64,000 bases of DNA. Origin: Psychroflexus tropicus DSM 15496. Lineage in GTDB: Bacteria; Bacteroidota; Bacteroidia; Flavobacteriales; Flavobacteriaceae. This document shows positions 1 through 64,000 of this stretch, one piece after another. Each line of letters opens with the position of its first letter. The stretch's first letter is position 1. The stretch lies in the NCBI RefSeq assembly GCF_000378765.1, contig NZ_KB905342.1, positions 124,001 through 188,000 on the forward strand, written 5' to 3'. The notes under the pieces are model-generated. The model was not told the DNA's origin, did not search any database, and saw only the letters and a list, made by a program, of their open reading frames with translations. The position numbers were made by a program, and so were the translations under genes.

Positions 1-587
1 AAACTAAAATCTTTGGAAATAGATTCTGCTCCGGAAAAATTTGGACCATGAAGGGTTCCAAATACAGTTGTTGGCTCATCACCCAGGTATTCCATGATAT
101 CGATTTCACCAACAGCAGGCCACTCTTCCAGTACTTGTTCGCCATCTACATTGATAGTTTTAGGTACACCTAGTAGCCAAAATGCCGGCCAGTAACCTTT
201 GCCAAAAGGCAACTTAATGCGAGCTTCGAAGCGTCCGTACTCCTTTTCAAACAAGCCTTGAGTGGTTAACCTTGCAGAGGTATAGTTATTTCCCTGAAAA
301 GTTTCCTGTCTTGCTGTGATGACTAAAACCCCGTTTTCCACTTTGGCATTTTCTGGTCTATCGGTATAAAACTGAAGTTCGTTATTACCCCACCCAGGTA
401 TGCCTTGCTCTGTACCGTCTCCTATATCAAATTTCCAGTTTTCTGGATTTGGGGCACCATCTTGATCAAATTCATCAGACCAGACCAGGTTATTTTTGGT
501 AACTACTTCTTGAGTTTCGTCGAGATCACAACTGAAAAAACTTAAGGTAAGTAAACCTAATATCAGCTTATATTTTACTTTTTTCAT
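1..587 (-). CDS. GH16 endo-beta-1,3-glucanase-like lipoprotein (partial)
   Basis: Partial gene: the start codon is at 587 and the reading frame runs off the left edge after 195 residues. A signal peptide ends in a lipobox (LSFFSC, Cys20), so the product is probably an exported lipoprotein. Residues 35-195 match the start of a glycoside hydrolase family 16 fold, including the catalytic stretch EIDIME, with E161 as likely nucleophile, D163 as helper and E166 as acid/base. GH16 enzymes of this type cut beta-1,3-glucans such as laminarin; other GH16 substrates (agar, carrageenan, mixed-linkage glucan) cannot be excluded from half a protein. It follows the lipoprotein gene at 604-2052 by only 16 bases, so the two are almost certainly co-transcribed. 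The enzyme would work at the cell surface or in the periplasm, making oligosaccharides for the neighbouring glycosidase. Confidence 0.88.
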   Translation of the reverse strand, partial: MKKVKYKLILGLLTLSFFSCDLDETQEVVTKNNLVWSDEFDQDGAPNPENWKFDIGDGTEQGIPGWGNNELQFYTDRPENAKVENGVLVITARQETFQGNNYTSARLTTQGLFEKEYGRFEARIKLPFGKGYWPAFWLLGVPKTINVDGEQVLEEWPAVGEIDIMEYLGDEPTTVFGTLHGPNFSGAESISKDFS

Positions 588-603
588 GATTTATGTTTTA
601 GAA

Positions 604-2052
604 TTACTCTGTATAGAAATAAATATTATCTAAAAAAATAGTCGAGATTGTTGGATTATTGGCTCCGACCTCAGAATTAAAAAGCAATAGTCCTATGCGA
701 TTTCTATCTGTTAAGCCGGAAAAATCTGAAAGAGGAATATCAAAACTAGCCCAATCATCAGACACTAAATCATCTGTTGTTATAGTGAATGAGCCAACAG
801 TTTCAGTTGCTCCATAGTTGGTCAATTCTAGTTTTATTTGATCACCAGGCTGTAACTCCTCTTGAACATTAATATCAAGATGCAAGTGGGTTAATCCAGT
901 TGCATTTACAGGTTGTACAGCTTCTGCAGGAAATGTCACATCATTAAACACAATACCAACAAAGTTTAAATCTGTATACCGAATAATTGATTCGGGACCA
1001 ACTTGTACCACACCTCCTAAAGTGGTTTGAAATGGTTCAAAGAAAGAATTATATCTTGAAACAGGTATATCATCATAAGCATCACTAAATAGAGAAACTA
1101 CATCTTCTGCAGGTCTTGTAGGACCTGGGGCAAAGTTAAAGCCCCCATCAACGTTTAGTGTCAAAGATCCCGCTGCCACATCGTTTCCAATACTTGCAGT
1201 TATTTCTACTTCACCAATACCAACTACAGACACAAGGCCAGTTTCATTTATAGTGGCAACTTCTGAGTTTGAAGTTTCAAAATTAAAATAAGAAGGGGAA
1301 GCTAACACAGTAATATCTTCGCCAGACTCTGAATTGACTGTTTGAGTTAATCCCGACAGTTGAAAAGGAACCTCCAAAAAACCCTCTTGTGTTATATCAT
1401 CCCCGTCAAGAATTGCTGGTCTATATTGACCAAGCGTTCCCAAGCTTTCAAATTTAATTTCATCAATCCAAATCGTAAAGCCAACACCACCAGTACTTTC
1501 TGAACCAGTAATAAATGAAAATAATCCGCTTTCCTGGGTGAGTTTGGAAGGATCTGGTATAGGAATTATAATTTTTCTCCATTGAGTAGACAATGGCACT
1601 CCAAATCGTTTAGTTGCAAATCTCTCTCCTGTAAAAGTAGTTCCAAATCCTACTTCATCAAATACTGCAGTTCGAGAAGCTTTAATCCAAAAGGTTAACG
1701 CATCATATCCAGAAAGGTCTCTTCCTTCGCCTCGATCTGAAAAAACACCTCCAACAAAACCACCGTCTGGGTCATTTGGAGCTGGTATATCTAAACGAAT
1801 TGAAGATGATCCTAAATAAGCTTCAGTATCGTCTGTATCAAAAGCTTCGGGATTATACCCTTCAGCAGGATTGAAGGATTCAAAAAATTGATCAGTAAGC
1901 CCAACCGGGTTATCTGTATACACTTCTGCTGTATTAGGAAAAGTGGCTAAAACAGCATCATCAGACACTTCTCTTTCGCAACTTATAGCGACCATTGCAA
2001 ATAATCCTGCAAGACCTATCCACCGAATCGAATTTGTTAGTTTATGTATCAT
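604..2052 (-). CDS. surface lipoprotein with Big_2 and carbohydrate-binding-like domains
   Basis: A 482-residue protein with a lipoprotein signal peptide (VAISC, Cys25). Residues about 50-205 form a jelly-roll-like domain rich in polar aromatic positions, resembling carbohydrate-binding modules of the galactose-binding fold. Residues about 215-303 read as a Big_2 immunoglobulin-like domain, with the typical S-N-S-E-V-A-T-I-N-E-T-G-L-V pattern. Residues about 318-482 begin with LFSDAYDDIPV, a motif common at the start of ExoP-type carbohydrate-binding domains in Bacteroidota glucan loci. No catalytic residues are visible. It lies 8 bases after the glycosidase gene and 16 bases before the GH16 gene. 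I infer a glycan-capturing surface lipoprotein of a polysaccharide-utilisation locus, analogous in role to SusE/SusF. The domain boundaries are judged by eye. Confidence 0.75.
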   Translation of the reverse strand: MIHKLTNSIRWIGLAGLFAMVAISCEREVSDDAVLATFPNTAEVYTDNPVGLTDQFFESFNPAEGYNPEAFDTDDTEAYLGSSSIRLDIPAPNDPDGGFVGGVFSDRGEGRDLSGYDALTFWIKASRTAVFDEVGFGTTFTGERFATKRFGVPLSTQWRKIIIPIPDPSKLTQESGLFSFITGSESTGGVGFTIWIDEIKFESLGTLGQYRPAILDGDDITQEGFLEVPFQLSGLTQTVNSESGEDITVLASPSYFNFETSNSEVATINETGLVSVVGIGEVEITASIGNDVAAGSLTLNVDGGFNFAPGPTRPAEDVVSLFSDAYDDIPVSRYNSFFEPFQTTLGGVVQVGPESIIRYTDLNFVGIVFNDVTFPAEAVQPVNATGLTHLHLDINVQEELQPGDQIKLELTNYGATETVGSFTITTDDLVSDDWASFDIPLSDFSGLTDRNRIGLLLFNSEVGANNPTISTIFLDNIYFYTE

Positions 2053-2060
2053 TTCAAATA

Positions 2061-5000
2061 TTATTTACCTATGTTAAACCTAATGTATGTCATGATTTCC
2101 CATTCCGACCCATTTGGAAACCCAACTGGACTTATTCGTGGTTCGGTATCGAAGGACCCTATTGGGGTTGCATTAGGAGCGTATCGAGGAGAAAATTCAT
2201 TTAAAGACCTCCAAATTCCTCTAATTCCAATTTGGGTCGTTGGAAGAATATACCATTCTGGTTTTCCAAGTGTTGTGGATAAATCGATCATGGTTTGCAA
2301 AGGGAAGGTTAAGTTGAAATCCCTGTGATAATCGTAAGGCCCCCAATCATTTACTTTCACATCTGATTGAATCCAGAATTTCTTATATCTCACATCCAAA
2401 TTAGCTCCGAAACGATCGGTGACCAATCGTTCTGAGTCTCCCTGACCTTGACCATTACCGTAGTAAAAAGTACCAACAATGCCAAGGTCTGGACTTAATT
2501 TTGAGACTATTCTGGCATGAGCTTCCCAAAGATCTTCTGCAGGAGCAGAGCTCGCAAAGGCAAAAAATTCACGAGTGTCCAGAAAACCAATGTGAGCATC
2601 CATTGTTGTTGGAAGGTGTCTATAAACAAACCCGGCACTCATCGCAAATTCTGCATCTTCTGCTTTGTTATTATCCCAGTTGTACATATAAGTCCCAGGC
2701 GTAGGGTCGTAAGTAAATAAGATTTCTCCAGCTGTGGTTTCTCTATTCCATCGCACTGCAAATGGATCATCGATGAAATTTCTAAGTCTCCCCGGTGCGT
2801 CTCCATTATTTGGCATAGGGTCAACCAGTGGCTTTTGCCATAAAAAGTTAGGAGCAATTTGCCACTTTCCTACATTGTAAGTAAATCCAGATAAAAAATT
2901 AGATTGATTACCACTACCAGTATCTTTTAGTTTCCAGCCGGTAAACGTTAAGGTAGGATCTGCGCTACCATTCGCTACAATTCCCATAACAGCACCCTGA
3001 GCATACCAGTTAAATTTACCTCCAGCGTAGGTGATTTTAGCTTTACCTCCCCAGTTATCATCAGAAGTAACTCGATCTACAACAACTTCGCCTGCATCGT
3101 TAATATCCTGATAAGTACTCCCATTAAGTGGTCGTCCTGCCCAAATCCCACCAAAGGTTAACCCAAAGCTTCCAAAATCCCTTTCAAATGCTAAAGTAGC
3201 TCTTTCCATAGGCCAGGGTGGAATAACACCACTTCGAACTTGATTTTGATCTAAGACACGTCTCCCATTTTCATCAAATTCTAAGTCGGTTTCAATATCT
3301 CGGTTATAAATACCAGTAACATTCCAGTTGGCAATGTTCTTCGTGTATTTAAACAGCATGGTTGGGTTAGCTCCCCACCACAATTGTGGTCCTAAAGCGG
3401 CTTTTAAGCCTTCAAGTTCTCCTTTTGCATCTATTTCTACACCAGAAATTATACCACCATAGATATCTAAGTTAGGTCCATAATTGGCTTCTGGATAAAG
3501 TCCAAAAATATCTCCTTCATACCCCCAGTGATAATGACCTGTTCTGTAAAATCCTCTCAAATCAAAATTATCATGATTCCATTCAAACTCAGCTTGATAG
3601 AGGTTTAATCTGTTGATATCCTCAAGAGTGACTTCCCCTTGATCGGTTTCAATGGTCACCACTCGATTTCGATTTTCGTAAAAGATTTCGTTGATTGGGT
3701 TTTGCGCAACATCTCCCACAATATTGAAGTCTACATTAAAGCTTACATTGGGTGAAGGATTACCACCTATTCCTATGAAATAAGACTGCATTTGATCGAA
3801 GCCTAATTGATTTGGAAAGTTATTTTCATTAGGATCCGGATTATCCGGAGTCGTAATTAAGCTTCCTCCAGTGTAAAATGTCGACAAGTGAGCAGACAAT
3901 CTACTAATTCCTATTTTTTGGGATTCTCCACCTCCCATCGCTGCCTTGTCACCTCTAGCTCTAAGAACGGCATCCATCAGCGCTATATTATCAAAATAAT
4001 TATTCACAAAAGCTAAATCCACTCCATCTTCAAACGGGTTGAGCTTGTGTGCCTCTTGAAGAGCGTAATAAGCTGCTCTTGGATACAAATCATATAAACC
4101 TCTTTCATTGGTTGGGCCTTTAGCACAGACTCCAAACCACTCTTCATTCATATTGTTTTTACCTTCTTCATGATCCTTTTCGTAGCCACCATTAGACCAT
4201 GAAGCGTTACTATCGTGAACATCTAAATTGGTCGTTTGTCCAAATTTCCACCAGCCGTCACTAAATTGAAAGGTAAATCCACCTAAAGAGTTCTCTGCTT
4301 TACCCAGGCCGGCAGCATTCTGGTAAATCTCTTTCCAGTTTTCTACCATGTAGTAAGCCTGTGATTTTTGATCTTCCTTGTTATCTAACACATTGAAGGC
4401 ATCTGCACCAAACTCTGTAAATAGTATAGGTTTACCATAGACATCTTTGACCCGTTGAAAGGCATCTCCAAACGATGCTCCTCTATACATATTGGTTCCA
4501 TAAATATCTACATCAGGACATTCTTCTGCGATGATTTCCAGAAATAACACATCTCCATTACAAATAGCTACAGGTATAGATCCATCAATGGCTTTCATCT
4601 CTTTGGAGGCTTCGTTCATCAATTTATACATCGGCCTTCCTCTATTTTCACCAATAGCATTGATCTGGTCTTCTTCATCTGGAAAGTCTTCAGTTTCAGC
4701 ACCAGCCCAGAATAAACCATAATTGTTTTCATTCCCCAAAAGATAAAGCAGAAGTCCGGGAGTTCCTTTATAGTCATTGGCTAAAGCAGTGATTTCAGAA
4801 ATCAATAAGTCTTTTGTGGCCTTATCATCATACTTGGTCACCGGAGTCCAGGTCCCATTGATTGTTAAGCCATACCGACCAAAGGAATGGTTCAACATCG
4901 TATAGATTCCGTAGTTTTCATAAATGTATTGAATCCATTTAGGCTGTATTCCAGTATATACCCTTATGGTATTTACACCCATATTTTTAAGCAATCCCAT

Positions 5001-5231
5001 CTCATCATCAAGAGCAGCTTTGATAATATCATCTGGTTGCTCCCAGAGACTATAATTGAAATTTTGACCAATAGGAACATAACTCCAATTCATACCATTA
5101 ACAATGAAATCTTTGCCGTCCACTTGTAGTTTAGTCCCTGAAGCCGTAGTTACAACTTCTACCTCTTGAGCTTGAGAATACCCAAAGAAGGTGACTAGAG
5201 ATAAAATACCTAGTAATAGAGTTTTTTTCAT
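2061..5231 (-). CDS. clan GH-A glycosidase fused to a putative outer-membrane beta-barrel
   Basis: A 1056-residue exported protein with a signal peptide at residues 1-21. Residues 30-410 look like a TIM-barrel glycosidase of the GH2-like clan GH-A type: G-N-E-N around E168 fits the acid/base and L-F-T-E-F-G-A around E273 fits the nucleophile. From about residue 480 to the end the sequence changes character, with repeated amphipathic strands bearing alternating aromatics, tyrosine/tryptophan girdles, polar loops and a terminal strand (TYIRFNIGK). This is what an outer-membrane beta-barrel looks like. Family knowledge places such glycosidases in beta-glucan loci. I infer an enzyme tethered to, or feeding, its own pore. 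It is the first gene of the three-gene unit 5231-1. The exact GH family is not decidable by eye, and the barrel is inferred only from strand pattern. Confidence 0.75.
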   Translation of the reverse strand: MKKTLLLGILSLVTFFGYSQAQEVEVVTTASGTKLQVDGKDFIVNGMNWSYVPIGQNFNYSLWEQPDDIIKAALDDEMGLLKNMGVNTIRVYTGIQPKWIQYIYENYGIYTMLNHSFGRYGLTINGTWTPVTKYDDKATKDLLISEITALANDYKGTPGLLLYLLGNENNYGLFWAGAETEDFPDEEDQINAIGENRGRPMYKLMNEASKEMKAIDGSIPVAICNGDVLFLEIIAEECPDVDIYGTNMYRGASFGDAFQRVKDVYGKPILFTEFGADAFNVLDNKEDQKSQAYYMVENWKEIYQNAAGLGKAENSLGGFTFQFSDGWWKFGQTTNLDVHDSNASWSNGGYEKDHEEGKNNMNEEWFGVCAKGPTNERGLYDLYPRAAYYALQEAHKLNPFEDGVDLAFVNNYFDNIALMDAVLRARGDKAAMGGGESQKIGISRLSAHLSTFYTGGSLITTPDNPDPNENNFPNQLGFDQMQSYFIGIGGNPSPNVSFNVDFNIVGDVAQNPINEIFYENRNRVVTIETDQGEVTLEDINRLNLYQAEFEWNHDNFDLRGFYRTGHYHWGYEGDIFGLYPEANYGPNLDIYGGIISGVEIDAKGELEGLKAALGPQLWWGANPTMLFKYTKNIANWNVTGIYNRDIETDLEFDENGRRVLDQNQVRSGVIPPWPMERATLAFERDFGSFGLTFGGIWAGRPLNGSTYQDINDAGEVVVDRVTSDDNWGGKAKITYAGGKFNWYAQGAVMGIVANGSADPTLTFTGWKLKDTGSGNQSNFLSGFTYNVGKWQIAPNFLWQKPLVDPMPNNGDAPGRLRNFIDDPFAVRWNRETTAGEILFTYDPTPGTYMYNWDNNKAEDAEFAMSAGFVYRHLPTTMDAHIGFLDTREFFAFASSAPAEDLWEAHARIVSKLSPDLGIVGTFYYGNGQGQGDSERLVTDRFGANLDVRYKKFWIQSDVKVNDWGPYDYHRDFNLTFPLQTMIDLSTTLGKPEWYILPTTQIGIRGIWRSLNEFSPRYAPNATPIGSFDTEPRISPVGFPNGSEWEIMTYIRFNIGK

Positions 5232-5258
5232 AAGTCATAGTTTTGAAAACTGTACTAT

Positions 5259-5266
5259 CAAACTTA
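5259..5266 (-). promoter_or_regulatory. -7 promoter element for the glucan-locus operon
   Basis: Read on the minus strand this is TAAGTTTG, a full match to the Bacteroidota -7 consensus TAnnTTTG, about 28 bases before the ATG at 5231. No -33 TTG occurs at the usual 17-23 base spacing; the nearest is 14 bases away. That is compatible with a promoter needing an activator. Confidence 0.55.
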
Positions 5267-5363
5267 GCGGATTTAATTAACAAATCCTTAATAAAATACA
5301 CTACAAAAAATATACATGACATAAAAGGTGATAATTTTCTGAGGATTCTATAAAAATAAGCTT

Positions 5364-5415
5364 AAACCCTAGAATTATAGGGATTTAGATTTGAGTAAAC
5401 CATAGAATTACTAGG
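5364..5415. promoter_or_regulatory. paired imperfect palindromes, candidate operator
   Basis: Two similar 19-base sites start at 5364 and 5397, exactly 33 bases (about three helical turns) apart. They read AAACCCTAGAATTATAGGG and AAACCATAGAATTACTAGG. The first has a perfect CCCTA/TAGGG palindrome. They sit about 120 and 155 bases upstream of the predicted transcription start of the glycosidase operon. I infer that they may bind the LuxR-type regulator encoded just upstream. Confidence 0.4.
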
Positions 5416-5677
5416 AAGTGTATTGTTAATGTATAGTTTTAAAAATTATTTGTAGAGGTACTGGGTTAAAGTGTAGTATCCTTTTTTAAAGTTCATAAGA
5501 CTATTACGCAATCGATATAGTGATTTATAGTAAAAAGGTTTCAGTAAATGGTTTAGAAATTAGGGCAAGCTAAAATTTGAAAAGATGAAAAAGTTCAGCA
5601 TTAAAATCTCCATCAATGTAAAATTTAAAAGCACCTTCTTCAACTAAGAAAATTACATAATTAGAATAACCTAATTC

Positions 5678-8524
5678 TTAAATATTCAAAATATAATCTG
5701 TTAGGCTAACATCACGAGATAAGTCCATTTTTTTACGCAAACGATAGCGCTTCACCTCAACGCTCTTAGTTGATATATTAAACAACGGAGCTATTTCTTT
5801 AGAAGATAAATTAAGTCTCAAATAAGCACTAAGTCTTAAGTCGTTTGGAGTTAAGGATGGGTGCTTGGTTTTCATGGTTTTCAAAAAGTCTTTATCAGCA
5901 TTGTTGAAGGCCTCTTCAAACATTTTCCAATCGTCTGTATTATTGATGTTTTTATCAATGATTTTAATGACCTTTTTTGCATTAGCGGGAACAGGCTTAG
6001 CTTTTTGCAACTCATCCTTTATAGATCCAAGAAATTCATTCTTTTTAATTAAACTCATGGTGGAGACTGCCAACTCACGACTCTTATTTTCGATGTCCTG
6101 CTTTAACTTTTCATTTTTGACCTGCATCAATTCCTTTTGGTTTTCCAAATCTTTTAATTCTAGCTCTCGGTTAGCCTGGTGCTTTAGCTTTTCCTTTTGT
6201 CTTTTGTAGTACTGTTTATAAGCACTGTGAACCAAAAAGGACAGAATGATAAAAATAAAAACATAAACGATAATCATAGAGTTTGATACTATGAATGGCC
6301 TTTTGACTTTAAACTCAAATGTTTTAAGGTCAGATTCGTAGAGCTCACCCACTCTCGCTCTTACCTGAAACTCATAATCCCCAAAAGGAAGATTATTAAA
6401 AGAGGATTCGTGGGTTTTCGACCATTCAGACCATTCTTCCAAGAACCCCTTTAAACGATACTGGTATTCTGGAGCAAAATAATTATTGTAATAAGGAATG
6501 GAGTACCTAAAACTGATGTTATTGGTCTTATTTTTTAATTCTGAGGGGTTTTCCAGATTTAATTGGTGATGAGGCTCTCCATTTTCCCAATATGAAACTG
6601 AATTAATAGCTAAAGTTTTTTCAATTCGGGTCTTTAGGAATTGATCAAAATCTAATATCATATACCCCTGTGTTGATCCAATGAGGTATTGATTATTGTC
6701 TAACATCTGAACATTTTCATAGCCAGACATTGTATTTCTAGAACCCGATGAGATGGGTATAGAGGTTAATCTAAATCGGTTGTCAATTTTTCCTTGTAAG
6801 GTGATGTTGATGCTGTTCTCATTAAAACTCCATAAACTGACCTCGCCATCAGTCATGACTAGTTTACCAGAAGAATATGAGTTTTTATCATACATTTTAC
6901 TTAATAAAGTGTCTGTTTTAAATTGATTAAGCTTAGGGTTGTATTTGGAAATACCATTTTGCTGAGCGTAGTAAATTTCATCGTTAAACTTTAGAATACT
7001 GGAATACAAACTCTTATTAAGTTCCTCAAATTGTTGTACTGATTCTACTCTAGTGTAATTAGAATCTAGTTTCACTTTATAAACTCCTTTGTATTCGTGG
7101 TCGATTAAGACTTGGTTGGAAGAGGAGAATTCCACAAATTTCGAAGAAAGTTCAAAATTCTCTAATCTATTTCTGAGTTGCCAGTTGTCTTGTTTTCGTT
7201 CTAAAACGCTCAAGCCTTTATAATTTCCTTGTAAAAGCAAGTTAGGTTTATTTGGGATTTCTTTAAAACACCAAGTCCCTTGGAGTCTAGAAATTTGTTC
7301 AAGTCTGTTGTCCTTTAGGATAAAGGTTCCATTATTATGGCCACACAGCAAATCATCACCGATTAGTTTTAAATTCCATACTTGTCCATTTGACCCCTCC
7401 ACGAGCTTAAACTCTTCTGCTGTTTGGGGTAGTGGTCTATAAAAAAGCCCCTGATTAGTGCCTAAATAAAGTTTATCCTGATAAACTACTGAAGTATAAA
7501 CGGTACCTAAAACGCCCTTATCATCTTTAAACACACGAAGCGGGGCTTTGGAATGTATGCAGTTAATACCATTATCTAAGCCCAGCCAGATATTTTCGTC
7601 GTTATCTTCATAAATGGAAAGCACAGTATTGTTCTCCAGTGTTTCTTGCTGCGTAATGTTACTTTCTATCGTTCCATTGGCCGATAGAAAAACAACTCCT
7701 TGTGAAATTGTCCCTAAAACTATCTGTCCATTTTTCTTCTGCAAACTGGTGTATACTGTGAAATCACTTAAAGAGCTAGTTGAATCAGGCCATGGCCTGG
7801 GCTGCGTAGCTAGTGTCACTATTCCCTGAGTATCCATCTGGACGAGTATATCAGAGTCATTGGTATATAAATTTATAATGTAATGATCCCTAAAAAGCTG
7901 ATGATCTGAAACTAAAGTTGCTTTCCCGTCTCTTATTTTAAATAAACCTTTATTGATGATCTGAAAGTACAAATCACTATCGAGTTTGTACATTTTGGTT
8001 ATTGAACCATCAATCTCGATTTTTCTCAGGCTATGGTTTTTGGTATCGTAGGAATAAATATTATCTAAAGATTGAAAAATGATCCAATGTTCAAGTCGAT
8101 CTATGGTCCAAAATTGTTCATCGGTCCCAATAGAATTGATAATATCTTCAGATAATGAAAAATACTTAAGTTGTCCTGTGAGACTTTTTTCCCAATACCC
8201 AAACTCTCTGTAGCTACCAGAATAAAGTTTACCTTCATGAAAGAATACAGAACGAAGAATACTTTGGTTTGGGGAAGGATAGAGGGTCCAGGCTTCTCCA
8301 TCATATTGGAGAAGACCTTTATTATTCGCAATAAAAATTTTATCATCTTCTGCCTGGGTGATCGACCAGTTTTGATTATCCGCTTTATAATCTTTTGGAG
8401 AAAAGTTAGATACAGGGGGAAGCTCTTGTGAATGAGCAACTATAGAAGTAAGAATACTCCATAGCATTAAAAATGAAAAGCAATTTGCTTTACATTTGAT
8501 CCCATATATCTTCAAGTTCTTCAA
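5678..8524 (-). CDS. propeller/Y_Y_Y membrane sensor with C-terminal LuxR-type HTH
   Basis: A 948-residue protein with an N-terminal signal sequence (to about residue 33). A long periplasmic part holds two-component-regulator propeller repeats, for example NNKGLLQYDGEAW and the DNDENIWLGLDNGINCI stretch. A Y_Y_Y domain at about 670-735 is followed by one transmembrane helix near 740-762 and a charged coiled coil at about 765-840. The C-terminal 60 residues are a LuxR/GerE-like helix-turn-helix (S-S-K-E-I-A-P-L-F-N-I-S-T-K-S-V-E-V-K-R-Y-R-L). There is no histidine kinase or receiver domain, so it is a one-component transmembrane regulator: sugar sensing outside, DNA binding inside. Its start overlaps the end of the MFS gene by 35 bases, indicating co-transcription. 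It probably controls the glycosidase operon immediately downstream. Confidence 0.87.
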   Translation of the reverse strand: MKNLKIYGIKCKANCFSFLMLWSILTSIVAHSQELPPVSNFSPKDYKADNQNWSITQAEDDKIFIANNKGLLQYDGEAWTLYPSPNQSILRSVFFHEGKLYSGSYREFGYWEKSLTGQLKYFSLSEDIINSIGTDEQFWTIDRLEHWIIFQSLDNIYSYDTKNHSLRKIEIDGSITKMYKLDSDLYFQIINKGLFKIRDGKATLVSDHQLFRDHYIINLYTNDSDILVQMDTQGIVTLATQPRPWPDSTSSLSDFTVYTSLQKKNGQIVLGTISQGVVFLSANGTIESNITQQETLENNTVLSIYEDNDENIWLGLDNGINCIHSKAPLRVFKDDKGVLGTVYTSVVYQDKLYLGTNQGLFYRPLPQTAEEFKLVEGSNGQVWNLKLIGDDLLCGHNNGTFILKDNRLEQISRLQGTWCFKEIPNKPNLLLQGNYKGLSVLERKQDNWQLRNRLENFELSSKFVEFSSSNQVLIDHEYKGVYKVKLDSNYTRVESVQQFEELNKSLYSSILKFNDEIYYAQQNGISKYNPKLNQFKTDTLLSKMYDKNSYSSGKLVMTDGEVSLWSFNENSINITLQGKIDNRFRLTSIPISSGSRNTMSGYENVQMLDNNQYLIGSTQGYMILDFDQFLKTRIEKTLAINSVSYWENGEPHHQLNLENPSELKNKTNNISFRYSIPYYNNYFAPEYQYRLKGFLEEWSEWSKTHESSFNNLPFGDYEFQVRARVGELYESDLKTFEFKVKRPFIVSNSMIIVYVFIFIILSFLVHSAYKQYYKRQKEKLKHQANRELELKDLENQKELMQVKNEKLKQDIENKSRELAVSTMSLIKKNEFLGSIKDELQKAKPVPANAKKVIKIIDKNINNTDDWKMFEEAFNNADKDFLKTMKTKHPSLTPNDLRLSAYLRLNLSSKEIAPLFNISTKSVEVKRYRLRKKMDLSRDVSLTDYILNI

Positions 8525-9872
8525 GGGTTTTATTTTTGGTTTCGGGTATAAACTTATAAGTGAATAAAATAATTACGATGATGAAACCTATAAAGATAAA
8601 ATAGGGTAAAGAACCATTCCAAAAGCTATTCATATTGGTTTCACTTTCAGACACCACTGGGAAAAACTGAGAAACTAAATAGTTTGACGCCCACTGCGCA
8701 GCAACAGCGATGGACATTGCTGTACTCCTGATCCGATTGGGAAACATCTCAGACAATAACACCCAAACGACAGGACCCATGGACATGGCAAACGAAGCGA
8801 TAAAAAGCAAAACCCCTATTAGGGAGATTACACCAACCGATTGCTGTTGAAGGGTGATTCCTAACAAAGCAAACCCTAAAATCATCCCCACACATCCAAT
8901 GTAGATTAGGGGTTTTCTTCCAAATTTATCGACTGAAAACATTGCTATGAATGTAAAAATTAGATTGATGAATGCTAAAAGAATCTGTTGGAGTAAGACA
9001 TCATCTTTACCAAAACCTAAAGCTTTTTCAAAAATATCCGCGCCGTAATAAAGTACAGCATTAATTCCAGTAAACTGCTGAAGCATTGAAAAGAGGGTTC
9101 CTATAATAATAATACCTAAAATGGTTTTAGAAAAGAAATTCACCTTAGGCTTATCTGAGGTTTGATTGAGAGAATCTTGTATTTGACTAGCTTCTTTCTT
9201 CGCAAGTTCTGCACCATGAATCTTAACTAAAGTACCATAACCTTCTTGAGGTCGTTCCATTAGATAGAGCCAACGCGGACTTTTAGGAACAAAAAATAAA
9301 AGAATTAAAAATAGTCCACTCGGAATCAATTCGGACCAAAACATACGTCGCCATCCAAAGGCTATATTTTGCTCTACACTTAAGTTTTGACCAATAAAAT
9401 AAGTTGCCAAAAACACTACAAAAAAACCAATTACAATTGCTAATTGATAAAAAGTAACCAGACTACCACGTTTATGAGAAGGAGCAATCTCAGCAATATA
9501 CATGGGTGCACTCATAGAGGCTATACCAATACCTAGGCCTCCAAGAATTCTAAACATGACCAAAAGACTAACAGATTCTGGTAAAAATGAAGGGAGTCCA
9601 GAACCCCAGGCTGAAATCGTAAACAAAACAGCAGAAATAATCAATGAATTCTTCCGCCCCAGCTTCATGCTTAAATAGCCAGCACTTATTGCCCCAACCA
9701 AACATCCTATAAGCGCGGATCCTACAACCCAGCCTTTCATAGCAGGTTCTAAATTAAAATACTGACTCAAAAAATACTGAGCACCATTAATAACCCCTGT
9801 ATCATAACCAAATAGTAGACCACCAAGAGCAGATACAGAAGTGATAAGAAGCAGAAAAGTTTTTGACTTCAT
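8490..9872 (-). CDS. sugar-porter family MFS transporter
   Basis: A twelve-helix MFS protein of 460 residues, XylE/GLUT-like. Signatures are the intracellular R-K loops (LGRKNS, KFGRKP), the R-G-S-L motif after helix 4, the conserved Q-Q-F-T-G-I-N-A stretch of helix 7 and the sugar-porter tail P-E-T-K-N-K-T-L-E-E. It most likely imports a monosaccharide, such as glucose or a related hexose or pentose, by proton symport across the inner membrane. I chose the ATG at 9872 over an in-frame TTG at 9893 because the ATG gives a typical short N-terminus (MKSKTFLLLITSV) and an A-rich leader before it. It is the first gene of a two-gene unit with the regulator, consistent with uptake of the sugar released by the neighbouring glucanases. 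Confidence 0.88.
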   Translation of the reverse strand: MKSKTFLLLITSVSALGGLLFGYDTGVINGAQYFLSQYFNLEPAMKGWVVGSALIGCLVGAISAGYLSMKLGRKNSLIISAVLFTISAWGSGLPSFLPESVSLLVMFRILGGLGIGIASMSAPMYIAEIAPSHKRGSLVTFYQLAIVIGFFVVFLATYFIGQNLSVEQNIAFGWRRMFWSELIPSGLFLILLFFVPKSPRWLYLMERPQEGYGTLVKIHGAELAKKEASQIQDSLNQTSDKPKVNFFSKTILGIIIIGTLFSMLQQFTGINAVLYYGADIFEKALGFGKDDVLLQQILLAFINLIFTFIAMFSVDKFGRKPLIYIGCVGMILGFALLGITLQQQSVGVISLIGVLLFIASFAMSMGPVVWVLLSEMFPNRIRSTAMSIAVAAQWASNYLVSQFFPVVSESETNMNSFWNGSLPYFIFIGFIIVIILFTYKFIPETKNKTLEELEDIWDQM

Positions 9873-10200
9873 TAATTTTTCTTTGTCTAGCAAAATAGAA
9901 AAGATTTTCTAATATTCGCCTTACTTCTGCTAAAGTTTTTGGAATATTGTAGAGTCAGATAATACTACAATACAAGTTCTGACTTCATAATCAATAAGCT
10001 TCTGCTTTTAAGTAAAGTACTGTTTGATTTACCACTACAAAAAAAGAATAACCCTTTACAAATTAAAACTTCAACAAAGTTTTTTTTCTAAAATGCTGAG
10101 CGTTCATTACAAAAGCAAATAGACAAGCTTTAGGGTTAAAGTGATGTCAAAAAAGTCTTTATTTCGTTCCTAATAAATTACTTTTAAAAAAATTGAAATT
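9873..10200. other. divergent intergenic region, no gene seen
   Basis: This 328-base spacer lies between the divergently transcribed MFS and alcohol dehydrogenase genes and must contain both promoters. I could not find a full TAnnTTTG element on either strand. No RNA gene or repeat is visible. Confidence 0.5.
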
Positions 10201-11250
10201 ATGAGTGAAGTAAAAGCATACGGCGCCAAAGCAAGCGACGCCGATTTAGAACAGTTAAAGATTGAAAGAAGGGAGCTTCAACCAACCGACGTGCATATAG
10301 AAATAGATTATTGTGGTGTTTGCCACAGTGATATACACCAAGTCAGAAATGACTGGGGCAATTCAAAATACCCTGTGGTTCCTGGACATGAAATTATAGG
10401 TCATGTAGTAGAAGTTGGTAGTGAAGTGACCAACTTCAAAAAGGGACAAAAAGTAGGCGTTGGTTGCATGGTGGATTCCTGCCAAAAGTGCGATGCCTGT
10501 GAAGAAGGTTTGGAGCAGTTCTGTGAAAACGGCATGACGGCCACCTATAATGGTAAAGATGAACATCTTGGAGGACACACCTACGGAGGTTATTCAGAAT
10601 ACGTAGTTGTTGATGAGAAATTTGTTTTAAATGTTCCAGAAAACTTAGACATAAAGGGAGTACCGCCATTGCTTTGTGCAGGAATCACCACCTGGTCACC
10701 ATTAAGACAATGGAACGTGCAAAAAGGAGATAAAGTCGGTGTGGTTGGTCTTGGCGGACTTGGTCACATGGGGATTAAATTTGCTCACGCCCTTGGAGCA
10801 CATGTCGTGATGATTACGACCTCTCCAGGAAAAAGCGAAGATGCAGAACGTCTGGGTGCAGATGAAGTTTTAATCTCCAAAGACGAGGAGCAAATGAAAA
10901 AACATGCCAACTCGTTTGATTTTATTCTGAATACAGTCCCAGTTGGTCATGATGTTAATCCTTATCTCAATTTATTGAAAAGAGATAAAACCATGTGCTT
11001 AGTAGGAGCTATAGAACCTCTTAAAGGCGTTAATGGTGGAGCCTTAATCGTGAAAAGAAAACGACTCGCGGGGTCATTAATTGGTGGAATTGAAGAAACT
11101 CAGGAAATGCTAGATTTTTGTGGGAAACACAATATCGTCTCCGATGTGGAAATGATCAACATCCAGAACATCAATACCGCTTACGATCGTGTGGTCAACT
11201 CAGATGTGAAATACAGATTTGTGATTGACATGCAATCTTTAAAAAATTGA
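10201..11250 (+). CDS. zinc-dependent NAD(P) alcohol dehydrogenase (CAD/YahK type)
   Basis: A 349-residue medium-chain dehydrogenase. Catalytic zinc ligands are visible at Cys41 (CGVCHSD), His63/Glu64 (PGHE) and Cys158 (LLCAGIT). The four structural-zinc cysteines are Cys94, Cys97, Cys100 and Cys108. The Rossmann glycine motif GLGGLG lies at 182-187. Length and motifs fit the cinnamyl-alcohol-dehydrogenase-like subfamily, which mostly reduces aldehydes to alcohols with NADPH. The physiological substrate is not predictable. The gene is monocistronic, with its own start after an AT-rich leader and a clear hairpin terminator 30 bases after the stop. Nothing ties it functionally to the glucan locus. 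Confidence 0.9.
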   Translation: MSEVKAYGAKASDADLEQLKIERRELQPTDVHIEIDYCGVCHSDIHQVRNDWGNSKYPVVPGHEIIGHVVEVGSEVTNFKKGQKVGVGCMVDSCQKCDACEEGLEQFCENGMTATYNGKDEHLGGHTYGGYSEYVVVDEKFVLNVPENLDIKGVPPLLCAGITTWSPLRQWNVQKGDKVGVVGLGGLGHMGIKFAHALGAHVVMITTSPGKSEDAERLGADEVLISKDEEQMKKHANSFDFILNTVPVGHDVNPYLNLLKRDKTMCLVGAIEPLKGVNGGALIVKRKRLAGSLIGGIEETQEMLDFCGKHNIVSDVEMINIQNINTAYDRVVNSDVKYRFVIDMQSLKN

Positions 11251-11280
11251 GATACATAAAATTGACTACAAAAAGTTCTT

Positions 11281-11319
11281 AACTCCCTTCCGAAATCAAA
11301 TTTAGAAGGGAGTTTTTTT
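11281..11319 (+). terminator. rho-independent terminator of the alcohol dehydrogenase
   Basis: The perfect 10-bp stem AACTCCCTTC/GAAGGGAGTT (11281-11290 with 11305-11314) has a 14-base loop and runs into seven T residues. The T-run overlaps the stop codon of the convergent DUF2237 gene. Confidence 0.85.
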
Positions 11320-11680
11320 AGCCTTCTTTACATTCCCATTCTTTCAAAGTCTCCATGGAGACATAATCCAGCATTTTTTCGTGGCAGGATTCCAATTTCA
11401 AGTATAGTGGGTATCCAGCTTCCTTACTCCTTAGCCAAACTCCCATACAGACACACCACCAGTCTCCAGGCTTCAGTCCAGGGAAGCTCCACTGCGGTTT
11501 CGGCGTCACCAAATCATTACCTCTGGCTTTGTTCCATTTCAAAAATCCTTCAGTCACCTTTGCCGCTACTATGTGCAGGCCGTTATCTTGCTCCGCATAT
11601 TTACAAAACCCATCTCGAAATATACCCGTCATAGGATCGTAAGAACAAGCTTGTAGCTCTGTACCTAATACGTTTTTCAT
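11318..11680 (-). CDS. DUF2237 family protein
   Basis: A 120-residue soluble protein with the DUF2237 signature: a conserved N-terminus N-V-L-G-T-E-L-Q-A-C-S-Y-D-P-M-T-G-I-F-R-D-G-F-C, then W-C-V-C-M-G-V-W-L-R and a C-terminal H-E-K-M-L-D-Y-V. Several cysteines and acidic residues are conserved in the family, whose function is unknown to me. No signal peptide is present, so it should be cytoplasmic. It stands alone, convergent with the alcohol dehydrogenase and sharing the terminator region. The family assignment is firm; no function can be stated. Confidence 0.85.
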   Translation of the reverse strand: MKNVLGTELQACSYDPMTGIFRDGFCKYAEQDNGLHIVAAKVTEGFLKWNKARGNDLVTPKPQWSFPGLKPGDWWCVCMGVWLRSKEAGYPLYLKLESCHEKMLDYVSMETLKEWECKEG

Positions 11681-12273
11681 GTTTCTTTTTCTTCTGATTT
11701 TGCTCTAAGATACATATTGATTGTGAAAGTTGCTCTGCTTTGAGGCGATGAAATCACTTAATTCTGGTGTTTGGATTTAGAACTACTGAAGGTTTTAGTC
11801 CAAAATACAAATGATAGAAAGACTGAAGTCGGCGTAGAGTTGCGTTCATTTACAGGTTTAAGTCCTGGTAACCTTAGTAGTTATTGCATAACAACAGATC
11901 TAGAGATTTCATTATTCCACCCCGCACCTATTCTCATGTGATTAACCCAAGTTATAGAGCGACTACATTAAGAGAAAAACTCTAAATTATCTGTTAGTTT
12001 ATTAGATCCCTCATTTTCATTTTCAAAACAGCAACTTGATTTAAAAGTTATTGCAGAACACTAACGAAACGTTCAGAAAATGACATTTTGACATATTTTC
12101 TAAAATGGCTCTTAAATTGTCATGAAAAATTTTAAAAAATTGGTGTCAATTGAAGTGCTGACAACCCATACAGTGGAGGATGTGAAATCGAAAATCCACT
12201 AAAAATAATAGAGTAGACGCAGATAAAACCGAAAAGCGAAAGAGTAGGGTATTGCTAACTTAAATTTTAAATT
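11681..12273. other. gene-poor spacer with one doubtful 26-codon ORF
   Basis: This 593-base stretch lies upstream of the frameshifted lipoprotein. It has no stable RNA gene. A 26-codon ATG ORF occupies 12122-12202 on the plus strand; its tail (TVEDVKSKIH) resembles residues 22-31 of ubiquitin, but it is too short to call a gene. A 6-bp hairpin AGTGGA/TCCACT sits at 12172-12200. Otherwise I see nothing. Confidence 0.4.
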
Positions 12274-12887
12274 ATGAAAACAACAAAATTTTTATCAATT
12301 TATCTTTTTTTATTATCAGTATTATCAATTTCCTGTTCAGATGAAGATGAACTTGCTTATGAAACCAATTCAGATCAATTATTGAGGAAGCTGAAGTTTT
12401 AGAAACCTATTTCAATGAGCTTCCAGAAAATGTTACTAAAATTGAAAAAGTAACATCAAAGCACCCAAGACTAGGTAATTCTAGTTTAATTTCTGAAAAC
12501 CTAAGATTCAATGAATCAAAAAATGCAGAATATGAAAATGCAATTTATTATTTTACTAATGATGAATATGCTACACTAAGTTATGATGGGAAAAAAGTTT
12601 ATGCATCTGTCTTTAATATAAATGATGTTTCAACACAAAATTTAGTTGCAGACTTTAGTGAAGTTATCTCAAAAAATATTGTAACGATAAAATATTTGGA
12701 TTCTGGTATCACTAATGTTATTTCTATTGGTTCTACGAATAAAAGTTGGGGGTCCTGCATGAACGATGCCATAGATAGACTTTATGATGATTGGGAAGAT
12801 GACCCAGCTGGTACGCTTTCTTGTTGGTTAACTGGCCCATTGTGTGTAATTGGTGGAGGTATAGCTTGTGGTATTCAGCAATTATAA
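12274..12887 (+). pseudogene. frameshifted lipoprotein with Cys/Gly-rich tail
   Basis: The ATG at 12274 opens a lipoprotein signal peptide (SVLSISC, Cys21) followed by S-D-E-D-E, but this frame stops at residue 42. One base appears to be missing near 12378-12384. In the next frame coding resumes at once (IEEAEVLETYFNELPEN) and continues without a stop to TAA at 12885-12887, giving about 205 residues in total. The C-terminus has six cysteines (SWGSCMND, LSCWLTG, PLCVIGG, IACGIQQ). I do not recognise the family. The shift could be a real disabling mutation, a sequencing error or a programmed event. A tiny membrane-protein gene follows 12 bases later and both end at the inverted repeat at 13092-13185. 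The glycine/cysteine tail resembles small secreted peptides in flavour only. Confidence 0.6.
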
Positions 12888-12898
12888 ATTAAAGAATT

Positions 12899-13069
12899 AT
12901 GAAAGTTAGAATTATCAAACATAAATTCATTACTATAGGTTGCTTACTAATGATATTGTTTGCTTTTCTGAAAATTTATGAATTTAGTTATATTCTCAAT
13001 ATTCCTATCGCTTTATTAGGAGTTTTGTCTATTTATTTCGGAGTCTTTAAACTCATAAGAAAAGCTTAA
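12899..13069 (+). CDS. 56-residue two-helix membrane protein
   Basis: A small gene starting with the ATG at 12899, preceded by an AAAGAATT leader, and ending at TAA 13067-13069. The product has a basic N-terminus (MKVRIIKHK) and two hydrophobic segments, about residues 10-25 and 31-50, separated by K-I-Y-E, with a basic C-terminus (KLIRKA). That predicts a helical hairpin in the inner membrane. It lies 11 bases after the frameshifted lipoprotein and before the same terminator-like inverted repeat, so the two form one transcription unit. I recognise no family. It could be an immunity or partner protein for the upstream exported protein, which is inference from context only. Confidence 0.55.
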   Translation: MKVRIIKHKFITIGCLLMILFAFLKIYEFSYILNIPIALLGVLSIYFGVFKLIRKA

Positions 13070-13091
13070 TAGACTAAAGCTAAATATTTTA

Positions 13092-13192
13092 ATAAGAGCA
13101 AGAGCAAAAATATAATACAACCATAAAAAATTAATAAAAATTCGAATATAAGAAGCGTTAAATTTGTTTTAGCTCTTGCTCTTATATTTTTT
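13092..13192 (+). terminator. long-loop inverted repeat ending in a T-run
   Basis: The 14-bp perfect arms ATAAGAGCAAGAGC (13092-13105) and GCTCTTGCTCTTAT (13172-13185) are separated by 66 bases and followed by ATTTTTT. This is most simply a terminator for the lipoprotein/small membrane protein unit. The loop is far longer than usual. Confidence 0.5.
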
Positions 13193-13227
13193 AAGTTAAT
13201 AAAAGATTAGGTTATAAGACTTAAAAA

Positions 13228-14196
13228 TCAATACCCTAACTTCACTCTTACCCTCCCCATAACCTTATCAGCCACTTCTTTTGCTTTAGCAGCACCAATT
13301 CCCAATAATCTATCGATTTCTGGCTTATTGTTCATGAAGTACTCAAACTTTTCGCGTTCTTCCTGGTAAGTGTCTCTTATCAATTCAAACAAGGCTTGTT
13401 TAGCGTGACCGTAACCAAAACCTCCAGCCAGGTATTTAGATTTTAAATCGGCAACTTCAGCCTCAGACCCGATGAGTTTATAGATAGCAAACACATTGCA
13501 AGTATCAGGATTTTTGGGTGATTCCAGTGGGGTACTATCGGTTTCAATCTGCATGATCTGCTTTCTCAGCTTCTTATCAGACTGAAATAGATTAATTGTA
13601 TTGCCTTTAGATTTACTCATTTTGGCTCCGTCGGTTCCAGGAACATATTTTGAAGAATCAGAAAGCTTAGCTTCAGGCAACACAAATGTATCTCCGTACT
13701 GAGCGTGAAAGCGTTCAGCAACATCTCTGGTCATTTCGATATGCTGCAATTGATCTTTGCCCACTGGAATAAATTCCGCATCATACAGTAAAATATCGGC
13801 GGCCATCAACATGGGATAGGTAAACAAACCTGCATTCACATCACTCAACCGGTCGGCTTTATCTTTAAATGAATGAGCTAAGGTCAGGCGTTGGTAAGGA
13901 AACATACAATTAAGATACCAGGTCAATTCTGTAACTTGAGGAACATCACTTTGTCTATAAAAGGTGGTTTTCTCAACATCCAAACCAAAAGCCAGCCAGG
14001 TGGCGGCAGTAGCATAGGTGTTTTCTTTCAACATTTCAGCCTCTTTGATTTGCGTTAGCGAATGCAAGTTAGCTATAAATAAAAAAGACTCGTTCTTCGG
14101 TGAATTTGCCATTTCGATAGCAGGAATAATGGCTCCCAATAAATTTCCTAAATGAGGAACACCTGTGCTTTGCACTCCAGTTAAAATTCTAGACAT
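13228..14196 (-). CDS. trpS: tryptophanyl-tRNA synthetase
   Basis: A 322-residue class I aminoacyl-tRNA synthetase that charges tRNA-Trp with tryptophan in the cytoplasm. The HIGH-like signature PHLGN is at residues 14-18 and the KMSKS loop at 192-196. The intervening G-V-Q-S-T-G-V, L-N-C-M-F-P-Y and V-G-K-D-Q-L-Q-H motifs are typical of bacterial TrpRS. The length is standard (about 320-340). The ATG at 14196 gives MSRILTGVQSTG, the normal N-terminus. A -7 element (TATCTTTG) lies 27 bases upstream. It is transcribed divergently from plsC. No leader peptide or other attenuator is visible upstream. Confidence 0.96.
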   Translation of the reverse strand: MSRILTGVQSTGVPHLGNLLGAIIPAIEMANSPKNESFLFIANLHSLTQIKEAEMLKENTYATAATWLAFGLDVEKTTFYRQSDVPQVTELTWYLNCMFPYQRLTLAHSFKDKADRLSDVNAGLFTYPMLMAADILLYDAEFIPVGKDQLQHIEMTRDVAERFHAQYGDTFVLPEAKLSDSSKYVPGTDGAKMSKSKGNTINLFQSDKKLRKQIMQIETDSTPLESPKNPDTCNVFAIYKLIGSEAEVADLKSKYLAGGFGYGHAKQALFELIRDTYQEEREKFEYFMNNKPEIDRLLGIGAAKAKEVADKVMGRVRVKLGY

Positions 14197-14222
14197 AAGT
14201 TGAGTTAAATTACAAATGGCAT

Positions 14223-14230
14223 CAAAGATA
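14223..14230 (-). promoter_or_regulatory. -7 promoter element for trpS
   Basis: The minus strand reads TATCTTTG, a perfect TAnnTTTG match, 27 bases before the trpS start. No well-spaced -33 TTG is seen (the nearest is 25 bases away). Confidence 0.5.
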
Positions 14231-14277
14231 AATGTTTTGTTTATGTGGACCCATTCAATTTATTAAATTTGCCGCCT

Positions 14278-15015
14278 ATGTATTGGATTAAGAAGTTTTT
14301 TATAGTTGTTTGGCGACTCTGGTTTTATCTCATCGTCATCACTCCACTCATTTTGCTTTTACCTTTTCTTCTCTTGACCACCTCAAAAGAAAAGTGGTAC
14401 CCAGCCACATTTGCTATTGGTAAACTATGGGCCAGCATCGTGTTATACGGTATGGGATTTATTCCAAAAGTGACCTATAATACCAGACTCGACCGTAAAA
14501 AAAGCTATATGCTCACAGCCAATCATACCAGTATGATCGATATCATGATGATGATCTATGTGTCTAAAACTCCTTTTGTCTTTATAGGTAAAAAAGAGCT
14601 GGCCAAGCTTCCAGTGTTTGGCTTGATTTACAGGCGTTCCTGTATTTTAGTTGACCGCGGAAATGCAAAGAGCAGAAAAGAAGCCTTTTTGCAGGCTCAA
14701 CGCCGTCTTAAAAATGGTGTTAGTATTTGTATCTTCCCGGAAGGCGGCGTCCCAGATGATATTTATAAAAAACTAGATGAATTCAAAGACGGTGCCTTCA
14801 GATTATCTATAGAACATCAGATTCCTATCGTTCCCATTTCCTTTCCAGATAGTAAAAAGCGATTCCGCTATGGGTTTGATTCAGGAAGCCCTGGTACTTT
14901 GAGAGCAATCGTACATCCTTTGATTGAGACCAGAGGGCTTGAATTGAATCTCATCAACCGTAAACTTCTCAAACAAAAAACAGCACAGGCCATAGAATCT
15001 GAGCTTTATTGGTAG
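14278..15015 (+). CDS. plsC: 1-acyl-sn-glycerol-3-phosphate acyltransferase
   Basis: A membrane-bound acyltransferase of 245 residues that adds the second acyl chain to lysophosphatidate to form phosphatidic acid. Two hydrophobic stretches lie at residues 5-33. The catalytic N-H-T-S-M-I-D motif (H83-X4-D88) is followed by the substrate-binding F-P-E-G-G at 153-157 and V-P-I-S at about 185. A GTG at 14245 is in frame, but I prefer the ATG at 14278, which places the membrane anchor at the very N-terminus as in the family. It is transcribed divergently from trpS. No obvious operon partner follows; a 7-bp tandem repeat separates it from yebC. Confidence 0.9.
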   Translation: MYWIKKFFIVVWRLWFYLIVITPLILLLPFLLLTTSKEKWYPATFAIGKLWASIVLYGMGFIPKVTYNTRLDRKKSYMLTANHTSMIDIMMMIYVSKTPFVFIGKKELAKLPVFGLIYRRSCILVDRGNAKSRKEAFLQAQRRLKNGVSICIFPEGGVPDDIYKKLDEFKDGAFRLSIEHQIPIVPISFPDSKKRFRYGFDSGSPGTLRAIVHPLIETRGLELNLINRKLLKQKTAQAIESELYW

Positions 15016-15127
15016 AACCTTTTACAAGGGAGTTTTGGAGTTCTTGAGTATGTTAGTAAATAAACAGGATTTTGGTTGTAGGAGTTAGAATTGTAGGAAA
15101 GTCTAAAATGATAATTACATTATTTAA

Positions 15128-15183
15128 TATTCAGTATTCGATAATCGGTATTCGATATTCAGTATTCGGTATTCGGTATTCGG
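15128..15183. repeat. 7-bp tandem repeat, TATTCGG-type
   Basis: Eight contiguous heptamers in perfect phase: TATTCAG, TATTCGA, TAATCGG, TATTCGA, TATTCAG, then TATTCGG three times. The last three units are identical and the older ones diverged, suggesting growth from the right. It ends 72 bases before the yebC start. Confidence 0.9.
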
Positions 15184-15255
15184 TTGTTATAGTGTAGAAA
15201 ATTTGACACTATTATTTTGATTAATTATATTGAATTAAATTTTAATTCATAGCAA

Positions 15256-16014
15256 ATGGCAGGACACAGCAAATGGGCTAATATTAAGCATAGAAAAGGT
15301 GCCCAGGATAAAAAGAGAGCAAAGCAATTTACAAGAGCAATCAAAGAAATAACGGTTTCTATTAAAGAGGGGAATAGTGCAGACCCAGAAACCAATCCAA
15401 CTCTCAGGAATGCAATATCTAATGCTAAGGGAGTTAATATGCCGAAAGACACAATAGAGCGGGCCATTAAAAAAGCTTCGGGAGCAGATGCAGATCAATA
15501 CGAACAGGTGAGCTTCGAGGGTTACGGACCACATGGCATCGCCATTTTTGTAGAGTGCACTACAGACAACACCAACCGAACTGTAGCTTCAGTCCGTTCC
15601 ATTTTTAGTAAAAATGGCGGAAGTCTTGGCACCAATGGCTCCTTAGAATTTCTTTTTGACAGGAAAGGAGTGTTTGTTCTGGACACTACAGAACTTGAGT
15701 TAAGTTTAGAAGATCTTGAATTGGAATTAATCGATGGCGGAGCAGAAGATTTTGAAAAAGATGAGGAGCTCATCACCGTCTTTACTGAATTTACGGATTT
15801 TGGCAAGATGTCTGCTAAACTGGAAGAGCTTAACATCGAGCCTAAAAATGCAGAAATTCAAAGAATACCACTAAATACTACTGAGCTTCCAGTAGATCAA
15901 GGAGAGCAAATTTTAAATTTAATCGATAGATTTGAAGAAGACGATGATGTCCAAAATGTGTATCATACTCTGGAAATTAACGATGAACTCATAGCAGCCG
16001 TTGACCAGGAATAA
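15256..16014 (+). CDS. yebC: YebC/PmpR family transcriptional regulator or translation factor
   Basis: A 252-residue protein with the diagnostic start MAGHSKWANIKHRKGAQD and the conserved A-I-K-K-A-S-G, Y-E-G-Y-G-P-H-G and N-R-T-V-A-S-V-R blocks. Family members have been described as DNA-binding regulators and, more recently, as factors that help ribosomes through difficult sequences. Its role here is not derivable from sequence. The length is typical (about 240-250). The start follows an AT-rich leader, with the 7-bp repeat array ending 72 bases upstream. The product should be cytoplasmic. Confidence 0.95.
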   Translation: MAGHSKWANIKHRKGAQDKKRAKQFTRAIKEITVSIKEGNSADPETNPTLRNAISNAKGVNMPKDTIERAIKKASGADADQYEQVSFEGYGPHGIAIFVECTTDNTNRTVASVRSIFSKNGGSLGTNGSLEFLFDRKGVFVLDTTELELSLEDLELELIDGGAEDFEKDEELITVFTEFTDFGKMSAKLEELNIEPKNAEIQRIPLNTTELPVDQGEQILNLIDRFEEDDDVQNVYHTLEINDELIAAVDQE

Positions 16015-16038
16015 ATTATATTTAACATATAAAAAACA

Positions 16039-16743
16039 ATGACAATGAGAACCTTCCTTTCTCTTTTTACTCTATGTGTGATCTCTATTAATATTAGCCA
16101 GGCTCAGGAACAGTCTCAGCCAGAAACGCTAATAGAGAATAGCGACGACAGAAGTTTTAGTCTGGATTACTACTTTGGTGTTGGACTACTCTACACAGAT
16201 GCACTAGACATCAATCCGTTTTTAAGCGAAAGTAATGTGCCTACAGTGAGACGATTTCCTGTTGAGTTATCCGTAGGAATGACTGGAAGTTTTGGCAAGA
16301 ATACGATTGATTTTGAATTTGGGTTTTACAATCAGGAACGCGATGACAATGGTTTTGGTCATAAAATGAATTCAACACAGCTGACTTTAAGATACCTTAG
16401 ACGAGTCGTGAAATTTGAAAATAATAATCAGTTATTTGTAGGTTCAGGGCTGATGTTAGGCACCAAAGATCTGGAGTTTTTTGATGAAAATGACAGTGTT
16501 GATTTAAATGATCCTGGCAGCTTTGGAGATGTGGCAAAGTTGGATAACTCACAATTCTACATTAGCCCAAGTCTTGGTTATTCCATTCATTCTTCAGACG
16601 ATAATGAAGAGTATTTAAGATTTCAACTCTCTTATGAATTAAATCTCACAAGTAATGACTGGGAGTCAGATTATGCCAGGGTTAATAATAGTTTTGAAGA
16701 AACTGGTAACCGTTGGAGATTGCAGGTTATCTTTCCTTTTTAA
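16039..16743 (+). CDS. putative outer-membrane beta-barrel protein
   Basis: A 234-residue exported protein. The signal peptide MTMRTFLSLFTLCVISINISQAQ has a cleavage site near residue 22; a second ATG at 16045 is an equally good start. The mature part has acidic loops and repeated amphipathic strands (FSLDYYFGVGLLY, FPVELSVGMTGSFGKN, TQLTLRYLRRV, YEDLRFQLSYELNL-like segments), and ends with an aromatic strand R-L-Q-V-I-F-P-F. This pattern is that of a small outer-membrane beta-barrel. No specific family is recognised. It follows yebC by 24 bases, so may be co-transcribed, and its stop codon directly abuts the convergent DUF4199 gene (no gap). Confidence 0.65.
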   Translation: MTMRTFLSLFTLCVISINISQAQEQSQPETLIENSDDRSFSLDYYFGVGLLYTDALDINPFLSESNVPTVRRFPVELSVGMTGSFGKNTIDFEFGFYNQERDDNGFGHKMNSTQLTLRYLRRVVKFENNNQLFVGSGLMLGTKDLEFFDENDSVDLNDPGSFGDVAKLDNSQFYISPSLGYSIHSSDDNEEYLRFQLSYELNLTSNDWESDYARVNNSFEETGNRWRLQVIFPF

Positions 16744-17223
16744 TTAGGCTTTTTTGTTTTTCAAAAAAAGAGCAATTACAGCTGAAAAGAAGACTCCTGT
16801 AGCTAAATTATTAAATATAGCCTGACTAACCATGCTGTTCAAATTGTAAATCTGAACCAGTCCTTCACGGGGAATACCCTGCTCAGCTCTCACTTCCACA
16901 ATATTGGATAAAAATTGTGGAGAAATAAATTCAGTCATAAGATAAATCGCAGCAGGTGATAATCCTGCGATTACTGCAGATAAAACCACACCAGAAATAA
17001 AAGCCTTTTGCCAGGTAATTTCACCACCATAGTACTTTTCTCGTTTCTGACGAATAGCAACGATATAAATCAAAGCTTGGGGAACTAATAACCAAAAGGA
17101 AAAAACGGCTTGACTACTTACATGCTCATCGTGATAGCCAAGGAATTTTTCCAGATATACCCAAGCTATACTAATTGCTGTAAAAGCAGTCGCCCATTTC
17201 AGTTCAATTTCAAACTTCTTCAT
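16744..17223 (-). CDS. DUF4199-like four-helix membrane protein
   Basis: A 159-residue inner-membrane protein with four predicted transmembrane helices (about 10-26, 38-56, 77-98 and 133-153). The arrangement, a cytoplasmic basic loop (RQKREKYYGGEITWQKAF) and a long outside loop before the last helix, match DUF4199 proteins, which are common in Bacteroidota and of unknown function. The ATG at 17223 lies 15 bases after the secA stop, so it is probably the last gene of a secA transcript. It is convergent with the beta-barrel gene and touches its stop codon. No function is assigned. Confidence 0.75.
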   Translation of the reverse strand: MKKFEIELKWATAFTAISIAWVYLEKFLGYHDEHVSSQAVFSFWLLVPQALIYIVAIRQKREKYYGGEITWQKAFISGVVLSAVIAGLSPAAIYLMTEFISPQFLSNIVEVRAEQGIPREGLVQIYNLNSMVSQAIFNNLATGVFFSAVIALFLKNKKA

Positions 17224-17238
17224 GATGGGGATAAAATT

Positions 17239-20200
17239 TTACTGGTTTAATAGCACCCACTCTCCCTTATCAATCATAGGAATAGCTTGTTTGTATTTCA
17301 GTGTTTTTTCCTCACCTGTTCCTACATGTTTGATCGTGACTTTATCATTTCTACCTATCTTAGGCTGTTCCCTCACAACAGTCTCTACAACTTGCTGCTG
17401 TTGACTAGCCTGTGCTCCTGCCCTTCTGGATTGAGCTGCACGTTCATCCAGATTCTGGATCTCATCTTTTTGTGTTTTGAGATCTTCTTTTGGTCGACGC
17501 TGCTTCGCTTCTGTAATCTGGTCTGGCTCTCGTTTAGGTAATTCACCTTTAAAGAGGAAGGAAATCACATCCTTATTCACCTCTTCTATCATAAGCTTAA
17601 ATAATTCAAAAGCTTCAAATTTGTATATCAACAACGGGTCCTTTTGCTCATGGACCGCCAATTGTACACTTTGCTTAAGCTCATCCATTTTACGCAAATG
17701 GTTCTTCCAGGCTTCATCTATTATAGCTAGTGAAATATTCTTCTCAAAATCAGTAATTAATTCTTTACCTTCAGTTTCGTAAGCCTTTTTTAAATTGGTG
17801 GCTACCTGAAGAGTTTTTTGGCCATCTGTAAAAGGCACAGCAATACGTTCAAACTTATCTCCCTGCTTTTCGAACACCTGCTTAATAACCGGATAAGCTT
17901 CTTCAGCATTACTGATCATCTTATTTTTGTAGTTCTCGTAAGCTTCTTTATAAACGATACCAGCAATTTTTTGAACCGGCTGCTTATCAAATTCAGCTTT
18001 CGTGACAGGAGAATTCATAGAGAAGAATCGAATCAATTCAAATTCAAAATTCTCAAAATCATTAGCGGCAGCATTGGACGAAGTGATCACCTCTGCTGTA
18101 TCAAATATCATATTGGCAATATCAATTCTTAAGCGCTCACCGTATAGTGCATTATATCTTCGTTTATAAATCACTTCACGCTGAGCGTTCATCACATCAT
18201 CATACTCCAATAGTCGTTTTCTGATACCAAAGTTGTTCTCCTCCACTTTTTTCTGCGCACGCTCTATGGATTTAGAGATCATAGAGTGCTGAATCACTTC
18301 ACCTTCCTCTAGTCCCATTCTATCCATCAGTTTGGCGATTTTTTCACTCCCAAACAGACGCATTAAATTATCCTCTAAAGACACATAGAATTGAGAGCTT
18401 CCTGGATCTCCCTGTCGACCAGCACGACCTCTCAACTGCCTGTCTACTCGTCTGGAATCGTGTCGCTCCGTACCAATAATGGCTAAACCACCTGCATCCT
18501 TTACTTCTTTAGAAAGCTTGATATCTGTACCACGACCTGCCATGTTGGTAGCAATAGTCACTATACCACCCTTACCTGCTTCAGCAACAATATCGGCCTC
18601 GCGCTTGTGTAACTTAGCATTCAGGACATTATGAGGAACAGAACGCAATTTCAGCATTCTACTCAATAATTCAGATATCTCAACAGAGGTTGTACCGATC
18701 AATATTGGTCTGCCTTGGGCTGAAAGTTGAGCCACCTCTTCGATTATGGCGTTATATTTTTCTCTTTTGGTTTTATAAACTTTGTCCTGCTTATCGTCTC
18801 TGGCAATTGGCTTATTGGTAGGGATTTCCATCACATCCAACTTATAGATTTCCCAAAATTCTCCAGCTTCTGTCATCGCTGTACCCGTCATACCGGCCAG
18901 CTTATTGTACATTCTGAAGTAATTTTGAAGAGTTACCGTAGCAAAAGTTTGAGTAGCGTCTTCAATTTTTACACTCTCTTTAGCTTCTATCGCCTGGTGG
19001 AGTCCGTCAGAGTAACGACGACCATCCATAATACGACCTGTTTGTTCATCGACGATTTTAACTTTGTTGTCCATGACCACATACTCCGTATCTTTTTCAA
19101 AAAGCGTATAGGCTTTCAAGAGTTGTCTCAACGTGTGAATGCGCTCACTTTTAACACTAAAATCTCTGTATAATTCTTCTTTCTTCTCCGCTTCCTCTTC
19201 TTTAGATAACCCCTCTTTTTCAATTTGAGCGATTTCCATCCCTATTTCTGGCATCACAAAGAAATCTTTATTGTCTTCACCAGAGAGGTAGTCGATTCCT
19301 TTATCAGTCAAATCGATTTGGTTGCTTTTTTCTTCAATAGTGAAATACAATTCGGCATCCACCTTGTGCATTTCTCTATTGTTATCCTGCATATAATAGT
19401 TTTCAGTTTTTTGAAGGAGTTGCTTCACCCCTTCTTCACTCAAAAACTTAATTAAAGCCTTGTTCTTAGGTAAGCCTCTATAGACTCTCAGCAACTGGAA
19501 TCCACCTTCTTTGGTATCACCTTCTTTGATGAGTTTTTTAGCTTCTGCTAAGACGCCTGTCAAATGCTTACGTTGTACCTCAACAATTTTGGCGACCTGA
19601 GGTTTAAGGTTTTCAAATTCGTGAACATCCCCTTTAGGAACGGGACCAGAAATAATAAGTGGTGTTCTGGCATCATCAATCAATACAGAATCTACCTCAT
19701 CCACAATCGCATAATGATGAGGACGTTGAACTAAATCTCCAGGGGAGTGGCTCATATTATCTCTTAGATAATCGAATCCAAACTCATTATTAGTCCCATA
19801 GGTGATATCTGCGTTATAAGCCTTTCTTCGCTCTGCAGAATTGGGTTTGTAATAGTCAACACAGTCTACACTTAGACCGTGAAATTCAAAAATAGGGGCC
19901 ATCCAGGCACTATCTCGTTTGGCCAGGTAATCATTGACCGTTACCAGGTGTACGCCCTGACCGCTTAAAGCATTCAAATAAACCGGAAGGGTGGCTACCA
20001 GAGTTTTTCCTTCACCGGTTTGCATCTCTGCAATTTTACCCTGGTGCATGGCAATACCACCAATCAACTGGACGTCATAATGAATCATGTCCCAGGTCAC
20101 TGGTTTTCCAGCGGCATCCCAGGAATTGTTCCAAATGGCTTTTTCACCTTCGAGGTTCACATAATCTTTAGCAGCAGAAAGTGTTCTGTCAAACTCTGTG

Positions 20201-20598
20201 GCTTCTACCTCAAGGGTAGTATTGTGGAAAAAGCGCTTGGCAGTTTCTTTAACGGTAGCGAAAGCTTCAGGAAGAATTTCGTTTAAGACTCCTTCAGTGG
20301 TTTCGTAAATTTTATCGTTTAGTTCGTCTATTTCAGCGTAGAAATTCTCTTTAACATCGATATCTACCTCGGCCTCAGCTTTTTCTTTAAGCTCATCTAT
20401 CTGAGACTGAAGTTCTGCTGTAGCTTCTTTGATCTGGTTTTTAAAACGAGTAGTGTTCTGGCGAAGTTCATCTATACTTTGAGCTTCAAATTGACTTTCG
20501 AAGCTTTTTATTTGGTCTACAATCGGCATGATGGCTTTAAGATCTTTCTTGGTCTTATCGCCTACAAATACTTTTAAAACGGAATCTAAAACACCCAT
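17239..20598 (-). CDS. secA: preprotein translocase ATPase SecA
   Basis: A 1119-residue motor protein driving preproteins through SecYEG. It has the DEAD-type motifs: Walker A (M-Q-T-G-E-G-K-T-L), the D-E-V-D-S-V-L-I-D-D-A-R-T-P segment, N-M-A-G-R-G-T-D-I-K-L and the R-G-R-A-G-R-Q-G-D-P-G-S-S arginine-finger region. A roughly 140-residue acidic insertion within the first nucleotide-binding domain (about residues 335-475) and overall length near 1100 are typical of Bacteroidota SecA. The C-terminus lacks the cysteine zinc-binding SEC-C motif and ends K-Y-K-Q-A-I-P-M-I-D-K-G-E-W. A perfect -7 element (TACCTTTG) lies 26 bases upstream of the ATG. The DUF2795 gene is upstream but has its own promoter and terminator. 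Confidence 0.97.
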   Translation of the reverse strand: MGVLDSVLKVFVGDKTKKDLKAIMPIVDQIKSFESQFEAQSIDELRQNTTRFKNQIKEATAELQSQIDELKEKAEAEVDIDVKENFYAEIDELNDKIYETTEGVLNEILPEAFATVKETAKRFFHNTTLEVEATEFDRTLSAAKDYVNLEGEKAIWNNSWDAAGKPVTWDMIHYDVQLIGGIAMHQGKIAEMQTGEGKTLVATLPVYLNALSGQGVHLVTVNDYLAKRDSAWMAPIFEFHGLSVDCVDYYKPNSAERRKAYNADITYGTNNEFGFDYLRDNMSHSPGDLVQRPHHYAIVDEVDSVLIDDARTPLIISGPVPKGDVHEFENLKPQVAKIVEVQRKHLTGVLAEAKKLIKEGDTKEGGFQLLRVYRGLPKNKALIKFLSEEGVKQLLQKTENYYMQDNNREMHKVDAELYFTIEEKSNQIDLTDKGIDYLSGEDNKDFFVMPEIGMEIAQIEKEGLSKEEEAEKKEELYRDFSVKSERIHTLRQLLKAYTLFEKDTEYVVMDNKVKIVDEQTGRIMDGRRYSDGLHQAIEAKESVKIEDATQTFATVTLQNYFRMYNKLAGMTGTAMTEAGEFWEIYKLDVMEIPTNKPIARDDKQDKVYKTKREKYNAIIEEVAQLSAQGRPILIGTTSVEISELLSRMLKLRSVPHNVLNAKLHKREADIVAEAGKGGIVTIATNMAGRGTDIKLSKEVKDAGGLAIIGTERHDSRRVDRQLRGRAGRQGDPGSSQFYVSLEDNLMRLFGSEKIAKLMDRMGLEEGEVIQHSMISKSIERAQKKVEENNFGIRKRLLEYDDVMNAQREVIYKRRYNALYGERLRIDIANMIFDTAEVITSSNAAANDFENFEFELIRFFSMNSPVTKAEFDKQPVQKIAGIVYKEAYENYKNKMISNAEEAYPVIKQVFEKQGDKFERIAVPFTDGQKTLQVATNLKKAYETEGKELITDFEKNISLAIIDEAWKNHLRKMDELKQSVQLAVHEQKDPLLIYKFEAFELFKLMIEEVNKDVISFLFKGELPKREPDQITEAKQRRPKEDLKTQKDEIQNLDERAAQSRRAGAQASQQQQVVETVVREQPKIGRNDKVTIKHVGTGEEKTLKYKQAIPMIDKGEWVLLNQ

Positions 20599-20623
20599 AA
20601 GTGGCTTTATTAATTTAGTGAAT

Positions 20624-20631
20624 CAAAGGTA
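20624..20631 (-). promoter_or_regulatory. -7 promoter element for secA
   Basis: The minus strand reads TACCTTTG, matching TAnnTTTG, 26 bases before the secA ATG and just after the DUF2795 terminator. No -33 TTG is recognisable. Confidence 0.55.
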
Positions 20632-20662
20632 ACGAAAAAAAAAAGTCTCTTTACGAGACTTT
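20631..20662 (-). terminator. terminator of the DUF2795 gene
   Basis: The 8-bp stem AAAGTCTC/GAGACTTT (20642-20649 with 20655-20662) has a 5-base loop. On the minus strand it is followed by about ten T residues, then by the secA promoter. Confidence 0.85.
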
Positions 20663-20689
20663 CAGTGTGATTTTAGGGAAGGCAGTACG

Positions 20690-20911
20690 TTAGTATTCAT
20701 CTTCGTTCCATAAATAATCGTCATCTGTTGGATAATCTGGCCAGATTTCCTCTATAGAATCATAAGTATCTCCTTCATCTTCTATGGATTGTAAGTTTTC
20801 CACAACCTCTAATGGCGCACCAGTCCGTATTGCATAATCTATCAATTCATCTTTGGTGGCAGGCCAAGGCGCATCACTCAAGTAAGAGGCAAGTTCTAAA
20901 GTCCAATACAT
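20690..20911 (-). CDS. DUF2795 family small acidic protein
   Basis: A 73-residue, strongly acidic protein (MYWTLELASYLSDAPWPATK, then an acidic tail rich in Asp, Glu and Tyr). The first 50 residues fit DUF2795, a small helical domain: L-A-S-Y-L, W-P-A-T-K-D-E-L-I-D-Y-A and A-P-L-E-V-V-E-N-L. Function is unknown. It is conserved beside secA in flavobacterial genomes as far as I recall, but has its own textbook promoter and terminator here, so the link may be positional only. The product should be cytoplasmic. Confidence 0.8.
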   Translation of the reverse strand: MYWTLELASYLSDAPWPATKDELIDYAIRTGAPLEVVENLQSIEDEGDTYDSIEEIWPDYPTDDDYLWNEDEY

Positions 20912-20934
20912 TGTAAGGAAATTTTAATTTTTGC

Positions 20935-20964
20935 AAATGTAATTTTTTTCACATAACAGTCAAC
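20935..20964 (-). promoter_or_regulatory. complete promoter of the DUF2795 gene
   Basis: On the minus strand a TTG (-33, 20964-20962) is followed after 19 bases by TACATTTG (-7, 20942-20935). This is a textbook Bacteroidota promoter, about 24 bases before the ATG. Confidence 0.75.
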
Positions 20965-21049
20965 ATTTTTATGCATTATTTGACTGTAAAATTTTGCTAA
21001 GGCACTGATTTCAAATTTACTGGTTAAAGGATATTAACAGTTTACCCTC

Positions 21050-21103
21050 GAGTCGTGAGTCGTGAGTCGTGAGTCGTGAGTCGTGAGTCGTGAGTCGTGA
21101 GTC
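21050..21103. repeat. 7-bp tandem repeat GAGTCGT, 7.7 copies
   Basis: Seven perfect GAGTCGT units plus a partial GAGTC. The same heptamer recurs in a 3.5-copy array at 25026-25050 and, degenerate, near 24915-24950. No spacers are present, so it is not CRISPR. Confidence 0.95.
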
Positions 21104-21218
21104 AAAAATTAAATGTCTTGAGATTAATCGGCAAGTTAAAGGCACTTTTAATATCAAAATCGAATTTGTTATTTTTAATTTCTGGAACTCACTTCTTCGT
21201 AACTCTAAAACTCTCCAA

Positions 21219-21779
21219 CTACTTGCTGGTATCTGGAATCCACTTCACTTCATCTGCATTTTTCTGCTTGGCAACACTCCTTGCTAAAACAAACAAATAA
21301 TCCGACAGCCTGTTTAAATACTTCAAAACCCTATCATCGAAAGGTTCCAGATTAAAAAGCGCTGCACAGATACGCTCAGCTCTTCGGCAAACCGTTCTGG
21401 AAACATGGCAGTGCGATACTGCTACATGTCCACCAGGAAGCACAAAGTGTGTCATAGGAGGTAATTCTTCGTTCATCCTATCTATTTCATCCTCTAGGAA
21501 TTGGATATCCTCATCTTTTAGTTTTGGAACCTTAGCATCGTTAGAAGCTTTGGCTGGATCTGAAGCTAAAATAGCTCCAACGGTAAATAATTTCTCCTGG
21601 ATTACAACTAAGCCAGCTTTTGATTTCTCATCAAGATCCTGATCCCTAACCAAACCCAAATTAGCATTGAGCTCATCTACGGTTCCATAACTGTCAATTC
21701 TAATATTATGCTTTGCAACGCGCTTTCCTCCAAAGAGTGAAGTTGTGCCTTTATCGCCGGTTTTGGTGTATATTTTCAT
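21219..21779 (-). CDS. PduO-type ATP:cob(I)alamin adenosyltransferase
   Basis: A 186-residue enzyme that transfers the adenosyl group of ATP to cob(I)alamin to make coenzyme B12. It has the PduO-family ATP-binding N-terminus (MKIYTKTGDKGTTSLFGG), the S-Y-G-T-V-D-E-L-N-A motif and the C-terminal R-A-E-R and Y-L-N-R-L-S-D-Y-L-F blocks. It is a soluble five-helix bundle forming trimers. I prefer the ATG at 21779 over an in-frame TTG at 21797, because the family start is MKIYT and because the TTG lies inside the -7 element. It is a single gene flanked by tandem-repeat arrays; no cobalamin-dependent enzyme or riboswitch is visible nearby. Confidence 0.92.
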   Translation of the reverse strand: MKIYTKTGDKGTTSLFGGKRVAKHNIRIDSYGTVDELNANLGLVRDQDLDEKSKAGLVVIQEKLFTVGAILASDPAKASNDAKVPKLKDEDIQFLEDEIDRMNEELPPMTHFVLPGGHVAVSHCHVSRTVCRRAERICAALFNLEPFDDRVLKYLNRLSDYLFVLARSVAKQKNADEVKWIPDTSK

Positions 21780-21794
21780 TTTTATACTTTTTGC

Positions 21795-21802
21795 CAAATA
21801 TA
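21795..21802 (-). promoter_or_regulatory. -7 promoter element for the adenosyltransferase
   Basis: The minus strand reads TATATTTG, a perfect -7 match, 16 bases before the ATG at 21779. Its position excludes the upstream TTG start. Confidence 0.55.
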
Positions 21803-21862
21803 ATCATATCGCAATGAAGTGAATGATTCTAAATGATGGGAGTTTTTGAGTAAATTGTGTAT

Positions 21863-21930
21863 GGTCTACTGGTCTACTGGTCTACTGGTCTACTGGTCTA
21901 CTGGTCTACTGGTCTACTGGTCTACTGGTC
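21863..21930. repeat. 8-bp tandem repeat GGTCTACT, 8.5 copies
   Basis: A perfect head-to-tail octamer array, ending 69 bases before the four-helix-bundle gene. It differs by one base from the GGTCAACT array on the other side of that gene. Confidence 0.95.
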
Positions 21931-21999
21931 AAAAAATTAAATTTTCCAGAATAAGTACACAAGTTTAAAGCATTTTGAATTTCAAAAAAACATAGAGCT

Positions 22000-22359
22000 A
22001 TGAAAACACACAAAGATTTAAAAGTTTGGAAAGAGTCAATTGATTTTGTTACAGAACTATATAAGAAGACTAATAAATTTCCGAAAACAGAACAATATGG
22101 GCTAACGAGTCAGATAAGAAGAGCTGCGGTGTCGGTTCCTTCAAATATTGCTGAAGGCTTTGCCAGAAAAGGCCTTAAAGAAAAAATTAGATTTATGTAT
22201 ATCGCTTTAGGGAGCAATAGTGAGGTGGAGACTCAACTTATCATTGCTAACAACTTAGAATATTTATATAATGAACAATTTCAATATTTAGAAAAACAAA
22301 ATCAATTATTAGGCAAACGTCTTATAAATCTTATTCGTTATTTTGAAGAGAAGGTATAG
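22000..22359 (+). CDS. four-helix bundle protein (S23/IVP family)
   Basis: A 119-residue, all-helical protein of the TIGR02436/S23 family, first known from intervening sequences in 23S rRNA genes. The signature is D-L-K-V-W-K-E-S-I-D-F, then S-Q-I-R-R-A-A-V-S-V-P-S-N-I-A-E-G-F-A-R, then L-G-S-N-S-E-V-E-T-Q-L. The related Avd proteins serve diversity-generating retroelements, but no reverse transcriptase is near. The biochemical role is unknown. The gene sits between two octamer arrays: GGTCTACT ends 69 bases upstream and GGTCAACT begins one base after the stop. A second, damaged copy lies at 28417-28748 in degenerate relatives of these repeats, suggesting that gene and repeats travel or evolve together. 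Confidence 0.9.
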   Translation: MKTHKDLKVWKESIDFVTELYKKTNKFPKTEQYGLTSQIRRAAVSVPSNIAEGFARKGLKEKIRFMYIALGSNSEVETQLIIANNLEYLYNEQFQYLEKQNQLLGKRLINLIRYFEEKV

Positions 22360-22360
22360 A

Positions 22361-22458
22361 AACTGGTCAACTGGTCAACTGGTCAACTGGTCAACTGGTC
22401 AACTGGTCAACTGGTCAACTGGTCAACTGGTCAACTGGTCAACTGGTCAACTGGTCAA
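22361..22458. repeat. 8-bp tandem repeat GGTCAACT, about 12 copies
   Basis: A perfect array of about 98 bases starting directly after the stop codon of the four-helix-bundle gene. The complete identity of the units indicates recent expansion or active homogenisation. Confidence 0.95.
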
Positions 22459-22521
22459 AATTTAAAATTCTAGATATTAAGAAACAAATTATAGGCTAAA
22501 AACTATGAGCCGTCAAGTCAG

Positions 22522-24789
22522 TCAAAACTCCTGCCTGGCTTCTTCGTAATAAGCTTTGAATAACTCGAGAAGAGAAATTGAAGTCTTGGTTAGTGTTTTG
22601 GTTTCCAGTAAAATTCCAAAGTAAAGTTTAGAGTTTTTAGGACTGTTTTCGGTCTCTCGTATTCTTTCAATTTGCTTTTGCAACAATTCAGAGATCTTAC
22701 TTAATACTTTTCGCTCATTCTTGATCAGGGTTTCAATACTATCAAACTCAGAAGATTGAAACGCCTTCACTAATTCACTATAAACTTCATCCAGATCCTG
22801 CTGCACACTCTTCAAGTCCCGAATTTGATTAAATTTCAGGTTCTTGTGATTATTACTTACGTGCGTATGGCTACTTCTGGTAATATAAGCAAGAGATTGA
22901 ACCATATCCTGAAGATAATCGAGCGTCAATACATAGAATTTAGAAGCCTCTACGTTGGTGTCTTCCAAAGATTTGATGTAGTAAAAGATATTATCTTTCA
23001 ATTCATTGATAGTGGTTTCCAGCTCTTCCTGACTTTTCAAACTACGTTTGAGTCTACTTAAATCGTGATAGCCCAAATTATTGATGACATCAAGAAAAAG
23101 ATGATTCACACCAGATATAATTTTCACAATATTATCAGAAGATTCTTTAGTAATTTCATTGATGGTAATAATATCGGTTTTGTTGAATTTTTTATGTTGG
23201 CGTTCAAGTTTTACGCGTTTGGAATGTCGGAATCCACTGCGTATGATAGAAAACAAAGTAAGGATAAGTAATCCGCCAATAGCATAAAAAGATCCAAACC
23301 AAATGATAAGTGACAATAACCCAGCTGCGGTAAAAGCGATAGCTGCTGTGGCTATCCAACTTCCTAGGACATTAAAAACACCAGACACTCGATACACTGC
23401 ACTTTCTCTTCCCCAGGCTCTATCGCCAAAGGAAGTCCCCATTGCCACCATAAAGGTGACATAAGTGGTAGACAAGGGTAAGGTATAGCTGGTAGCTAAT
23501 GAAATCAAAATACTGGCTAAAACTAAGTTGACCGATGCTCTAAGCAAATCAAAGGCAGGTTTCGCTACCCCTTTTTTATATTCAAAGGCTTTCTCAGGAG
23601 AGCTAAATCGACTATTGATTTTATTTTGAATAGGTTCTGAAAGGACTTGAGAAAAAGTCTGACCAACAAAAACAGAATACCGTACCACAGTTCTGGATAG
23701 AGCATTAGGCTTAAAGCGTTCCTGACCTTCACCCTGGCGACCCAAATTGACACCAGTTTGAACAACGTACCTGGCCTTACTGGAGAACCAAAGGGTTATG
23801 ACCATGATTGCCCCAGCAGTGACGAGCAAATAAACCGGGGTTTTTACCTCCCCTGAAAGTCCATCCATTAAAAAATCATTAGGCAGAACTCCAGAGGCTA
23901 AAAAGGCTTCTTGCCAAAGAAGAAAGGATTGCCAGGCGGCAATACTTACGCCTATAAAATTGACCAAATCATTTCCCGCAAAAGCCAAGGCGAGGGCAAA
24001 AGTTCCAATAACCACGATGACTTTTAAGATATGGCAACGAAAGACCTGGATGAGTAATTGAGAAATCAGGGTCCAGAACAAAAAGCTCAAGCCAATGATC
24101 CAAAGTTTGTTTTCTAAAACTTGCTCAATAAAATTTTCATTAAGAAAAGTAATGGAATTGGTTCCTTTCAGTAAAATGAAATAGGTGATGGCAGTAAGTG
24201 ATACTCCTCCATATAAGCTTCCGATGTAATTGAGTTTTTTCTTATAATCAAAAGAAAAAATAAGCCTGGAGATAAATTGTACAATCGCCCCAACGGCAAA
24301 GGCTATAAAAACTGAAACTAAGATGCCGAGACTGATTTCTGAGGCTTTCTGAACGTTGATGTATTGTTCTAAATTAGCAAAGCCAGCGCCGGTTTCATTT
24401 AACTTTAAAAGCGATATCACCACTGCTGCTCCAAGCAATTCAAAAACCACAGACACCGTTGTAGAGGTAGGGATACCCAGAGAATTAAAAAAGTCCAAGA
24501 GAAGGATATCGGTAATGAGTACAGCCAAAAATATGATGATGATTTCATCAAAAAAGAAAAGGCCTGGATTGAAGATTCCTTTTCTGGCCACTTCCATCAA
24601 ACCGGAAGAAAACACAGCACCAGCTAAGATACCAAGTCCAGCGACCACCAATATAGTACGCATTGGAACTGCTTTAGAGCCTATTGCTGAATTCAAAAAA
24701 TTCACTGCATCATTACTCACTCCCACTACCAAATCAGCAATAGCGAGAAGAAATAAAATTACAATAAGGAAAATATAAAGCGTTTCCAT
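22522..24789 (-). CDS. PiT-family inorganic phosphate transporter with PhoU-like tail
   Basis: A 755-residue inner-membrane transporter. Both halves of the PiT repeat are visible: G-V-S-N-D-A-V-N-F-L-N near the N-terminus and A-F-A-G-N-D-L-V-N-F-I-G in the middle, within ten or more hydrophobic helices. The last roughly 220 residues are soluble, helical and charged, resembling the PhoU/DUF47 proteins that normally partner Pit transporters. Transport of phosphate coupled to H+ or Na+ is expected. An in-frame GTG at 24816 exists, but the ATG at 24789 (METLYIFLIVILF) starts directly at the first helix. It is monocistronic, converging on the GGTCAACT array. Confidence 0.9.
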   Translation of the reverse strand: METLYIFLIVILFLLAIADLVVGVSNDAVNFLNSAIGSKAVPMRTILVVAGLGILAGAVFSSGLMEVARKGIFNPGLFFFDEIIIIFLAVLITDILLLDFFNSLGIPTSTTVSVVFELLGAAVVISLLKLNETGAGFANLEQYINVQKASEISLGILVSVFIAFAVGAIVQFISRLIFSFDYKKKLNYIGSLYGGVSLTAITYFILLKGTNSITFLNENFIEQVLENKLWIIGLSFLFWTLISQLLIQVFRCHILKVIVVIGTFALALAFAGNDLVNFIGVSIAAWQSFLLWQEAFLASGVLPNDFLMDGLSGEVKTPVYLLVTAGAIMVITLWFSSKARYVVQTGVNLGRQGEGQERFKPNALSRTVVRYSVFVGQTFSQVLSEPIQNKINSRFSSPEKAFEYKKGVAKPAFDLLRASVNLVLASILISLATSYTLPLSTTYVTFMVAMGTSFGDRAWGRESAVYRVSGVFNVLGSWIATAAIAFTAAGLLSLIIWFGSFYAIGGLLILTLFSIIRSGFRHSKRVKLERQHKKFNKTDIITINEITKESSDNIVKIISGVNHLFLDVINNLGYHDLSRLKRSLKSQEELETTINELKDNIFYYIKSLEDTNVEASKFYVLTLDYLQDMVQSLAYITRSSHTHVSNNHKNLKFNQIRDLKSVQQDLDEVYSELVKAFQSSEFDSIETLIKNERKVLSKISELLQKQIERIRETENSPKNSKLYFGILLETKTLTKTSISLLELFKAYYEEARQEF

Positions 24790-25025
24790 CCAGAAAAAAT
24801 CAAGCGCAAAAATCACACATTCTTAGCTTATGATGAAAGGTCTATTGTTATCAAATGATTAAGTTAGTTGTCTGTTATCAGTCACTTATTGTCGGTCATC
24901 TGTTAACAGTTTTTCGAGTAGTCGTTTATTCGGATAGTCGAGGAGTCTTAAGGCTTTCTTATGTCTTCTTGAGTGCTTTTATGTAGTAAAACAGAATGAA
25001 AAAGTATCGAGAGGTGGTTTGTTGT

Positions 25026-25050
25026 GAGTCGTGAGTCGTGAGTCGTGAGT
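25026..25050. repeat. 7-bp tandem repeat GAGTCGT, 3.5 copies
   Basis: The unit and phase are the same as in the array at 21050-21103, about 4 kb away. Confidence 0.9.
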
Positions 25051-25127
25051 TGAAAATAAAAATTTGAAATGACAAGACTAAGGCAAAGTAAAATTGACCA
25101 AAGACAGGGCAGGGGTCAAAAATTTAA

Positions 25128-25284
25128 TGTCATTCTGAAGGAGCCTTTTCGGCGACTGAAGAATCCCTCCTGTCGAAAAGTATAGAGACTCCTTGCCTTT
25201 ATCAGAGAAACCTGCCTGCCAAAGGCACGACAAGAAGGCGCAGTCAGGCTCGTTGAAGCTAAAAACTTCTCTGTTGGAATGACA
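25128..25284. repeat. 157-bp element with 8-bp terminal inverted repeats
   Basis: It starts TGTCATTC and ends GAATGACA. Its left 92 bases recur in diverged form at 25294-25385; both contain GAAGAATC, C-T-C-C-T-G-T-C-G-A-A-A and a T-T-T-A-T-A/C-A-G-A stretch. It is similar in style to small palindromic repeats widespread in Bacteroidota spacers. Confidence 0.5.
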
Positions 25285-25420
25285 AGTACCTACTGCCATT
25301 CTAGAAAAAGCGCAGCGGAATGAAGAATCTCTCCTGTCGAAAACACAAAGACCAATTGCATTTATAGAAATACACAAGTCTGCCGTTACTCGGGCTTAAG
25401 GAACCTAAAGCTGAGCCAAT

Positions 25421-25452
25421 AAAAAACTCCGAAAGATTACTCTTTCGGAGTT
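25421..25452 (-). terminator. terminator of the OmpA-family gene
   Basis: The stem ACTCCGAAAGA/TCTTTCGGAGT (25426-25436 with 25441-25451) has a 4-base loop. It is followed on the minus strand by six T residues. Confidence 0.9.
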
Positions 25453-25475
25453 GATATAAGTTTTTATCCAGAAGT

Positions 25476-26780
25476 TTATTTCAATTCGAAAGAAACTCGT
25501 CTCACGATTTGTCTAGCTTCTTCAGAGTTTTTGTCTACAGAGCTGTCTACACCACCACCTCTATAACTTAAGCGAGATTCTTCAATACCAGAAGCAATCA
25601 CAATGTCATAGACTTTCTTAGCACGATTTTCAGATAGGGTATTGTTGTACTCTGTATTGCCAATCTGATCTGCATAACCAGTCAACACAGCTTCCGCCTC
25701 AGGGTGTGCCCTCATGTATTTTACGATTTGATTGATGGCATCCAAAGAATAATATTCTGGTTGTGTGCTGTCAAACCTGAAATACACATTGATTAAGTTA
25801 TCATTTGCATCGGGCTTCACGCCTTCAACTCCACCAGCGAAATAAGTCTCGCTAGCATACTCTTTGGTGACATACATTTTTTCTAAAGAAGACTCCAGTT
25901 CGTCTGGAATACCATTCTTATTCATGTCTATAGATTCTCCTTTGGTATTGACGGCAACTCCTGAAGTGGTATTAGGCTCTCTATCCAGGTAATCGGCAAC
26001 ACCGTCTTTATCGGTATCCTGTAAATCACGCTGAACTTTAGCCAACTGCTCCTCCAGTTCCTGAACTCGGTCTCCAAATAATTTTTTAGGCGAATTGTCT
26101 ACCCAGTCGGCATGTTTGTCATGCTTACCAAGATAGATAGATAGTCCACCTGTGGCGGTAACAATCATCCCATCAAAGTTTCTTGTTTGTGGGACATTGG
26201 CACGACCGTCATAAGTTAAATCTTGTTGGAGATTACCTATCACAGAAATATCAAGATTCAAGGCAATATTGTCCGTCAATCTTATTTGCGGCGTTAAGCC
26301 CCCCATAAAGTTCAATAGAGTTTCGCTTTCATTAGCTAGAACAGCATCAGCAGGTAAGGATACATTAGTAGCCCCTATTCCACCATGGAATAATAAATTG
26401 ACGCGTTGAGTAAATTCTCTAAATCCTAAAATATTACCAAGATTGATAACACCTTCTAAGTTAGCCCTGAAGACCTCTGTGTCGAGATCAAAAGCTGGGT
26501 CACCTGTGTTTGTACTCTGGAAATACAATCCACTGGCCTTGAATCCAAATTTATCGTTAACCATATAACGCGCTCCTAATTCAAAAGCAACATCTTGTAG
26601 TTTAGTATCAAAAAAAACACCCTCGGTAGCTGGGGTGATGGGAGAAGAAGCTTTGGCTACCCCTACGCCTACATCAATAGACCACTTATTATAGTCGTTC
26701 AAAAGACTTTCCTGAGCTGTACTGCTTAGAGAAAAAGCAGCAAAGGCTAATGTAAGTAATGTAATTTTTTTCATAATCAT
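25476..26780 (-). CDS. OmpA-family outer membrane protein
   Basis: A 434-residue exported protein. The signal peptide is MIMKKITLLTLAFAAFSLSSTAQ (a second ATG at 26774 is equally plausible). Residues about 28-215 are an N-terminal eight-strand-type barrel; about 225-300 is a coiled region plus calcium-binding TSP3-like repeats (DTDKDGVADYLD, DMNKNGIPDE). Residues about 320-434 are the OmpA peptidoglycan-binding domain, with N-V-Y-F-R-F-D, G-Y-A-D-Q-I-G-N-T-E-Y-N and L-S-E-N-R-A-K-K-V-Y. It should anchor the outer membrane to peptidoglycan. It has its own promoter (-7 at 26794-26801) and a strong terminator, hence is monocistronic. Confidence 0.92.
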   Translation of the reverse strand: MIMKKITLLTLAFAAFSLSSTAQESLLNDYNKWSIDVGVGVAKASSPITPATEGVFFDTKLQDVAFELGARYMVNDKFGFKASGLYFQSTNTGDPAFDLDTEVFRANLEGVINLGNILGFREFTQRVNLLFHGGIGATNVSLPADAVLANESETLLNFMGGLTPQIRLTDNIALNLDISVIGNLQQDLTYDGRANVPQTRNFDGMIVTATGGLSIYLGKHDKHADWVDNSPKKLFGDRVQELEEQLAKVQRDLQDTDKDGVADYLDREPNTTSGVAVNTKGESIDMNKNGIPDELESSLEKMYVTKEYASETYFAGGVEGVKPDANDNLINVYFRFDSTQPEYYSLDAINQIVKYMRAHPEAEAVLTGYADQIGNTEYNNTLSENRAKKVYDIVIASGIEESRLSYRGGGVDSSVDKNSEEARQIVRRVSFELK

Positions 26781-26793
26781 GATTTTATCTAGG

Positions 26794-26801
26794 CAAATAT
26801 A
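26794..26801 (-). promoter_or_regulatory. -7 promoter element for the OmpA-family gene
   Basis: The minus strand reads TATATTTG, a perfect consensus, 14-20 bases before the two candidate ATGs. No -33 TTG is seen. Confidence 0.55.
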
Positions 26802-26966
26802 TAGTCTTCGTTTTAAAAATTCTGTAGAATTAATTTGAAAATTTAAGAAATGTTAAAAATATTATTTGAAGTTGCCAAGTATGATTCAAAATTGCTGAAT
26901 AACTATCTTAAGCTATTATTCTACAAAGTTTTAAGCCTCATTTTAGAATAAATAAAAAAATATAAT

Positions 26967-27593
26967 TTATTGAATTGGCCTTGCAGGATTTCCTACCGCC
27001 TTAGTGTGGTTTGGCAAATCATTTATAACCACTGTGCCAGCACCCACCACACAATTTTCTCCAATTGAAATGTTGGGAATCAAAATGGCTCCTGCTCCTA
27101 TATGGGTACCCTTTCCAATTTGCACTCCTCCGCAAATCGTAGCATTTGGGGAGATATGGACAAAATCGCCAAGTTCACAATCATGTTCTACTACAGCTCC
27201 TGAATTAATAATGCAATGTTTGCCAACTATTGAAGAGGTATTAATGACTGCCAATGGCATCACCACACTTCCTTCTTTTATAGCTATTGCTTCGGAAACT
27301 TGTGCAGAGGAGTGAATAAGCGCTTTAGAAAACAGGTTTGACTCTAGTCGATTCACTAGTTGTTTTCGCACAGAATTGCTACCAACACTAATGATGAGGG
27401 GATACTGATTTAATTGGTCCTGATGATCTGAAGGTGACAGCACCTCATGACCCAAAAGCGAGGTGATCGATTCATCATCATCAAAAAAGTAGGCGACTTC
27501 CACATCGCCTGTGCTTGCAATAATGTCTAAAATGACTTTAGCGTGGCCGCTGGCACCGTATAGATTGATTTTTCTTGATTCTTTATTGTTCAT
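26967..27593 (-). CDS. NeuD/PglD-like sugar O- or N-acetyltransferase
   Basis: A 208-residue protein. The N-terminal sugar-nucleotide-binding half (L-Y-G-A-S-G-H-A-K-V-I-L-D-I) is followed by a left-handed beta-helix of hexapeptide repeats from about residue 95 (VVMPLAVINTSSIVGKHCII and onward). It has the catalytic-type histidine in V-V-E-H-D-C-E-L-G-D and an N-P-A-R-P-I C-terminus. The family comprises acetyl-CoA dependent acetyltransferases acting on UDP-4-amino sugars (PglD) or sialic acid (NeuD). It lies 112 bases after the initiating sugar transferase, a pairing typical of bacillosamine-type loci. The DegT/DnrJ-type aminotransferase that usually completes that pathway is absent: the next gene is the unrelated OmpA-family gene. 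Confidence 0.85.
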   Translation of the reverse strand: MNNKESRKINLYGASGHAKVILDIIASTGDVEVAYFFDDDESITSLLGHEVLSPSDHQDQLNQYPLIISVGSNSVRKQLVNRLESNLFSKALIHSSAQVSEAIAIKEGSVVMPLAVINTSSIVGKHCIINSGAVVEHDCELGDFVHISPNATICGGVQIGKGTHIGAGAILIPNISIGENCVVGAGTVVINDLPNHTKAVGNPARPIQ

Positions 27594-27705
27594 CTGCTGT
27601 GATTAAACATTTTAATATCGAATTTGTAATTGAACTAATTGTCCTTATTCTTTTTTGCATTGCCCAAAAAAGAATCAAAAAAGTCTAGGCTGTAGAATAT
27701 CCTGC

Positions 27706-28311
27706 TTAGAAATTCCCTTCAAACTTCTCTGCAGTGGCTTGTCCGCCTTGATTGATGCCTTCTGATTTGATGACTTTCTTCAAGGTTAAAATTAGAATTT
27801 TCAAGTCAAAGGCAAAACTTTGTCTCTGGACGTATTCTACGTCCTTTTCAAATTTACCTTGCCAAGATAAGGCATTTCTCCCATTTACCTGGGCCCAGCC
27901 CGTAATACCAGGTTTAACCTGATGACGCTTTTGTTGTTCAGCATTGTATAGTGGCAAGTATTCTGGCAACAAAGGCCGTGGCCCCACAAAACTCATATCG
28001 CCTTTCACTACATTGATCAATTGTGGAATCTCGTCTAAAGAAGTTTTTCGAACGAATTTACCTACTGCGGTTAAACGTTCAGCATCTGACAGTAAATTAC
28101 CGTTTTCATCTTTCTTATCATTCATGGTTTTGAATTTAATGATACTGAAAATACGCTCATTCTTCCCCGGTCGTTTTTGAAAGAAAAACGCTTTGCCCTT
28201 ATTGGCAATGGCTAAACCTATCGTTACTAGAATAAAGATTGGACTCAGCACAAGCAAGCCGATGAGGGCAGTGAGAAAGTCGAGGAAGGGTTTTATGAGT
28301 GGTTTGTACAT
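27706..28311 (-). CDS. initiating sugar-phosphate transferase (PglC/WcaJ type)
   Basis: A 201-residue monotopic bacterial sugar transferase with one N-terminal membrane helix (residues 10-32). Family motifs are [32 protein letters not shown] and [13 protein letters not shown]. It attaches the first sugar phosphate to undecaprenyl phosphate at the inner membrane, starting each glycan repeat unit. The small PglC-like size, lacking the WbaP/WcaJ multi-helix N-terminus, points to a UDP-diacetamido- or hexosamine-type donor, in agreement with the PglD-like gene next to it. It is separated from the upstream glycosyltransferase gene by the four-helix-bundle remnant. Confidence 0.93.
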
Positions 28312-28416
28312 TTTTAATGACTGGTGAGGAGTGACTAGTAACTGGTGATTAGTAACGAGTAAATAATAATTGGGTAATAAGTTACTTGCTAATGATAACT
28401 GTTTACTAGTTACTAT
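28312..28416. repeat. degenerate AGTAACTGGTGA-type repeat
   Basis: A stretch of imperfect units (GACTGGTGAGGAGTGACTAG, TAACTGGTGATTAGTAACGA, TACTAGTTACTATTTACT). The vocabulary is shared with 28749-28830 and with an in-gene segment at 29285-29370. Confidence 0.6.
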
Positions 28417-28748
28417 TTACTGCTTTAATTTTATGCTTTTTATGAGACCGAATAACATTTTTGAAATGGAATCTAATTTCGATTTTAGCTGCTCATTAGA
28501 GCTACTTTCAATAAATCCTAAATTTTCAGCGATTATCAATTGAGTCTCTAACTCTGATGCACTTCCTAGTCCAATGTATAAGAATTGAATGAATTCTTTT
28601 TGTGAATGTCTGGCGGCACCTTCTGCAATATTTGAGGGAATTGAAACTGAAGACCTTCTGATTTAGGGAAGTTTTCAGTTTGTTTATAAATTTCAGTGAC
28701 TAAATGAATTGATTCTTCCCAAACCTTTAAGTTTTTGTGTGTTTTCAT
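28417..28748 (-). pseudogene. four-helix bundle protein remnant with internal deletion
   Basis: The N-terminus (MKTHKNLKVWEESIHLVTEI, then YKQTENFPKSE) closely matches the intact gene at 22000. The frame is then lost and reappears one phase off as RRSSVSIPSNIAEGAARH, continuing to L-K-Q and a stop at 28417. Compared with the intact copy, about nine codons between P-K-S-E and R-R (the Q-Y-G-L-T-S-Q-I-R equivalent) are missing, with a frame change; short AGAAGG-like homology at the junction suggests slippage. In the shifted frame a stop appears after 60 codons. The remnant is bracketed by degenerate repeats, just as the intact gene is bracketed by perfect ones. Confidence 0.8.
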
Positions 28749-28830
28749 ATGTTAAAGTGATTAGTGACTGGTAATGAGTGACAAGTAATTGGTGATAAGC
28801 GACTGTTTACTACTTACTAGTCACTATTTA
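28749..28830. repeat. degenerate repeat overlapping the end of a glycosyltransferase gene
   Basis: The segment GTGATTAGTGACTGGT and the downstream ACTAGTCACT and TTACTAATAA words are identical to those in the in-gene repeat at 29285-29370. The right end runs through the stop codon of the glycosyltransferase at 28817, so its last codons (VNSD) are repeat-derived. Confidence 0.65.
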
Positions 28831-30046
28831 CTAATAAACGTTCATACTCCTCCAACAAGGCCTCCCAAACCAATTGCTGCTCATACCTTGAGGTAATCAT
28901 GTCTCTGGCGTTGCTTTTTAATTCCTGATATAGGTCTTGATCTTGCATTAATTTTAGCATGGCTTGTTGTAAATCATTTTGCAAGGCCTTGGATGGTGAG
29001 GTTCCCACCTTCGCGGGAACTATAATACCGTTCTTTCCGTTCTCTATAATTTCATTACAGCCATTGATATCACTCACTATGCTAGGCAAGCCCATAGCAC
29101 CAGCCTGCATCACCACATTGGGAAAGCCTTCGCGGTAGCTAGGGAAAGCAAGCGCATCTGAAATGGAGAAATACGGCCGCACATCTTCCTGAAAACCTAC
29201 AGAGATGATGTTGGGATTGGAATTGATTTCCACTAAGGTTTCGGGCAATAAGGGATCAAGTTCAGATTCGTAAGGGCCCACAAGAAGTAACTTGTGATTA
29301 GTGACTGGTGACTGGTTTTTAGTGGCAAGTGATTCGTGACTAGTCACTAGTGACTGCTTACTAATAACTGAAAAAGCTTTAACCAACTCGTTGATGCCTT
29401 TGTCCCCAACCAGGCGACCTACAAAAGTGAACACAAAGTCTTTTTGTTGCATGCCTAATTGCTGACGTAAAGCATGGTTTTGCTGCTGGTTGTAGTTTTC
29501 TGGATCGAAATGTGAGGTATCGATGCCATTGGAGCTGCCGTTAGCAATCACTTTTACTTTATCTGCTTTGGCGTAATTATTTTTTAAAATAAATTTTTCC
29601 AGGCCCTTAGAGTTGGAGTACACTTTAGTAGCACAGGTATAAGTTAATTTCTCGACGGCGTCCAGAATTTTCCGTTTTACCCCTTTAGTTTCCATGAGTG
29701 GCAATCCAGCTACCGTATGTAAACGGATAGGCACTCCAGCCAGGTTAGCTGCCAGCATACCTAAAATCCCTGCTTTAGGCGTATGGGTATGCACGATGGT
29801 TGGTTTTTGCTTCCTGAACAAGCATATGAGCTTAACCAAAGACAGTAGATCACTCAACGGCGTAATCTGGCGCGTCATGTCAATATCTTTGACCTTGACT
29901 CCCTCATTAACTGCAACTTGGTCGAGCTCTGCTTTGGGACCGGAAGACACACACAAAACCTCAAAACATTTACTCATAAACCTAGGCTGACCTTTAATTA
30001 AAAACTGAAGGGAGAGCGGAACGGTGGTGAGGCGGATGAGTTTCAA
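28817..30046 (-). CDS. GT4 glycosyltransferase with in-frame repeat insertion
   Basis: A 409-residue GT-B fold enzyme that transfers a sugar onto the lipid-linked glycan on the cytoplasmic side of the membrane. It has H-T-H-T-P-K-A-G-I-L-G-M-L-A-A in the N-domain, F-V-G-R-L-V-G-D-K-G-I-N-E-L in the C-domain and the GT4 donor-binding loop P-S-Y-R-E-G-F-P-N-V-V-M-Q-A-G-A-M-G-L-P. This fits PglA-like second-sugar transferases. Residues about 226-254 (SLVTSHESLATKNQSPVTNH and flanks) are not GT sequence: the DNA encoding them (29285-29370) is the intergenic repeat seen on both sides of the neighbouring pseudogene. Frame is preserved. Its start overlaps the previous gene by 4 bases. Confidence 0.88.
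   Translation of the reverse strand: MKLIRLTTVPLSLQFLIKGQPRFMSKCFEVLCVSSGPKAELDQVAVNEGVKVKDIDMTRQITPLSDLLSLVKLICLFRKQKPTIVHTHTPKAGILGMLAANLAGVPIRLHTVAGLPLMETKGVKRKILDAVEKLTYTCATKVYSNSKGLEKFILKNNYAKADKVKVIANGSSNGIDTSHFDPENYNQQQNHALRQQLGMQQKDFVFTFVGRLVGDKGINELVKAFSVISKQSLVTSHESLATKNQSPVTNHKLLLVGPYESELDPLLPETLVEINSNPNIISVGFQEDVRPYFSISDALAFPSYREGFPNVVMQAGAMGLPSIVSDINGCNEIIENGKNGIIVPAKVGTSPSKALQNDLQQAMLKLMQDQDLYQELKSNARDMITSRYEQQLVWEALLEEYERLLVNSD
29285..29370. repeat. intergenic-type repeat inside a glycosyltransferase gene
   Basis: An 86-base segment of TGACTGGT/AGTCACTAGTGACT units. It shares GTGATTAGTGACTGGT exactly with 28757-28772 and the word ACTAGTCACT with 28814-28823 or nearby. It is translated in frame as an S/T/N/K/H-rich loop between a helix and the strand K-L-L-L-V-G-P. 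Confidence 0.75.
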
Positions 30047-31101
30047 GCCGAAAAAGCTTTATTATAAATTTTGATGTATTCTTCCGTCATTTTTTCAATA
30101 GAAAAATGTTTACTCCTTAATAAACAATTAGTTTTGATTTTTCTATAGTACTCATTATCAGAATATAGATTCATAACTAACTTAGATAACTCTCTATGAT
30201 TTCCCTTTTCAAATAGTATCCCATAATTACCAATAACTTCATTTAATCCCTCTACATTTGAAGCTACAACAGGTTTTCCTGCAGCCATCCCTTCAAGCGC
30301 AGTTAAACCAAAGCCTTCATAATGAGATGATTGAATAACAATATCACTATAACCTAACAGTTCTGAGACGTCCTTTCTGTTACCTAAAAAAACAACTCTA
30401 TCCGATAGATTATTTTCTTTAACAAATTTCTGATGTGAATATTTTAAAGGTCCATCACCAACCAGAATTAACTTTATTGAATTAGGCAGAAGCATCATAG
30501 CGCGTAAAACAGTCATTTGGTCTTTCTGTTCTCTAAAGCTAGAAACCTGTATTAGTCTAAAACTATCTTTAAAAAAGTCAAAATAACTGCTTTGTTTACT
30601 ATAGTTTTCAAGAATAATGGCATTCTTAACCACTGCTATATTATTTGTTCTGCTCAAATGTTTATTGAGTTCAATTCTGGAAGCTTCAGTAATACAAATA
30701 ATTTCATCAATAAAGGAATATATAATACGATCTAAGATTTTAAATATGAATTTATGCCTTCTTTTATTACTTGTACTATGTTCTGTATAAACTAGCTTTG
30801 CTGTTGAGAAAGAGAATAATTTTGCTAATACGACCCAATATAATGTTGGAAACAAATGTGCGTGAATCAAGTCGTAACTCTTTAAATGTTTAACTAACTT
30901 AAAAATATAAATTGGGTTGTAAAGTGAATGATTGCTCAGGAATTTAATGTTTAAACCTCTTAAATCAAAAATACTTTTAGTCTTTTTGAGTACAATTAAA
31001 TCTACATGTTTAGCCTTTTCTAAAAGTTGTCTGCTAAAATCAATTGTTAACTTTTCCGCACCACCAGTATCTAACGAATTTACGACTTGAGCGATTTTCA
31101 T
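30043..31101 (-). CDS. GT4 glycosyltransferase
   Basis: A 352-residue GT-B glycosyltransferase. The N-terminus K-I-A-Q-V-V-N-S-L-D-T-G-G-A-E-K-L is the acceptor-side glycine-rich start, Y-T-E-H-S-T-S-N-K-R-R-H a central motif, and H-Y-E-G-F-G-L-T-A-L-E-G-M-A-A-G-K-P-V-V-A the E-X7-E donor-binding motif of GT4. It adds a sugar of the surface polysaccharide repeat unit; donor and acceptor are not predictable. The gene overlaps its neighbours on both sides by ATGA (30043-30046 and 31098-31101), showing translational coupling. Base composition is noticeably more AT-rich than the following GT gene, as for the whole 30-39 kb block. Confidence 0.92.
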   Translation of the reverse strand: MKIAQVVNSLDTGGAEKLTIDFSRQLLEKAKHVDLIVLKKTKSIFDLRGLNIKFLSNHSLYNPIYIFKLVKHLKSYDLIHAHLFPTLYWVVLAKLFSFSTAKLVYTEHSTSNKRRHKFIFKILDRIIYSFIDEIICITEASRIELNKHLSRTNNIAVVKNAIILENYSKQSSYFDFFKDSFRLIQVSSFREQKDQMTVLRAMMLLPNSIKLILVGDGPLKYSHQKFVKENNLSDRVVFLGNRKDVSELLGYSDIVIQSSHYEGFGLTALEGMAAGKPVVASNVEGLNEVIGNYGILFEKGNHRELSKLVMNLYSDNEYYRKIKTNCLLRSKHFSIEKMTEEYIKIYNKAFSA

Positions 31102-31970
31102 TTATAATTATTGATTTTTTCTTTTAAAAAAATTAATAAACCAATTGGTAAAGTAACTAAAGAAACTAAAGTTATACTCTTAATATTTTTCTTTAATAAA
31201 GAGACTTTGTTGAATGAAAAACGCCAAAGATTAATATACGTCCTAACTCTAATTTTAAATGGTAAACTTTTATATTCCAAAAGCTCTGTATAGAAAAGGT
31301 TCGAATATTGAGGACTATTGTGTCTTAACATTACAGAATTTGATGATAATCCATCGAGTTGATATTCTGCTAAATATATGCATTCGTCAATAAAGAAAGA
31401 ATTATATTTTTTTGCTATACGATTCCACATCAACCCCTCAGCTACATACCTTTCATTTCTAAAACAAGGAAACTTATATTGTCTCATTATTTCAGTTTTA
31501 TAAACTTCTGCCAAATCCCCTTTAATATTGTCTTTATAAGTTTTTTGAACGTGGTTAGAATAAAAACTACGGTTAGGAAATTTTGAGCCGATTTTTTCAG
31601 AGTTTTGAAAACATTTTCTACCCACTACGCCTGCTATTTTATTCTCGGCGTTCTCGAACCATTTAAATATCTTATCAATTGATTCATCAATTAAGTAGTC
31701 ATCACTATCTACTATAAAAAAATACTCTCCATTTGCATAATCTAAACCTTTATTTATAGCGATATGCTTACCAGAGTTTTTCTGCTTGAAATATCTTATT
31801 TCAATTTTATCTTCCTTAACAAAACTCTTAATCAAACCTTCTGTTCCATCATAACTACCGTCGTCAACTATCAACCATTCAAAATTTTGATTGATTTGAT
31901 TTAAAAGACTTTTGTATAATTTAGGTAAAAGTTTTGCTCTATTATAAGTTGGTGTAAATACTGTAATCAT
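31098..31970 (-). CDS. GT2 glycosyltransferase
   Basis: A 290-residue GT-A fold enzyme of family 2. It starts I-T-V-F-T-P-T-Y-N-R-A, has W-L-I-V-D-D-G-S-Y-D-G-T and the metal-binding F-I-V-D-S-D-D-Y-L (DXD). The C-terminus has a hydrophobic stretch (SITLVSLVTLPIGLLIFLK) that may anchor it to the membrane. It adds one sugar in polysaccharide assembly, with donor unknown. The start overlaps the polymerase stop by 4 bases and its end overlaps the next GT by 4. The E-R-Y-V-A-E-G-L-M-W-N and L-A-E-Y-Q-L-D-G-L-S segments are typical of flavobacterial capsule GT2 enzymes. Confidence 0.9.
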   Translation of the reverse strand: MITVFTPTYNRAKLLPKLYKSLLNQINQNFEWLIVDDGSYDGTEGLIKSFVKEDKIEIRYFKQKNSGKHIAINKGLDYANGEYFFIVDSDDYLIDESIDKIFKWFENAENKIAGVVGRKCFQNSEKIGSKFPNRSFYSNHVQKTYKDNIKGDLAEVYKTEIMRQYKFPCFRNERYVAEGLMWNRIAKKYNSFFIDECIYLAEYQLDGLSSNSVMLRHNSPQYSNLFYTELLEYKSLPFKIRVRTYINLWRFSFNKVSLLKKNIKSITLVSLVTLPIGLLIFLKEKINNYK

Positions 31971-33076
31971 ATTACAAACTGCATAAAAATTGTAAAAGCT
32001 AAACTGCCATAAATAACATAAATTAATTTTTCTTTATTCCTTAATATATCAATACTTAAGTCACTTATAAAAGGAACAGTCAAAATTATTGGCATCAAAA
32101 ACCAGGATAAATAGGCAATTCTATTGGTATAAGGAGCGTAAATCAATAAAATCCAAATACCGTTGGCAATAACATAAGTTCTAAATAATAGCCTATAAAG
32201 TGTATTACTAAACTCTTTTTTGACAATTGCCCAGTAGCCAATAAAAATAGCGATAGCACTATATATGATAAAATCTATTCTAAATTGTCCAGAAACAAGT
32301 TGGTTTTGACCTTCATCTGAAAAAAAAGTAGAAGCCCTTTCATCCTGAATTATAGAATCTGTACTAAACACAAACTCGGTTAAATTTTCAAGTTGATTTC
32401 TAAATAAAAGACTCAAGGGTATGGATATTATCCAAAATACTAATGCTTTTTTTTCAATCTTTATTATAAAGACCGAAACTAAATAAGCAAAAAAAGATAA
32501 TAGCATAGCTTTATGAAAAAAGACTGATAAAATCATAAGAGCAAACATTAGCCATTTTTTGTCATAATATTTCAATGAAAACAAAAAGATAGAAGTTGCT
32601 AAACCATTTCTTACCCCATTAATACCAAAGGCCCAAAAGGACATGGAGACCACAAAAGCAATTAATACATAAATGGCTTTGTCTTTAAACCACTTTTTAA
32701 AAGTTAAATATGGCAAATAGACGTAAATAAAACCAGTAATCAAATAAAATACTTTAATGTTTGCAAAAGATGCAATCAGTTTCATGTACAGGTAAAATCC
32801 AATATCTTTTGCAAATTCTGTTCGGTTACCATTTTTGATTTGCTCAAACATTCTGGTGTAAGTGCTAGTATCACCTAAATAACGCCAATTACCAACAGGG
32901 TCTCTAAGTCCTATAAATAGAATAGATATTGCTAATATTATAAATGTGAAAATTTTTAACGAGGTATCACTTTTGAAATCGATTGGTTTAAAAATTAGAC
33001 GAGGTAAAAAAAACACCAACAGCACAAGGCTTAATGTTACATAATATGCAGTTGTATAATATTCAACAGGAATCAC
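31967..33076 (-). CDS. EpsG-family polysaccharide polymerase (Wzy-like)
   Basis: A 369-residue integral membrane protein with about ten hydrophobic helices. It shows EpsG-type features: F-I-G-L-R-D-P-V-G-N-W-R-Y-L-G-D-T-S-T-Y near the N-terminus, an F-G-I-N-G-V-R-N-G-L-A-T-S-I-F segment and F-F-H-K-A-M-L-L-S-F in the middle. EpsG/Wzy proteins polymerise lipid-linked repeat units on the periplasmic face. It is the only polymerase candidate in the cluster, consistent with a Wzx/Wzy-dependent pathway together with the flippase at 37493. It overlaps the genes before and after by 4 bases. Confidence 0.88.
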   Translation of the reverse strand: MIPVEYYTTAYYVTLSLVLLVFFLPRLIFKPIDFKSDTSLKIFTFIILAISILFIGLRDPVGNWRYLGDTSTYTRMFEQIKNGNRTEFAKDIGFYLYMKLIASFANIKVFYLITGFIYVYLPYLTFKKWFKDKAIYVLIAFVVSMSFWAFGINGVRNGLATSIFLFSLKYYDKKWLMFALMILSVFFHKAMLLSFFAYLVSVFIIKIEKKALVFWIISIPLSLLFRNQLENLTEFVFSTDSIIQDERASTFFSDEGQNQLVSGQFRIDFIIYSAIAIFIGYWAIVKKEFSNTLYRLLFRTYVIANGIWILLIYAPYTNRIAYLSWFLMPIILTVPFISDLSIDILRNKEKLIYVIYGSLAFTIFMQFVI

Positions 33077-34197
33077 TGGATGATTTGCTTTAAATTATCA
33101 ACATACACTTGCCAGCTGCATTTTTGCAAGATTCGCTCTCTGGCTAATCTAGATTGCACTTTTAGTATGCCGGAGTTGTCAATAAGTTGCTTGATTAACT
33201 GAGATAATTCATATTGATTATCCTGTTCTATTAACCAACCTCCATTTTTATATTCAATAGCATCGGGAATCCCTCCAGTATTGGTTCCAATAACAGGTGT
33301 ACCACAGGCTTGCGCTTCAAGAAAGACTAAACCAAAACCTTCCACCTGAGTGGATTCTTTTGTTTCTCTTGTTGCTAAAATAAACAAGTCTGAATTACTG
33401 TAAAATGCAGGCAAGTCTTCATCCTTGACAAAACCATGAAACTGAATCTGGTTTTTGATAGAGCTTTCATTTACAAGTTCTATAAGCTCCTCTAAAAAAG
33501 GTCCACTCCCCGCAATATGCCATTCTACTTGGTCTCTGTAGCTCTCAGGAAGTTCACTCAAAGCCTTTAAAATAAAGTCATGACCTTTAAATTGAAGTAT
33601 TCTGGACACCGTACAGATTTTTAGTTTGTGATTAACTAAATCGGATTTTGGCTTTGGGCAAAAAAACTCAGGATTTACACCCAGAGGTAAAGCTATCACT
33701 TCGGCTTTGGGATTTATGTTGAGTACTAGATTTTTGGTATACTGACTATTTGCTATAACTTTCTTTGATTTACCTGAAATCCATTTAGCGTAAAATGGTA
33801 GCCAAAGGTATTTTCTAAACTTACTTTGACCATAAAGTAATTCTGTACCATGAGCTAATGCAAACACATTTTTAAATCCTGAAAAAATCGAAAGCGCCGC
33901 ATCCGGATGCCAGGTTCCACAAATAACATCTGTTTCTGGTTTATGTTTCCATTTTTTTAAAAATTGGAGTGCTTTTACTTCTGATAAAATCCTTTTGCTA
34001 GGCAGATAATTAATTTTAATTTCAGGATTATCATTATAAGGAACTGATACCTTATTTTTTTCTAAAGTTAAGACTTCAACAGACTCATAATTGCTTTGAA
34101 TATGTGTCGCTATTTCATGACATAGTCTGGCGATTCCTCCTGTGGATGGCGGGAAATCGTAAGATATTATGAGCAACTTTTTAGGCAAACTGCTCAT
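33073..34197 (-). CDS. GT4 glycosyltransferase
   Basis: A 374-residue GT-B enzyme. It starts K-L-L-I-I-S-Y-D-F-P-P-S-T-G-G-I-A-R-L, the usual glycine-rich acceptor site, and has A-H-G-T-E-L-L-Y-G, V-S-R-I-L-Q-F-K-G-H-D-F at the start of the C-domain and Q-V-E-G-F-G-L-V-F-L-E-A-Q-A-C-G-T-P-V-I-G as the donor-binding E-X7-E motif. It is cytoplasmic or membrane-associated and acts in glycan repeat assembly with unknown sugar specificity. It overlaps the upstream GT2 gene by 17 bases and the polymerase gene by 4. Confidence 0.91.
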   Translation of the reverse strand: MSSLPKKLLIISYDFPPSTGGIARLCHEIATHIQSNYESVEVLTLEKNKVSVPYNDNPEIKINYLPSKRILSEVKALQFLKKWKHKPETDVICGTWHPDAALSIFSGFKNVFALAHGTELLYGQSKFRKYLWLPFYAKWISGKSKKVIANSQYTKNLVLNINPKAEVIALPLGVNPEFFCPKPKSDLVNHKLKICTVSRILQFKGHDFILKALSELPESYRDQVEWHIAGSGPFLEELIELVNESSIKNQIQFHGFVKDEDLPAFYSNSDLFILATRETKESTQVEGFGLVFLEAQACGTPVIGTNTGGIPDAIEYKNGGWLIEQDNQYELSQLIKQLIDNSGILKVQSRLARERILQKCSWQVYVDNLKQIIQ

Positions 34198-35068
34198 TTT
34201 TAATATCCTTTGGATTTAGTTTTTGACCTTCTTTTTTCCCCGATAAATAGGATTGCCAAATTGATTTTGATTTATAAGCTTTAATATAGGCTAATACTAA
34301 TTTGAGTAAGAATAACTTGGCGGTCATTTGATTGTACCAGGGCAGATGTCTTTTGATTATTAAACTTCGATTCCTTGACAGAGAAAAAATATACTTATCA
34401 ATTTCAGGAACACGACAACCTCCAGTTTTTGCTGCTAGATGAAAAACGTGTGCATCATAGTTAAACCAAATTTTATAGCCTGCTTTTCTTACTCTTAAGC
34501 AAAAATCTGTTTCTTCATAAAGTGCTGCACCTTTAGTTAGTTGTTCATCTATACCTCCTACTTCAAAATAAATCGATTTTTTAACAGAAAAATTACCTCC
34601 TCCTGCATGAAAAACTTCTTTAGAGTTTTTAGAATGAAAACCCCTTGTTGGTGTTGCTGTAACAAAGGAAAAATTACCGATTTTACAATTTATATTTTGT
34701 TTATTTTTTTCTGTTATACCACCAGCTCCAATTCCTACATTATTATTAATGAATGATTCTAAATGCTCACTCAAAAGATTTTTACCACAGGATATGTCAT
34801 CATCTAAAAATAAAAGATATTCATAATTTGCCAGTTTAGCTCCATAATTTCTAGCTTCAGGCAAACCCTTAAAATGCTGAACAAAGTGATACTTAACAGA
34901 TTCATGTTTTATTGAAAAATCTATAACTTCTTCATCTTTTTGTTTAGATTGATCAACAATTATAATTTCAAATTCATCTTTATAATCTTGAACAACTAAA
35001 TCTTTTAATGTATTAAGAAGGTATTTCGTACGATTAAGTGTGGGTATTATGATTGAAAAACCTTGCAT
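34181..35068 (-). CDS. GT2 glycosyltransferase (rhamnosyltransferase-like)
   Basis: A 295-residue GT-A fold enzyme: F-S-I-I-I-P-T-L-N-R at the N-terminus, E-I-I-I-V-D-Q-S and the L-F-L-D-D-D-I metal site, then G-G-G-N-F-S-V-K-K and a late E-E-T-D-F-C-L-R-V-R-K-A-G-Y block typical of GT2 enzymes acting on O-antigen chains. The ED-type motif after G-G-I-D-E is shared with rhamnosyl- and galactofuranosyl-type families, but specificity cannot be stated. The start overlaps the previous stop by a single base and the end overlaps the next gene by 17 bases. Confidence 0.9.
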   Translation of the reverse strand: MQGFSIIIPTLNRTKYLLNTLKDLVVQDYKDEFEIIIVDQSKQKDEEVIDFSIKHESVKYHFVQHFKGLPEARNYGAKLANYEYLLFLDDDISCGKNLLSEHLESFINNNVGIGAGGITEKNKQNINCKIGNFSFVTATPTRGFHSKNSKEVFHAGGGNFSVKKSIYFEVGGIDEQLTKGAALYEETDFCLRVRKAGYKIWFNYDAHVFHLAAKTGGCRVPEIDKYIFSLSRNRSLIIKRHLPWYNQMTAKLFLLKLVLAYIKAYKSKSIWQSYLSGKKEGQKLNPKDIKNEQFA

Positions 35069-36390
35069 TATAAACTATTAAAAATTTGAACAAACGATTT
35101 TGTTTGTGATGAGGCTAGATAGCGTTTGCAATAATCTGTATCAATTTCTTCTTCGCTATTTTCTTTATCAAAAACTCGTTTTAGTATTCCTATATTTTTA
35201 GTGTCATTATCAGTTAAAAAAATTCCTGATTTTGTTTTTTCAAGTTCACTTTTTGCCTCACTTATATTAGGTACTAAAGCAATAACATGTTTTTGAAGAG
35301 CAATATAATCTACCAGCTTCGCAAAATTGTTCCACCAATGAGTCTTATTACCAACTAGAATTAATGCGTATCTGGAGTTGTTGATAAATTCGTATAGTTT
35401 ATTTTGTGGCATATGGTCTTCAAAGATGATGTTATCTTCAATGTTGAGCTTTTTAATGTATGATGATACTTGTTTTTTGTTAATTTCGATATTTCCAATC
35501 ATTCTAATCTTTGGGACATCTTGGTTACCCTGAATTGCTTTTTTATAGATTCTAAAAAAATGGTCTTCATATTCTTTTAAATATTCACCAACAAAAATAA
35601 TTTCATTTTTCTTTTTATTGTTTAAAGAAGGTATATAGGAGTCATCTATTCCTGTAGGTATAAATGATATTTTGTAGTTATATTCTCCTTCATATTGATC
35701 GTTAAAAATTAATTCATAAGACGACGACAACACCGTAATATGATCAGCATATTTAAACGTATCGTCTTGAATTTGCTTCTGTAATTTATATACATGAAAG
35801 ACATCAGAGTGCATTCTTTTAGCATAAGTAATAGGATCTCTAAAATCTGAAACCCATTTTATATCTGTTGTTTTTTTTAATTCTATACCAATTTGATTGG
35901 TTGTAAAAGGTAAACAGGTTGTATATATAAATTGTATACCTTCTTTTTCTATTAATTCTTTAGCTTTTTTGATTGCAGATTTTTTCCAAGTCCAAAATCG
36001 ATCAGGTTTCTTTAGGTAGTTTTCTAATAAATAGTTATAAGTCTTTCTGAAGAATGTTTTTTTAACATGACATTCATCAGATTTCAAATCTTGTTTATTC
36101 TGATAATGCGCTTTTGATTTTAAAGTTTTATAAGTTCTGTCTTTGCCAGTGAACCACATATACAATCCTCTAAGACTTGGTTCTATATATTTAGTACGAT
36201 GAATCGATATTCCTTCAAGTTCATTTAAGAGTGCAGGATCTTCATTGTAATTATAATTGGTATCGACTGTTAATATTTGTGGTTTCCAGCCTTCTTTTTT
36301 AAGATATTTTGCAAGTTTGTGTGCTCTAAAGACAGCTGCATGAGATTCTGGAGCACAAAAGGGTGTTATAATGAGGATCTTTTTATTCAT
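35068..36390 (-). CDS. GT4-like glycosyltransferase
   Basis: A 440-residue GT-B protein starting MNKKILIITPFCAPESHAAV at the ATG at 36390. An in-frame ATG at 36426 would extend it by 12 poorly fitting residues deep into the upstream gene, so I chose 36390. The N-domain has A-H-K-L-A-K-Y-L-K-K-E-G-W, followed by W-V-S-D-F-R-D-P-I in the middle and a GT1-type C-domain (IIFVGEYLK, ILVGNKTHWW). The E-X7-E loop is weak, as in WbuB/DUF-type GT4 relatives. It is a likely polysaccharide glycosyltransferase of unknown specificity, overlapping the upstream GT gene by 8 bases. Confidence 0.8.
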   Translation of the reverse strand: MNKKILIITPFCAPESHAAVFRAHKLAKYLKKEGWKPQILTVDTNYNYNEDPALLNELEGISIHRTKYIEPSLRGLYMWFTGKDRTYKTLKSKAHYQNKQDLKSDECHVKKTFFRKTYNYLLENYLKKPDRFWTWKKSAIKKAKELIEKEGIQFIYTTCLPFTTNQIGIELKKTTDIKWVSDFRDPITYAKRMHSDVFHVYKLQKQIQDDTFKYADHITVLSSSYELIFNDQYEGEYNYKISFIPTGIDDSYIPSLNNKKKNEIIFVGEYLKEYEDHFFRIYKKAIQGNQDVPKIRMIGNIEINKKQVSSYIKKLNIEDNIIFEDHMPQNKLYEFINNSRYALILVGNKTHWWNNFAKLVDYIALQKHVIALVPNISEAKSELEKTKSGIFLTDNDTKNIGILKRVFDKENSEEEIDTDYCKRYLASSQTKSFVQIFNSL

Positions 36391-37492
36391 ACAGCCTATA
36401 TAATTTATTAGTATAATTCTCCACACTGTATTCGCTGACCTTGTCTAAAGCATTTTTTGAAAACAAATTATAATCATCAGAATTAATTAAAAGTTCTGCT
36501 TTCTTGGCTAACTTACTATGGTTTAAAGCTTCGTAAATATAACCTTCAATTGAATTGGTAATAATTCTTTGTATGCCACCAGAATTTGGTAGAATAACAG
36601 GTAGTCCACTAGCCATGGCTTCAATACATACAATGCCAAAAGGTTCATAAGGTGCGCTATGCACATATGCATAACAATGTGGCATTATATGATGCACATC
36701 ATTTCTATTTCCTAAAAATAAAATTGAGTTTTCAATCCAAAGCTCTGTTGTAAGTTTTTCTAGTTTTTGCCTGTTTTTACCGTCGCCACAAATCACTAAT
36801 CCCGCGTCAATATTCTTTTCTCTCAATTCAGCTATGGCTTTTATACTTACATCAATACGTTTATTGACTCCTTCTCCCATTGAACCCACCGTAATGAACA
36901 TGTAATTAGGCAATTTTTTTTGTAGATTTAGATATTTTTTTAGGTCTTTATCTGATTCCGGCTTAAATTTGAATAAATCAACACAGTTGTACATCACTTT
37001 CAATTTTGAAGCACTAACTTTATGTGCATTAATTACCCATTGCTTCAATTCATCGCTACATACAATGATTTTTTTGAAAATGAATTGAGAGAAATAATTC
37101 AAAAATCTCATCTTTAGAGAATTCATATAGATATCACCCTGTTCAAAGCCAATTCGTTTTTTTATACCTAATCTAAAAGCTGCTGTATTAACTAATAATC
37201 TTGACCAGGTTAAATGCGTTTCAACTACATCAGGTTCTAAGATCTTTAATTGACTCTTTACTTTATTGTAAGCTTTTAAAAATTGTCTTTTTTGAAATAA
37301 GGTTTCTAAATTTAATTCAACTACATCTACTTTCAATTTTTCAGTCTCAACTTCAAATTCGTTTTTTCCGAATAACACGTATATATAATGACTATCCTCT
37401 GGATATTGTTTTTTTAAATCTTTTATAATAGTTAAGAGGTGAGTTTGTGCACCGCCCATTTTTAATTCATCTATGGAATGAAGTATTTTCAT
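36383..37492 (-). CDS. GT4 glycosyltransferase
   Basis: A 369-residue GT-B enzyme beginning KILHSIDELKMGGAQTHLLT, the acceptor glycine motif. It continues with G-S-M-G-E-G-V-N-K-R-I-D at the C-domain start, F-L-G-N-R-N-D-V-H-H-I-M-P-H-C and the donor loop E-P-F-G-I-V-C-I-E-A-M-A-S-G-L-P-V-I-L-P. It adds a sugar to the growing repeat unit. It begins directly after the flippase stop (37493), with no intergenic gap, and overlaps the following GT by 8 bases. The AT content is high, like the rest of the cluster centre. Confidence 0.91.
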   Translation of the reverse strand: MKILHSIDELKMGGAQTHLLTIIKDLKKQYPEDSHYIYVLFGKNEFEVETEKLKVDVVELNLETLFQKRQFLKAYNKVKSQLKILEPDVVETHLTWSRLLVNTAAFRLGIKKRIGFEQGDIYMNSLKMRFLNYFSQFIFKKIIVCSDELKQWVINAHKVSASKLKVMYNCVDLFKFKPESDKDLKKYLNLQKKLPNYMFITVGSMGEGVNKRIDVSIKAIAELREKNIDAGLVICGDGKNRQKLEKLTTELWIENSILFLGNRNDVHHIMPHCYAYVHSAPYEPFGIVCIEAMASGLPVILPNSGGIQRIITNSIEGYIYEALNHSKLAKKAELLINSDDYNLFSKNALDKVSEYSVENYTNKLYRLYE

Positions 37493-38980
37493 TTATGACA
37501 ATCTATTGGAAATTATTTTTTTTTCATATGTATTCATTAATAGATAAGATATAATCATAACAAAAAGAGAGTATATAATAGCTTTAAGAATAAAATTTAA
37601 CCAGCTTACTTCATACATACTATATATGTAATTAAGGATTAAAATAAGCGAAGTGAATGCGAGTAAAATTGAAAATATTCCTTTGAAGAAGCTGTGAATA
37701 TTTAAATTAATTTTATTTAAATAATATAAGTTCATTATTACCCACTGTAACAAAAATAGTGGAATCACTAAGCCAATAATCATGCCTATTTCGGCATAAG
37801 AATAGGATAAATAGCCTCCAATTATCAAACCTAGAACACTAGCAATTAAAAAACTCAATGTTTTAAATTTCAAAAGTTTTTTAGCTTCTAGAATACTGTG
37901 TGCATAACCTTGAGCTATAGGCATGATATAGACTACCATAATTAACAATGCTATATAATAGGAATTTTGGTAAGTCTGGCCGACCCAAAGTTCAATAAAG
38001 TCTTTTCCTATGACCACGAAGCCTCCAAATACGAACAATAATAAAAAGAGTGAAACTCTAGCTACTTTTGTCATTTGCTCAGTAAGAACCTTTGGAGTGG
38101 AGTTATTAAAAACACTTTTTACTGCTTTTGGTAAAATTAATCGGTTTATTATATTCCCAAATGTTGTGAAATAAATTCCTAGCATCACTCCGATGCCAAA
38201 TATGGCCACAGTTACTGTGTCCAGATGAGTTCCTAAAATAACCTGTCCTGACCTCCACTGAAACTGGTAAACCAAACCAAAAATGAATATCCATATCGAG
38301 TAACTAAAAATATCTTTGACATAAACCCATTCAAATTTTTTCAATTTAAATTTTACATCCAGCTTTTTAAGCACATACCATAGAGTCACAAGAATAAATC
38401 CTAGGTTGAGGATGCTATCTAAGATTACTATCCCTAAAGCATCAGCTCCAAGATTGAGTATAGCAACAACCATTATCACCCTAAGTACATACTTTGCTAT
38501 TGAAAGTATTCTTGGAAATACAAAAGCTTCATAACCTGTACAAATTCCAGTGAATGCTCCTCCAGGTAGTGTAAAACCAAGATTGATGATCAAAATAATA
38601 AGCATCCATTTAGCTTTCTGTAACTGTTCAAAGTTTAATGTGTCTCTAAATAAATTATCCACATTGAAGTAGAAAATGATACCAAAAAGCACTAATAATA
38701 CACCTATACCAGCGTATATCAATAAACTTATAGCTAAAAAATTTGCTTCTCCCTTCTTGTCTTTTTGTGCTTTATATTTAGCAACATATCTAACTATTGC
38801 ATTATTTAAACCTAAATCTAAAATTGATAGATATCCTACAAATGCCCCAATTAAAGTGTAAAGCCCATACTCTTCATTACCAAGCATTTTGATAATATAT
38901 GGGGTTATAATTATTCCTCCAATATTCGTTATACTCAATTTTATATAAGAAAGAAGAGCTGCTTTTTTGTAGGTATTCAA
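37493..38980 (-). CDS. lipid-linked oligosaccharide flippase (Wzx-like)
   Basis: A 495-residue polytopic membrane protein of the polysaccharide-transporter/MVF group, with about fourteen hydrophobic segments. The N-terminal pattern S-I-T-N-I-G-G-I-I-I-T-P-Y-I-I-K-M-L-G-N-E-E-Y-G-L-Y is the usual Wzx start. It moves undecaprenyl-linked repeat units across the inner membrane. The start codon is TTG at 38980, one base after the epimerase stop. The first ATG lies 31 codons later, inside the first helix, and would truncate it. The TTG therefore looks right and implies translational coupling with a weak start. Confidence 0.88.
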   Translation of the reverse strand: MNTYKKAALLSYIKLSITNIGGIIITPYIIKMLGNEEYGLYTLIGAFVGYLSILDLGLNNAIVRYVAKYKAQKDKKGEANFLAISLLIYAGIGVLLVLFGIIFYFNVDNLFRDTLNFEQLQKAKWMLIILIINLGFTLPGGAFTGICTGYEAFVFPRILSIAKYVLRVIMVVAILNLGADALGIVILDSILNLGFILVTLWYVLKKLDVKFKLKKFEWVYVKDIFSYSIWIFIFGLVYQFQWRSGQVILGTHLDTVTVAIFGIGVMLGIYFTTFGNIINRLILPKAVKSVFNNSTPKVLTEQMTKVARVSLFLLLFVFGGFVVIGKDFIELWVGQTYQNSYYIALLIMVVYIMPIAQGYAHSILEAKKLLKFKTLSFLIASVLGLIIGGYLSYSYAEIGMIIGLVIPLFLLQWVIMNLYYLNKINLNIHSFFKGIFSILLAFTSLILILNYIYSMYEVSWLNFILKAIIYSLFVMIISYLLMNTYEKKIISNRLS

Positions 38981-38981
38981 T

Positions 38982-39989
38982 TCACAAATAATATTTTCTA
39001 TACCACTCTACGAAACTAACTACTCCTTTTTTTATATCTGTATTCGGCTCGTAATTAAAATCTTTCTTAAAGTCACTTGTATCTGCCCAAGTTTGAGCAA
39101 CATCTCCAGGTTGCATGGGGAACATTTGTTTTTTTGCCGTTTTGCCAGTTATGGTTTCAATAGCTTTGATAAAATCCAATAATTTTACCGGGCTGCCGTT
39201 GCCAATGTTGTATAGGCTATAATTATTTTGACTAGGTTGATTTTGTAAAATTGTCTTTTGAACACCTTCTACAATATCATCGACATAAGTAAAGTCACGA
39301 GATAAGTTTCCGTTATTAAATACTTTAATGGGTTTGTTTTTTAAAATGGCGTCTGTAAATAAAAACATAGCCATGTCTGGTCTTCCCCACGGTCCATAAA
39401 CCGTGAAAAAGCGTAAGCCTATAATCTGTAAATCGTATAAATGACTGTAAGTATAAGCCATCAATTCATTGGACTTTTTAGTAGCTGCATACAGGCTGAT
39501 CGGCTGATCAACCGAATCTGAAGTTTCGAATGGTACTTTACTATTATTCCCATACACACTAGAACTAGAAGCATAAACTAATTTTTTAACTTTATGCTGC
39601 CTCATGCATTCTAGTAAATTAAGAAACCCCACAATATTTGAATCTACATAGACTTCAGGGTTTTCGATACTGTAACGAACTCCTGCTTGGGCAGCTAGAT
39701 TACATACCACATTGAAATCAAATTTTTCAAAAAGTCTTGGTAATTCGTTCCTATTTTCTAGATTTAATTTTATAAACTGAAACTTATCTTCATAAGTATG
39801 ACTTGAAACTAAATGCCCTTCAAACACCTCTTCTACTCCAAGTTCCTTCAGTCTATCGAGTTTAAGTTGCACGGAATAGTATCCATTGATGTTATCAAGA
39901 CCTATGACCTTATGCCCTAAATCGAGAAGCTTTTTGCATAAATGGAAACCGATGAAGCCAGCGGCTCCAGTAACAAGGATGGTTTTCAT
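38982..39989 (-). CDS. NAD-dependent epimerase, UDP-glucuronate 4-epimerase-like
   Basis: A 335-residue extended short-chain dehydrogenase. The nucleotide-binding T-G-A-A-G-F-I-G is at residues 7-14, catalytic Ser in S-S-S-S-V-Y-G at about 141-147 and Y167-X3-K171. The G-L-D-N-I-N-G-Y-Y, L-A-A-Q-A-G-V-R-Y-S and F-F-T-V-Y-G-P-W-G-R-P-D-M-A blocks are characteristic of UDP-glucuronic acid 4-epimerases (CapI/GAE group), which supply UDP-galacturonic acid. That suggests galacturonate in the polymer. It is the first gene of the polysaccharide operon; no clear -7 element was found in front of it. Confidence 0.9.
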   Translation of the reverse strand: MKTILVTGAAGFIGFHLCKKLLDLGHKVIGLDNINGYYSVQLKLDRLKELGVEEVFEGHLVSSHTYEDKFQFIKLNLENRNELPRLFEKFDFNVVCNLAAQAGVRYSIENPEVYVDSNIVGFLNLLECMRQHKVKKLVYASSSSVYGNNSKVPFETSDSVDQPISLYAATKKSNELMAYTYSHLYDLQIIGLRFFTVYGPWGRPDMAMFLFTDAILKNKPIKVFNNGNLSRDFTYVDDIVEGVQKTILQNQPSQNNYSLYNIGNGSPVKLLDFIKAIETITGKTAKKQMFPMQPGDVAQTWADTSDFKKDFNYEPNTDIKKGVVSFVEWYRKYYL

Positions 39990-40731
39990 TTTTAATTTGG
40001 TTTATAGTTTACACTCTTCAATTGACAGTGAATAGTGATTTGTGACTGGTCATTTTTTTTTCGTTTCGGTTAACTGGCAACGGCCAACTTTTCACTCATT
40101 GCTACTCACTTCATGGTACGGCTCCGCCGCAGTGAGTCCCATTTTAAGGTCACTGTGGCACTTTAAATTTATTTACGTAAAACCGTCTCAAAGCGATTCA
40201 ACGAACAGCTTTTTTAAATCAATATTTTAGGGAAACACTTAGGTTTTAGCACTCAATACATCATTAAATAGGCTATTGCAAAGTAGGTGAGTTTCTTAAA
40301 AAAAACCAAAGGAATTTCGAAGTATTTTTGTTCGATTAGTCGAATAGTCGTGTAATGGTATCGTTGGGGAGATTTAGTCAAAGGGTCTGGAGTCAAGGAG
40401 TGAGCTGGTGTATCGGTAGATCGGCAGACTGGTATATTGGTCAACTCTAGTCAGGGAAGTTTATCTGCTCGTTTGTTCGTGTAGTCGTATAGTAGTGTAA
40501 TGGTGTAGTTGGGGAGATTAAGTCAAATGGTCGAGGAGTCGAGGGTGAAATAGTAACTAGTGGACTGGTGGACTGGTAGACTAATAGACTTGTGTACTGG
40601 TTAAATCAGTTTTTGGTTTTCTGTCAACAGTTTAGCGTTTTTCGATGAATTGTATAGTAGTGGAATAGTAAAGTGGTAAAGTGGGGAGTCTGAACTTAAT
40701 TCTAAATTATTAATTAAAACTTATGGTTTTT

Positions 40732-40775
40732 GGTCATTGAGTGTCACGCTTATTGCGTGATGTATCGAAATGACC
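40732..40775. repeat. REP-like two-step hairpin
   Basis: The outer arms are GGTCATT/AATGACC (40732-40738, 40769-40775) and the inner arms TCACGC/GCGTGA (40744-40749, 40755-40760). Together they form an interrupted cruciform-type palindrome of 44 bases. Confidence 0.75.
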
Positions 40776-40908
40776 TTAATACTTTTATTTTTTCAATTCA
40801 ACGCCTTAGTTATTTTTGATTTATTTATCACTTAAAAGCTTTCAATGTGATTATTGCTGTCATTCTTTTTGTGTTGGATATAAATAAAAATCCATAGAGA
40901 TAATTATA

Positions 40909-41118
40909 CCTTTTAGGGTTGGGTAAAGAATTGATTATCCTAATATTAATTTACCGTTTTCCCTTGAGGGAAATGTCGATAGACTAAGGGTGTTTTTATG
41001 ATGAATCTTTAATTAGTGTTGTGATTCCATAAAAAATAGGCCCGTTTGGATTTCAAAAATCAGATTTGACATTTAGAATTTCAAATTTTCTGTCTCACCT
41101 CTCACGGACTCAAAAACT
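40909..41118. repeat. direct-repeat copy A (about 210 bp)
   Basis: It shares several exact blocks with copy B: AAAGAATTGATTATCCT, G-A-G-G-G-A-A-A-T-G-T-C-G-A-T-A-G-A-C and GTTTGGATTTCAAAAATCAG. It contains a TTTCCCTTGAGGGAAA palindrome. Confidence 0.85.
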
Positions 41119-41167
41119 ACTTTTACTAATTCCTATTTCCTATCACCTAAAACCTTTTATAAGTCAC

Positions 41168-41385
41168 CCTTTAGGGTTGAGGCAAAGAATTGATTATCCT
41201 CATATTAGTTTACCGTTTTCCCTGAGGGAAATGTCGATAGACAAAGTTTTTTTATGGTGAATCATTAATCAGTGTTGGTAATTCCATAAAAAAGTAGGCA
41301 AGTTTGGATTTCAAAAATCAGATTTGAGATTTAGAATTTCATATTTTATTGCTCTCCACTCGCGGACTCAACACCTCAAAAACTG
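41168..41385. repeat. direct-repeat copy B (about 218 bp)
   Basis: It begins 259 bases after copy A in the same orientation, with clearly diverged sequence and small indels. The internal palindrome is TTTCCCTGAGGGAAA here. Confidence 0.85.
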
Positions 41386-41744
41386 ATTGCCAAGAATCTA
41401 ATTGCGATAAAATAGCTCCTTCACTGTGTTGCTTTTCCTTCAGGATGACAGACTAATCAATTTTAAATTATGAATTAAGAACTATTAATTGATATTCTTA
41501 TCTTCTAAGCCTCTTAAAAACTCAAGAACTCATAAACTCACGAACTCTTTTCACCTATCCGTGTAATCGAGTAGTCGTAAATTTTGAATTGTGAAATAGT
41601 CAACCGGTTTACTAGTCAACTCTATTTAGGACTCTACACTCTACAAACCGTCAACTGTAAACTGTTGACAGTCAATTGAAAAACAGACAACCGACAAAAA
41701 TTAAACCTTAAGCCTTATCTTTAGTCCTATAAAAAAATTGATTT

Positions 41745-44102
41745 ATGAGATATATATTACTATTTGTCTTTGCCATGAGCCTTCAAGTAGGTGTGGCACA
41801 GGATAAAGACGCTAAAAAATTAGATTCCATTTTAGAGACCATGCCTAAAAGCGAAGGCCTTATCACCTCTTATTTTGAAGATGATAAACTCTATTTCAAA
41901 TTCCCAGAAGAAGTGTTGGAAAAAGACCTACTTATGGTGACCCGCCTTAAGCAGCTGCCCGCTAACTATTCAGCTTACAGAAACGCAGGCTCCAAGACCT
42001 CGGAGCAGATGATTCACTTTGTTAAAGTTGGCAAGTCTATCGATTTGGTGCAGGTCTTAACCACCAATGTGGCTGACGAGGAAGACCCGATTAGCTTAAG
42101 TGTGGCTCAAAATAACCTCAACCCTATTTTAGCCTCCTTCCCTATCAAATCTGAAGAAGGAAAGGACATCGTTATAGAAGTCTCTTCTTTTTTTAATGCA
42201 GACTCCCCTTCTTTCAATATTATTCCAGACCGATTAAAAACAGAATATAAAATTGGAAGGGTAGACGATAAAAGAAGCCGTATCAATTCGGTAAAAAGTT
42301 TTCCACGTAACACAGAGATCACGCACACCCTTACGTTTCCTACAAGTAAACCACCTCGAGGAAATTCTACCAATACCTTTACCTTTCAGGTGAACCATTC
42401 GATCATTGCCTTACCTGAAAACCCTATGAAAGTCCGTTACGAAGACTCCAGAGTGGGCTGGTTTGGCTTAAGAAAATACAATTACAGCTCAGACGCCCTA
42501 AAATCTGATGAAGTCAGATTAGTTAGACGCTGGAGATTAAAACCTAAAAACGAAAAGGCTTATGCCAGAGGTAAATTGACCGAACCCAAACAACCTATCG
42601 TTTACTATCTGGATCCAGCAACCCCAAAAAAATGGAGAAAGTATTTTATTCAGGGTATTGAAGACTGGAATACTGCCTTTGAAAAAGCAGGTTTTAAAAA
42701 TGCTATCCAAGCGAAAGTCGCTCCAACTCCAGAAGAAGATCCTGACTTTAGCCCGGAAGATGTCAGATTCTCTACCGTTAGGTATGTTGCTTCTACCACT
42801 AGAAATGCCACAGGACCTAGTGTTTCTGATCCTCGAACGGGTGAAATCATCGAATCGGATATCATCTGGTATCACAATCATTTAAGATCTTACCGAAATC
42901 GTTACCTATTGGAGACTGGTGCAGCTAATCCTAAAGCGAGAACCTTAGACACACCTGAAGAGGAAATCGGGGAAATGATGCGTCGCGTCATTTCTCATGA
43001 AGTAGGTCATGCCTTAGGACTACCTCATAATATGAAAGCCAGTTCTGCTTATGACGTGGAGTCCCTTAGGTCTGGAGAATTCACGCAGAAAATGGGGATT
43101 GCAGCCACGATTATGGATTATGCCCGGTACAATTATGTAGCCCAGCCAGGTGATGAAAACATTCGCTTCGTCAGACAGCTAGGACCTTACGATGATTACG
43201 CCATTGAATGGGGCTATCGTTATTTCCCTGATAGCTCACCAGAAGAAGATCAGAAAATTTTAAAAAAATTCGTAGATGAACGCAGTACTGACCCATTATA
43301 TATGTTTGGTGGTCGTGGAAACGATCCGGATGCCAAAACGGAAGACATTGGGGACAACTCTGTAAAGGCAAGTACTTACGGCTTAAGCAATTTGAAAATT
43401 GTTGCTGAAAACCTGGAAGAGTGGACGACCCCTACGGGGCAAAACTACGATGACCTGGAGGAACTTCACGGTGAATTACTAGGGGTTTACAGAAGATACA
43501 TCTATCATGTAGTGGCTTCTGTTGGTGGAGTACATCAAACCTTATTACACAAAGGACAAGAAGGCATTCCTTATCAAGTGGTATCCAAAGAAGATCAGCT
43601 AGAGGCTTTAGAGTTCATCAATGAAAATGTGTGGACTCCACAGTATTGGCTAAATGACGAAGAGCTAGTTTCTAAGTTTGCAAGAACAGGTAAATTAGAA
43701 ACGCTTATACAGCTCACTAAAGGTGTGTTGAATCGAATGACTGATGCCGATCAACTGAACAGCATGTGGGACGCGAACTCATCGCTTCCTGGCAATGGTT
43801 TATCGCCAAAAGAACTGCTTGACATCTTAACTAAAGATATCATCACTTCGAGAACAGAACCAGATGCTGTTGAACGCGAGTTACAAAAGCATATGGTACA
43901 TCAGCTTATCACTTTAGAAATGGATGAAGACTTAGCCTTGGAGCTTAGAGGTCATGCTTTGGCTCTACAACAAGAACTGTTATCTGATTTTAATTCCAAA
44001 ACCGATACTGGAAATAAAGCCTTAAATGCACATTATAAGTATATGGCAAAAATGATTGAAGACGCGATTAACAATAAGAATTATACGTATAAAAAACTAT
44101 AA
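41745..44102 (+). CDS. secreted zinc metalloprotease (DUF5117/DUF4953 type)
   Basis: A 785-residue exported protein with a signal peptide at residues 1-18 (cleavage after GVAQ). Residues about 30-250 fit DUF5117/5118-type N-domains (LYFKFPEEVLEKDLLMVTR). The metzincin-like zinc site H-E-V-G-H-A-L-G-L-P-H is at 418-428, with the later A-T-I-M-D-Y-A-R-Y-N as the expected Met-turn region. The C-terminal half is helical and of unknown role. Such zinc-dependent metalloproteases are frequent in Bacteroidota and are exported to the periplasm or outside. Natural substrates are unknown. It is monocistronic, with a hairpin terminator about 210 bases downstream. Confidence 0.9.
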   Translation: MRYILLFVFAMSLQVGVAQDKDAKKLDSILETMPKSEGLITSYFEDDKLYFKFPEEVLEKDLLMVTRLKQLPANYSAYRNAGSKTSEQMIHFVKVGKSIDLVQVLTTNVADEEDPISLSVAQNNLNPILASFPIKSEEGKDIVIEVSSFFNADSPSFNIIPDRLKTEYKIGRVDDKRSRINSVKSFPRNTEITHTLTFPTSKPPRGNSTNTFTFQVNHSIIALPENPMKVRYEDSRVGWFGLRKYNYSSDALKSDEVRLVRRWRLKPKNEKAYARGKLTEPKQPIVYYLDPATPKKWRKYFIQGIEDWNTAFEKAGFKNAIQAKVAPTPEEDPDFSPEDVRFSTVRYVASTTRNATGPSVSDPRTGEIIESDIIWYHNHLRSYRNRYLLETGAANPKARTLDTPEEEIGEMMRRVISHEVGHALGLPHNMKASSAYDVESLRSGEFTQKMGIAATIMDYARYNYVAQPGDENIRFVRQLGPYDDYAIEWGYRYFPDSSPEEDQKILKKFVDERSTDPLYMFGGRGNDPDAKTEDIGDNSVKASTYGLSNLKIVAENLEEWTTPTGQNYDDLEELHGELLGVYRRYIYHVVASVGGVHQTLLHKGQEGIPYQVVSKEDQLEALEFINENVWTPQYWLNDEELVSKFARTGKLETLIQLTKGVLNRMTDADQLNSMWDANSSLPGNGLSPKELLDILTKDIITSRTEPDAVERELQKHMVHQLITLEMDEDLALELRGHALALQQELLSDFNSKTDTGNKALNAHYKYMAKMIEDAINNKNYTYKKL

Positions 44103-44470
44103 AACAACACTTTAAATAAGTTTGAAATACAAATCATTGAAAAATTTGACTTTTAAATTTTAACATTTGAGCGCAAAAATAGAGCTAAAACCGTACCAAT
44201 TGTACGGTTAAACCGTAATACAAAGTCAGATTAAAAAATGATATTTGTATAACTAAACCATGAACTAGTGTATCAAAATTTCATCTGATTTTGAGACCGT
44301 TCCAATGAAAAAGCAAGACTTTGTGGTCTTGCTTTTTTTGTTTGTATCATTTTAAATATTAGGAAGATACGCTTAAACCGGAACCCATAAATTCTCATAA
44401 TACTGATAAATGTCATAGCTAATTATTAATGGGTTTGAGATCTTTAAGAAGATTTCAAATACTTATCATT
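44103..44470. other. spacer with palindrome and terminator, possible small RNA
   Basis: It holds the inverted repeat ACCGTAC-CAATT-GTACGGT (44190-44208) and a strong rho-independent terminator (44311-44339). The distance from the metalloprotease stop to the terminator is unusually long. Either it is a long 3' untranslated region or a small RNA ends there. No full -7 element was found between. Confidence 0.5.
44311..44339 (+). terminator. strong hairpin terminator
   Basis: The stem AAGCAAGAC/GTCTTGCTT (44311-44319 with 44326-44334) has a 6-base loop and is followed by TTTTT (44335-44339). Confidence 0.85.
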
Positions 44471-44890
44471 ATGAAAACGACAGCTATTAAAAAATTAATG
44501 ACTAAAAATCTCGTCAAACTCAACATTAGTGATGAACTGACTAAGGCAGAATCCTTATTCAAAAAACATAATATTCGTCATCTCCCGGTGGTTAATGGTG
44601 ATCATATTGTAGGAATGTTGAGTTATAATGACCTTTTGAGAATTTCTTATGCAGATGCTACAGATGACGTTGGGGATGTCATAGAAACCACCGTTTACAA
44701 TATGTTTACTCTGGAACAGGTGATGTCTAAACAAGTGGCTTACGTCAATGCAAACGACCCTATAGAATTAGCAGCTGATCTATTTATCTCAGAAAAATTT
44801 CACGCCCTGCCCGTCGTGGATCAAGATAAACTTGTAGGTATTCTCACGACTACCGATATGATTCGGCATTACAATTCGAGATGTAAGTAA
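44471..44890 (+). CDS. CBS-pair domain protein
   Basis: A 139-residue soluble protein made of two CBS motifs (about residues 1-62 and 76-139): R-H-L-P-V-V-N-G-D-H-I-V-G-M-L-S in the first and H-A-L-P-V-V-D-Q-D-K-L-V-G-I-L-T-T-T-D in the second. CBS pairs bind adenosyl ligands (AMP, ATP, SAM) and usually regulate a partner. This one is stand-alone, so its target is unknown. I chose the ATG at 44471 (MKTTAIKKLMTKNLVKL), where the domain naturally starts. An in-frame ATG at 44429 would add 14 residues (MGLRSLRRFQILII) overlapping a near-consensus -7 element (TGGGTTTG, 44430-44437). Confidence 0.85.
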   Translation: MKTTAIKKLMTKNLVKLNISDELTKAESLFKKHNIRHLPVVNGDHIVGMLSYNDLLRISYADATDDVGDVIETTVYNMFTLEQVMSKQVAYVNANDPIELAADLFISEKFHALPVVDQDKLVGILTTTDMIRHYNSRCK

Positions 44891-44937
44891 ACTAAATAGG
44901 GCGTAAAGATTGATAATCTTTACGCCCTATTTAGTTT
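44889..44937. terminator. 23-bp perfect inverted repeat, bidirectional terminator
   Basis: Arms of 23 bases (44889-44911 and 44915-44937) match perfectly around a 3-base loop (GAT). They start with AAACTAAATAGGGCG and end with CGCCCTATTTAGTTT. The repeat lies between the convergent CBS and T9SS genes and overlaps the CBS stop codon. Confidence 0.85.
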
Positions 44938-44951
44938 CATCCTTTTCAAAA

Positions 44952-47900
44952 TTATTCTACAATTAATTTTACAGATTGACTGGACATTCCATCTGTTAAT
45001 CTCAGGATATAAACTCCAGATGAAATATCCTCGTTTAATTTGACTTCAATAGTAGAAGTATTGTTTAAACTTTGATTCATTACCTCTCTGCCTTGAAGGT
45101 CATAAAGTTGAATATTGACGGCTTTAGATTCAAAAATATTCTGAGAAATGCTAAATCGATTGTTATTAATCGGGTTCGGATACACTACAACCGAAGATTC
45201 AAAATCAAAATTATCATCTCCAAGTGTCACATTTTCAAACCTGATCACAAACCTATCGGTCGCAGTGGACTCTGGAATGGAATTATCTAGAGTGAATGAA
45301 TAGATTGTTGTTTCATCAGTTGTTAGCTCTATAGCGGTCTCTAAGTATTTATCCCATAAGATGGCCTCAGCAGTTGTAAGGTGCTTAGGATTAATTTCCC
45401 ATCGGTAAGCCGATTTTGTAGCACCCCCAAAATATAATGGTATACTGTCTTGTTCGCTTGGCATGCCTCTCGTTTCAATAGCCATATACTTTGGATTCCT
45501 GTTAATCGCTACTGACTCCCTGTAGTTCCAAATTTTAGTGGCATCCAACGTATCTTTAGCATTATTTGCTCCAGGTCTAAATTTCACCTTGACTCCGTCA
45601 ACAGCTTTAGTTTCCGAATCATCAAAAAACAGATTAATCGACAGGTCTGAGGTATCTTCTGGAAGACTAAATGTTGCATTATTTCCTGTTGCTGTAGTTT
45701 TATAAGACTCCCTAAAGACTACAGCCGGGGTAGCTCCAGAACTTATTGTTTCTACAAAAAAGGCCTGGTTAGGGTCTAAAAATTGATCCGCATCAGAACC
45801 TGAAGGAATTGGTGTACCGTTACTCAAATCTACAGTAGCATAGCCCCCTATATCTCCTAAGGTTGGATCATAAATATAAACAAACTGAGAATTGACTCCA
45901 GACGAGTTTCCACTTCCAAGAAGCGAAGTCATATCAACTTTAGCTTGATAAGGATTTCCTATAAAATTAAACTCATCAACAACCGAAGACACATCGTTTA
46001 CGCCTCTAGATCCTACTACAAGCCTGCCGGTTGTTCTTAAAGTCGTGGATGGACCTACAGCTGTATTAGAATTTAAGGTTGTAGACCTATCCCCTCTTAT
46101 CAATAAAGCATAAGCCTTACCTGGAGTAAAATTTGTAGCATCTGTATTCGCAATAGGATTCCAAAGTTGTCCTGTGGCATTCCATTCATACATGGAGGCA
46201 TTACCAGTTGATGTCGCATCAAACCCGTTAGAACCATCTGTAGATCCTGTAATATGGGTTCCAAAACCTGGATTTGGATCAATATTGTTAACGTCGCCAG
46301 ACTGAGTATTGTTCACTCCTTCCTGCCAGTTAGCGTTAATAGATTCATTAGAAATGACAGAAGAAGATAAATACCTGAAAGCTCTATTATTACTTGGAAT
46401 AAAGCGTTCAATTTCAAAATTCGTTCCTACCAAACTCCTATTGACTGCGTCAAATTCTCCTAAAGCAGCCGTTTCTCTCTCTGTGCTTCTAAAAATCACC
46501 TTACCAAAATTTGCAAAATCTCCGTTGAGTGTTATCGCATCCTCAATAATTAAGGTCGCCCCCTCTCTTACCACTACATCGGAAATTTCGCTTAAGGCAG
46601 TTAAAGTAGCCGTGCCATTTTCTACAAAGATACTTTTAGCATTATTGATACCAAGGTCTACATTATCCGGAGAGTCTCCAACCCCAACAGCGGTCCAGGT
46701 ATCGGTATCGTTGCTATATACAAAATCATTATCCCCTACTCCAGGAGTTGGATCTGCCTCAGTTATAAGGTCCTGTTTTATCCATTCGCCAGCCTCATCA
46801 TATATTGGATTGGAATTTCTGATGTTGGGAATATCCCTGTAGTATCTTCCATCACTGTAATCCCAGGTAGGCTTTCCTCCATTATTATCTATTGTTCCGT
46901 GAATATCCACTAAGGAAGCCTCAGTGTTTAAAACAGATAAGTAATATGCATCAACTCCATCTGAAGTGATCACACTCGAGCTTTGTAGATCTGGTGTTAT
47001 GCCTGAATAAACACCAGAAAATGTCGTTGCATCTGCAAAGCTTACGATATAATAAGATTTCGGAGGTAAAATACCTGTTAATTGAACACTATTTCCACTT
47101 ATGGCGTTGTGCAAATAATAAGACTTGTCTGAAAAATCCAATGTATCAACACTCATATTAAATAGTTCCACGAATCTTAAGTTACTATCTGTAAAACCGC
47201 TATCAAAAGGTGCTGCCACCTCAGAGATCAACAGATCAGTTTCAAAACTAATATTGAACTCGTTACTATCCACATCGGTGAATCCTGTAACACTTGCTGT
47301 AAGAGTCAAATTAAATCCTAGCGCATCATGCTGTAAGGTATTGAAGTTAGCAAAGCCTGCGGCATCAATTGTATTGGTCACGGGGTCACCAATCAGACTT
47401 CCTGTGGAACTAATGGAAACAGTTTCCCCTACGCTATCAAGATCCAGGTTACCGTTGGCGTCAGTATCGGCCACTCTAACCGCTGGAACCATATTCTCAT
47501 TTAAGACTGTATTTGTAGGCTGTACAATAAATTCGAGCCCGTCTCCAACCACATCAATTAAGAAGTCATTGCCTTCAAAAGCAGAAATAGAGTTAGAGAA
47601 GATTGAACCATCGCTACTGGCTAGCTGGTCCTCATTTCCTTCAGCAATTGCCAGCTGAATCGCTTCTTCATCAGTAATACCACTTTGGTTTAAATACAGA
47701 CTCAGAGTATAGGATTTAGAGGTGCCATCAGCCACCAAAAATATATCATTAGGATCTACTACAATATCTACTATGAGTTCAGTTGGAGTAATAGTTAAGT
47801 TTGGATCACTTTCAATTAAATCCAGGCTGTTCACGCTTCCGTCTGTAATTGAAATTCCCTGAATAACATCAGACCAGTCAGCAGAATTAAGACTTCCAGC

Positions 47901-50789
47901 TACAAATTTAAGTCTAGTGACCGTAGTTGGTAAGGCATCAAAATTCCCTGAATCGACAATGTCAAAGCTAAAGACCTCTTCAGCTTCAGCCAATTCATAA
48001 TTTAGATCTGCTATGAGTGTTCCCGAAGGTATTTGAGTGCCAGGCGCCGTTATGTCAGAATCTCTGGCATTGGAGTTTCCAGTCAGTTTTACATTATCTA
48101 ATCCAGAATATCCAGTTAGTCCGTCATTTTGGATATAATAGATAAACGAAACTTCCTCTGTTCCTGGGTCTACAGGTATAGATACTGTGCCAGAATCTGG
48201 GGACGTTACCCCTCCTTCATATAATAAAACTTCACCTTGAGAAACACCATCAAAAAACACCTCGTAGGCTAAACTGTCACTTGAGGCATTATAACCATTT
48301 ACTTCCCAGTCAAAACTTAAATTAACGTCTGTAAACCCAAAAATATTAACCGTTTCAAAGTTTAATGTCGCTATACCAGAAGTGCCATCGCCATTGTTAT
48401 CATTTAGGTCGTTTTCTCCGAATATATTATCGACAAAACTACCGCTTGCAAGAGGAGAAGCATCCCCAGAGTTTATCACTCCAAAAAATCCATTTCCCCA
48501 TCCGTTATCAAAGGTTGGAATACTGGTAGAATAGTTCCATTGAGGGGAAGTGCCATCAAAATCCTGAACAGCGATTACTGGAGTGCCCACATCAAATAAA
48601 TCAGTATCTAAAGAGGATGGACTCACCGAAGCTTCAGTAGTCGTTGCTGTTAAGAAAAGGTTGGTAGCGACTGCAGAATATGCAATATTCGGAAAGGTCG
48701 CTACACCCGCCACAGCTGGAACTGGCGACAGTGGATCGACTAAGGTTCCTCCACTAGAAGTTAAACTTACATCTGTGGTAATTGAAGTATCTATATTTCC
48801 GTTGGCGTCGACATAACCAAACTGAACCGCTGGATTGATAAAAGCATCCACCTCTACATCTGTTGGTTGCTGTAAGATGGCAAAATCTGTAGCTATAACA
48901 TCAATTGTGAATTCATTTCCAATCACATCACCTCCTGTAAAATTAGAATTGAATTGAGAACCTGTAAAATCCGCAATAAAACCGGATGTATTATCAGCGC
49001 TGACTTGAAATTCCAAAACACTTTGATCAATAATGTTAGTCGTAGCAAGTATAATATCTAAAGAGAAATTAGCCGTCGCTCCGTCACCAACTGTCACAAA
49101 TGCATCGGGTGTGAATATAAGTTCTGAATCAGTAATATTGTAAGTTCCTGGTATTTCTGCACCCGTATTATCGTTTACAATTGCTTGTTGAAGAGTAGAG
49201 GACCAGTCGGCCGTGTTGTCTGGGCCTGGCACAAAACGCATCTGGCTGACTTCTGTTGGTACGCCATCACCGCTGCCAAAATCTGAAATCTGGAAATTAA
49301 ACACAGGTGTAGAATTCACTGTAGAATTGGCTGCTATGAGAGTTGCACTTCCTACTTGGGTGCCTGTAAAAACAACTTCAGAAGTCTCATCGTTGGAAAT
49401 TACATCAAAGAAATTACTTAAAACTGAAAATGGATCTGTAGAAGTTGCTGTTAAAGTTAAATCAGTACCAGACGTATTATGGACCAAACTTGAAAAGGTC
49501 GCTACTCCAGACACTGCAGACTCAGTCACTGTAACTCCATTTAAATCACCTGAGGAAGTGATTTCTACTGCTCCGGTGGCGTCTGTATCTCGATTGCCAT
49601 TCACATCTACAAATTCTACCTCAACATCTGGCTGCATGGTAGCAAATAGCGCTACTTCCGAAGGCTGCTGAGCGAAAGCAAGATCTGAAGAAACCACATC
49701 TAGGGTTACTTCATTACCTGTAATATCTGTAAAAGACGAACTAAACAGCGATCCTGCTGGATCGGACGTGAATCCAGAATTTTCACCTTCTATTTGAAAC
49801 TCTATAACGCTCTGATCTACAATATCACCTGCTGTTGATAGAACAATATCAGCCGAAAAGCTTGAAGTGGTTCCGTTGGAAACTTCTACAGGGGTGTCTG
49901 GCGTAAATATCACTTCGATATCTGTGATTGTAGAAGAACCAGGGATTTCTGCTCCTGAATCATCTCTCACAATCACATCTTGCAGAGTCGTTGACCAACT
50001 AGCCGTGTTATCAGGTCCAGGAACAAATCGCATTTGATCAACATCTGTCGACAAAGCATCACTCGTTCCAAGGTCTTGGATATCAAAATTTAAGACGGTC
50101 TCAGACAAAACTGTAGATGTAACATCTGCTGCTACAATAGTCTTAGAGGGCTCCTGAGTGGTTGGAGCCAACACTACAGAGTCATCGTCATTGATAGGAA
50201 ACCCTTCTAGTTTAACATTGTCGATTCTATTATTTCCACCAGCGCTAGTAGCTCCATTAAAGGTAATTCTTATAACTAAATCACTTTGATTATTAATACT
50301 GGATATAGAAGATAAGTCTAAAGATAAAATTGAACCTGGGGAAGTTACAGGTGTATAAGGGGAGCCACTTGGAAGTTCTGTAAACGCACCGCCTGTAGAA
50401 TACTCAATCGTATTGCTATTAAAGCCTGTGCCTGTTCTTTGTGTCCAAAATGAAAAAGTTAAATCTTCAAAACCTTCAGAGGAAAAATTAAAGCTCACCG
50501 TTGAGCCGTTATCTTCATCATCTTTAACAACGAAAGCTTCTCCTGCAATACTTCCGGAGCAAGCATTGGTAGTTGACCCTCCAAAATCGTCAATATTCAA
50601 AGGATTAAAAGTATAAGTGATTGAACCATCACCGGTTACCCTATTATCCGTACCTACGGGTGTTGTAAATGGAAAAGTCCCATTAAAATCCCAACAATGT
50701 ATAGTTTCCTGCTGCGCGTAATTAAACTGAATAGCCAATAAGAAAAATAAGAAAAAGCCTAAAAGCCTAGGATGTAGTAGTTTGGTCAT
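44952..50789 (-). CDS. giant T9SS-exported surface protein with lamin-tail domain
   Basis: About 1945 residues. The signal peptide is MTKLLHPRLLGFFLFFLLAI followed by a cleavage region ending YAQQ. Three long related modules of about 260 residues each follow, carrying M-R-F-V-P-G-P-D-N-T-A-(S/D)-W-S and variants, V-I-G-N-E-(F/V)-T-(I/L)-D-V and L-Q-Q-P-(S/T)-x-V. A lamin-tail (LTD) domain begins near D-L-L-I-S-E-V-A-A-P-F (about residue 1245). A terminal T9SS type A sorting domain has V-V-Y-P-N-P-I-N-N-N-R-F, L-Y-D-L-Q-G-R-E-V and S-G-V-Y-I-L-R-L. It should be secreted across the outer membrane and cell-anchored, probably in adhesion or substrate binding. The ATG at 50789 is preferred over TTG at 50810, which lies in the -7 element. 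Confidence 0.88.
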   Translation of the reverse strand: MTKLLHPRLLGFFLFFLLAIQFNYAQQETIHCWDFNGTFPFTTPVGTDNRVTGDGSITYTFNPLNIDDFGGSTTNACSGSIAGEAFVVKDDEDNGSTVSFNFSSEGFEDLTFSFWTQRTGTGFNSNTIEYSTGGAFTELPSGSPYTPVTSPGSILSLDLSSISSINNQSDLVIRITFNGATSAGGNNRIDNVKLEGFPINDDDSVVLAPTTQEPSKTIVAADVTSTVLSETVLNFDIQDLGTSDALSTDVDQMRFVPGPDNTASWSTTLQDVIVRDDSGAEIPGSSTITDIEVIFTPDTPVEVSNGTTSSFSADIVLSTAGDIVDQSVIEFQIEGENSGFTSDPAGSLFSSSFTDITGNEVTLDVVSSDLAFAQQPSEVALFATMQPDVEVEFVDVNGNRDTDATGAVEITSSGDLNGVTVTESAVSGVATFSSLVHNTSGTDLTLTATSTDPFSVLSNFFDVISNDETSEVVFTGTQVGSATLIAANSTVNSTPVFNFQISDFGSGDGVPTEVSQMRFVPGPDNTADWSSTLQQAIVNDNTGAEIPGTYNITDSELIFTPDAFVTVGDGATANFSLDIILATTNIIDQSVLEFQVSADNTSGFIADFTGSQFNSNFTGGDVIGNEFTIDVIATDFAILQQPTDVEVDAFINPAVQFGYVDANGNIDTSITTDVSLTSSGGTLVDPLSPVPAVAGVATFPNIAYSAVATNLFLTATTTEASVSPSSLDTDLFDVGTPVIAVQDFDGTSPQWNYSTSIPTFDNGWGNGFFGVINSGDASPLASGSFVDNIFGENDLNDNNGDGTSGIATLNFETVNIFGFTDVNLSFDWEVNGYNASSDSLAYEVFFDGVSQGEVLLYEGGVTSPDSGTVSIPVDPGTEEVSFIYYIQNDGLTGYSGLDNVKLTGNSNARDSDITAPGTQIPSGTLIADLNYELAEAEEVFSFDIVDSGNFDALPTTVTRLKFVAGSLNSADWSDVIQGISITDGSVNSLDLIESDPNLTITPTELIVDIVVDPNDIFLVADGTSKSYTLSLYLNQSGITDEEAIQLAIAEGNEDQLASSDGSIFSNSISAFEGNDFLIDVVGDGLEFIVQPTNTVLNENMVPAVRVADTDANGNLDLDSVGETVSISSTGSLIGDPVTNTIDAAGFANFNTLQHDALGFNLTLTASVTGFTDVDSNEFNISFETDLLISEVAAPFDSGFTDSNLRFVELFNMSVDTLDFSDKSYYLHNAISGNSVQLTGILPPKSYYIVSFADATTFSGVYSGITPDLQSSSVITSDGVDAYYLSVLNTEASLVDIHGTIDNNGGKPTWDYSDGRYYRDIPNIRNSNPIYDEAGEWIKQDLITEADPTPGVGDNDFVYSNDTDTWTAVGVGDSPDNVDLGINNAKSIFVENGTATLTALSEISDVVVREGATLIIEDAITLNGDFANFGKVIFRSTERETAALGEFDAVNRSLVGTNFEIERFIPSNNRAFRYLSSSVISNESINANWQEGVNNTQSGDVNNIDPNPGFGTHITGSTDGSNGFDATSTGNASMYEWNATGQLWNPIANTDATNFTPGKAYALLIRGDRSTTLNSNTAVGPSTTLRTTGRLVVGSRGVNDVSSVVDEFNFIGNPYQAKVDMTSLLGSGNSSGVNSQFVYIYDPTLGDIGGYATVDLSNGTPIPSGSDADQFLDPNQAFFVETISSGATPAVVFRESYKTTATGNNATFSLPEDTSDLSINLFFDDSETKAVDGVKVKFRPGANNAKDTLDATKIWNYRESVAINRNPKYMAIETRGMPSEQDSIPLYFGGATKSAYRWEINPKHLTTAEAILWDKYLETAIELTTDETTIYSFTLDNSIPESTATDRFVIRFENVTLGDDNFDFESSVVVYPNPINNNRFSISQNIFESKAVNIQLYDLQGREVMNQSLNNTSTIEVKLNEDISSGVYILRLTDGMSSQSVKLIVE

Positions 50790-50807
50790 AACTAAAGATA
50801 ATTTGGT

Positions 50808-50815
50808 CAAATATA
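50808..50815 (-). promoter_or_regulatory. -7 promoter element for the T9SS protein gene
   Basis: The minus strand reads TATATTTG, matching the consensus, 19 bases before the ATG at 50789. No -33 TTG is at the usual distance. Confidence 0.5.
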
Positions 50816-51014
50816 TGAAAAATCGGTTTGAGTTAAACTCGACAAGGTCAAATTTAAGCCTCTATCTAATTCAAAATCAGCTTTATAAAGCAATAAAAGT
50901 TAACTAGAGCAATAATTAGTAAATATGTTAATCCTGATTTTAACTATATACGTTCAAATTAGAATACCGGTTGTCCGGAGGACATTTACTAAAGTAAACA
51001 ACAAAACGAGGGTT

Positions 51015-54000
51015 TCAATTAAGCTTGTAACTGATTTTATTTTCTTCCAATTCTGAAATCAATTCTGGGCAAATATTCACTTTCTTAGTTTTGCTGGGCA
51101 TGTGGATTTTAATTTTATCCTTCATTTCATAGACGACAAAATTCAGCACATGGTCTCCAGTGTGATTTGCAAATAAATCCTGTAAAGCCAGCACCTGAGC
51201 CTCATTTAAGTCGGCGACATCCATCTGAATGGTCAGTTTTTTAGCGTTTTCCTTCAGCACATCCTGGAGTTGTTTGAAGCCTAGAAAACCAATGCGCACT
51301 CGGCCTGGTTCACCGGTCTCCCGATTCGTAAACTGAGTCGCTTTGAGTTTGACGTGCACAAAATTATCCTGAATCAAGAAATGTCTGTATTTCAAGTACT
51401 CTTCCCCAAAAATCCAGAATTCATGACTTTCGTTGTAGTCTTCCAAGACAAAGGTCGCAAAGCCTTTTCCGGTTTTACTGACTCTGTGATTCACATCCGT
51501 TACAACTCCAGCGAGTTTAATTTCCTTATTGATGTGCTCTTCGATTCTAGACATCTGTCTTAAATCTGAATTACAAAAGGACTTGATCTCCAACTTGAAA
51601 TCGTCCAGAGGGTGACCCGATAAAAACAGCCCAACTACTTCTTTTTCAGCCTTTAAAGTACGCATAGTATGCCAGGGCTCACAAGGCGGCACCTCCGGTT
51701 CTGGAATTTGCACCTCACTGGATTCGCCAAATAAACTCACTTGTGCCGAGTTTTTATTGTCCTGATATCTTGAGGCGTATTTGATGACCTTTTCTAAAAA
51801 CGTGAGTTCGCCATCAGTCACCTGGAAGTATTGGGCACGATGTACCTCTCCTAAACTATCAAAAGCCCCAGCATAAGCTAGACTTTCAAAAGCTTTTTTA
51901 TTGGCTGCCCGCAGATCTATACGTTTTGCTAAATCGAAGATAGACAGGTAGTCTCCATCCTTCTTTCGGTGCTCTACGATGGTGTTTACGGCTCCGCCTC
52001 CAACACCTTTGATAGCTCCCATACCAAAGCGCACCGCGTTATCTTTATTAACAGAGAATTTATAATAGGATTCGTTTACGTCTGGCCCCAACACCTCTAA
52101 GCCCATGCGCTTGCATTCTTCCATGAAGAAGGTCACTTTCTTGATGTCATTCATATTATTAGAAAGTACGGCGGCCATATATTCAGCAGGATAATGGGCT
52201 TTGAGGTAAGCGGTTTGATAAGCGACAAAGGCGTAACAGGTGGAATGAGACTTATTGAACGCATAACTGGCGAAAGCCTCCCAGTCTTTCCAGATTTTCT
52301 CAAGTTTTTCTTCATCATGACCGTTATCTTTCGCCTGATTGATGAACTTAGGCTTCAGTTTAGCCAAAACATCCTTTAGTTTTTTACCCATGGCCTTACG
52401 CAGGACATCCGCCTCACCTTTGGTAAAACTTGCCAGCTTTTGAGACAATAGCATCACTTGCTCTTGATATACTGTAATCCCGTAGGTTTCCTCCAGGTAC
52501 TCTTGCATCACAGGTAAATCGTAAGTGATCTCTTCTTCTCCATGCTTACGCTTAATGAAACTAGGAATATATTCCATCGGTCCAGGTCGGTACAGGGCAT
52601 TCATTGCAATCAAATCTTCAAACACTGTCGGTTTAAGATCTTTCATGTGCTTTTGCATGCCCGGCGACTCGTATTGAAAAATCCCTACAGTCTCCCCACG
52701 CTGGAAAAGTTCGTAGGTTTTCTCATCATCCAGCGGAAAGGCTTCAGGATCTAAATCAAGGCCATGACGAGCTCTTACAATTTCGACGGTATCTTTAATA
52801 AGGGTTAGCGTCTTTAAACCTAAAAAGTCCATTTTCAGCAGACCCGCGTCTTCCACTACCGAGTTATCGAATTGTGTGACATATAGGTTAGAATCTTTAG
52901 CTACAGAAACCGGTACAAACTTGGTGATATCATCTGGCGTAATAATCACTCCACAGGCATGAATCCCTGTGTTTCGAACAGAACCTTCCAAAATCCTGGC
53001 CTGATTAACTGTTTCTGCTTCAGGAGAATCCTGCTCAGAAAGTCCGACCAGTTCAATTACCTTATCGACGTCTTCAGTTCTAAACTTCGACCGAAGACCC
53101 TTTTCATCCAAGCTAAAAATTTTCCCTAGCTTAGACATGTCCGGGATTAGCTTCGCGATACGATCGGCCTCGTAGAGAGGTAAATCCAGAACTCTGGCCG
53201 TATCCCGTATTGCAGACTTGGCCGCCATCGTACCGTAAGTGATAATCTGTGCCACCTGATTCTCTCCGTATTTATCGATGACATAATCCATGACTTTACT
53301 CCGGCCTTCATCGTCAAAATCGATATCGATATCGGGCATACTCACCCGCTCAGGATTCAAAAACCGCTCAAAAAGCAAATCGTATTTTATGGGGTCAATA
53401 TTGGTAATTTTCAGGCAGTAGGCCACTGCACTTCCCGCGGCTGAACCCCGACCAGGGCCAACTGAGACTCCCATTTTTCTGGCTTCCCGTATAAAATCTT
53501 CAACTATCAAAAAGTAACCAGGATAACCGGTATTGGCAATAACCGATAATTCAAATTCCAGACGTTCTTTGATGTCTTCACTTAACTCACCGTAGCGTTC
53601 TTTGGCTCCTTCAAAAGTGAGGTGTTTTAAATACGCATTTTCACCGCGTTTGCCTCCATCCTCATTATCCTGAGCATCCAGAAAACGCTCTGGAATTGAA
53701 AAGGCTGGAAGTAAGACATCTCTGGCTAAGTCGTAAGCTTCGACCTTTTCTGCAATTTTTTCGGTATTCGATATGGCCTCAGGCAAATCCTTAAACAAGG
53801 ATTTCATCTCTTCAGCAGATTTGAAATAATAATGGTCGTTTGGTAAACCATAACGGTAACCTCGACCTCGCCCTATGGGCGTCGCCTGCTTCTCACCATC
53901 TTTTACACAGAGCAAAATATCGTGGGCATTGGCATCCTTCTGCTCGGCATAATAGGTATTATTGGTCGCTACTAAATTAATATCATGCTTTTGGGCTAAA

Positions 54001-55376
54001 CGAATCAAAGCTTCATTAGCTCTTTCTTCGTCTTCCTGCTCGTGTCGCATGATTTCTACATAGAAATCATCTCCAAAGATTTCTTTCCACCACATCAAAG
54101 CCTCTTCAGCCTGCTTTTCTCCAATATTTAATAACTTGCTGGCAATCTCTCCGTACATACTTCCCGAAAGGACAATCAAATCCTCTTTATAGGTTTCGAT
54201 GACCTTTTTATCGATTCGTGGAACGTAGTAAAAACCTTTGGTAAAGCCTATCGAAGACATTTTAGCTAGATTGTGATACCCGTTTTTATTTTTAGCCAAA
54301 ATGACCACCTGATAGCCGTTGTCTTTATGAGATTTATCCAGGTGATCTTCACACACGAAAAATTCACAGCCAATGATGGGTTTAATGGGCTGGGAGGCAT
54401 TGTCCTCATCAGCTTTAATGCTGGCATTGTGTTTTTTAACAGCATTTACAAAATGAAAAGCCCCCATCATATTGGCATGATCGGTAATGGCTACGGCCGG
54501 CATTTGGTGCTTTGCTGCTGCTGAAACAAGGTCGGGTACGGCTGTCGTAGATTGCAAAACCGAAAACTGTGTGTGGTTATGCAAGTGCACAAAACTCGAC
54601 TCTTTTAACTGGACCAGATTCTCATCAAGCTCCGCCTTAGAGGGTGTTTTTTCTTCTGATTTTGCCTCCTGCTTTTGCTTAAGCTTTTGTGACGCTTTTT
54701 TTAAATTGACATGGTTAAGACCAACTTTTTCAATAGGCTGAGGGTACTTAGCCTTAAACTCTTGGAGATAACCAGGCTGAGCCTGCAACTCTTTTTCATT
54801 ATAATTTCCAATACGAATCAACTCCAAAAAGCAACGTGTTGTTGCCTCCACATCGGCTGTAGCGTTATGGGCTTCGCTAAACGGTTCCCCAAACAAATAT
54901 TGATGAAGTTCGGTGAGGGTTGGCAATTTAAACTTACCTCCGCGACCTCCAGGGATCTGACAAAGCTGTGCGGTTTTCTCGGTACAGGTATCCAAAACAG
55001 GCATGGAGGCCATAGGCGATTCCAGCTGAGTTCTATGGAACTCAGCACCCATCACATTCACATCAAACCCCACATTTTGTCCTACAACAAATTTGGATTT
55101 CAGAAGGGCTTCATTAAACTCCTCCAGTACGTAAGTTAAGGACTCCCCTTCTTCTTGTGCCAGGGCTGTGGATATCCCATGAATTCGTTCTGCATCGTAA
55201 GGGATATCGAATCCCTCCGGCCTAATTAAATAATCCTTTGCTTCCACCAAATTCCCCCATTCATCGTGCACCTGCCAGGCAATTTGTATCGCTCTAGGCC
55301 AGTTATCGGTATCGGTTACAGGGGCATTCCAGCGTTTGGGTAAGCCTGTGGTTTCGGTATCAAAAATGATATACAT
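51015..55376 (-). CDS. dnaE: DNA polymerase III alpha subunit with N-terminal exonuclease
   Basis: A 1453-residue replicative polymerase. Residues 1-190 form a DEDDh proofreading exonuclease: F-D-T-E-T-T-G with D6/E8, G-Q-N-V-G-F-D and A-H-N-A-T-A-D. The PHP domain begins at about 262 (F-V-H-L-H-N-H-T-Q-F-S-V). The polymerase core follows with G-P-G-R-G-S-A-A-G-S-A-V and the catalytic M-P-D-I-D-I-D-F. Later are the helix-hairpin-helix region and an OB-fold (I-K-L-A-G-V-V-T-D-V). DnaE normally relies on a separate DnaQ for proofreading. The in-cis exonuclease lengthens the protein by about 250 residues and is, to my knowledge, a feature of Flavobacteriia. It is a single gene, facing away from the REP region. 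Confidence 0.95.
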   Translation of the reverse strand: MYIIFDTETTGLPKRWNAPVTDTDNWPRAIQIAWQVHDEWGNLVEAKDYLIRPEGFDIPYDAERIHGISTALAQEEGESLTYVLEEFNEALLKSKFVVGQNVGFDVNVMGAEFHRTQLESPMASMPVLDTCTEKTAQLCQIPGGRGGKFKLPTLTELHQYLFGEPFSEAHNATADVEATTRCFLELIRIGNYNEKELQAQPGYLQEFKAKYPQPIEKVGLNHVNLKKASQKLKQKQEAKSEEKTPSKAELDENLVQLKESSFVHLHNHTQFSVLQSTTAVPDLVSAAAKHQMPAVAITDHANMMGAFHFVNAVKKHNASIKADEDNASQPIKPIIGCEFFVCEDHLDKSHKDNGYQVVILAKNKNGYHNLAKMSSIGFTKGFYYVPRIDKKVIETYKEDLIVLSGSMYGEIASKLLNIGEKQAEEALMWWKEIFGDDFYVEIMRHEQEDEERANEALIRLAQKHDINLVATNNTYYAEQKDANAHDILLCVKDGEKQATPIGRGRGYRYGLPNDHYYFKSAEEMKSLFKDLPEAISNTEKIAEKVEAYDLARDVLLPAFSIPERFLDAQDNEDGGKRGENAYLKHLTFEGAKERYGELSEDIKERLEFELSVIANTGYPGYFLIVEDFIREARKMGVSVGPGRGSAAGSAVAYCLKITNIDPIKYDLLFERFLNPERVSMPDIDIDFDDEGRSKVMDYVIDKYGENQVAQIITYGTMAAKSAIRDTARVLDLPLYEADRIAKLIPDMSKLGKIFSLDEKGLRSKFRTEDVDKVIELVGLSEQDSPEAETVNQARILEGSVRNTGIHACGVIITPDDITKFVPVSVAKDSNLYVTQFDNSVVEDAGLLKMDFLGLKTLTLIKDTVEIVRARHGLDLDPEAFPLDDEKTYELFQRGETVGIFQYESPGMQKHMKDLKPTVFEDLIAMNALYRPGPMEYIPSFIKRKHGEEEITYDLPVMQEYLEETYGITVYQEQVMLLSQKLASFTKGEADVLRKAMGKKLKDVLAKLKPKFINQAKDNGHDEEKLEKIWKDWEAFASYAFNKSHSTCYAFVAYQTAYLKAHYPAEYMAAVLSNNMNDIKKVTFFMEECKRMGLEVLGPDVNESYYKFSVNKDNAVRFGMGAIKGVGGGAVNTIVEHRKKDGDYLSIFDLAKRIDLRAANKKAFESLAYAGAFDSLGEVHRAQYFQVTDGELTFLEKVIKYASRYQDNKNSAQVSLFGESSEVQIPEPEVPPCEPWHTMRTLKAEKEVVGLFLSGHPLDDFKLEIKSFCNSDLRQMSRIEEHINKEIKLAGVVTDVNHRVSKTGKGFATFVLEDYNESHEFWIFGEEYLKYRHFLIQDNFVHVKLKATQFTNRETGEPGRVRIGFLGFKQLQDVLKENAKKLTIQMDVADLNEAQVLALQDLFANHTGDHVLNFVVYEMKDKIKIHMPSKTKKVNICPELISELEENKISYKLN

Positions 55377-56368
55377 GCAGCGAAGTTTTGAGGTATAAAA
55401 TTAGCAAAAAACAGAAGTTAAATTAGGATTTATTCTGAATTTGTGTCTGAAAGATTTTATGCTTTTAGACACTAAGCTTTCATTCCTTATTTGACTTCAA
55501 TTTAGCGTCTTAGGCTTAGAAAAACGCTAAATTATATACCCTAATGATCTTGAAATCCTGAAATAGAATAGTTATTTTGTTTACTCGGGTAAAAGATGTC
55601 AGGGCTCTGCCCCTTTTCATAACATCATCAACCCATCTATCAAGATCTCAGGGCTAACGCCCCTCCATTGGAATTTACGTGTCAATCATTGCAATGAAGA
55701 TGTCAGGACTAACGCCCCTATATTGAAATTTGAGTGACAATTATTTTCTTCGAAGATTTCAGGGCTTTCGCCCCTAATTAAAACTTATTTCACAATTATT
55801 AAAATAAAAATCTAGAGGCAAGAGTCACTTTAATTCAAACTAGAACTCATATTATCAAATATCTCGAAGCGCAAAGATTACTAGGTTTACGTCCCACTTT
55901 TTAGTTTACATCAAAATTATTACTACGAAGATATCAACGGAAAAGCTCATTTTCTACATTCCAATTTTATATCAAAATTCAGGGGCAAAGCCCTGAAATC
56001 GTAAAGACAGATATAAATGAGATTAAGGGACAGAGGCCTGACATAAAGTCTCAATTAATCATAAATTCAAAATCAATGAAAAATTAAAGAGCTAAAGCGC
56101 CTCTATCCAAATTCAAGTTTTAAGCTAGAATTAAAGAGCTGAGCTCTGAAGTCTTCGTGAAAATTAGTTGTGGTCGAAAAGATTAGGGACAGAGCCCTCA
56201 AATCATCGTGAGTCCAAAACTAAATTATCTTTAAGAGTGGTGTAGCCCTTAAGTTATCTTAGAAAAAAAGATGTTTCAGAAATTGAGGGACAGCGTCCTG
56301 AAATCTTAGTAAGTCCAATGCTAAACTATTTTCTTAAGGGGCGTAGCCCTGATATCTTACTTACAGCC
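55377..56368. repeat. left REP array (about eleven short palindromes)
   Basis: This gene-free stretch is peppered with 19-23 base units of the type GATNTCAGGGCTNNNGCCCCT or its reverse complement. Clear units are at 55595-55615, 55644-55664, 55699-55719 and 55755-55775 in one orientation, and 55981-56000, 56026-56045, 56185-56204, 56285-56307 and 56335-56357 in the other. Degenerate ones lie at 55876-55896, 56086-56103, 56133-56155 and 56234-56260. Units are 40-60 bases apart with unrelated AT-rich DNA between, so this is not a tandem or CRISPR array. The orientation switches near 55,950. Confidence 0.85.
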
Positions 56369-56833
56369 TTATTCATCATACCACTCAAACACATACTTTG
56401 TATCATAATCCACTTCAAACTTTTTTAAAAACAATAAATGCTCTTCTCTAAAAGATTGCTTTTTATGATGTTCTGGCTGATTCAACACATACTTGACTAC
56501 TCGATCTATATGAGATTTGGAATAAGAGAATGCTCCAAAACCTTTCTGCCAGCAGAATTTTCCTTTGATAAATTCCTTTTCATTTATCCACTTCGAAGAA
56601 CCTGATTTCACCTGTTCCATCAACTTAGATGGCGATATATTAGGATGCATTCCGATAAAGATATGTGTATGGTCTGGATTACAATAGATAGCATAAGTTT
56701 TACAATTATGATGAGTTACAATCCCACACATCACCTTTTCTAATTCTTCCCTAAAAGATTCTTTAACGAAGTTTTGCCTTCCTTTTACGGAAAAGACAAA
56801 TTGAATGTATAATTGCGTGTAGGTATTTGCCAT
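56369..56833 (-). CDS. IS200/IS605-type Y1 transposase (REP-associated)
   Basis: A 154-residue HUH endonuclease of the TnpA type. The metal-binding pair is H55-T56-H57 in C-N-P-D-H-T-H-I-F, and the likely nucleophile is Tyr115 in R-V-V-K-Y-V-L-N-Q-P-E-H-H. G-A-F-S-Y-S-K-S-H-I-D precedes it, as in the family. These enzymes nick single-stranded DNA next to short hairpins. No tnpB partner and no IS200-style ends are seen. Instead the gene is embedded in about sixteen palindromic units, the closest (56335-56357) 12 bases beyond its stop. That context is what defines RAYT/REP systems. All catalytic residues appear intact. Confidence 0.88.
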   Translation of the reverse strand: MANTYTQLYIQFVFSVKGRQNFVKESFREELEKVMCGIVTHHNCKTYAIYCNPDHTHIFIGMHPNISPSKLMEQVKSGSSKWINEKEFIKGKFCWQKGFGAFSYSKSHIDRVVKYVLNQPEHHKKQSFREEHLLFLKKFEVDYDTKYVFEWYDE

Positions 56834-57402
56834 TATTTTAAGTATGACAGCTATATACCTCTAATATATATCAAAAAATGATATAGAGATGTCAAGGCGA
56901 TGCCTCTTCCTACAATATATTCATATCATCTACAACGATTGCAGAGCTACGCCCCTTCATTCATACTAAAATGATTGTAAAAATAAATAGTTAGATGAAG
57001 AGAGAGGGGGCTACGCCATTTGACTGGGAACCTGAAATATTACAAAATAAATAACAAAGCTTTACCCTTAAATTGGGGCAATTAAATATCAAAACATCGT
57101 GTTTTCGGAGACTACATCCTTAGTGGCATTCCTTTATCTTAATTTAAATTGCTACAAGAATAACTGACCTACGCTATTTATGAAGATTTGATTGTTCCAA
57201 ATCTGGATCCTAAAAAGACGTGCCAAAAGTCTAATATCTCCACATAGGGGCGTAGTCCTGAAATCCTTATAAAATATTAACCTATAACAAAATTCGTAGG
57301 GACCTAGTCCTGATATCTGATTTACGATTTCGAAAAAATCAAACATTATCAGTCGACTAAATCTGTGCTTAAAAAGCAGATTTATATTATTATTTTTAGA
57401 AG
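56834..57402. repeat. right REP array (about five short palindromes)
   Basis: Units related to those on the left lie at 56886-56908, 56937-56957, 57005-57024, 57246-57268 and 57299-57318, with orientation changing after about 57,000. No gene is seen. The last unit ends about 85 bases before the DAHP synthase stop codon. Confidence 0.75.
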
Positions 57403-58485
57403 CTACTCACTGATGATTTTATGCTGATGACTGATGGATTCTTCATGAATCGCCTTTAGGATTTTGGTGATGAATTCTTCACTCAAATTATGCTCTTCTC
57501 CAGCGGCGATCATCCGGTCTAAAATAAAATTCCAGCGTTTGGTCTGAAGAATAGCCACATTGTTTTTCTTTTTCAGAGCTCCAATTTCATCGGCAATACC
57601 CATACGTTTTCCCATCAGATCAATCAACTGATGATCTACAACATCTATTTTGGTTCTTAAGGTCTGGAGCTTATTCTGAAAGGCAGTCGCTTCGGTAAAC
57701 TCTTTCCTCATCTTAAGATCAATTGTCATCTGGTCTAAAGCTTTTGGAGTAATTTGCTGCTTAGCATCACTCCAGGCATTATCTGGATCGAAGTGGGTTT
57801 CGACCATGATGCCATCAAAATTAAGATCTAGCCCAGTCTGGCAGATGTCAAAAATAATATCACGACGTCCAGCAATATGAGAAGGATCTAAGATGATAGG
57901 CAAATCAGGGTATTCGGTCTGTAAATCAATAGCAATTTGCCATTCTGGATTGTTTCTGTATTTGGTTTTTTCATAAGTAGAAAAGCCCCTGTGGATGACT
58001 CCTAAGTTTTTGATGTTCGCATCATAAAGTCGTTCTACAGCTCCTAGCCAAAGGGAAAGGTCTGGATTAACAGGATTTTTGACCAACACGGTTTTATCGG
58101 TTCCATTCAGCGCATCGGCGATCTCCTGAACTATAAATGGACTTACTGTGCTTCTTGCTCCAATCCACAATACATCGATGTCTGCCTTCAACGCCAATTC
58201 TACGTGGGTTTTATTGGCAACCTCTGTTGCTAGCTTCATGCCAGTTTCGGCTTTAGCAGTTTTTAGCCATTCTAAGCCTATAGCGCCTACACCTTCAAAA
58301 TTTCCTGGTCTGGTTCTTGGCTTCCAGATACCTGCGCGCATTACGCTGGTATCGGTATCTTTTAACTGCTGCGCTATCTTAACGACCTGCTCCTCGGTTT
58401 CTGCACTACATGGGCCAGCAATCACCAAAGGGTGCTCCAAATTTAAAGCTTCTAACCATTGGCGCTGTGTGTTGTTAATTTCCAT
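57403..58485 (-). CDS. bifunctional DAHP synthase/chorismate mutase type II
   Basis: A 360-residue fusion. Residues 1-260 are a KDPS-type 3-deoxy-7-phosphoheptulonate synthase: V-I-A-G-P-C-S-A-E-T, M-R-A-G-I-W-K-P-R-T-R-P, D-V-L-W-I-G-A-R-S-T and I-L-D-P-S-H-I-A-G-R-R. Residues about 270-360 are an AroQ chorismate mutase (L-R-T-K-I-D-V-V-D-H-Q-L-I-D-L-M-G-K-R-M). It catalyses the first step of the shikimate pathway and the branch step from chorismate to prephenate, and is usually allosterically linked. It starts 4 bases after the tyrA stop as the last gene of the Phe/Tyr operon, so attenuation at the operon head would also limit total chorismate flux. Confidence 0.95.
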   Translation of the reverse strand: MEINNTQRQWLEALNLEHPLVIAGPCSAETEEQVVKIAQQLKDTDTSVMRAGIWKPRTRPGNFEGVGAIGLEWLKTAKAETGMKLATEVANKTHVELALKADIDVLWIGARSTVSPFIVQEIADALNGTDKTVLVKNPVNPDLSLWLGAVERLYDANIKNLGVIHRGFSTYEKTKYRNNPEWQIAIDLQTEYPDLPIILDPSHIAGRRDIIFDICQTGLDLNFDGIMVETHFDPDNAWSDAKQQITPKALDQMTIDLKMRKEFTEATAFQNKLQTLRTKIDVVDHQLIDLMGKRMGIADEIGALKKKNNVAILQTKRWNFILDRMIAAGEEHNLSEEFITKILKAIHEESISHQHKIISE

Positions 58486-58489
58486 AATC

Positions 58490-59344
58490 TTACTTGTTTA
58501 AAATTCCGTTTAAAATTGGTTTTAATGAATTGACTTCAGCCAGCTGCTGATGTATATCTGAATAATTTTCGATTTCAAGTTGTCTTTTAAAAACCTTCAA
58601 ATTCTCAATATAACCTTCTAAAGCCTGAGCTACTTCTTCACGATTTTCTTTAAAAATAGCGGTCCAGGTGACAGGGTTAGATTTAGCCAGCCTTACCGTG
58701 GAAGCAAAACCACTACCAGCCAAATCAAAAATAGTTTTATCGTTCTGCTCCATTTGAAGCACCGTTCTCCCCAGCATAAAAGAACTAATGTGAGACAAGT
58801 GAGACACATAAGCCAAATGCTTATCGTGACCTCTCGCTGTCATATACTTCAATTTCATATGTAAAGGCTCTACCAATGCTTTGGCGCGTTTATGAAGCTC
58901 TGGCCTTGTAGCCTCAACATCACAAAAAATCATGGTCTTATCTTCAAATAAGGAAGCAAATGCAGCTTCCGGGCCAGAAAACTCTGTTCCGGCGATGGGA
59001 TGAGCTGCTAAGAACTGATCGCGTTTGGGGTGCTTTGCTATGGCTTCACAAAGCAGACCTTTGGTGGATCCCATATCGATCACCAAAGCTTTGGAGTGGA
59101 CTTGGTTTAATATATCCTGAATCACTTGAGCTGACTTATCTACGGGTATAGAGACCACTACAACATCCATTTCTGAAATCTGACCATCCTTTAATACATT
59201 TTCGATAATTCCCAATCGCAGGGCTTTCTTTTCATGTTCAGGATTATTATCAACCCCAAAACGCTTAAAAGAAGGAAAGTTCAATTTTTGAGATAAAGCA
59301 AAAGACCCTCCAATAAGTCCTAAACCAACAATAGCTACATTCAT
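58490..59344 (-). CDS. tyrA: prephenate dehydrogenase
   Basis: A 284-residue NAD(P)-dependent enzyme converting prephenate to 4-hydroxyphenylpyruvate for tyrosine. The Rossmann start is M-N-V-A-I-V-G-L-G-L-I-G-G-S-F. D-M-G-S-T-K-G and A-A-H-P-I-A-G-T-E-F-S-G-P (the active-site histidine region) follow, then S-H-L-S-H-I-S-S-F in the helical C-domain. I chose the ATG at 59344: it gives the exact family N-terminus and a 4-base ATGA overlap with the aminotransferase stop. The longer in-frame reading from 59404 would add 20 unlikely residues. There is no ACT domain, so tyrosine control is probably through transcription. Confidence 0.94.
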   Translation of the reverse strand: MNVAIVGLGLIGGSFALSQKLNFPSFKRFGVDNNPEHEKKALRLGIIENVLKDGQISEMDVVVVSIPVDKSAQVIQDILNQVHSKALVIDMGSTKGLLCEAIAKHPKRDQFLAAHPIAGTEFSGPEAAFASLFEDKTMIFCDVEATRPELHKRAKALVEPLHMKLKYMTARGHDKHLAYVSHLSHISSFMLGRTVLQMEQNDKTIFDLAGSGFASTVRLAKSNPVTWTAIFKENREEVAQALEGYIENLKVFKRQLEIENYSDIHQQLAEVNSLKPILNGILNK

Positions 59345-60501
59345 ACGGCTTTTGGTTTTAAAATTCTTTGTTTGCACACGTTGAGCTCCTCTTCGGAAAC
59401 GCAAAGTGAAAATCGAAGATACTTTGCGCCATTAGAGCCGAAAACCGTTCCCGGAGTCACAAATATGTCACGATCGTAGAGCAATTCATCCGCGAGTTCT
59501 TCCGCAGTATGCTCAGAATTAATTTTAGCCCAGACGAATAAACTTACGGCATCCGTATTGACACTTAAATCTAACGACTCGCAGATGTCCCACACGATGG
59601 CTCGACGTTTCTTATAGACGTCGTTTTGAGCTTCAAACCAATCTAAATTCAATTTTAAGGCTTTAGTAGCTGCCTTCTGAATGGGAAAAAACATCCCGCT
59701 GTCCATGTTGCTTTTCACTTTGAGTACTGCTGAGACAAATTCAGAATTACCGACTAGAAAGCCCACACGGAAGCCGGCAAGGTTAAAGGATTTACTTAGG
59801 GAATTCAACTCGAGACAAACCTCTTCTGCTCCCTCTAATTGAAAGATTGAGAATTTGTCTTCAGTCAGAACCATGCTATAAGGATTGTCGTTGACTAAAA
59901 GAATATCATTAGACTTCGCAAATTGAATCAATTCCTGAAGCTTTTTCGAATTCACAGGTTCACCAGTAGGCATATTAGGATAATTGATCCACATGACTTT
60001 GACGTTTGATAAGTCAAGCTTTTGCAGGGCTTCAACATCTGGATGCCAAGATTTTGCTTCTACCAAATCATAGTAAAGCAGTTCTGCATTCAACAATTTA
60101 GTAGCGGCCTGATAAGTTGGATACCCAGGATTGGGAACCAGCACCTGATCGCCTTCGTTTAAAAAAGCCATAGAAATCAAAGCAATACCCTCTTTGGAAC
60201 CCATCAAAGGCAAGACTTCCTGATCTTGATCCACAGTAACACCATAATGGGTTGAGTAAAAATTGCACATCGCCTCACGAAGTTCATCAAGTCCTTTGTA
60301 AGCTTGGTACTGATAAGCCCCCGGAGCCTGAGTGGCTTTCATCAACTCTTCGACGACCTCATCTGGCGGAGCCAAATCCGGGCTTCCTATACCTAAGTTG
60401 ATGATTGGCTTGCCTTGTTTCTTAAGCTGTGCCACTTCCCTCAGCTTTTTACTGAAGTAGTATTCTTTGGTTTCCTGAAGTCGGTTGGATACTGAAATCA
60501 T
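59341..60501 (-). CDS. class I PLP-dependent aminotransferase
   Basis: A 386-residue fold-type I aminotransferase. It has N-L-G-I-G-S-P-D-L, the cofactor-phosphate region M-G-S-K-E-G, N-P-G-Y-P-T-Y, W-I-N-Y-P-N-M-P-T-G-E-P and the Schiff-base lysine in S-L-S-K-S-F-N-L-A-G-F-R-V-G. In this operon it most likely aminates phenylpyruvate/4-hydroxyphenylpyruvate or prephenate, closing the route to Phe and Tyr. The sequence also resembles LL-diaminopimelate-type enzymes, so the exact substrate is inferred from position. It overlaps pheA and tyrA by 4 bases each (ATGA). Confidence 0.92.
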   Translation of the reverse strand: MISVSNRLQETKEYYFSKKLREVAQLKKQGKPIINLGIGSPDLAPPDEVVEELMKATQAPGAYQYQAYKGLDELREAMCNFYSTHYGVTVDQDQEVLPLMGSKEGIALISMAFLNEGDQVLVPNPGYPTYQAATKLLNAELLYYDLVEAKSWHPDVEALQKLDLSNVKVMWINYPNMPTGEPVNSKKLQELIQFAKSNDILLVNDNPYSMVLTEDKFSIFQLEGAEEVCLELNSLSKSFNLAGFRVGFLVGNSEFVSAVLKVKSNMDSGMFFPIQKAATKALKLNLDWFEAQNDVYKKRRAIVWDICESLDLSVNTDAVSLFVWAKINSEHTAEELADELLYDRDIFVTPGTVFGSNGAKYLRFSLCVSEEELNVCKQRILKPKAV

Positions 60502-61322
60502 GACTTTCCACTTTTATATTGACCTACACAGGTCGGATTGATACTTATTTTTGATAATTCTGAAAATGCCTTCTGAAAATGAATCGGATTAGAAAAACTC
60601 ACATCCACAATGAAGGAATACCTCCATATATCGTTAGGGATAGGAATACTTTGAATTTTTGATAGATTTAAGTGATGCTCGGCCATCGTATTCAATACCT
60701 TAGCAAGACTCCCCGATTCGTGATCAATTTCAAACTGAATGGTTGCTTTGTTAACTTCTGCTTGAATCTCTACCTGATTTTCAATGACGACAAACCGGGT
60801 TTCATTCAGGCTATTGTTCTGAATATCTTCCACAATAACACTTAAATCAAAAAGTTCTGCTGTTCCTTTTGGAACCAAAGCGCCCACGCCAAAGATTTGT
60901 TGCTGGGCAATAATTTGAGCTGGAAGCGCTGTATCCACATCTTCAATCAGATTGAGATGAACCTGCTCTGAAAAAAAATTACTGCATTGATGAAGCGCCA
61001 TTTGGTGGGACCTTACCTCAAGCAAATCTGATAATTTCTGACCGGGAAGTGCCACTAAGTTATGACTGATATTTATATAATGCTCTGCAGTAATTTGGAG
61101 CTGATGATCCAAAATAAGTCTGTAATTGGGCAGTATGCTTCCTGCAATCGAATTTTCTATAGCCATCACGGCCTTATGAGCTTCTCCTGAAACTACGGCC
61201 TGGGTCAATCGTTGAAATGTAGTACACTCCAAGACCTCTACATCCTCGATTTCAAAAAGCTCGGTAAGAGCTTTGTAATGGTTAGATCCTTTAATTCCTT
61301 GTATGGCGACTTTATTTCTCAT
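60498..61322 (-). CDS. pheA: prephenate dehydratase
   Basis: A 274-residue enzyme converting prephenate to phenylpyruvate. The N-terminal PDT domain starts K-V-A-I-Q-G-I-K-G-S-N-H and has M-A-I-E-N-S-I-A-G-S-I-L-P-N-Y and N-E-T-R-F-V-V-I. A C-terminal ACT domain at about 195-274 (E-S-G-S-L-A-K-V-L) is the phenylalanine feedback site. It lacks a chorismate mutase domain, which sits in the last gene of the operon. The ATG at 61322 is five bases after the T-run of an intrinsic terminator, so expression depends on read-through of that attenuator. Confidence 0.95.
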   Translation of the reverse strand: MRNKVAIQGIKGSNHYKALTELFEIEDVEVLECTTFQRLTQAVVSGEAHKAVMAIENSIAGSILPNYRLILDHQLQITAEHYINISHNLVALPGQKLSDLLEVRSHQMALHQCSNFFSEQVHLNLIEDVDTALPAQIIAQQQIFGVGALVPKGTAELFDLSVIVEDIQNNSLNETRFVVIENQVEIQAEVNKATIQFEIDHESGSLAKVLNTMAEHHLNLSKIQSIPIPNDIWRYSFIVDVSFSNPIHFQKAFSELSKISINPTCVGQYKSGKS

Positions 61323-61325
61323 AAA

Positions 61326-61355
61326 CTAAAAAAGCCTCGTATAAAACGAGGCTTT
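61326..61355 (-). terminator. attenuator terminator directly before pheA
   Basis: The stem AAAGCCTCGT/ACGAGGCTTT (61355-61346 with 61340-61331 on the minus strand) has a 5-base loop. The stem runs into six T residues (61333-61328), and the pheA ATG is at 61322. Confidence 0.92.
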
Positions 61356-61384
61356 GTATATTTTGACACTGAATTTATTTCATA

Positions 61385-61447
61385 TCAACCTCGTTTCGCT
61401 GGAATAGCAAAATAAAAGTTGTAATAAAAGTAAAAACGAGCTGACAT
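61385..61447 (-). CDS. Phe/Tyr-rich leader peptide of the aromatic operon
   Basis: A 20-residue ORF from ATG 61447 to TGA 61385. It reads MSAR, then FYFYYNFYF, then AIPAKRG: eight aromatic residues in a run of nine (four Phe, four Tyr). This composition, its place between a good promoter and a terminator in front of pheA, and base-pairing segments at its ends identify it as an attenuator leader. It senses both end products of the operon through charged tRNA-Phe and tRNA-Tyr. It has no function as a protein. It is far too short to appear in routine gene prediction. Confidence 0.9.
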   Translation of the reverse strand: MSARFYFYYNFYFAIPAKRG

Positions 61448-61472
61448 ATGTTCTATTATAATGGACTAAATT

Positions 61473-61501
61473 AAAATTTATTTTGAATAAACAAGTTCAA
61501 A
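61473..61501 (-). promoter_or_regulatory. promoter of the aromatic amino acid operon
   Basis: On the minus strand TTTG (61501-61498) is followed after 17 bases by TAAATTTT (61480-61473), seven of eight matches to TAnnTTTG. The predicted transcript starts about 20 bases before the leader-peptide ATG. Confidence 0.65.
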
Positions 61502-61521
61502 ACTGAATAAAATTCAATAAT

Positions 61522-62868
61522 TTAATCTTTTAAGTAAGATTCCTGTCTTGGAATGGTTAAAAATTCTTTCTGACGACCATTGAGATAAATCACCTCTTCC
61601 CCGTCAAAATAGGCCCCTTCTTCCAGCATCACTCGAAATGGTTTTTGCCATTCTTCAAGATAGACTTCAGCATTCAGCTCTATTGCATAAACCGTGTTGG
61701 GGTAAAGTTGATAATTGCCAGACCCAGGAACTTCACCCTGGTTATCCCACATGCCTATAGTAGGTCCTGCAGCATGGCCATGATAACCCATGGGATGAGT
61801 ATAGATGGTACCGTTGATATCTTCAGCTTTCATTTGAGTTCTGGCCGCTTTTAAAATTTCATTCCCTGTTCGACCCGTTTTAAAATTGGTCGTTAGAATA
61901 TCTTGAAGCCTATTTCCTACAGCTAAAGCCTCAACGAGATAGTTGGGCACTTCTTTTTCATCAGCCTTTAAAACATAGGCCAATTGCTGGGTGTCTGTGT
62001 TAAGTCTTAAATATGTAATCCCAAAATCCATGTGGAGTACATCCCCAGGCATAATGACATCAGGATCTGGGTTCTTATCAAACGTTCTTAAGTGCTCTTT
62101 ACTTTCTGCGCTTGCCCTTTGAATATCGACGGTAGGATGAAACCAGGCTTGAAGACCTAAAGCCCTTATTTTATCTCTATACCACCAAACTACATCCCTG
62201 GTACCGGTGACGCCAGGAGTAATGACTTGTTCAGACAAACCTTCCTGAATAATATTATGGGCTATGCTCTGCACATGTTTATAGGTCGCCATTTCTGAAG
62301 CAGTTCTTGTCTCCAGCCAACCTACAGCGAGCTCTTCTGCAGAGACCAGTCGGTTTTGATATTTTTTTGGCAGATGCTCAAGTAAGAGCTGATGCTCAGT
62401 GTAATTTAACCCATCAGCATGGCCAAAATCATCTGAAATATTGATTCCAATACGTTTTGGATTTCGTTCTTTGATCAGCTCAACTAATCGCTTCCATTGG
62501 TTAGGCACTTCTTCTGGATCCCAGGCTTTCTGAAAACGATCTCCTACATTATACCTTGCTACCGCAAGGGTTTCAACTTTATCACTACCATTTGGTTTAT
62601 ACATCAGCAACATGGTTCTCCTTCTAGCTGCAAGCCAAGTGCTGGGTAATAGTGTTTTAATAATAGGATCTTCGTTGTACTCTCTGGAAATGACCAGCCA
62701 CATATCTATATCTGCACGATCCATCACCTCAGGTAAAATTGAGTCCAAACGTTCGCCAAGCCACCGATCAATCACTTTAGATTGTTCTTGCTGAGATAAT
62801 ATTGCAAAGTCCTGAGAATAGACAGATAAAGTGCAAAGAAAAGCCAGTAATAAAGTTGTTAATTTCAT
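61522..62868 (-). CDS. exported M24-family metallopeptidase (Xaa-Pro aminopeptidase-like)
   Basis: A 448-residue protein with a signal peptide (MKLTTLLLAFLCTLSVYSQ). The creatinase-type N-domain is followed by the pita-bread metal site: H-M-D-F-G and N-T-D-T for the two aspartates, H-P-M-G-Y-H-G-H-A-A-G-P for the histidine, A-I-E-L-N-A-E and M-L-E-E-G-A-Y-F for the glutamates. It should remove N-terminal residues before proline, or similar, in the periplasm. I chose the ATG at 62868; an in-frame start at 62964 would read through the clpX terminator and bury the signal peptide. It is transcribed downstream of clpX but separated by that terminator. Confidence 0.88.
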   Translation of the reverse strand: MKLTTLLLAFLCTLSVYSQDFAILSQQEQSKVIDRWLGERLDSILPEVMDRADIDMWLVISREYNEDPIIKTLLPSTWLAARRRTMLLMYKPNGSDKVETLAVARYNVGDRFQKAWDPEEVPNQWKRLVELIKERNPKRIGINISDDFGHADGLNYTEHQLLLEHLPKKYQNRLVSAEELAVGWLETRTASEMATYKHVQSIAHNIIQEGLSEQVITPGVTGTRDVVWWYRDKIRALGLQAWFHPTVDIQRASAESKEHLRTFDKNPDPDVIMPGDVLHMDFGITYLRLNTDTQQLAYVLKADEKEVPNYLVEALAVGNRLQDILTTNFKTGRTGNEILKAARTQMKAEDINGTIYTHPMGYHGHAAGPTIGMWDNQGEVPGSGNYQLYPNTVYAIELNAEVYLEEWQKPFRVMLEEGAYFDGEEVIYLNGRQKEFLTIPRQESYLKD

Positions 62869-62909
62869 GCTTAAATAATTATTGAACACTAAAATAGGAA
62901 TAATAAGCA

Positions 62910-62944
62910 TAAAAAAAGCCTTAACAATAAATTTGCTAAGGCTT
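62910..62944 (-). terminator. terminator of clpX
   Basis: The stem AAGCCTTA/TAAGGCTT (62916-62923 with 62937-62944) has a 13-base loop. It is followed on the minus strand by seven T residues. Confidence 0.85.
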
Positions 62945-62965
62945 GATTTAAGTTTTATACTCAAT

Positions 62966-64000
62966 CTAACTGACTGCTTTTAATTTTCTTAAGCTTGTCC
63001 GCTCCAGAGCTTTCTCAGCATAGGATTTGGTGACTTTAAATTCTGTTTCATCACTTTCTGGCAAATCAAACATCGCATCAGTGAATATGGCTTCACACAA
63101 CGAACGCAAACCTCTTGCCCCGAGTTTATATTCTAATGCCTTTTCTACAATAAAATCGAGAGCTCCATCCGTAATTTGGAAATCGATATTATCCATTTCA
63201 AATAACTTTTGGTACTGCTTAATGATAGCATTTTTAGGCTCTGTCAAAATCAGTCTTAAAGTTTCTTTATCCAACGGATCCATATAAGTTAATACGGGAA
63301 GACGTCCGATGATTTCGGGAATCAAGCCATAATCTTTAAGGTCTTTAGGGATGATATACTGCAGAATATTTTCTTTATCTACACTCTCCCCTAATTTGGA
63401 AGCTCCATAGCCAACCGCCTGCATATTCAGTCTCTTGGATATGTTTTTTTCGATGCCATCAAAAGCCCCACCAGCTATAAATAAAATATTTTCGGTATTG
63501 ACTTCAATAAATTTTTGATCTGGGTGCTTTCTTCCACCCTTTGGAGGCACATTCACTGAAGTCCCTTCCAAAAGTTTTAGTAAGGCTTGCTGAACACCCT
63601 CTCCACTTACATCTCTAGTGATTGATGGGTTATCACTTTTGCGGGCAATCTTATCAATTTCATCAATAAACACGATACCATGCTCTGCTTTCTCAACGTT
63701 ATAGTCTGCAGCAGCTAGAAGTTTAGTCAAAATAGTTTCAACATCTTCACCTACATAACCTGCTTCGGTCAACACTGTTGCATCTACAATGGCTAAAGGC
63801 ACGTTGAGCATTCTAGCAATAGTTTTGGCCACTAGTGTCTTACCAGTACCTGTTTGACCCGCCATAATGATATTGCTTTTTTGAATTTCAATATCATCAT
63901 TGGATTTTGGCTGAAGCAAACGTTTGTAATGATTGTATACAGCTACAGACATCACCTTTTTGGTCTGGTCCTGACCAATCACATAGCTATCTAAAAATTC
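62966..64000 (-). CDS. clpX: ATP-dependent Clp protease ATP-binding subunit ClpX (partial)
   Basis: The 3' part of clpX, open at the right edge: the frame continues to the last base ([12 protein letters not shown]). The N-terminal zinc-binding domain lies outside the window, and about 345 residues are visible. It has Walker A (G-Q-T-G-T-G-K-T), Walker B ([10 protein letters not shown]), the pore loop G-Y-V-G-E-D-V, the ClpP-docking region near [10 protein letters not shown] and sensor II G-A-R-G-L-R. It unfolds tagged proteins and feeds them to ClpP. A terminator follows the stop codon by 21 bases. Confidence 0.96.

Follow-up and report, generated by a model that had tools for sequence, protein, structure and literature searches.

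How is the aromatic operon of Psychroflexus tropicus DSM 15496 controlled? A preliminary description of a 64,000-nucleotide stretch of this genome (contig NZ_KB905342.1, positions 124,001 to 188,000; hereafter the window) proposed that a leader-peptide attenuator precedes four genes on the minus strand – pheA, an aminotransferase gene, tyrA, and a gene for a DAHP synthase-chorismate mutase. Pfam matches confirmed the identity of each gene:

60498–61322, minus strand: pheA, prephenate dehydratase with an ACT domain
59341–60501, minus strand: class I/II aminotransferase
58490–59344, minus strand: tyrA, prephenate dehydrogenase (start at 59344 used; the ORF is readable from 59404)
57403–58485, minus strand: DAHP synthase fused to chorismate mutase type II

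Downstream of the operon lies an ORF (56369–56833, minus strand) that presumably encodes an IS200-like transposase, which it resembles.

The region between pheA and its upstream neighbor contains the following elements, given with the evidence on which each rests:

61466–61473, minus strand: putative -7 promoter box of the Bacteroidota type, TAATTTAG (sequence)
61385–61447, minus strand: leader peptide ORF MSARFYFYYNFYFAIPAKRG, 20 codons, with control codons 5–13 (sequence and relatives)
61434–61440, minus strand: CTCGTTT (codons 3–5), the segment 1 of the preliminary description; can pair with segment 2 here but is not conserved
61406–61421, minus strand: segment 1, the conserved 5' arm of the protector, CAACTTTTATTTTGCT (codons 9–14; folds, relatives, and pair counts)
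61389–61396, minus strand: segment 2, AAACGAGG (codons 18–20; script check and pairing statistics among relatives)
61344–61351, minus strand: segment 3, CCTCGTTT, both the 3' arm of the antiterminator and the 5' arm of the terminator (pair counts)
61328–61355, minus strand: intrinsic terminator with a stem of 10 pairs, 61355–61346/61340–61331 (terminator scan, folds, and covariation)
61340–61335, minus strand: segment 4, ACGAGG, inside the terminator stem
61333–61328, minus strand: the six T residues of the terminator (script check)

The 20-codon ORF was found by script where it had been described, at 61447–61385 on the minus strand, with the aromatic run FYFYYNFYF at codons 5–13. A terminator scan likewise recovered the six-T terminator (61355–61328), which ends five bases before the pheA ATG at 61322. 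Since the scan returned 7 such sites in 5 kb versus 4.4 expected, a terminator alone is not rare in this DNA.

To place the locus among its relatives, we collected 20 pheA loci from the window's genus, the window included (20 of 27 genomes matched), and added the 80 top-ranking of 576 named matches in GTDB genomes. An aromatic mini-ORF lies upstream of pheA in 98 of these 100 loci, the two others being L051 and L072, which has only 30 upstream bases. Under a strict rule – an ATG-initiated mini-ORF with at least six F/Y/W in nine codons and a terminator after it – 98 of the 99 loci with enough upstream DNA passed versus 0 of 990 dinucleotide shuffles; the 99 take in the window's own locus and a few duplicate records, and counts over loci are not independent because the loci share ancestry. 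Judged against the shuffled sequences, the combination of mini-ORF and terminator before pheA is beyond chance. For pairing statistics six loci with identical leader regions were dropped, leaving 92 leaders. One locus in the collection, L053, comes from a record titled Rhizobium sp. MAG and has a Flavobacterium-like pheA and leader, which probably reflects a binning error. At L051 and at a further locus, L180, a terminator-like hairpin directly precedes pheA with no aromatic leader; these are possibly decayed attenuators.

These counts bear on the simplest alternative, in which the hairpin simply terminates transcription of the M24 peptidase gene that lies upstream and the ORF is a chance product of AT-rich DNA. 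That gene is on the same strand, we saw no other terminator between 61522 and the leader, and each part does arise by chance (the mini-ORF alone in 24 of 990 shuffles). The two parts together, however, appeared in no shuffle and are conserved in 95 of the 102 genera with pheA surveyed below. We rejected this explanation, which we consider vanishingly unlikely.

The genus-level survey used a covariance model built from 40 chosen leaders out of 98 and searched 120 genomes, one per genus of the family, with the position of pheA ignored; a few of these genomes, the window's included, had supplied leaders to the model. At an E value of 0.01 or better, 105 genomes had a match (130 matches in total). 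A pheA match was present in 102 genomes, and in 95 of these the model matched upstream of pheA, on the strand of the gene, at a median distance of 27 nt; in 93 this is the genome's top match. Inspection by eye revealed an aromatic leader with a terminator in five of the seven genomes missed by the model (L217, L218, L219, L220, and L222), while in the remaining two (L216 and L221) pheA is present and no leader was seen by eye. Matches away from pheA number 35 and reach at most 51.2 bits; the model also matched 8 of the 18 genomes that lack a pheA match, never above 49.6 bits. We inspected five of the matches away from pheA. L212 is a Trp-rich leader that precedes a DAHP synthase gene, L213 is an aromatic leader where a contig ends, and L211 and L215 appear to be chance matches; the fifth, L214, is described at the end.

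For three helices that exclude one another, we counted pairs on an alignment of the 40 chosen leaders, in comparison with shuffles. In the terminator (3:4), 96.7% of cells were paired versus 87.2% when shuffled, with double changes in 8 of 10 pairs and a score of 0.422 versus 0.241. In the antiterminator (2:3), the corresponding values were 85.4% versus 77.6%, double changes in 8 of 9 pairs, and 0.364 versus 0.227. Two of the pairings first proposed for the window alone, 3:4 and 2:3, covary among relatives. Across the 92 leaders, with segment 2 sought solely downstream of the last aromatic codon, segment 2 preferred its own terminator over the mean of other-clade terminators in 87; mean pairing energies were -11.65 kcal/mol with the own terminator, -7.88 with foreign ones, and -5.98 for a shuffled segment 2. 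The 2:3 pairing exceeded 95% of shuffles in only 66 of the 92.

The protector (1:2), in which codons ~9–14 pair with segment 2, is the weakest of the three helices in these comparisons. It was paired in 83.6% of cells versus 76.9% shuffled and scored 0.343 versus 0.232, but its double changes (5 of 9 pairs versus 4.1 shuffled) were equalled in 180 of 500 shuffles, and for the pair counts the helix was drawn, as codons ~9–12 with segment 2, after folds had been inspected. In a duplex test 21 of 92 leaders favored it at the 5% level. In 90 of 92 predicted folds, 60% or more of segment 2 is paired with leader codons upstream of it, though which codons varies, and the advantage of the folds over shuffles is only moderate (z averages -1.61 and is below -2 in 31 of 92 leaders). 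In the ten closest leaders codons 10–14 are identical, third positions included, and codons 15–16, in the loop, vary freely.

The preliminary description had assigned the role of segment 1 to CTCGTTT, and this part of the proposal did not hold. Across relatives the CTCGTTT helix with segment 2 was paired in 40.0% of cells versus 38.1% shuffled, so we rejected it as the conserved protector; the conserved arm is codons ~9–14. Within the window, codons 9–14 gave the more stable protector in two of three folded stretches (-17.7 versus -13.8 and -10.6 versus -7.8) and the less stable one in the third (-11.2 versus -12.3).

When the folded RNA of the window includes segments 2 through 4, its terminator is predicted to be more stable than the antiterminator (-20.4 versus -16.7), and the same order was predicted for simulated stalls at codons 5, 9, and 13. 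Antitermination would accordingly need 2:3 to form ahead of the synthesis of segment 4; if the stretch stops short of segment 4, the predicted fold is indeed 2:3 (-13.8). A further point against the model is that a ribosome stalled at codon 5 is predicted to leave the protector free.

The placement of the control codons is also conserved. In 92 of 92 leaders the end of segment 2, which was sought downstream of the last aromatic codon, lies 15–23 nt past that codon (mean 18.1, sd 2.0); relative to the end of the stop codon, it ranges from 16 nt before to 7 after (sd 6.1). The distance to the control codons is kept and the distance to the stop is not. Given the usual length of a ribosome footprint, this would fit a mechanism in which segment 2 is left free or covered according to where the front of a stalled ribosome comes to rest. 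Comparison among relatives shows, at the level of sequence, conserved aromatic codons, three exclusive helices with covariation, and a constant codon-to-segment-2 spacing. The locus combines an ORF with end-product codons, a terminator before the first gene, an antiterminator, a protector, and control codons placed such that a stalled ribosome would leave segment 2 free.

We conclude that the element is very probably a ribosome-mediated transcription attenuator that senses Phe and Tyr before the pheA operon; conservation in 98 of 99 loci and covariation in 3:4 and 2:3 support the architecture originally proposed, the reverse of the pattern named beforehand as refuting it (relatives with neither an aromatic ORF nor the alternative pairings). 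From this architecture we infer the transcription start, stalling, termination, the timing of 2:3, and the response to Phe and Tyr. The transcript would start just past the -7 box, whereupon a ribosome would enter the leader ORF. With ample charged tRNA-Phe and tRNA-Tyr, it would reach the stop codon and cover segment 2, and the 3:4 terminator would form. If either tRNA were short, the ribosome would stall in the control codons and open 1:2 (codons 9–14 with 17–20); the freed segment 2 would pair with segment 3 before segment 4 is made, no terminator would form, and the operon would be read. With no ribosome, 1:2 would form and termination would follow. The promoter-like element can be located as the putative box TAATTTAG, 18 bases before the leader ATG (61447) and 18 bases downstream of a CTTG at 61495–61492 (minus strand). 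A box resembling the consensus TAnnTTTG (taken from PMC9723704), with at most one mismatch, occurs in 88 of 92 leaders; as 727 of 1840 shuffles have one too, it is weak evidence for a promoter.

The conserved peptide could instead act by nascent-chain arrest, in which the aromatic peptide itself stalls the ribosome on a small molecule rather than scarce charged tRNA doing so. An Asn common at one column (74 of 92 leaders) and a nearly fixed Phe-Tyr-Phe speak for this reading. The conserved Asn codon, however, sits within the 1:2 stem, so that its conservation is explicable at the RNA level; elsewhere Phe, Tyr, and Trp interchange (column 9 is W in 41, S in 27, Y in 16, and F in 6 of 92), and the trp and his operons of the same genome have mini-ORFs with matching codons. 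We regard peptide arrest as highly unlikely.

Alternative hairpins alone would also fit an attenuator governed by a bound protein or ligand – a TRAP-like protein, a T-box, or a riboswitch. An Rfam search of the window, T-box and riboswitch families included, gave 0 matches at gathering score, and what is conserved is an ORF with codons for the end products of the pathway. We rejected this class of explanation, which appears extremely unlikely. When the threshold was loosened, the two best matches, both on the right strand, were a rimP leader (34.4 bits; gathering 47) and the Phe_leader family, RF01859, the latter matched over its whole model (30.1 bits; gathering 55). Apart from leaders, other sub-threshold matches were mostly to unrelated families, as chance predicts.

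In the enterobacterial pheL/pheA system a leader peptide precedes exclusive 1:2, 2:3, and 3:4 helices with a terminator before pheA, and the control codons of pheL are Phe alone. The proposed attenuator resembles that system (RF01859) in its control codons, exclusive helices, and terminator before pheA, and differs in mixing Phe and Tyr codons, often with Trp, and in heading a four-gene operon that includes tyrA and a DAHP synthase gene. We claim no common descent. Leaders of the ilvGMEDA type offer a precedent for one leader that senses several end products of a shared pathway; those concern the branched-chain amino acids in Proteobacteria.

We also looked for the leader beyond the sampled close relatives. 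All 26 further loci of the family (L101–L126, two of them repeats) carry an aromatic leader. Among 65 more pheA loci picked from longer lists (L129 of the family, the others from other families), 37 have a strict aromatic leader and 31 of these also a terminator by our rule, versus 3 and 0 of 650 shuffles. The more distant pheA genes among the 65, defined afterwards by a profile E value above 1e-60, have no leader (0 of 16; L155–L167, L170, L190, and L191). Among the 49 non-distant loci, 12 lack a strict leader; of these, L146 has a GTG-initiated leader, and the leaders of L179 and L182 are shorter. Counting against the attenuator, L051, L216, and L221 carry pheA with no leader, as do loci outside the family. 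The pheA profile matched nothing in 119 of the 168 genomes that made up the class sample. At L127, L128, and L130 an aroA-like gene, identified by eye, closely precedes pheA.

Four loci in genomes placed outside the class (L151–L154; G158, G091, G181, and G040) have a pheA of the close type together with an aromatic leader, and family members for three of the four (L158, L159, and L160) have a distant pheA and no leader. This distribution suggests, from sequence comparison, that the operon was transferred together with its attenuator.

At four other loci – L134, L140 (f9), L141 (f5), and L189 (f70) – the 360 bases upstream of pheA contain two aromatic leader ORFs in series, and a separate hairpin and T run comes after each; at L189 the first of the two ORFs has five rather than six aromatics in nine codons. 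By eye, we read these as tandem attenuators of the same specificity. Tandem attenuators are described for Salmonella mgtCBR, where two leader ORFs lie in series (PMC3641672); as presented there, the two respond to different signals, whereas both leaders are aromatic at the four loci here.

The leaders differ in their Trp codons: 44 of the 92 distinct leaders have one and the window's leader has none. We compared this difference with the complement of DAHP synthase genes (PF00793) in 42 genomes. Nine genomes of the window's clade have three such genes versus two in the other 33, and the third gene of the window's genome encodes a second DAHP synthase-chorismate mutase (L203, 8950–10029, C2), upstream of which we saw no attenuator by eye in this genome and four relatives. 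G020, which is 96% complete and has a Trp-less leader, stands alone among the 42 in having no trpA match. Either a second DAHP synthase or the lack of trpA accompanies 10 of 22 Trp-less and 0 of 20 Trp-bearing leaders (Fisher p 0.0006), an association that apparently rests on only two independent events. The other 12 Trp-less leaders have neither change, which weakens a strict rule that the leader's Trp codon follows metabolism; a class II DAHP synthase, found in 0 of 42 genomes, does not explain these leaders. In G444 (L212), which has no pheA match, the leader MTNNNTWWSNSKFYLKR contains WW and precedes a lone DAHP synthase-like gene.

It is possible, if somewhat doubtful, that an ancestral Bacteroidota aromatic leader was retuned codon by codon to the end products of the DAHP synthase it controls, with some lineages stacking two. 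Phe, Tyr, and Trp codons would then occur together where the controlled DAHP synthase is the sole one; Trp would have been dropped in the window's clade, with its second DAHP synthase, and in G020, with no trpA match, and doubled in G444. We treat this as a lead rather than a result, for which the above are hints.

The mechanism is classical and the pheA element has been partly noticed before. A study of Flavobacterium psychrophilum (PMC9723704, 2021) reported strong clues to attenuation by leader peptides ahead of amino-acid operons, with 5' elements upstream of pheA and hisG that are present in other Flavobacteriaceae genera. Its pheA element, like ours, is structured, lies upstream of pheA, and has no Rfam matches; the available text does not specify its peptide, codons, alternative pairings, or leader-bearing operons. 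We found leaders in other Flavobacterium species as well. The question raised in the preliminary description, whether such a leader has been described in this phylum, is thus answered in part: a pheA 5' element is on record there, and its codons and pairings were not found in the available text of that study or elsewhere in the literature searched. Small ORFs reminiscent of leader peptides appear in an account of Bacteroides thetaiotaomicron (PMC7366714), and a pheA motif is listed for Actinobacteria (PMC2864571). A literature search that took in few subscription journals and preprints returned no description of the leader beyond PMC9723704 and no report of its codon content, pairings, near family-wide spread, tandem copies, or retuning.

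These findings indicate that aromatic biosynthesis in Flavobacteriaceae regularly comes with classical leader-peptide attenuation, which also occurs in many other Bacteroidota. Such control is only briefly mentioned for Bacteroidota in the literature found. Translation initiation in this phylum departs from Shine-Dalgarno (PMC9723704). Because leaders occur naturally both with Trp and without it, and in one or two copies, the way in which leader codons track changes in the pathway is open to test.

Further candidate leaders were seen by eye. In the window's own genome, a WWW mini-ORF, MFQKINNSWWWSVLRQTS, with a terminator-like hairpin and T run lies before trpE (L204, 5970–6026, C3), and an HHH mini-ORF, MKNLNLHHHISNTL, with a terminator-like hairpin and T run lies before hisG (L210, 1209–1253, C2); we read these as a Trp leader and a His leader, respectively. 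A search for ilvD in this genome found none. The fifth inspected match away from pheA, L214 (G490), has a mini-ORF, MKRQFFNIIFAVIIVIISQL, and a terminator upstream of ilvE-ilvD-like genes, and is a possible branched-chain (Ile/Val) leader.
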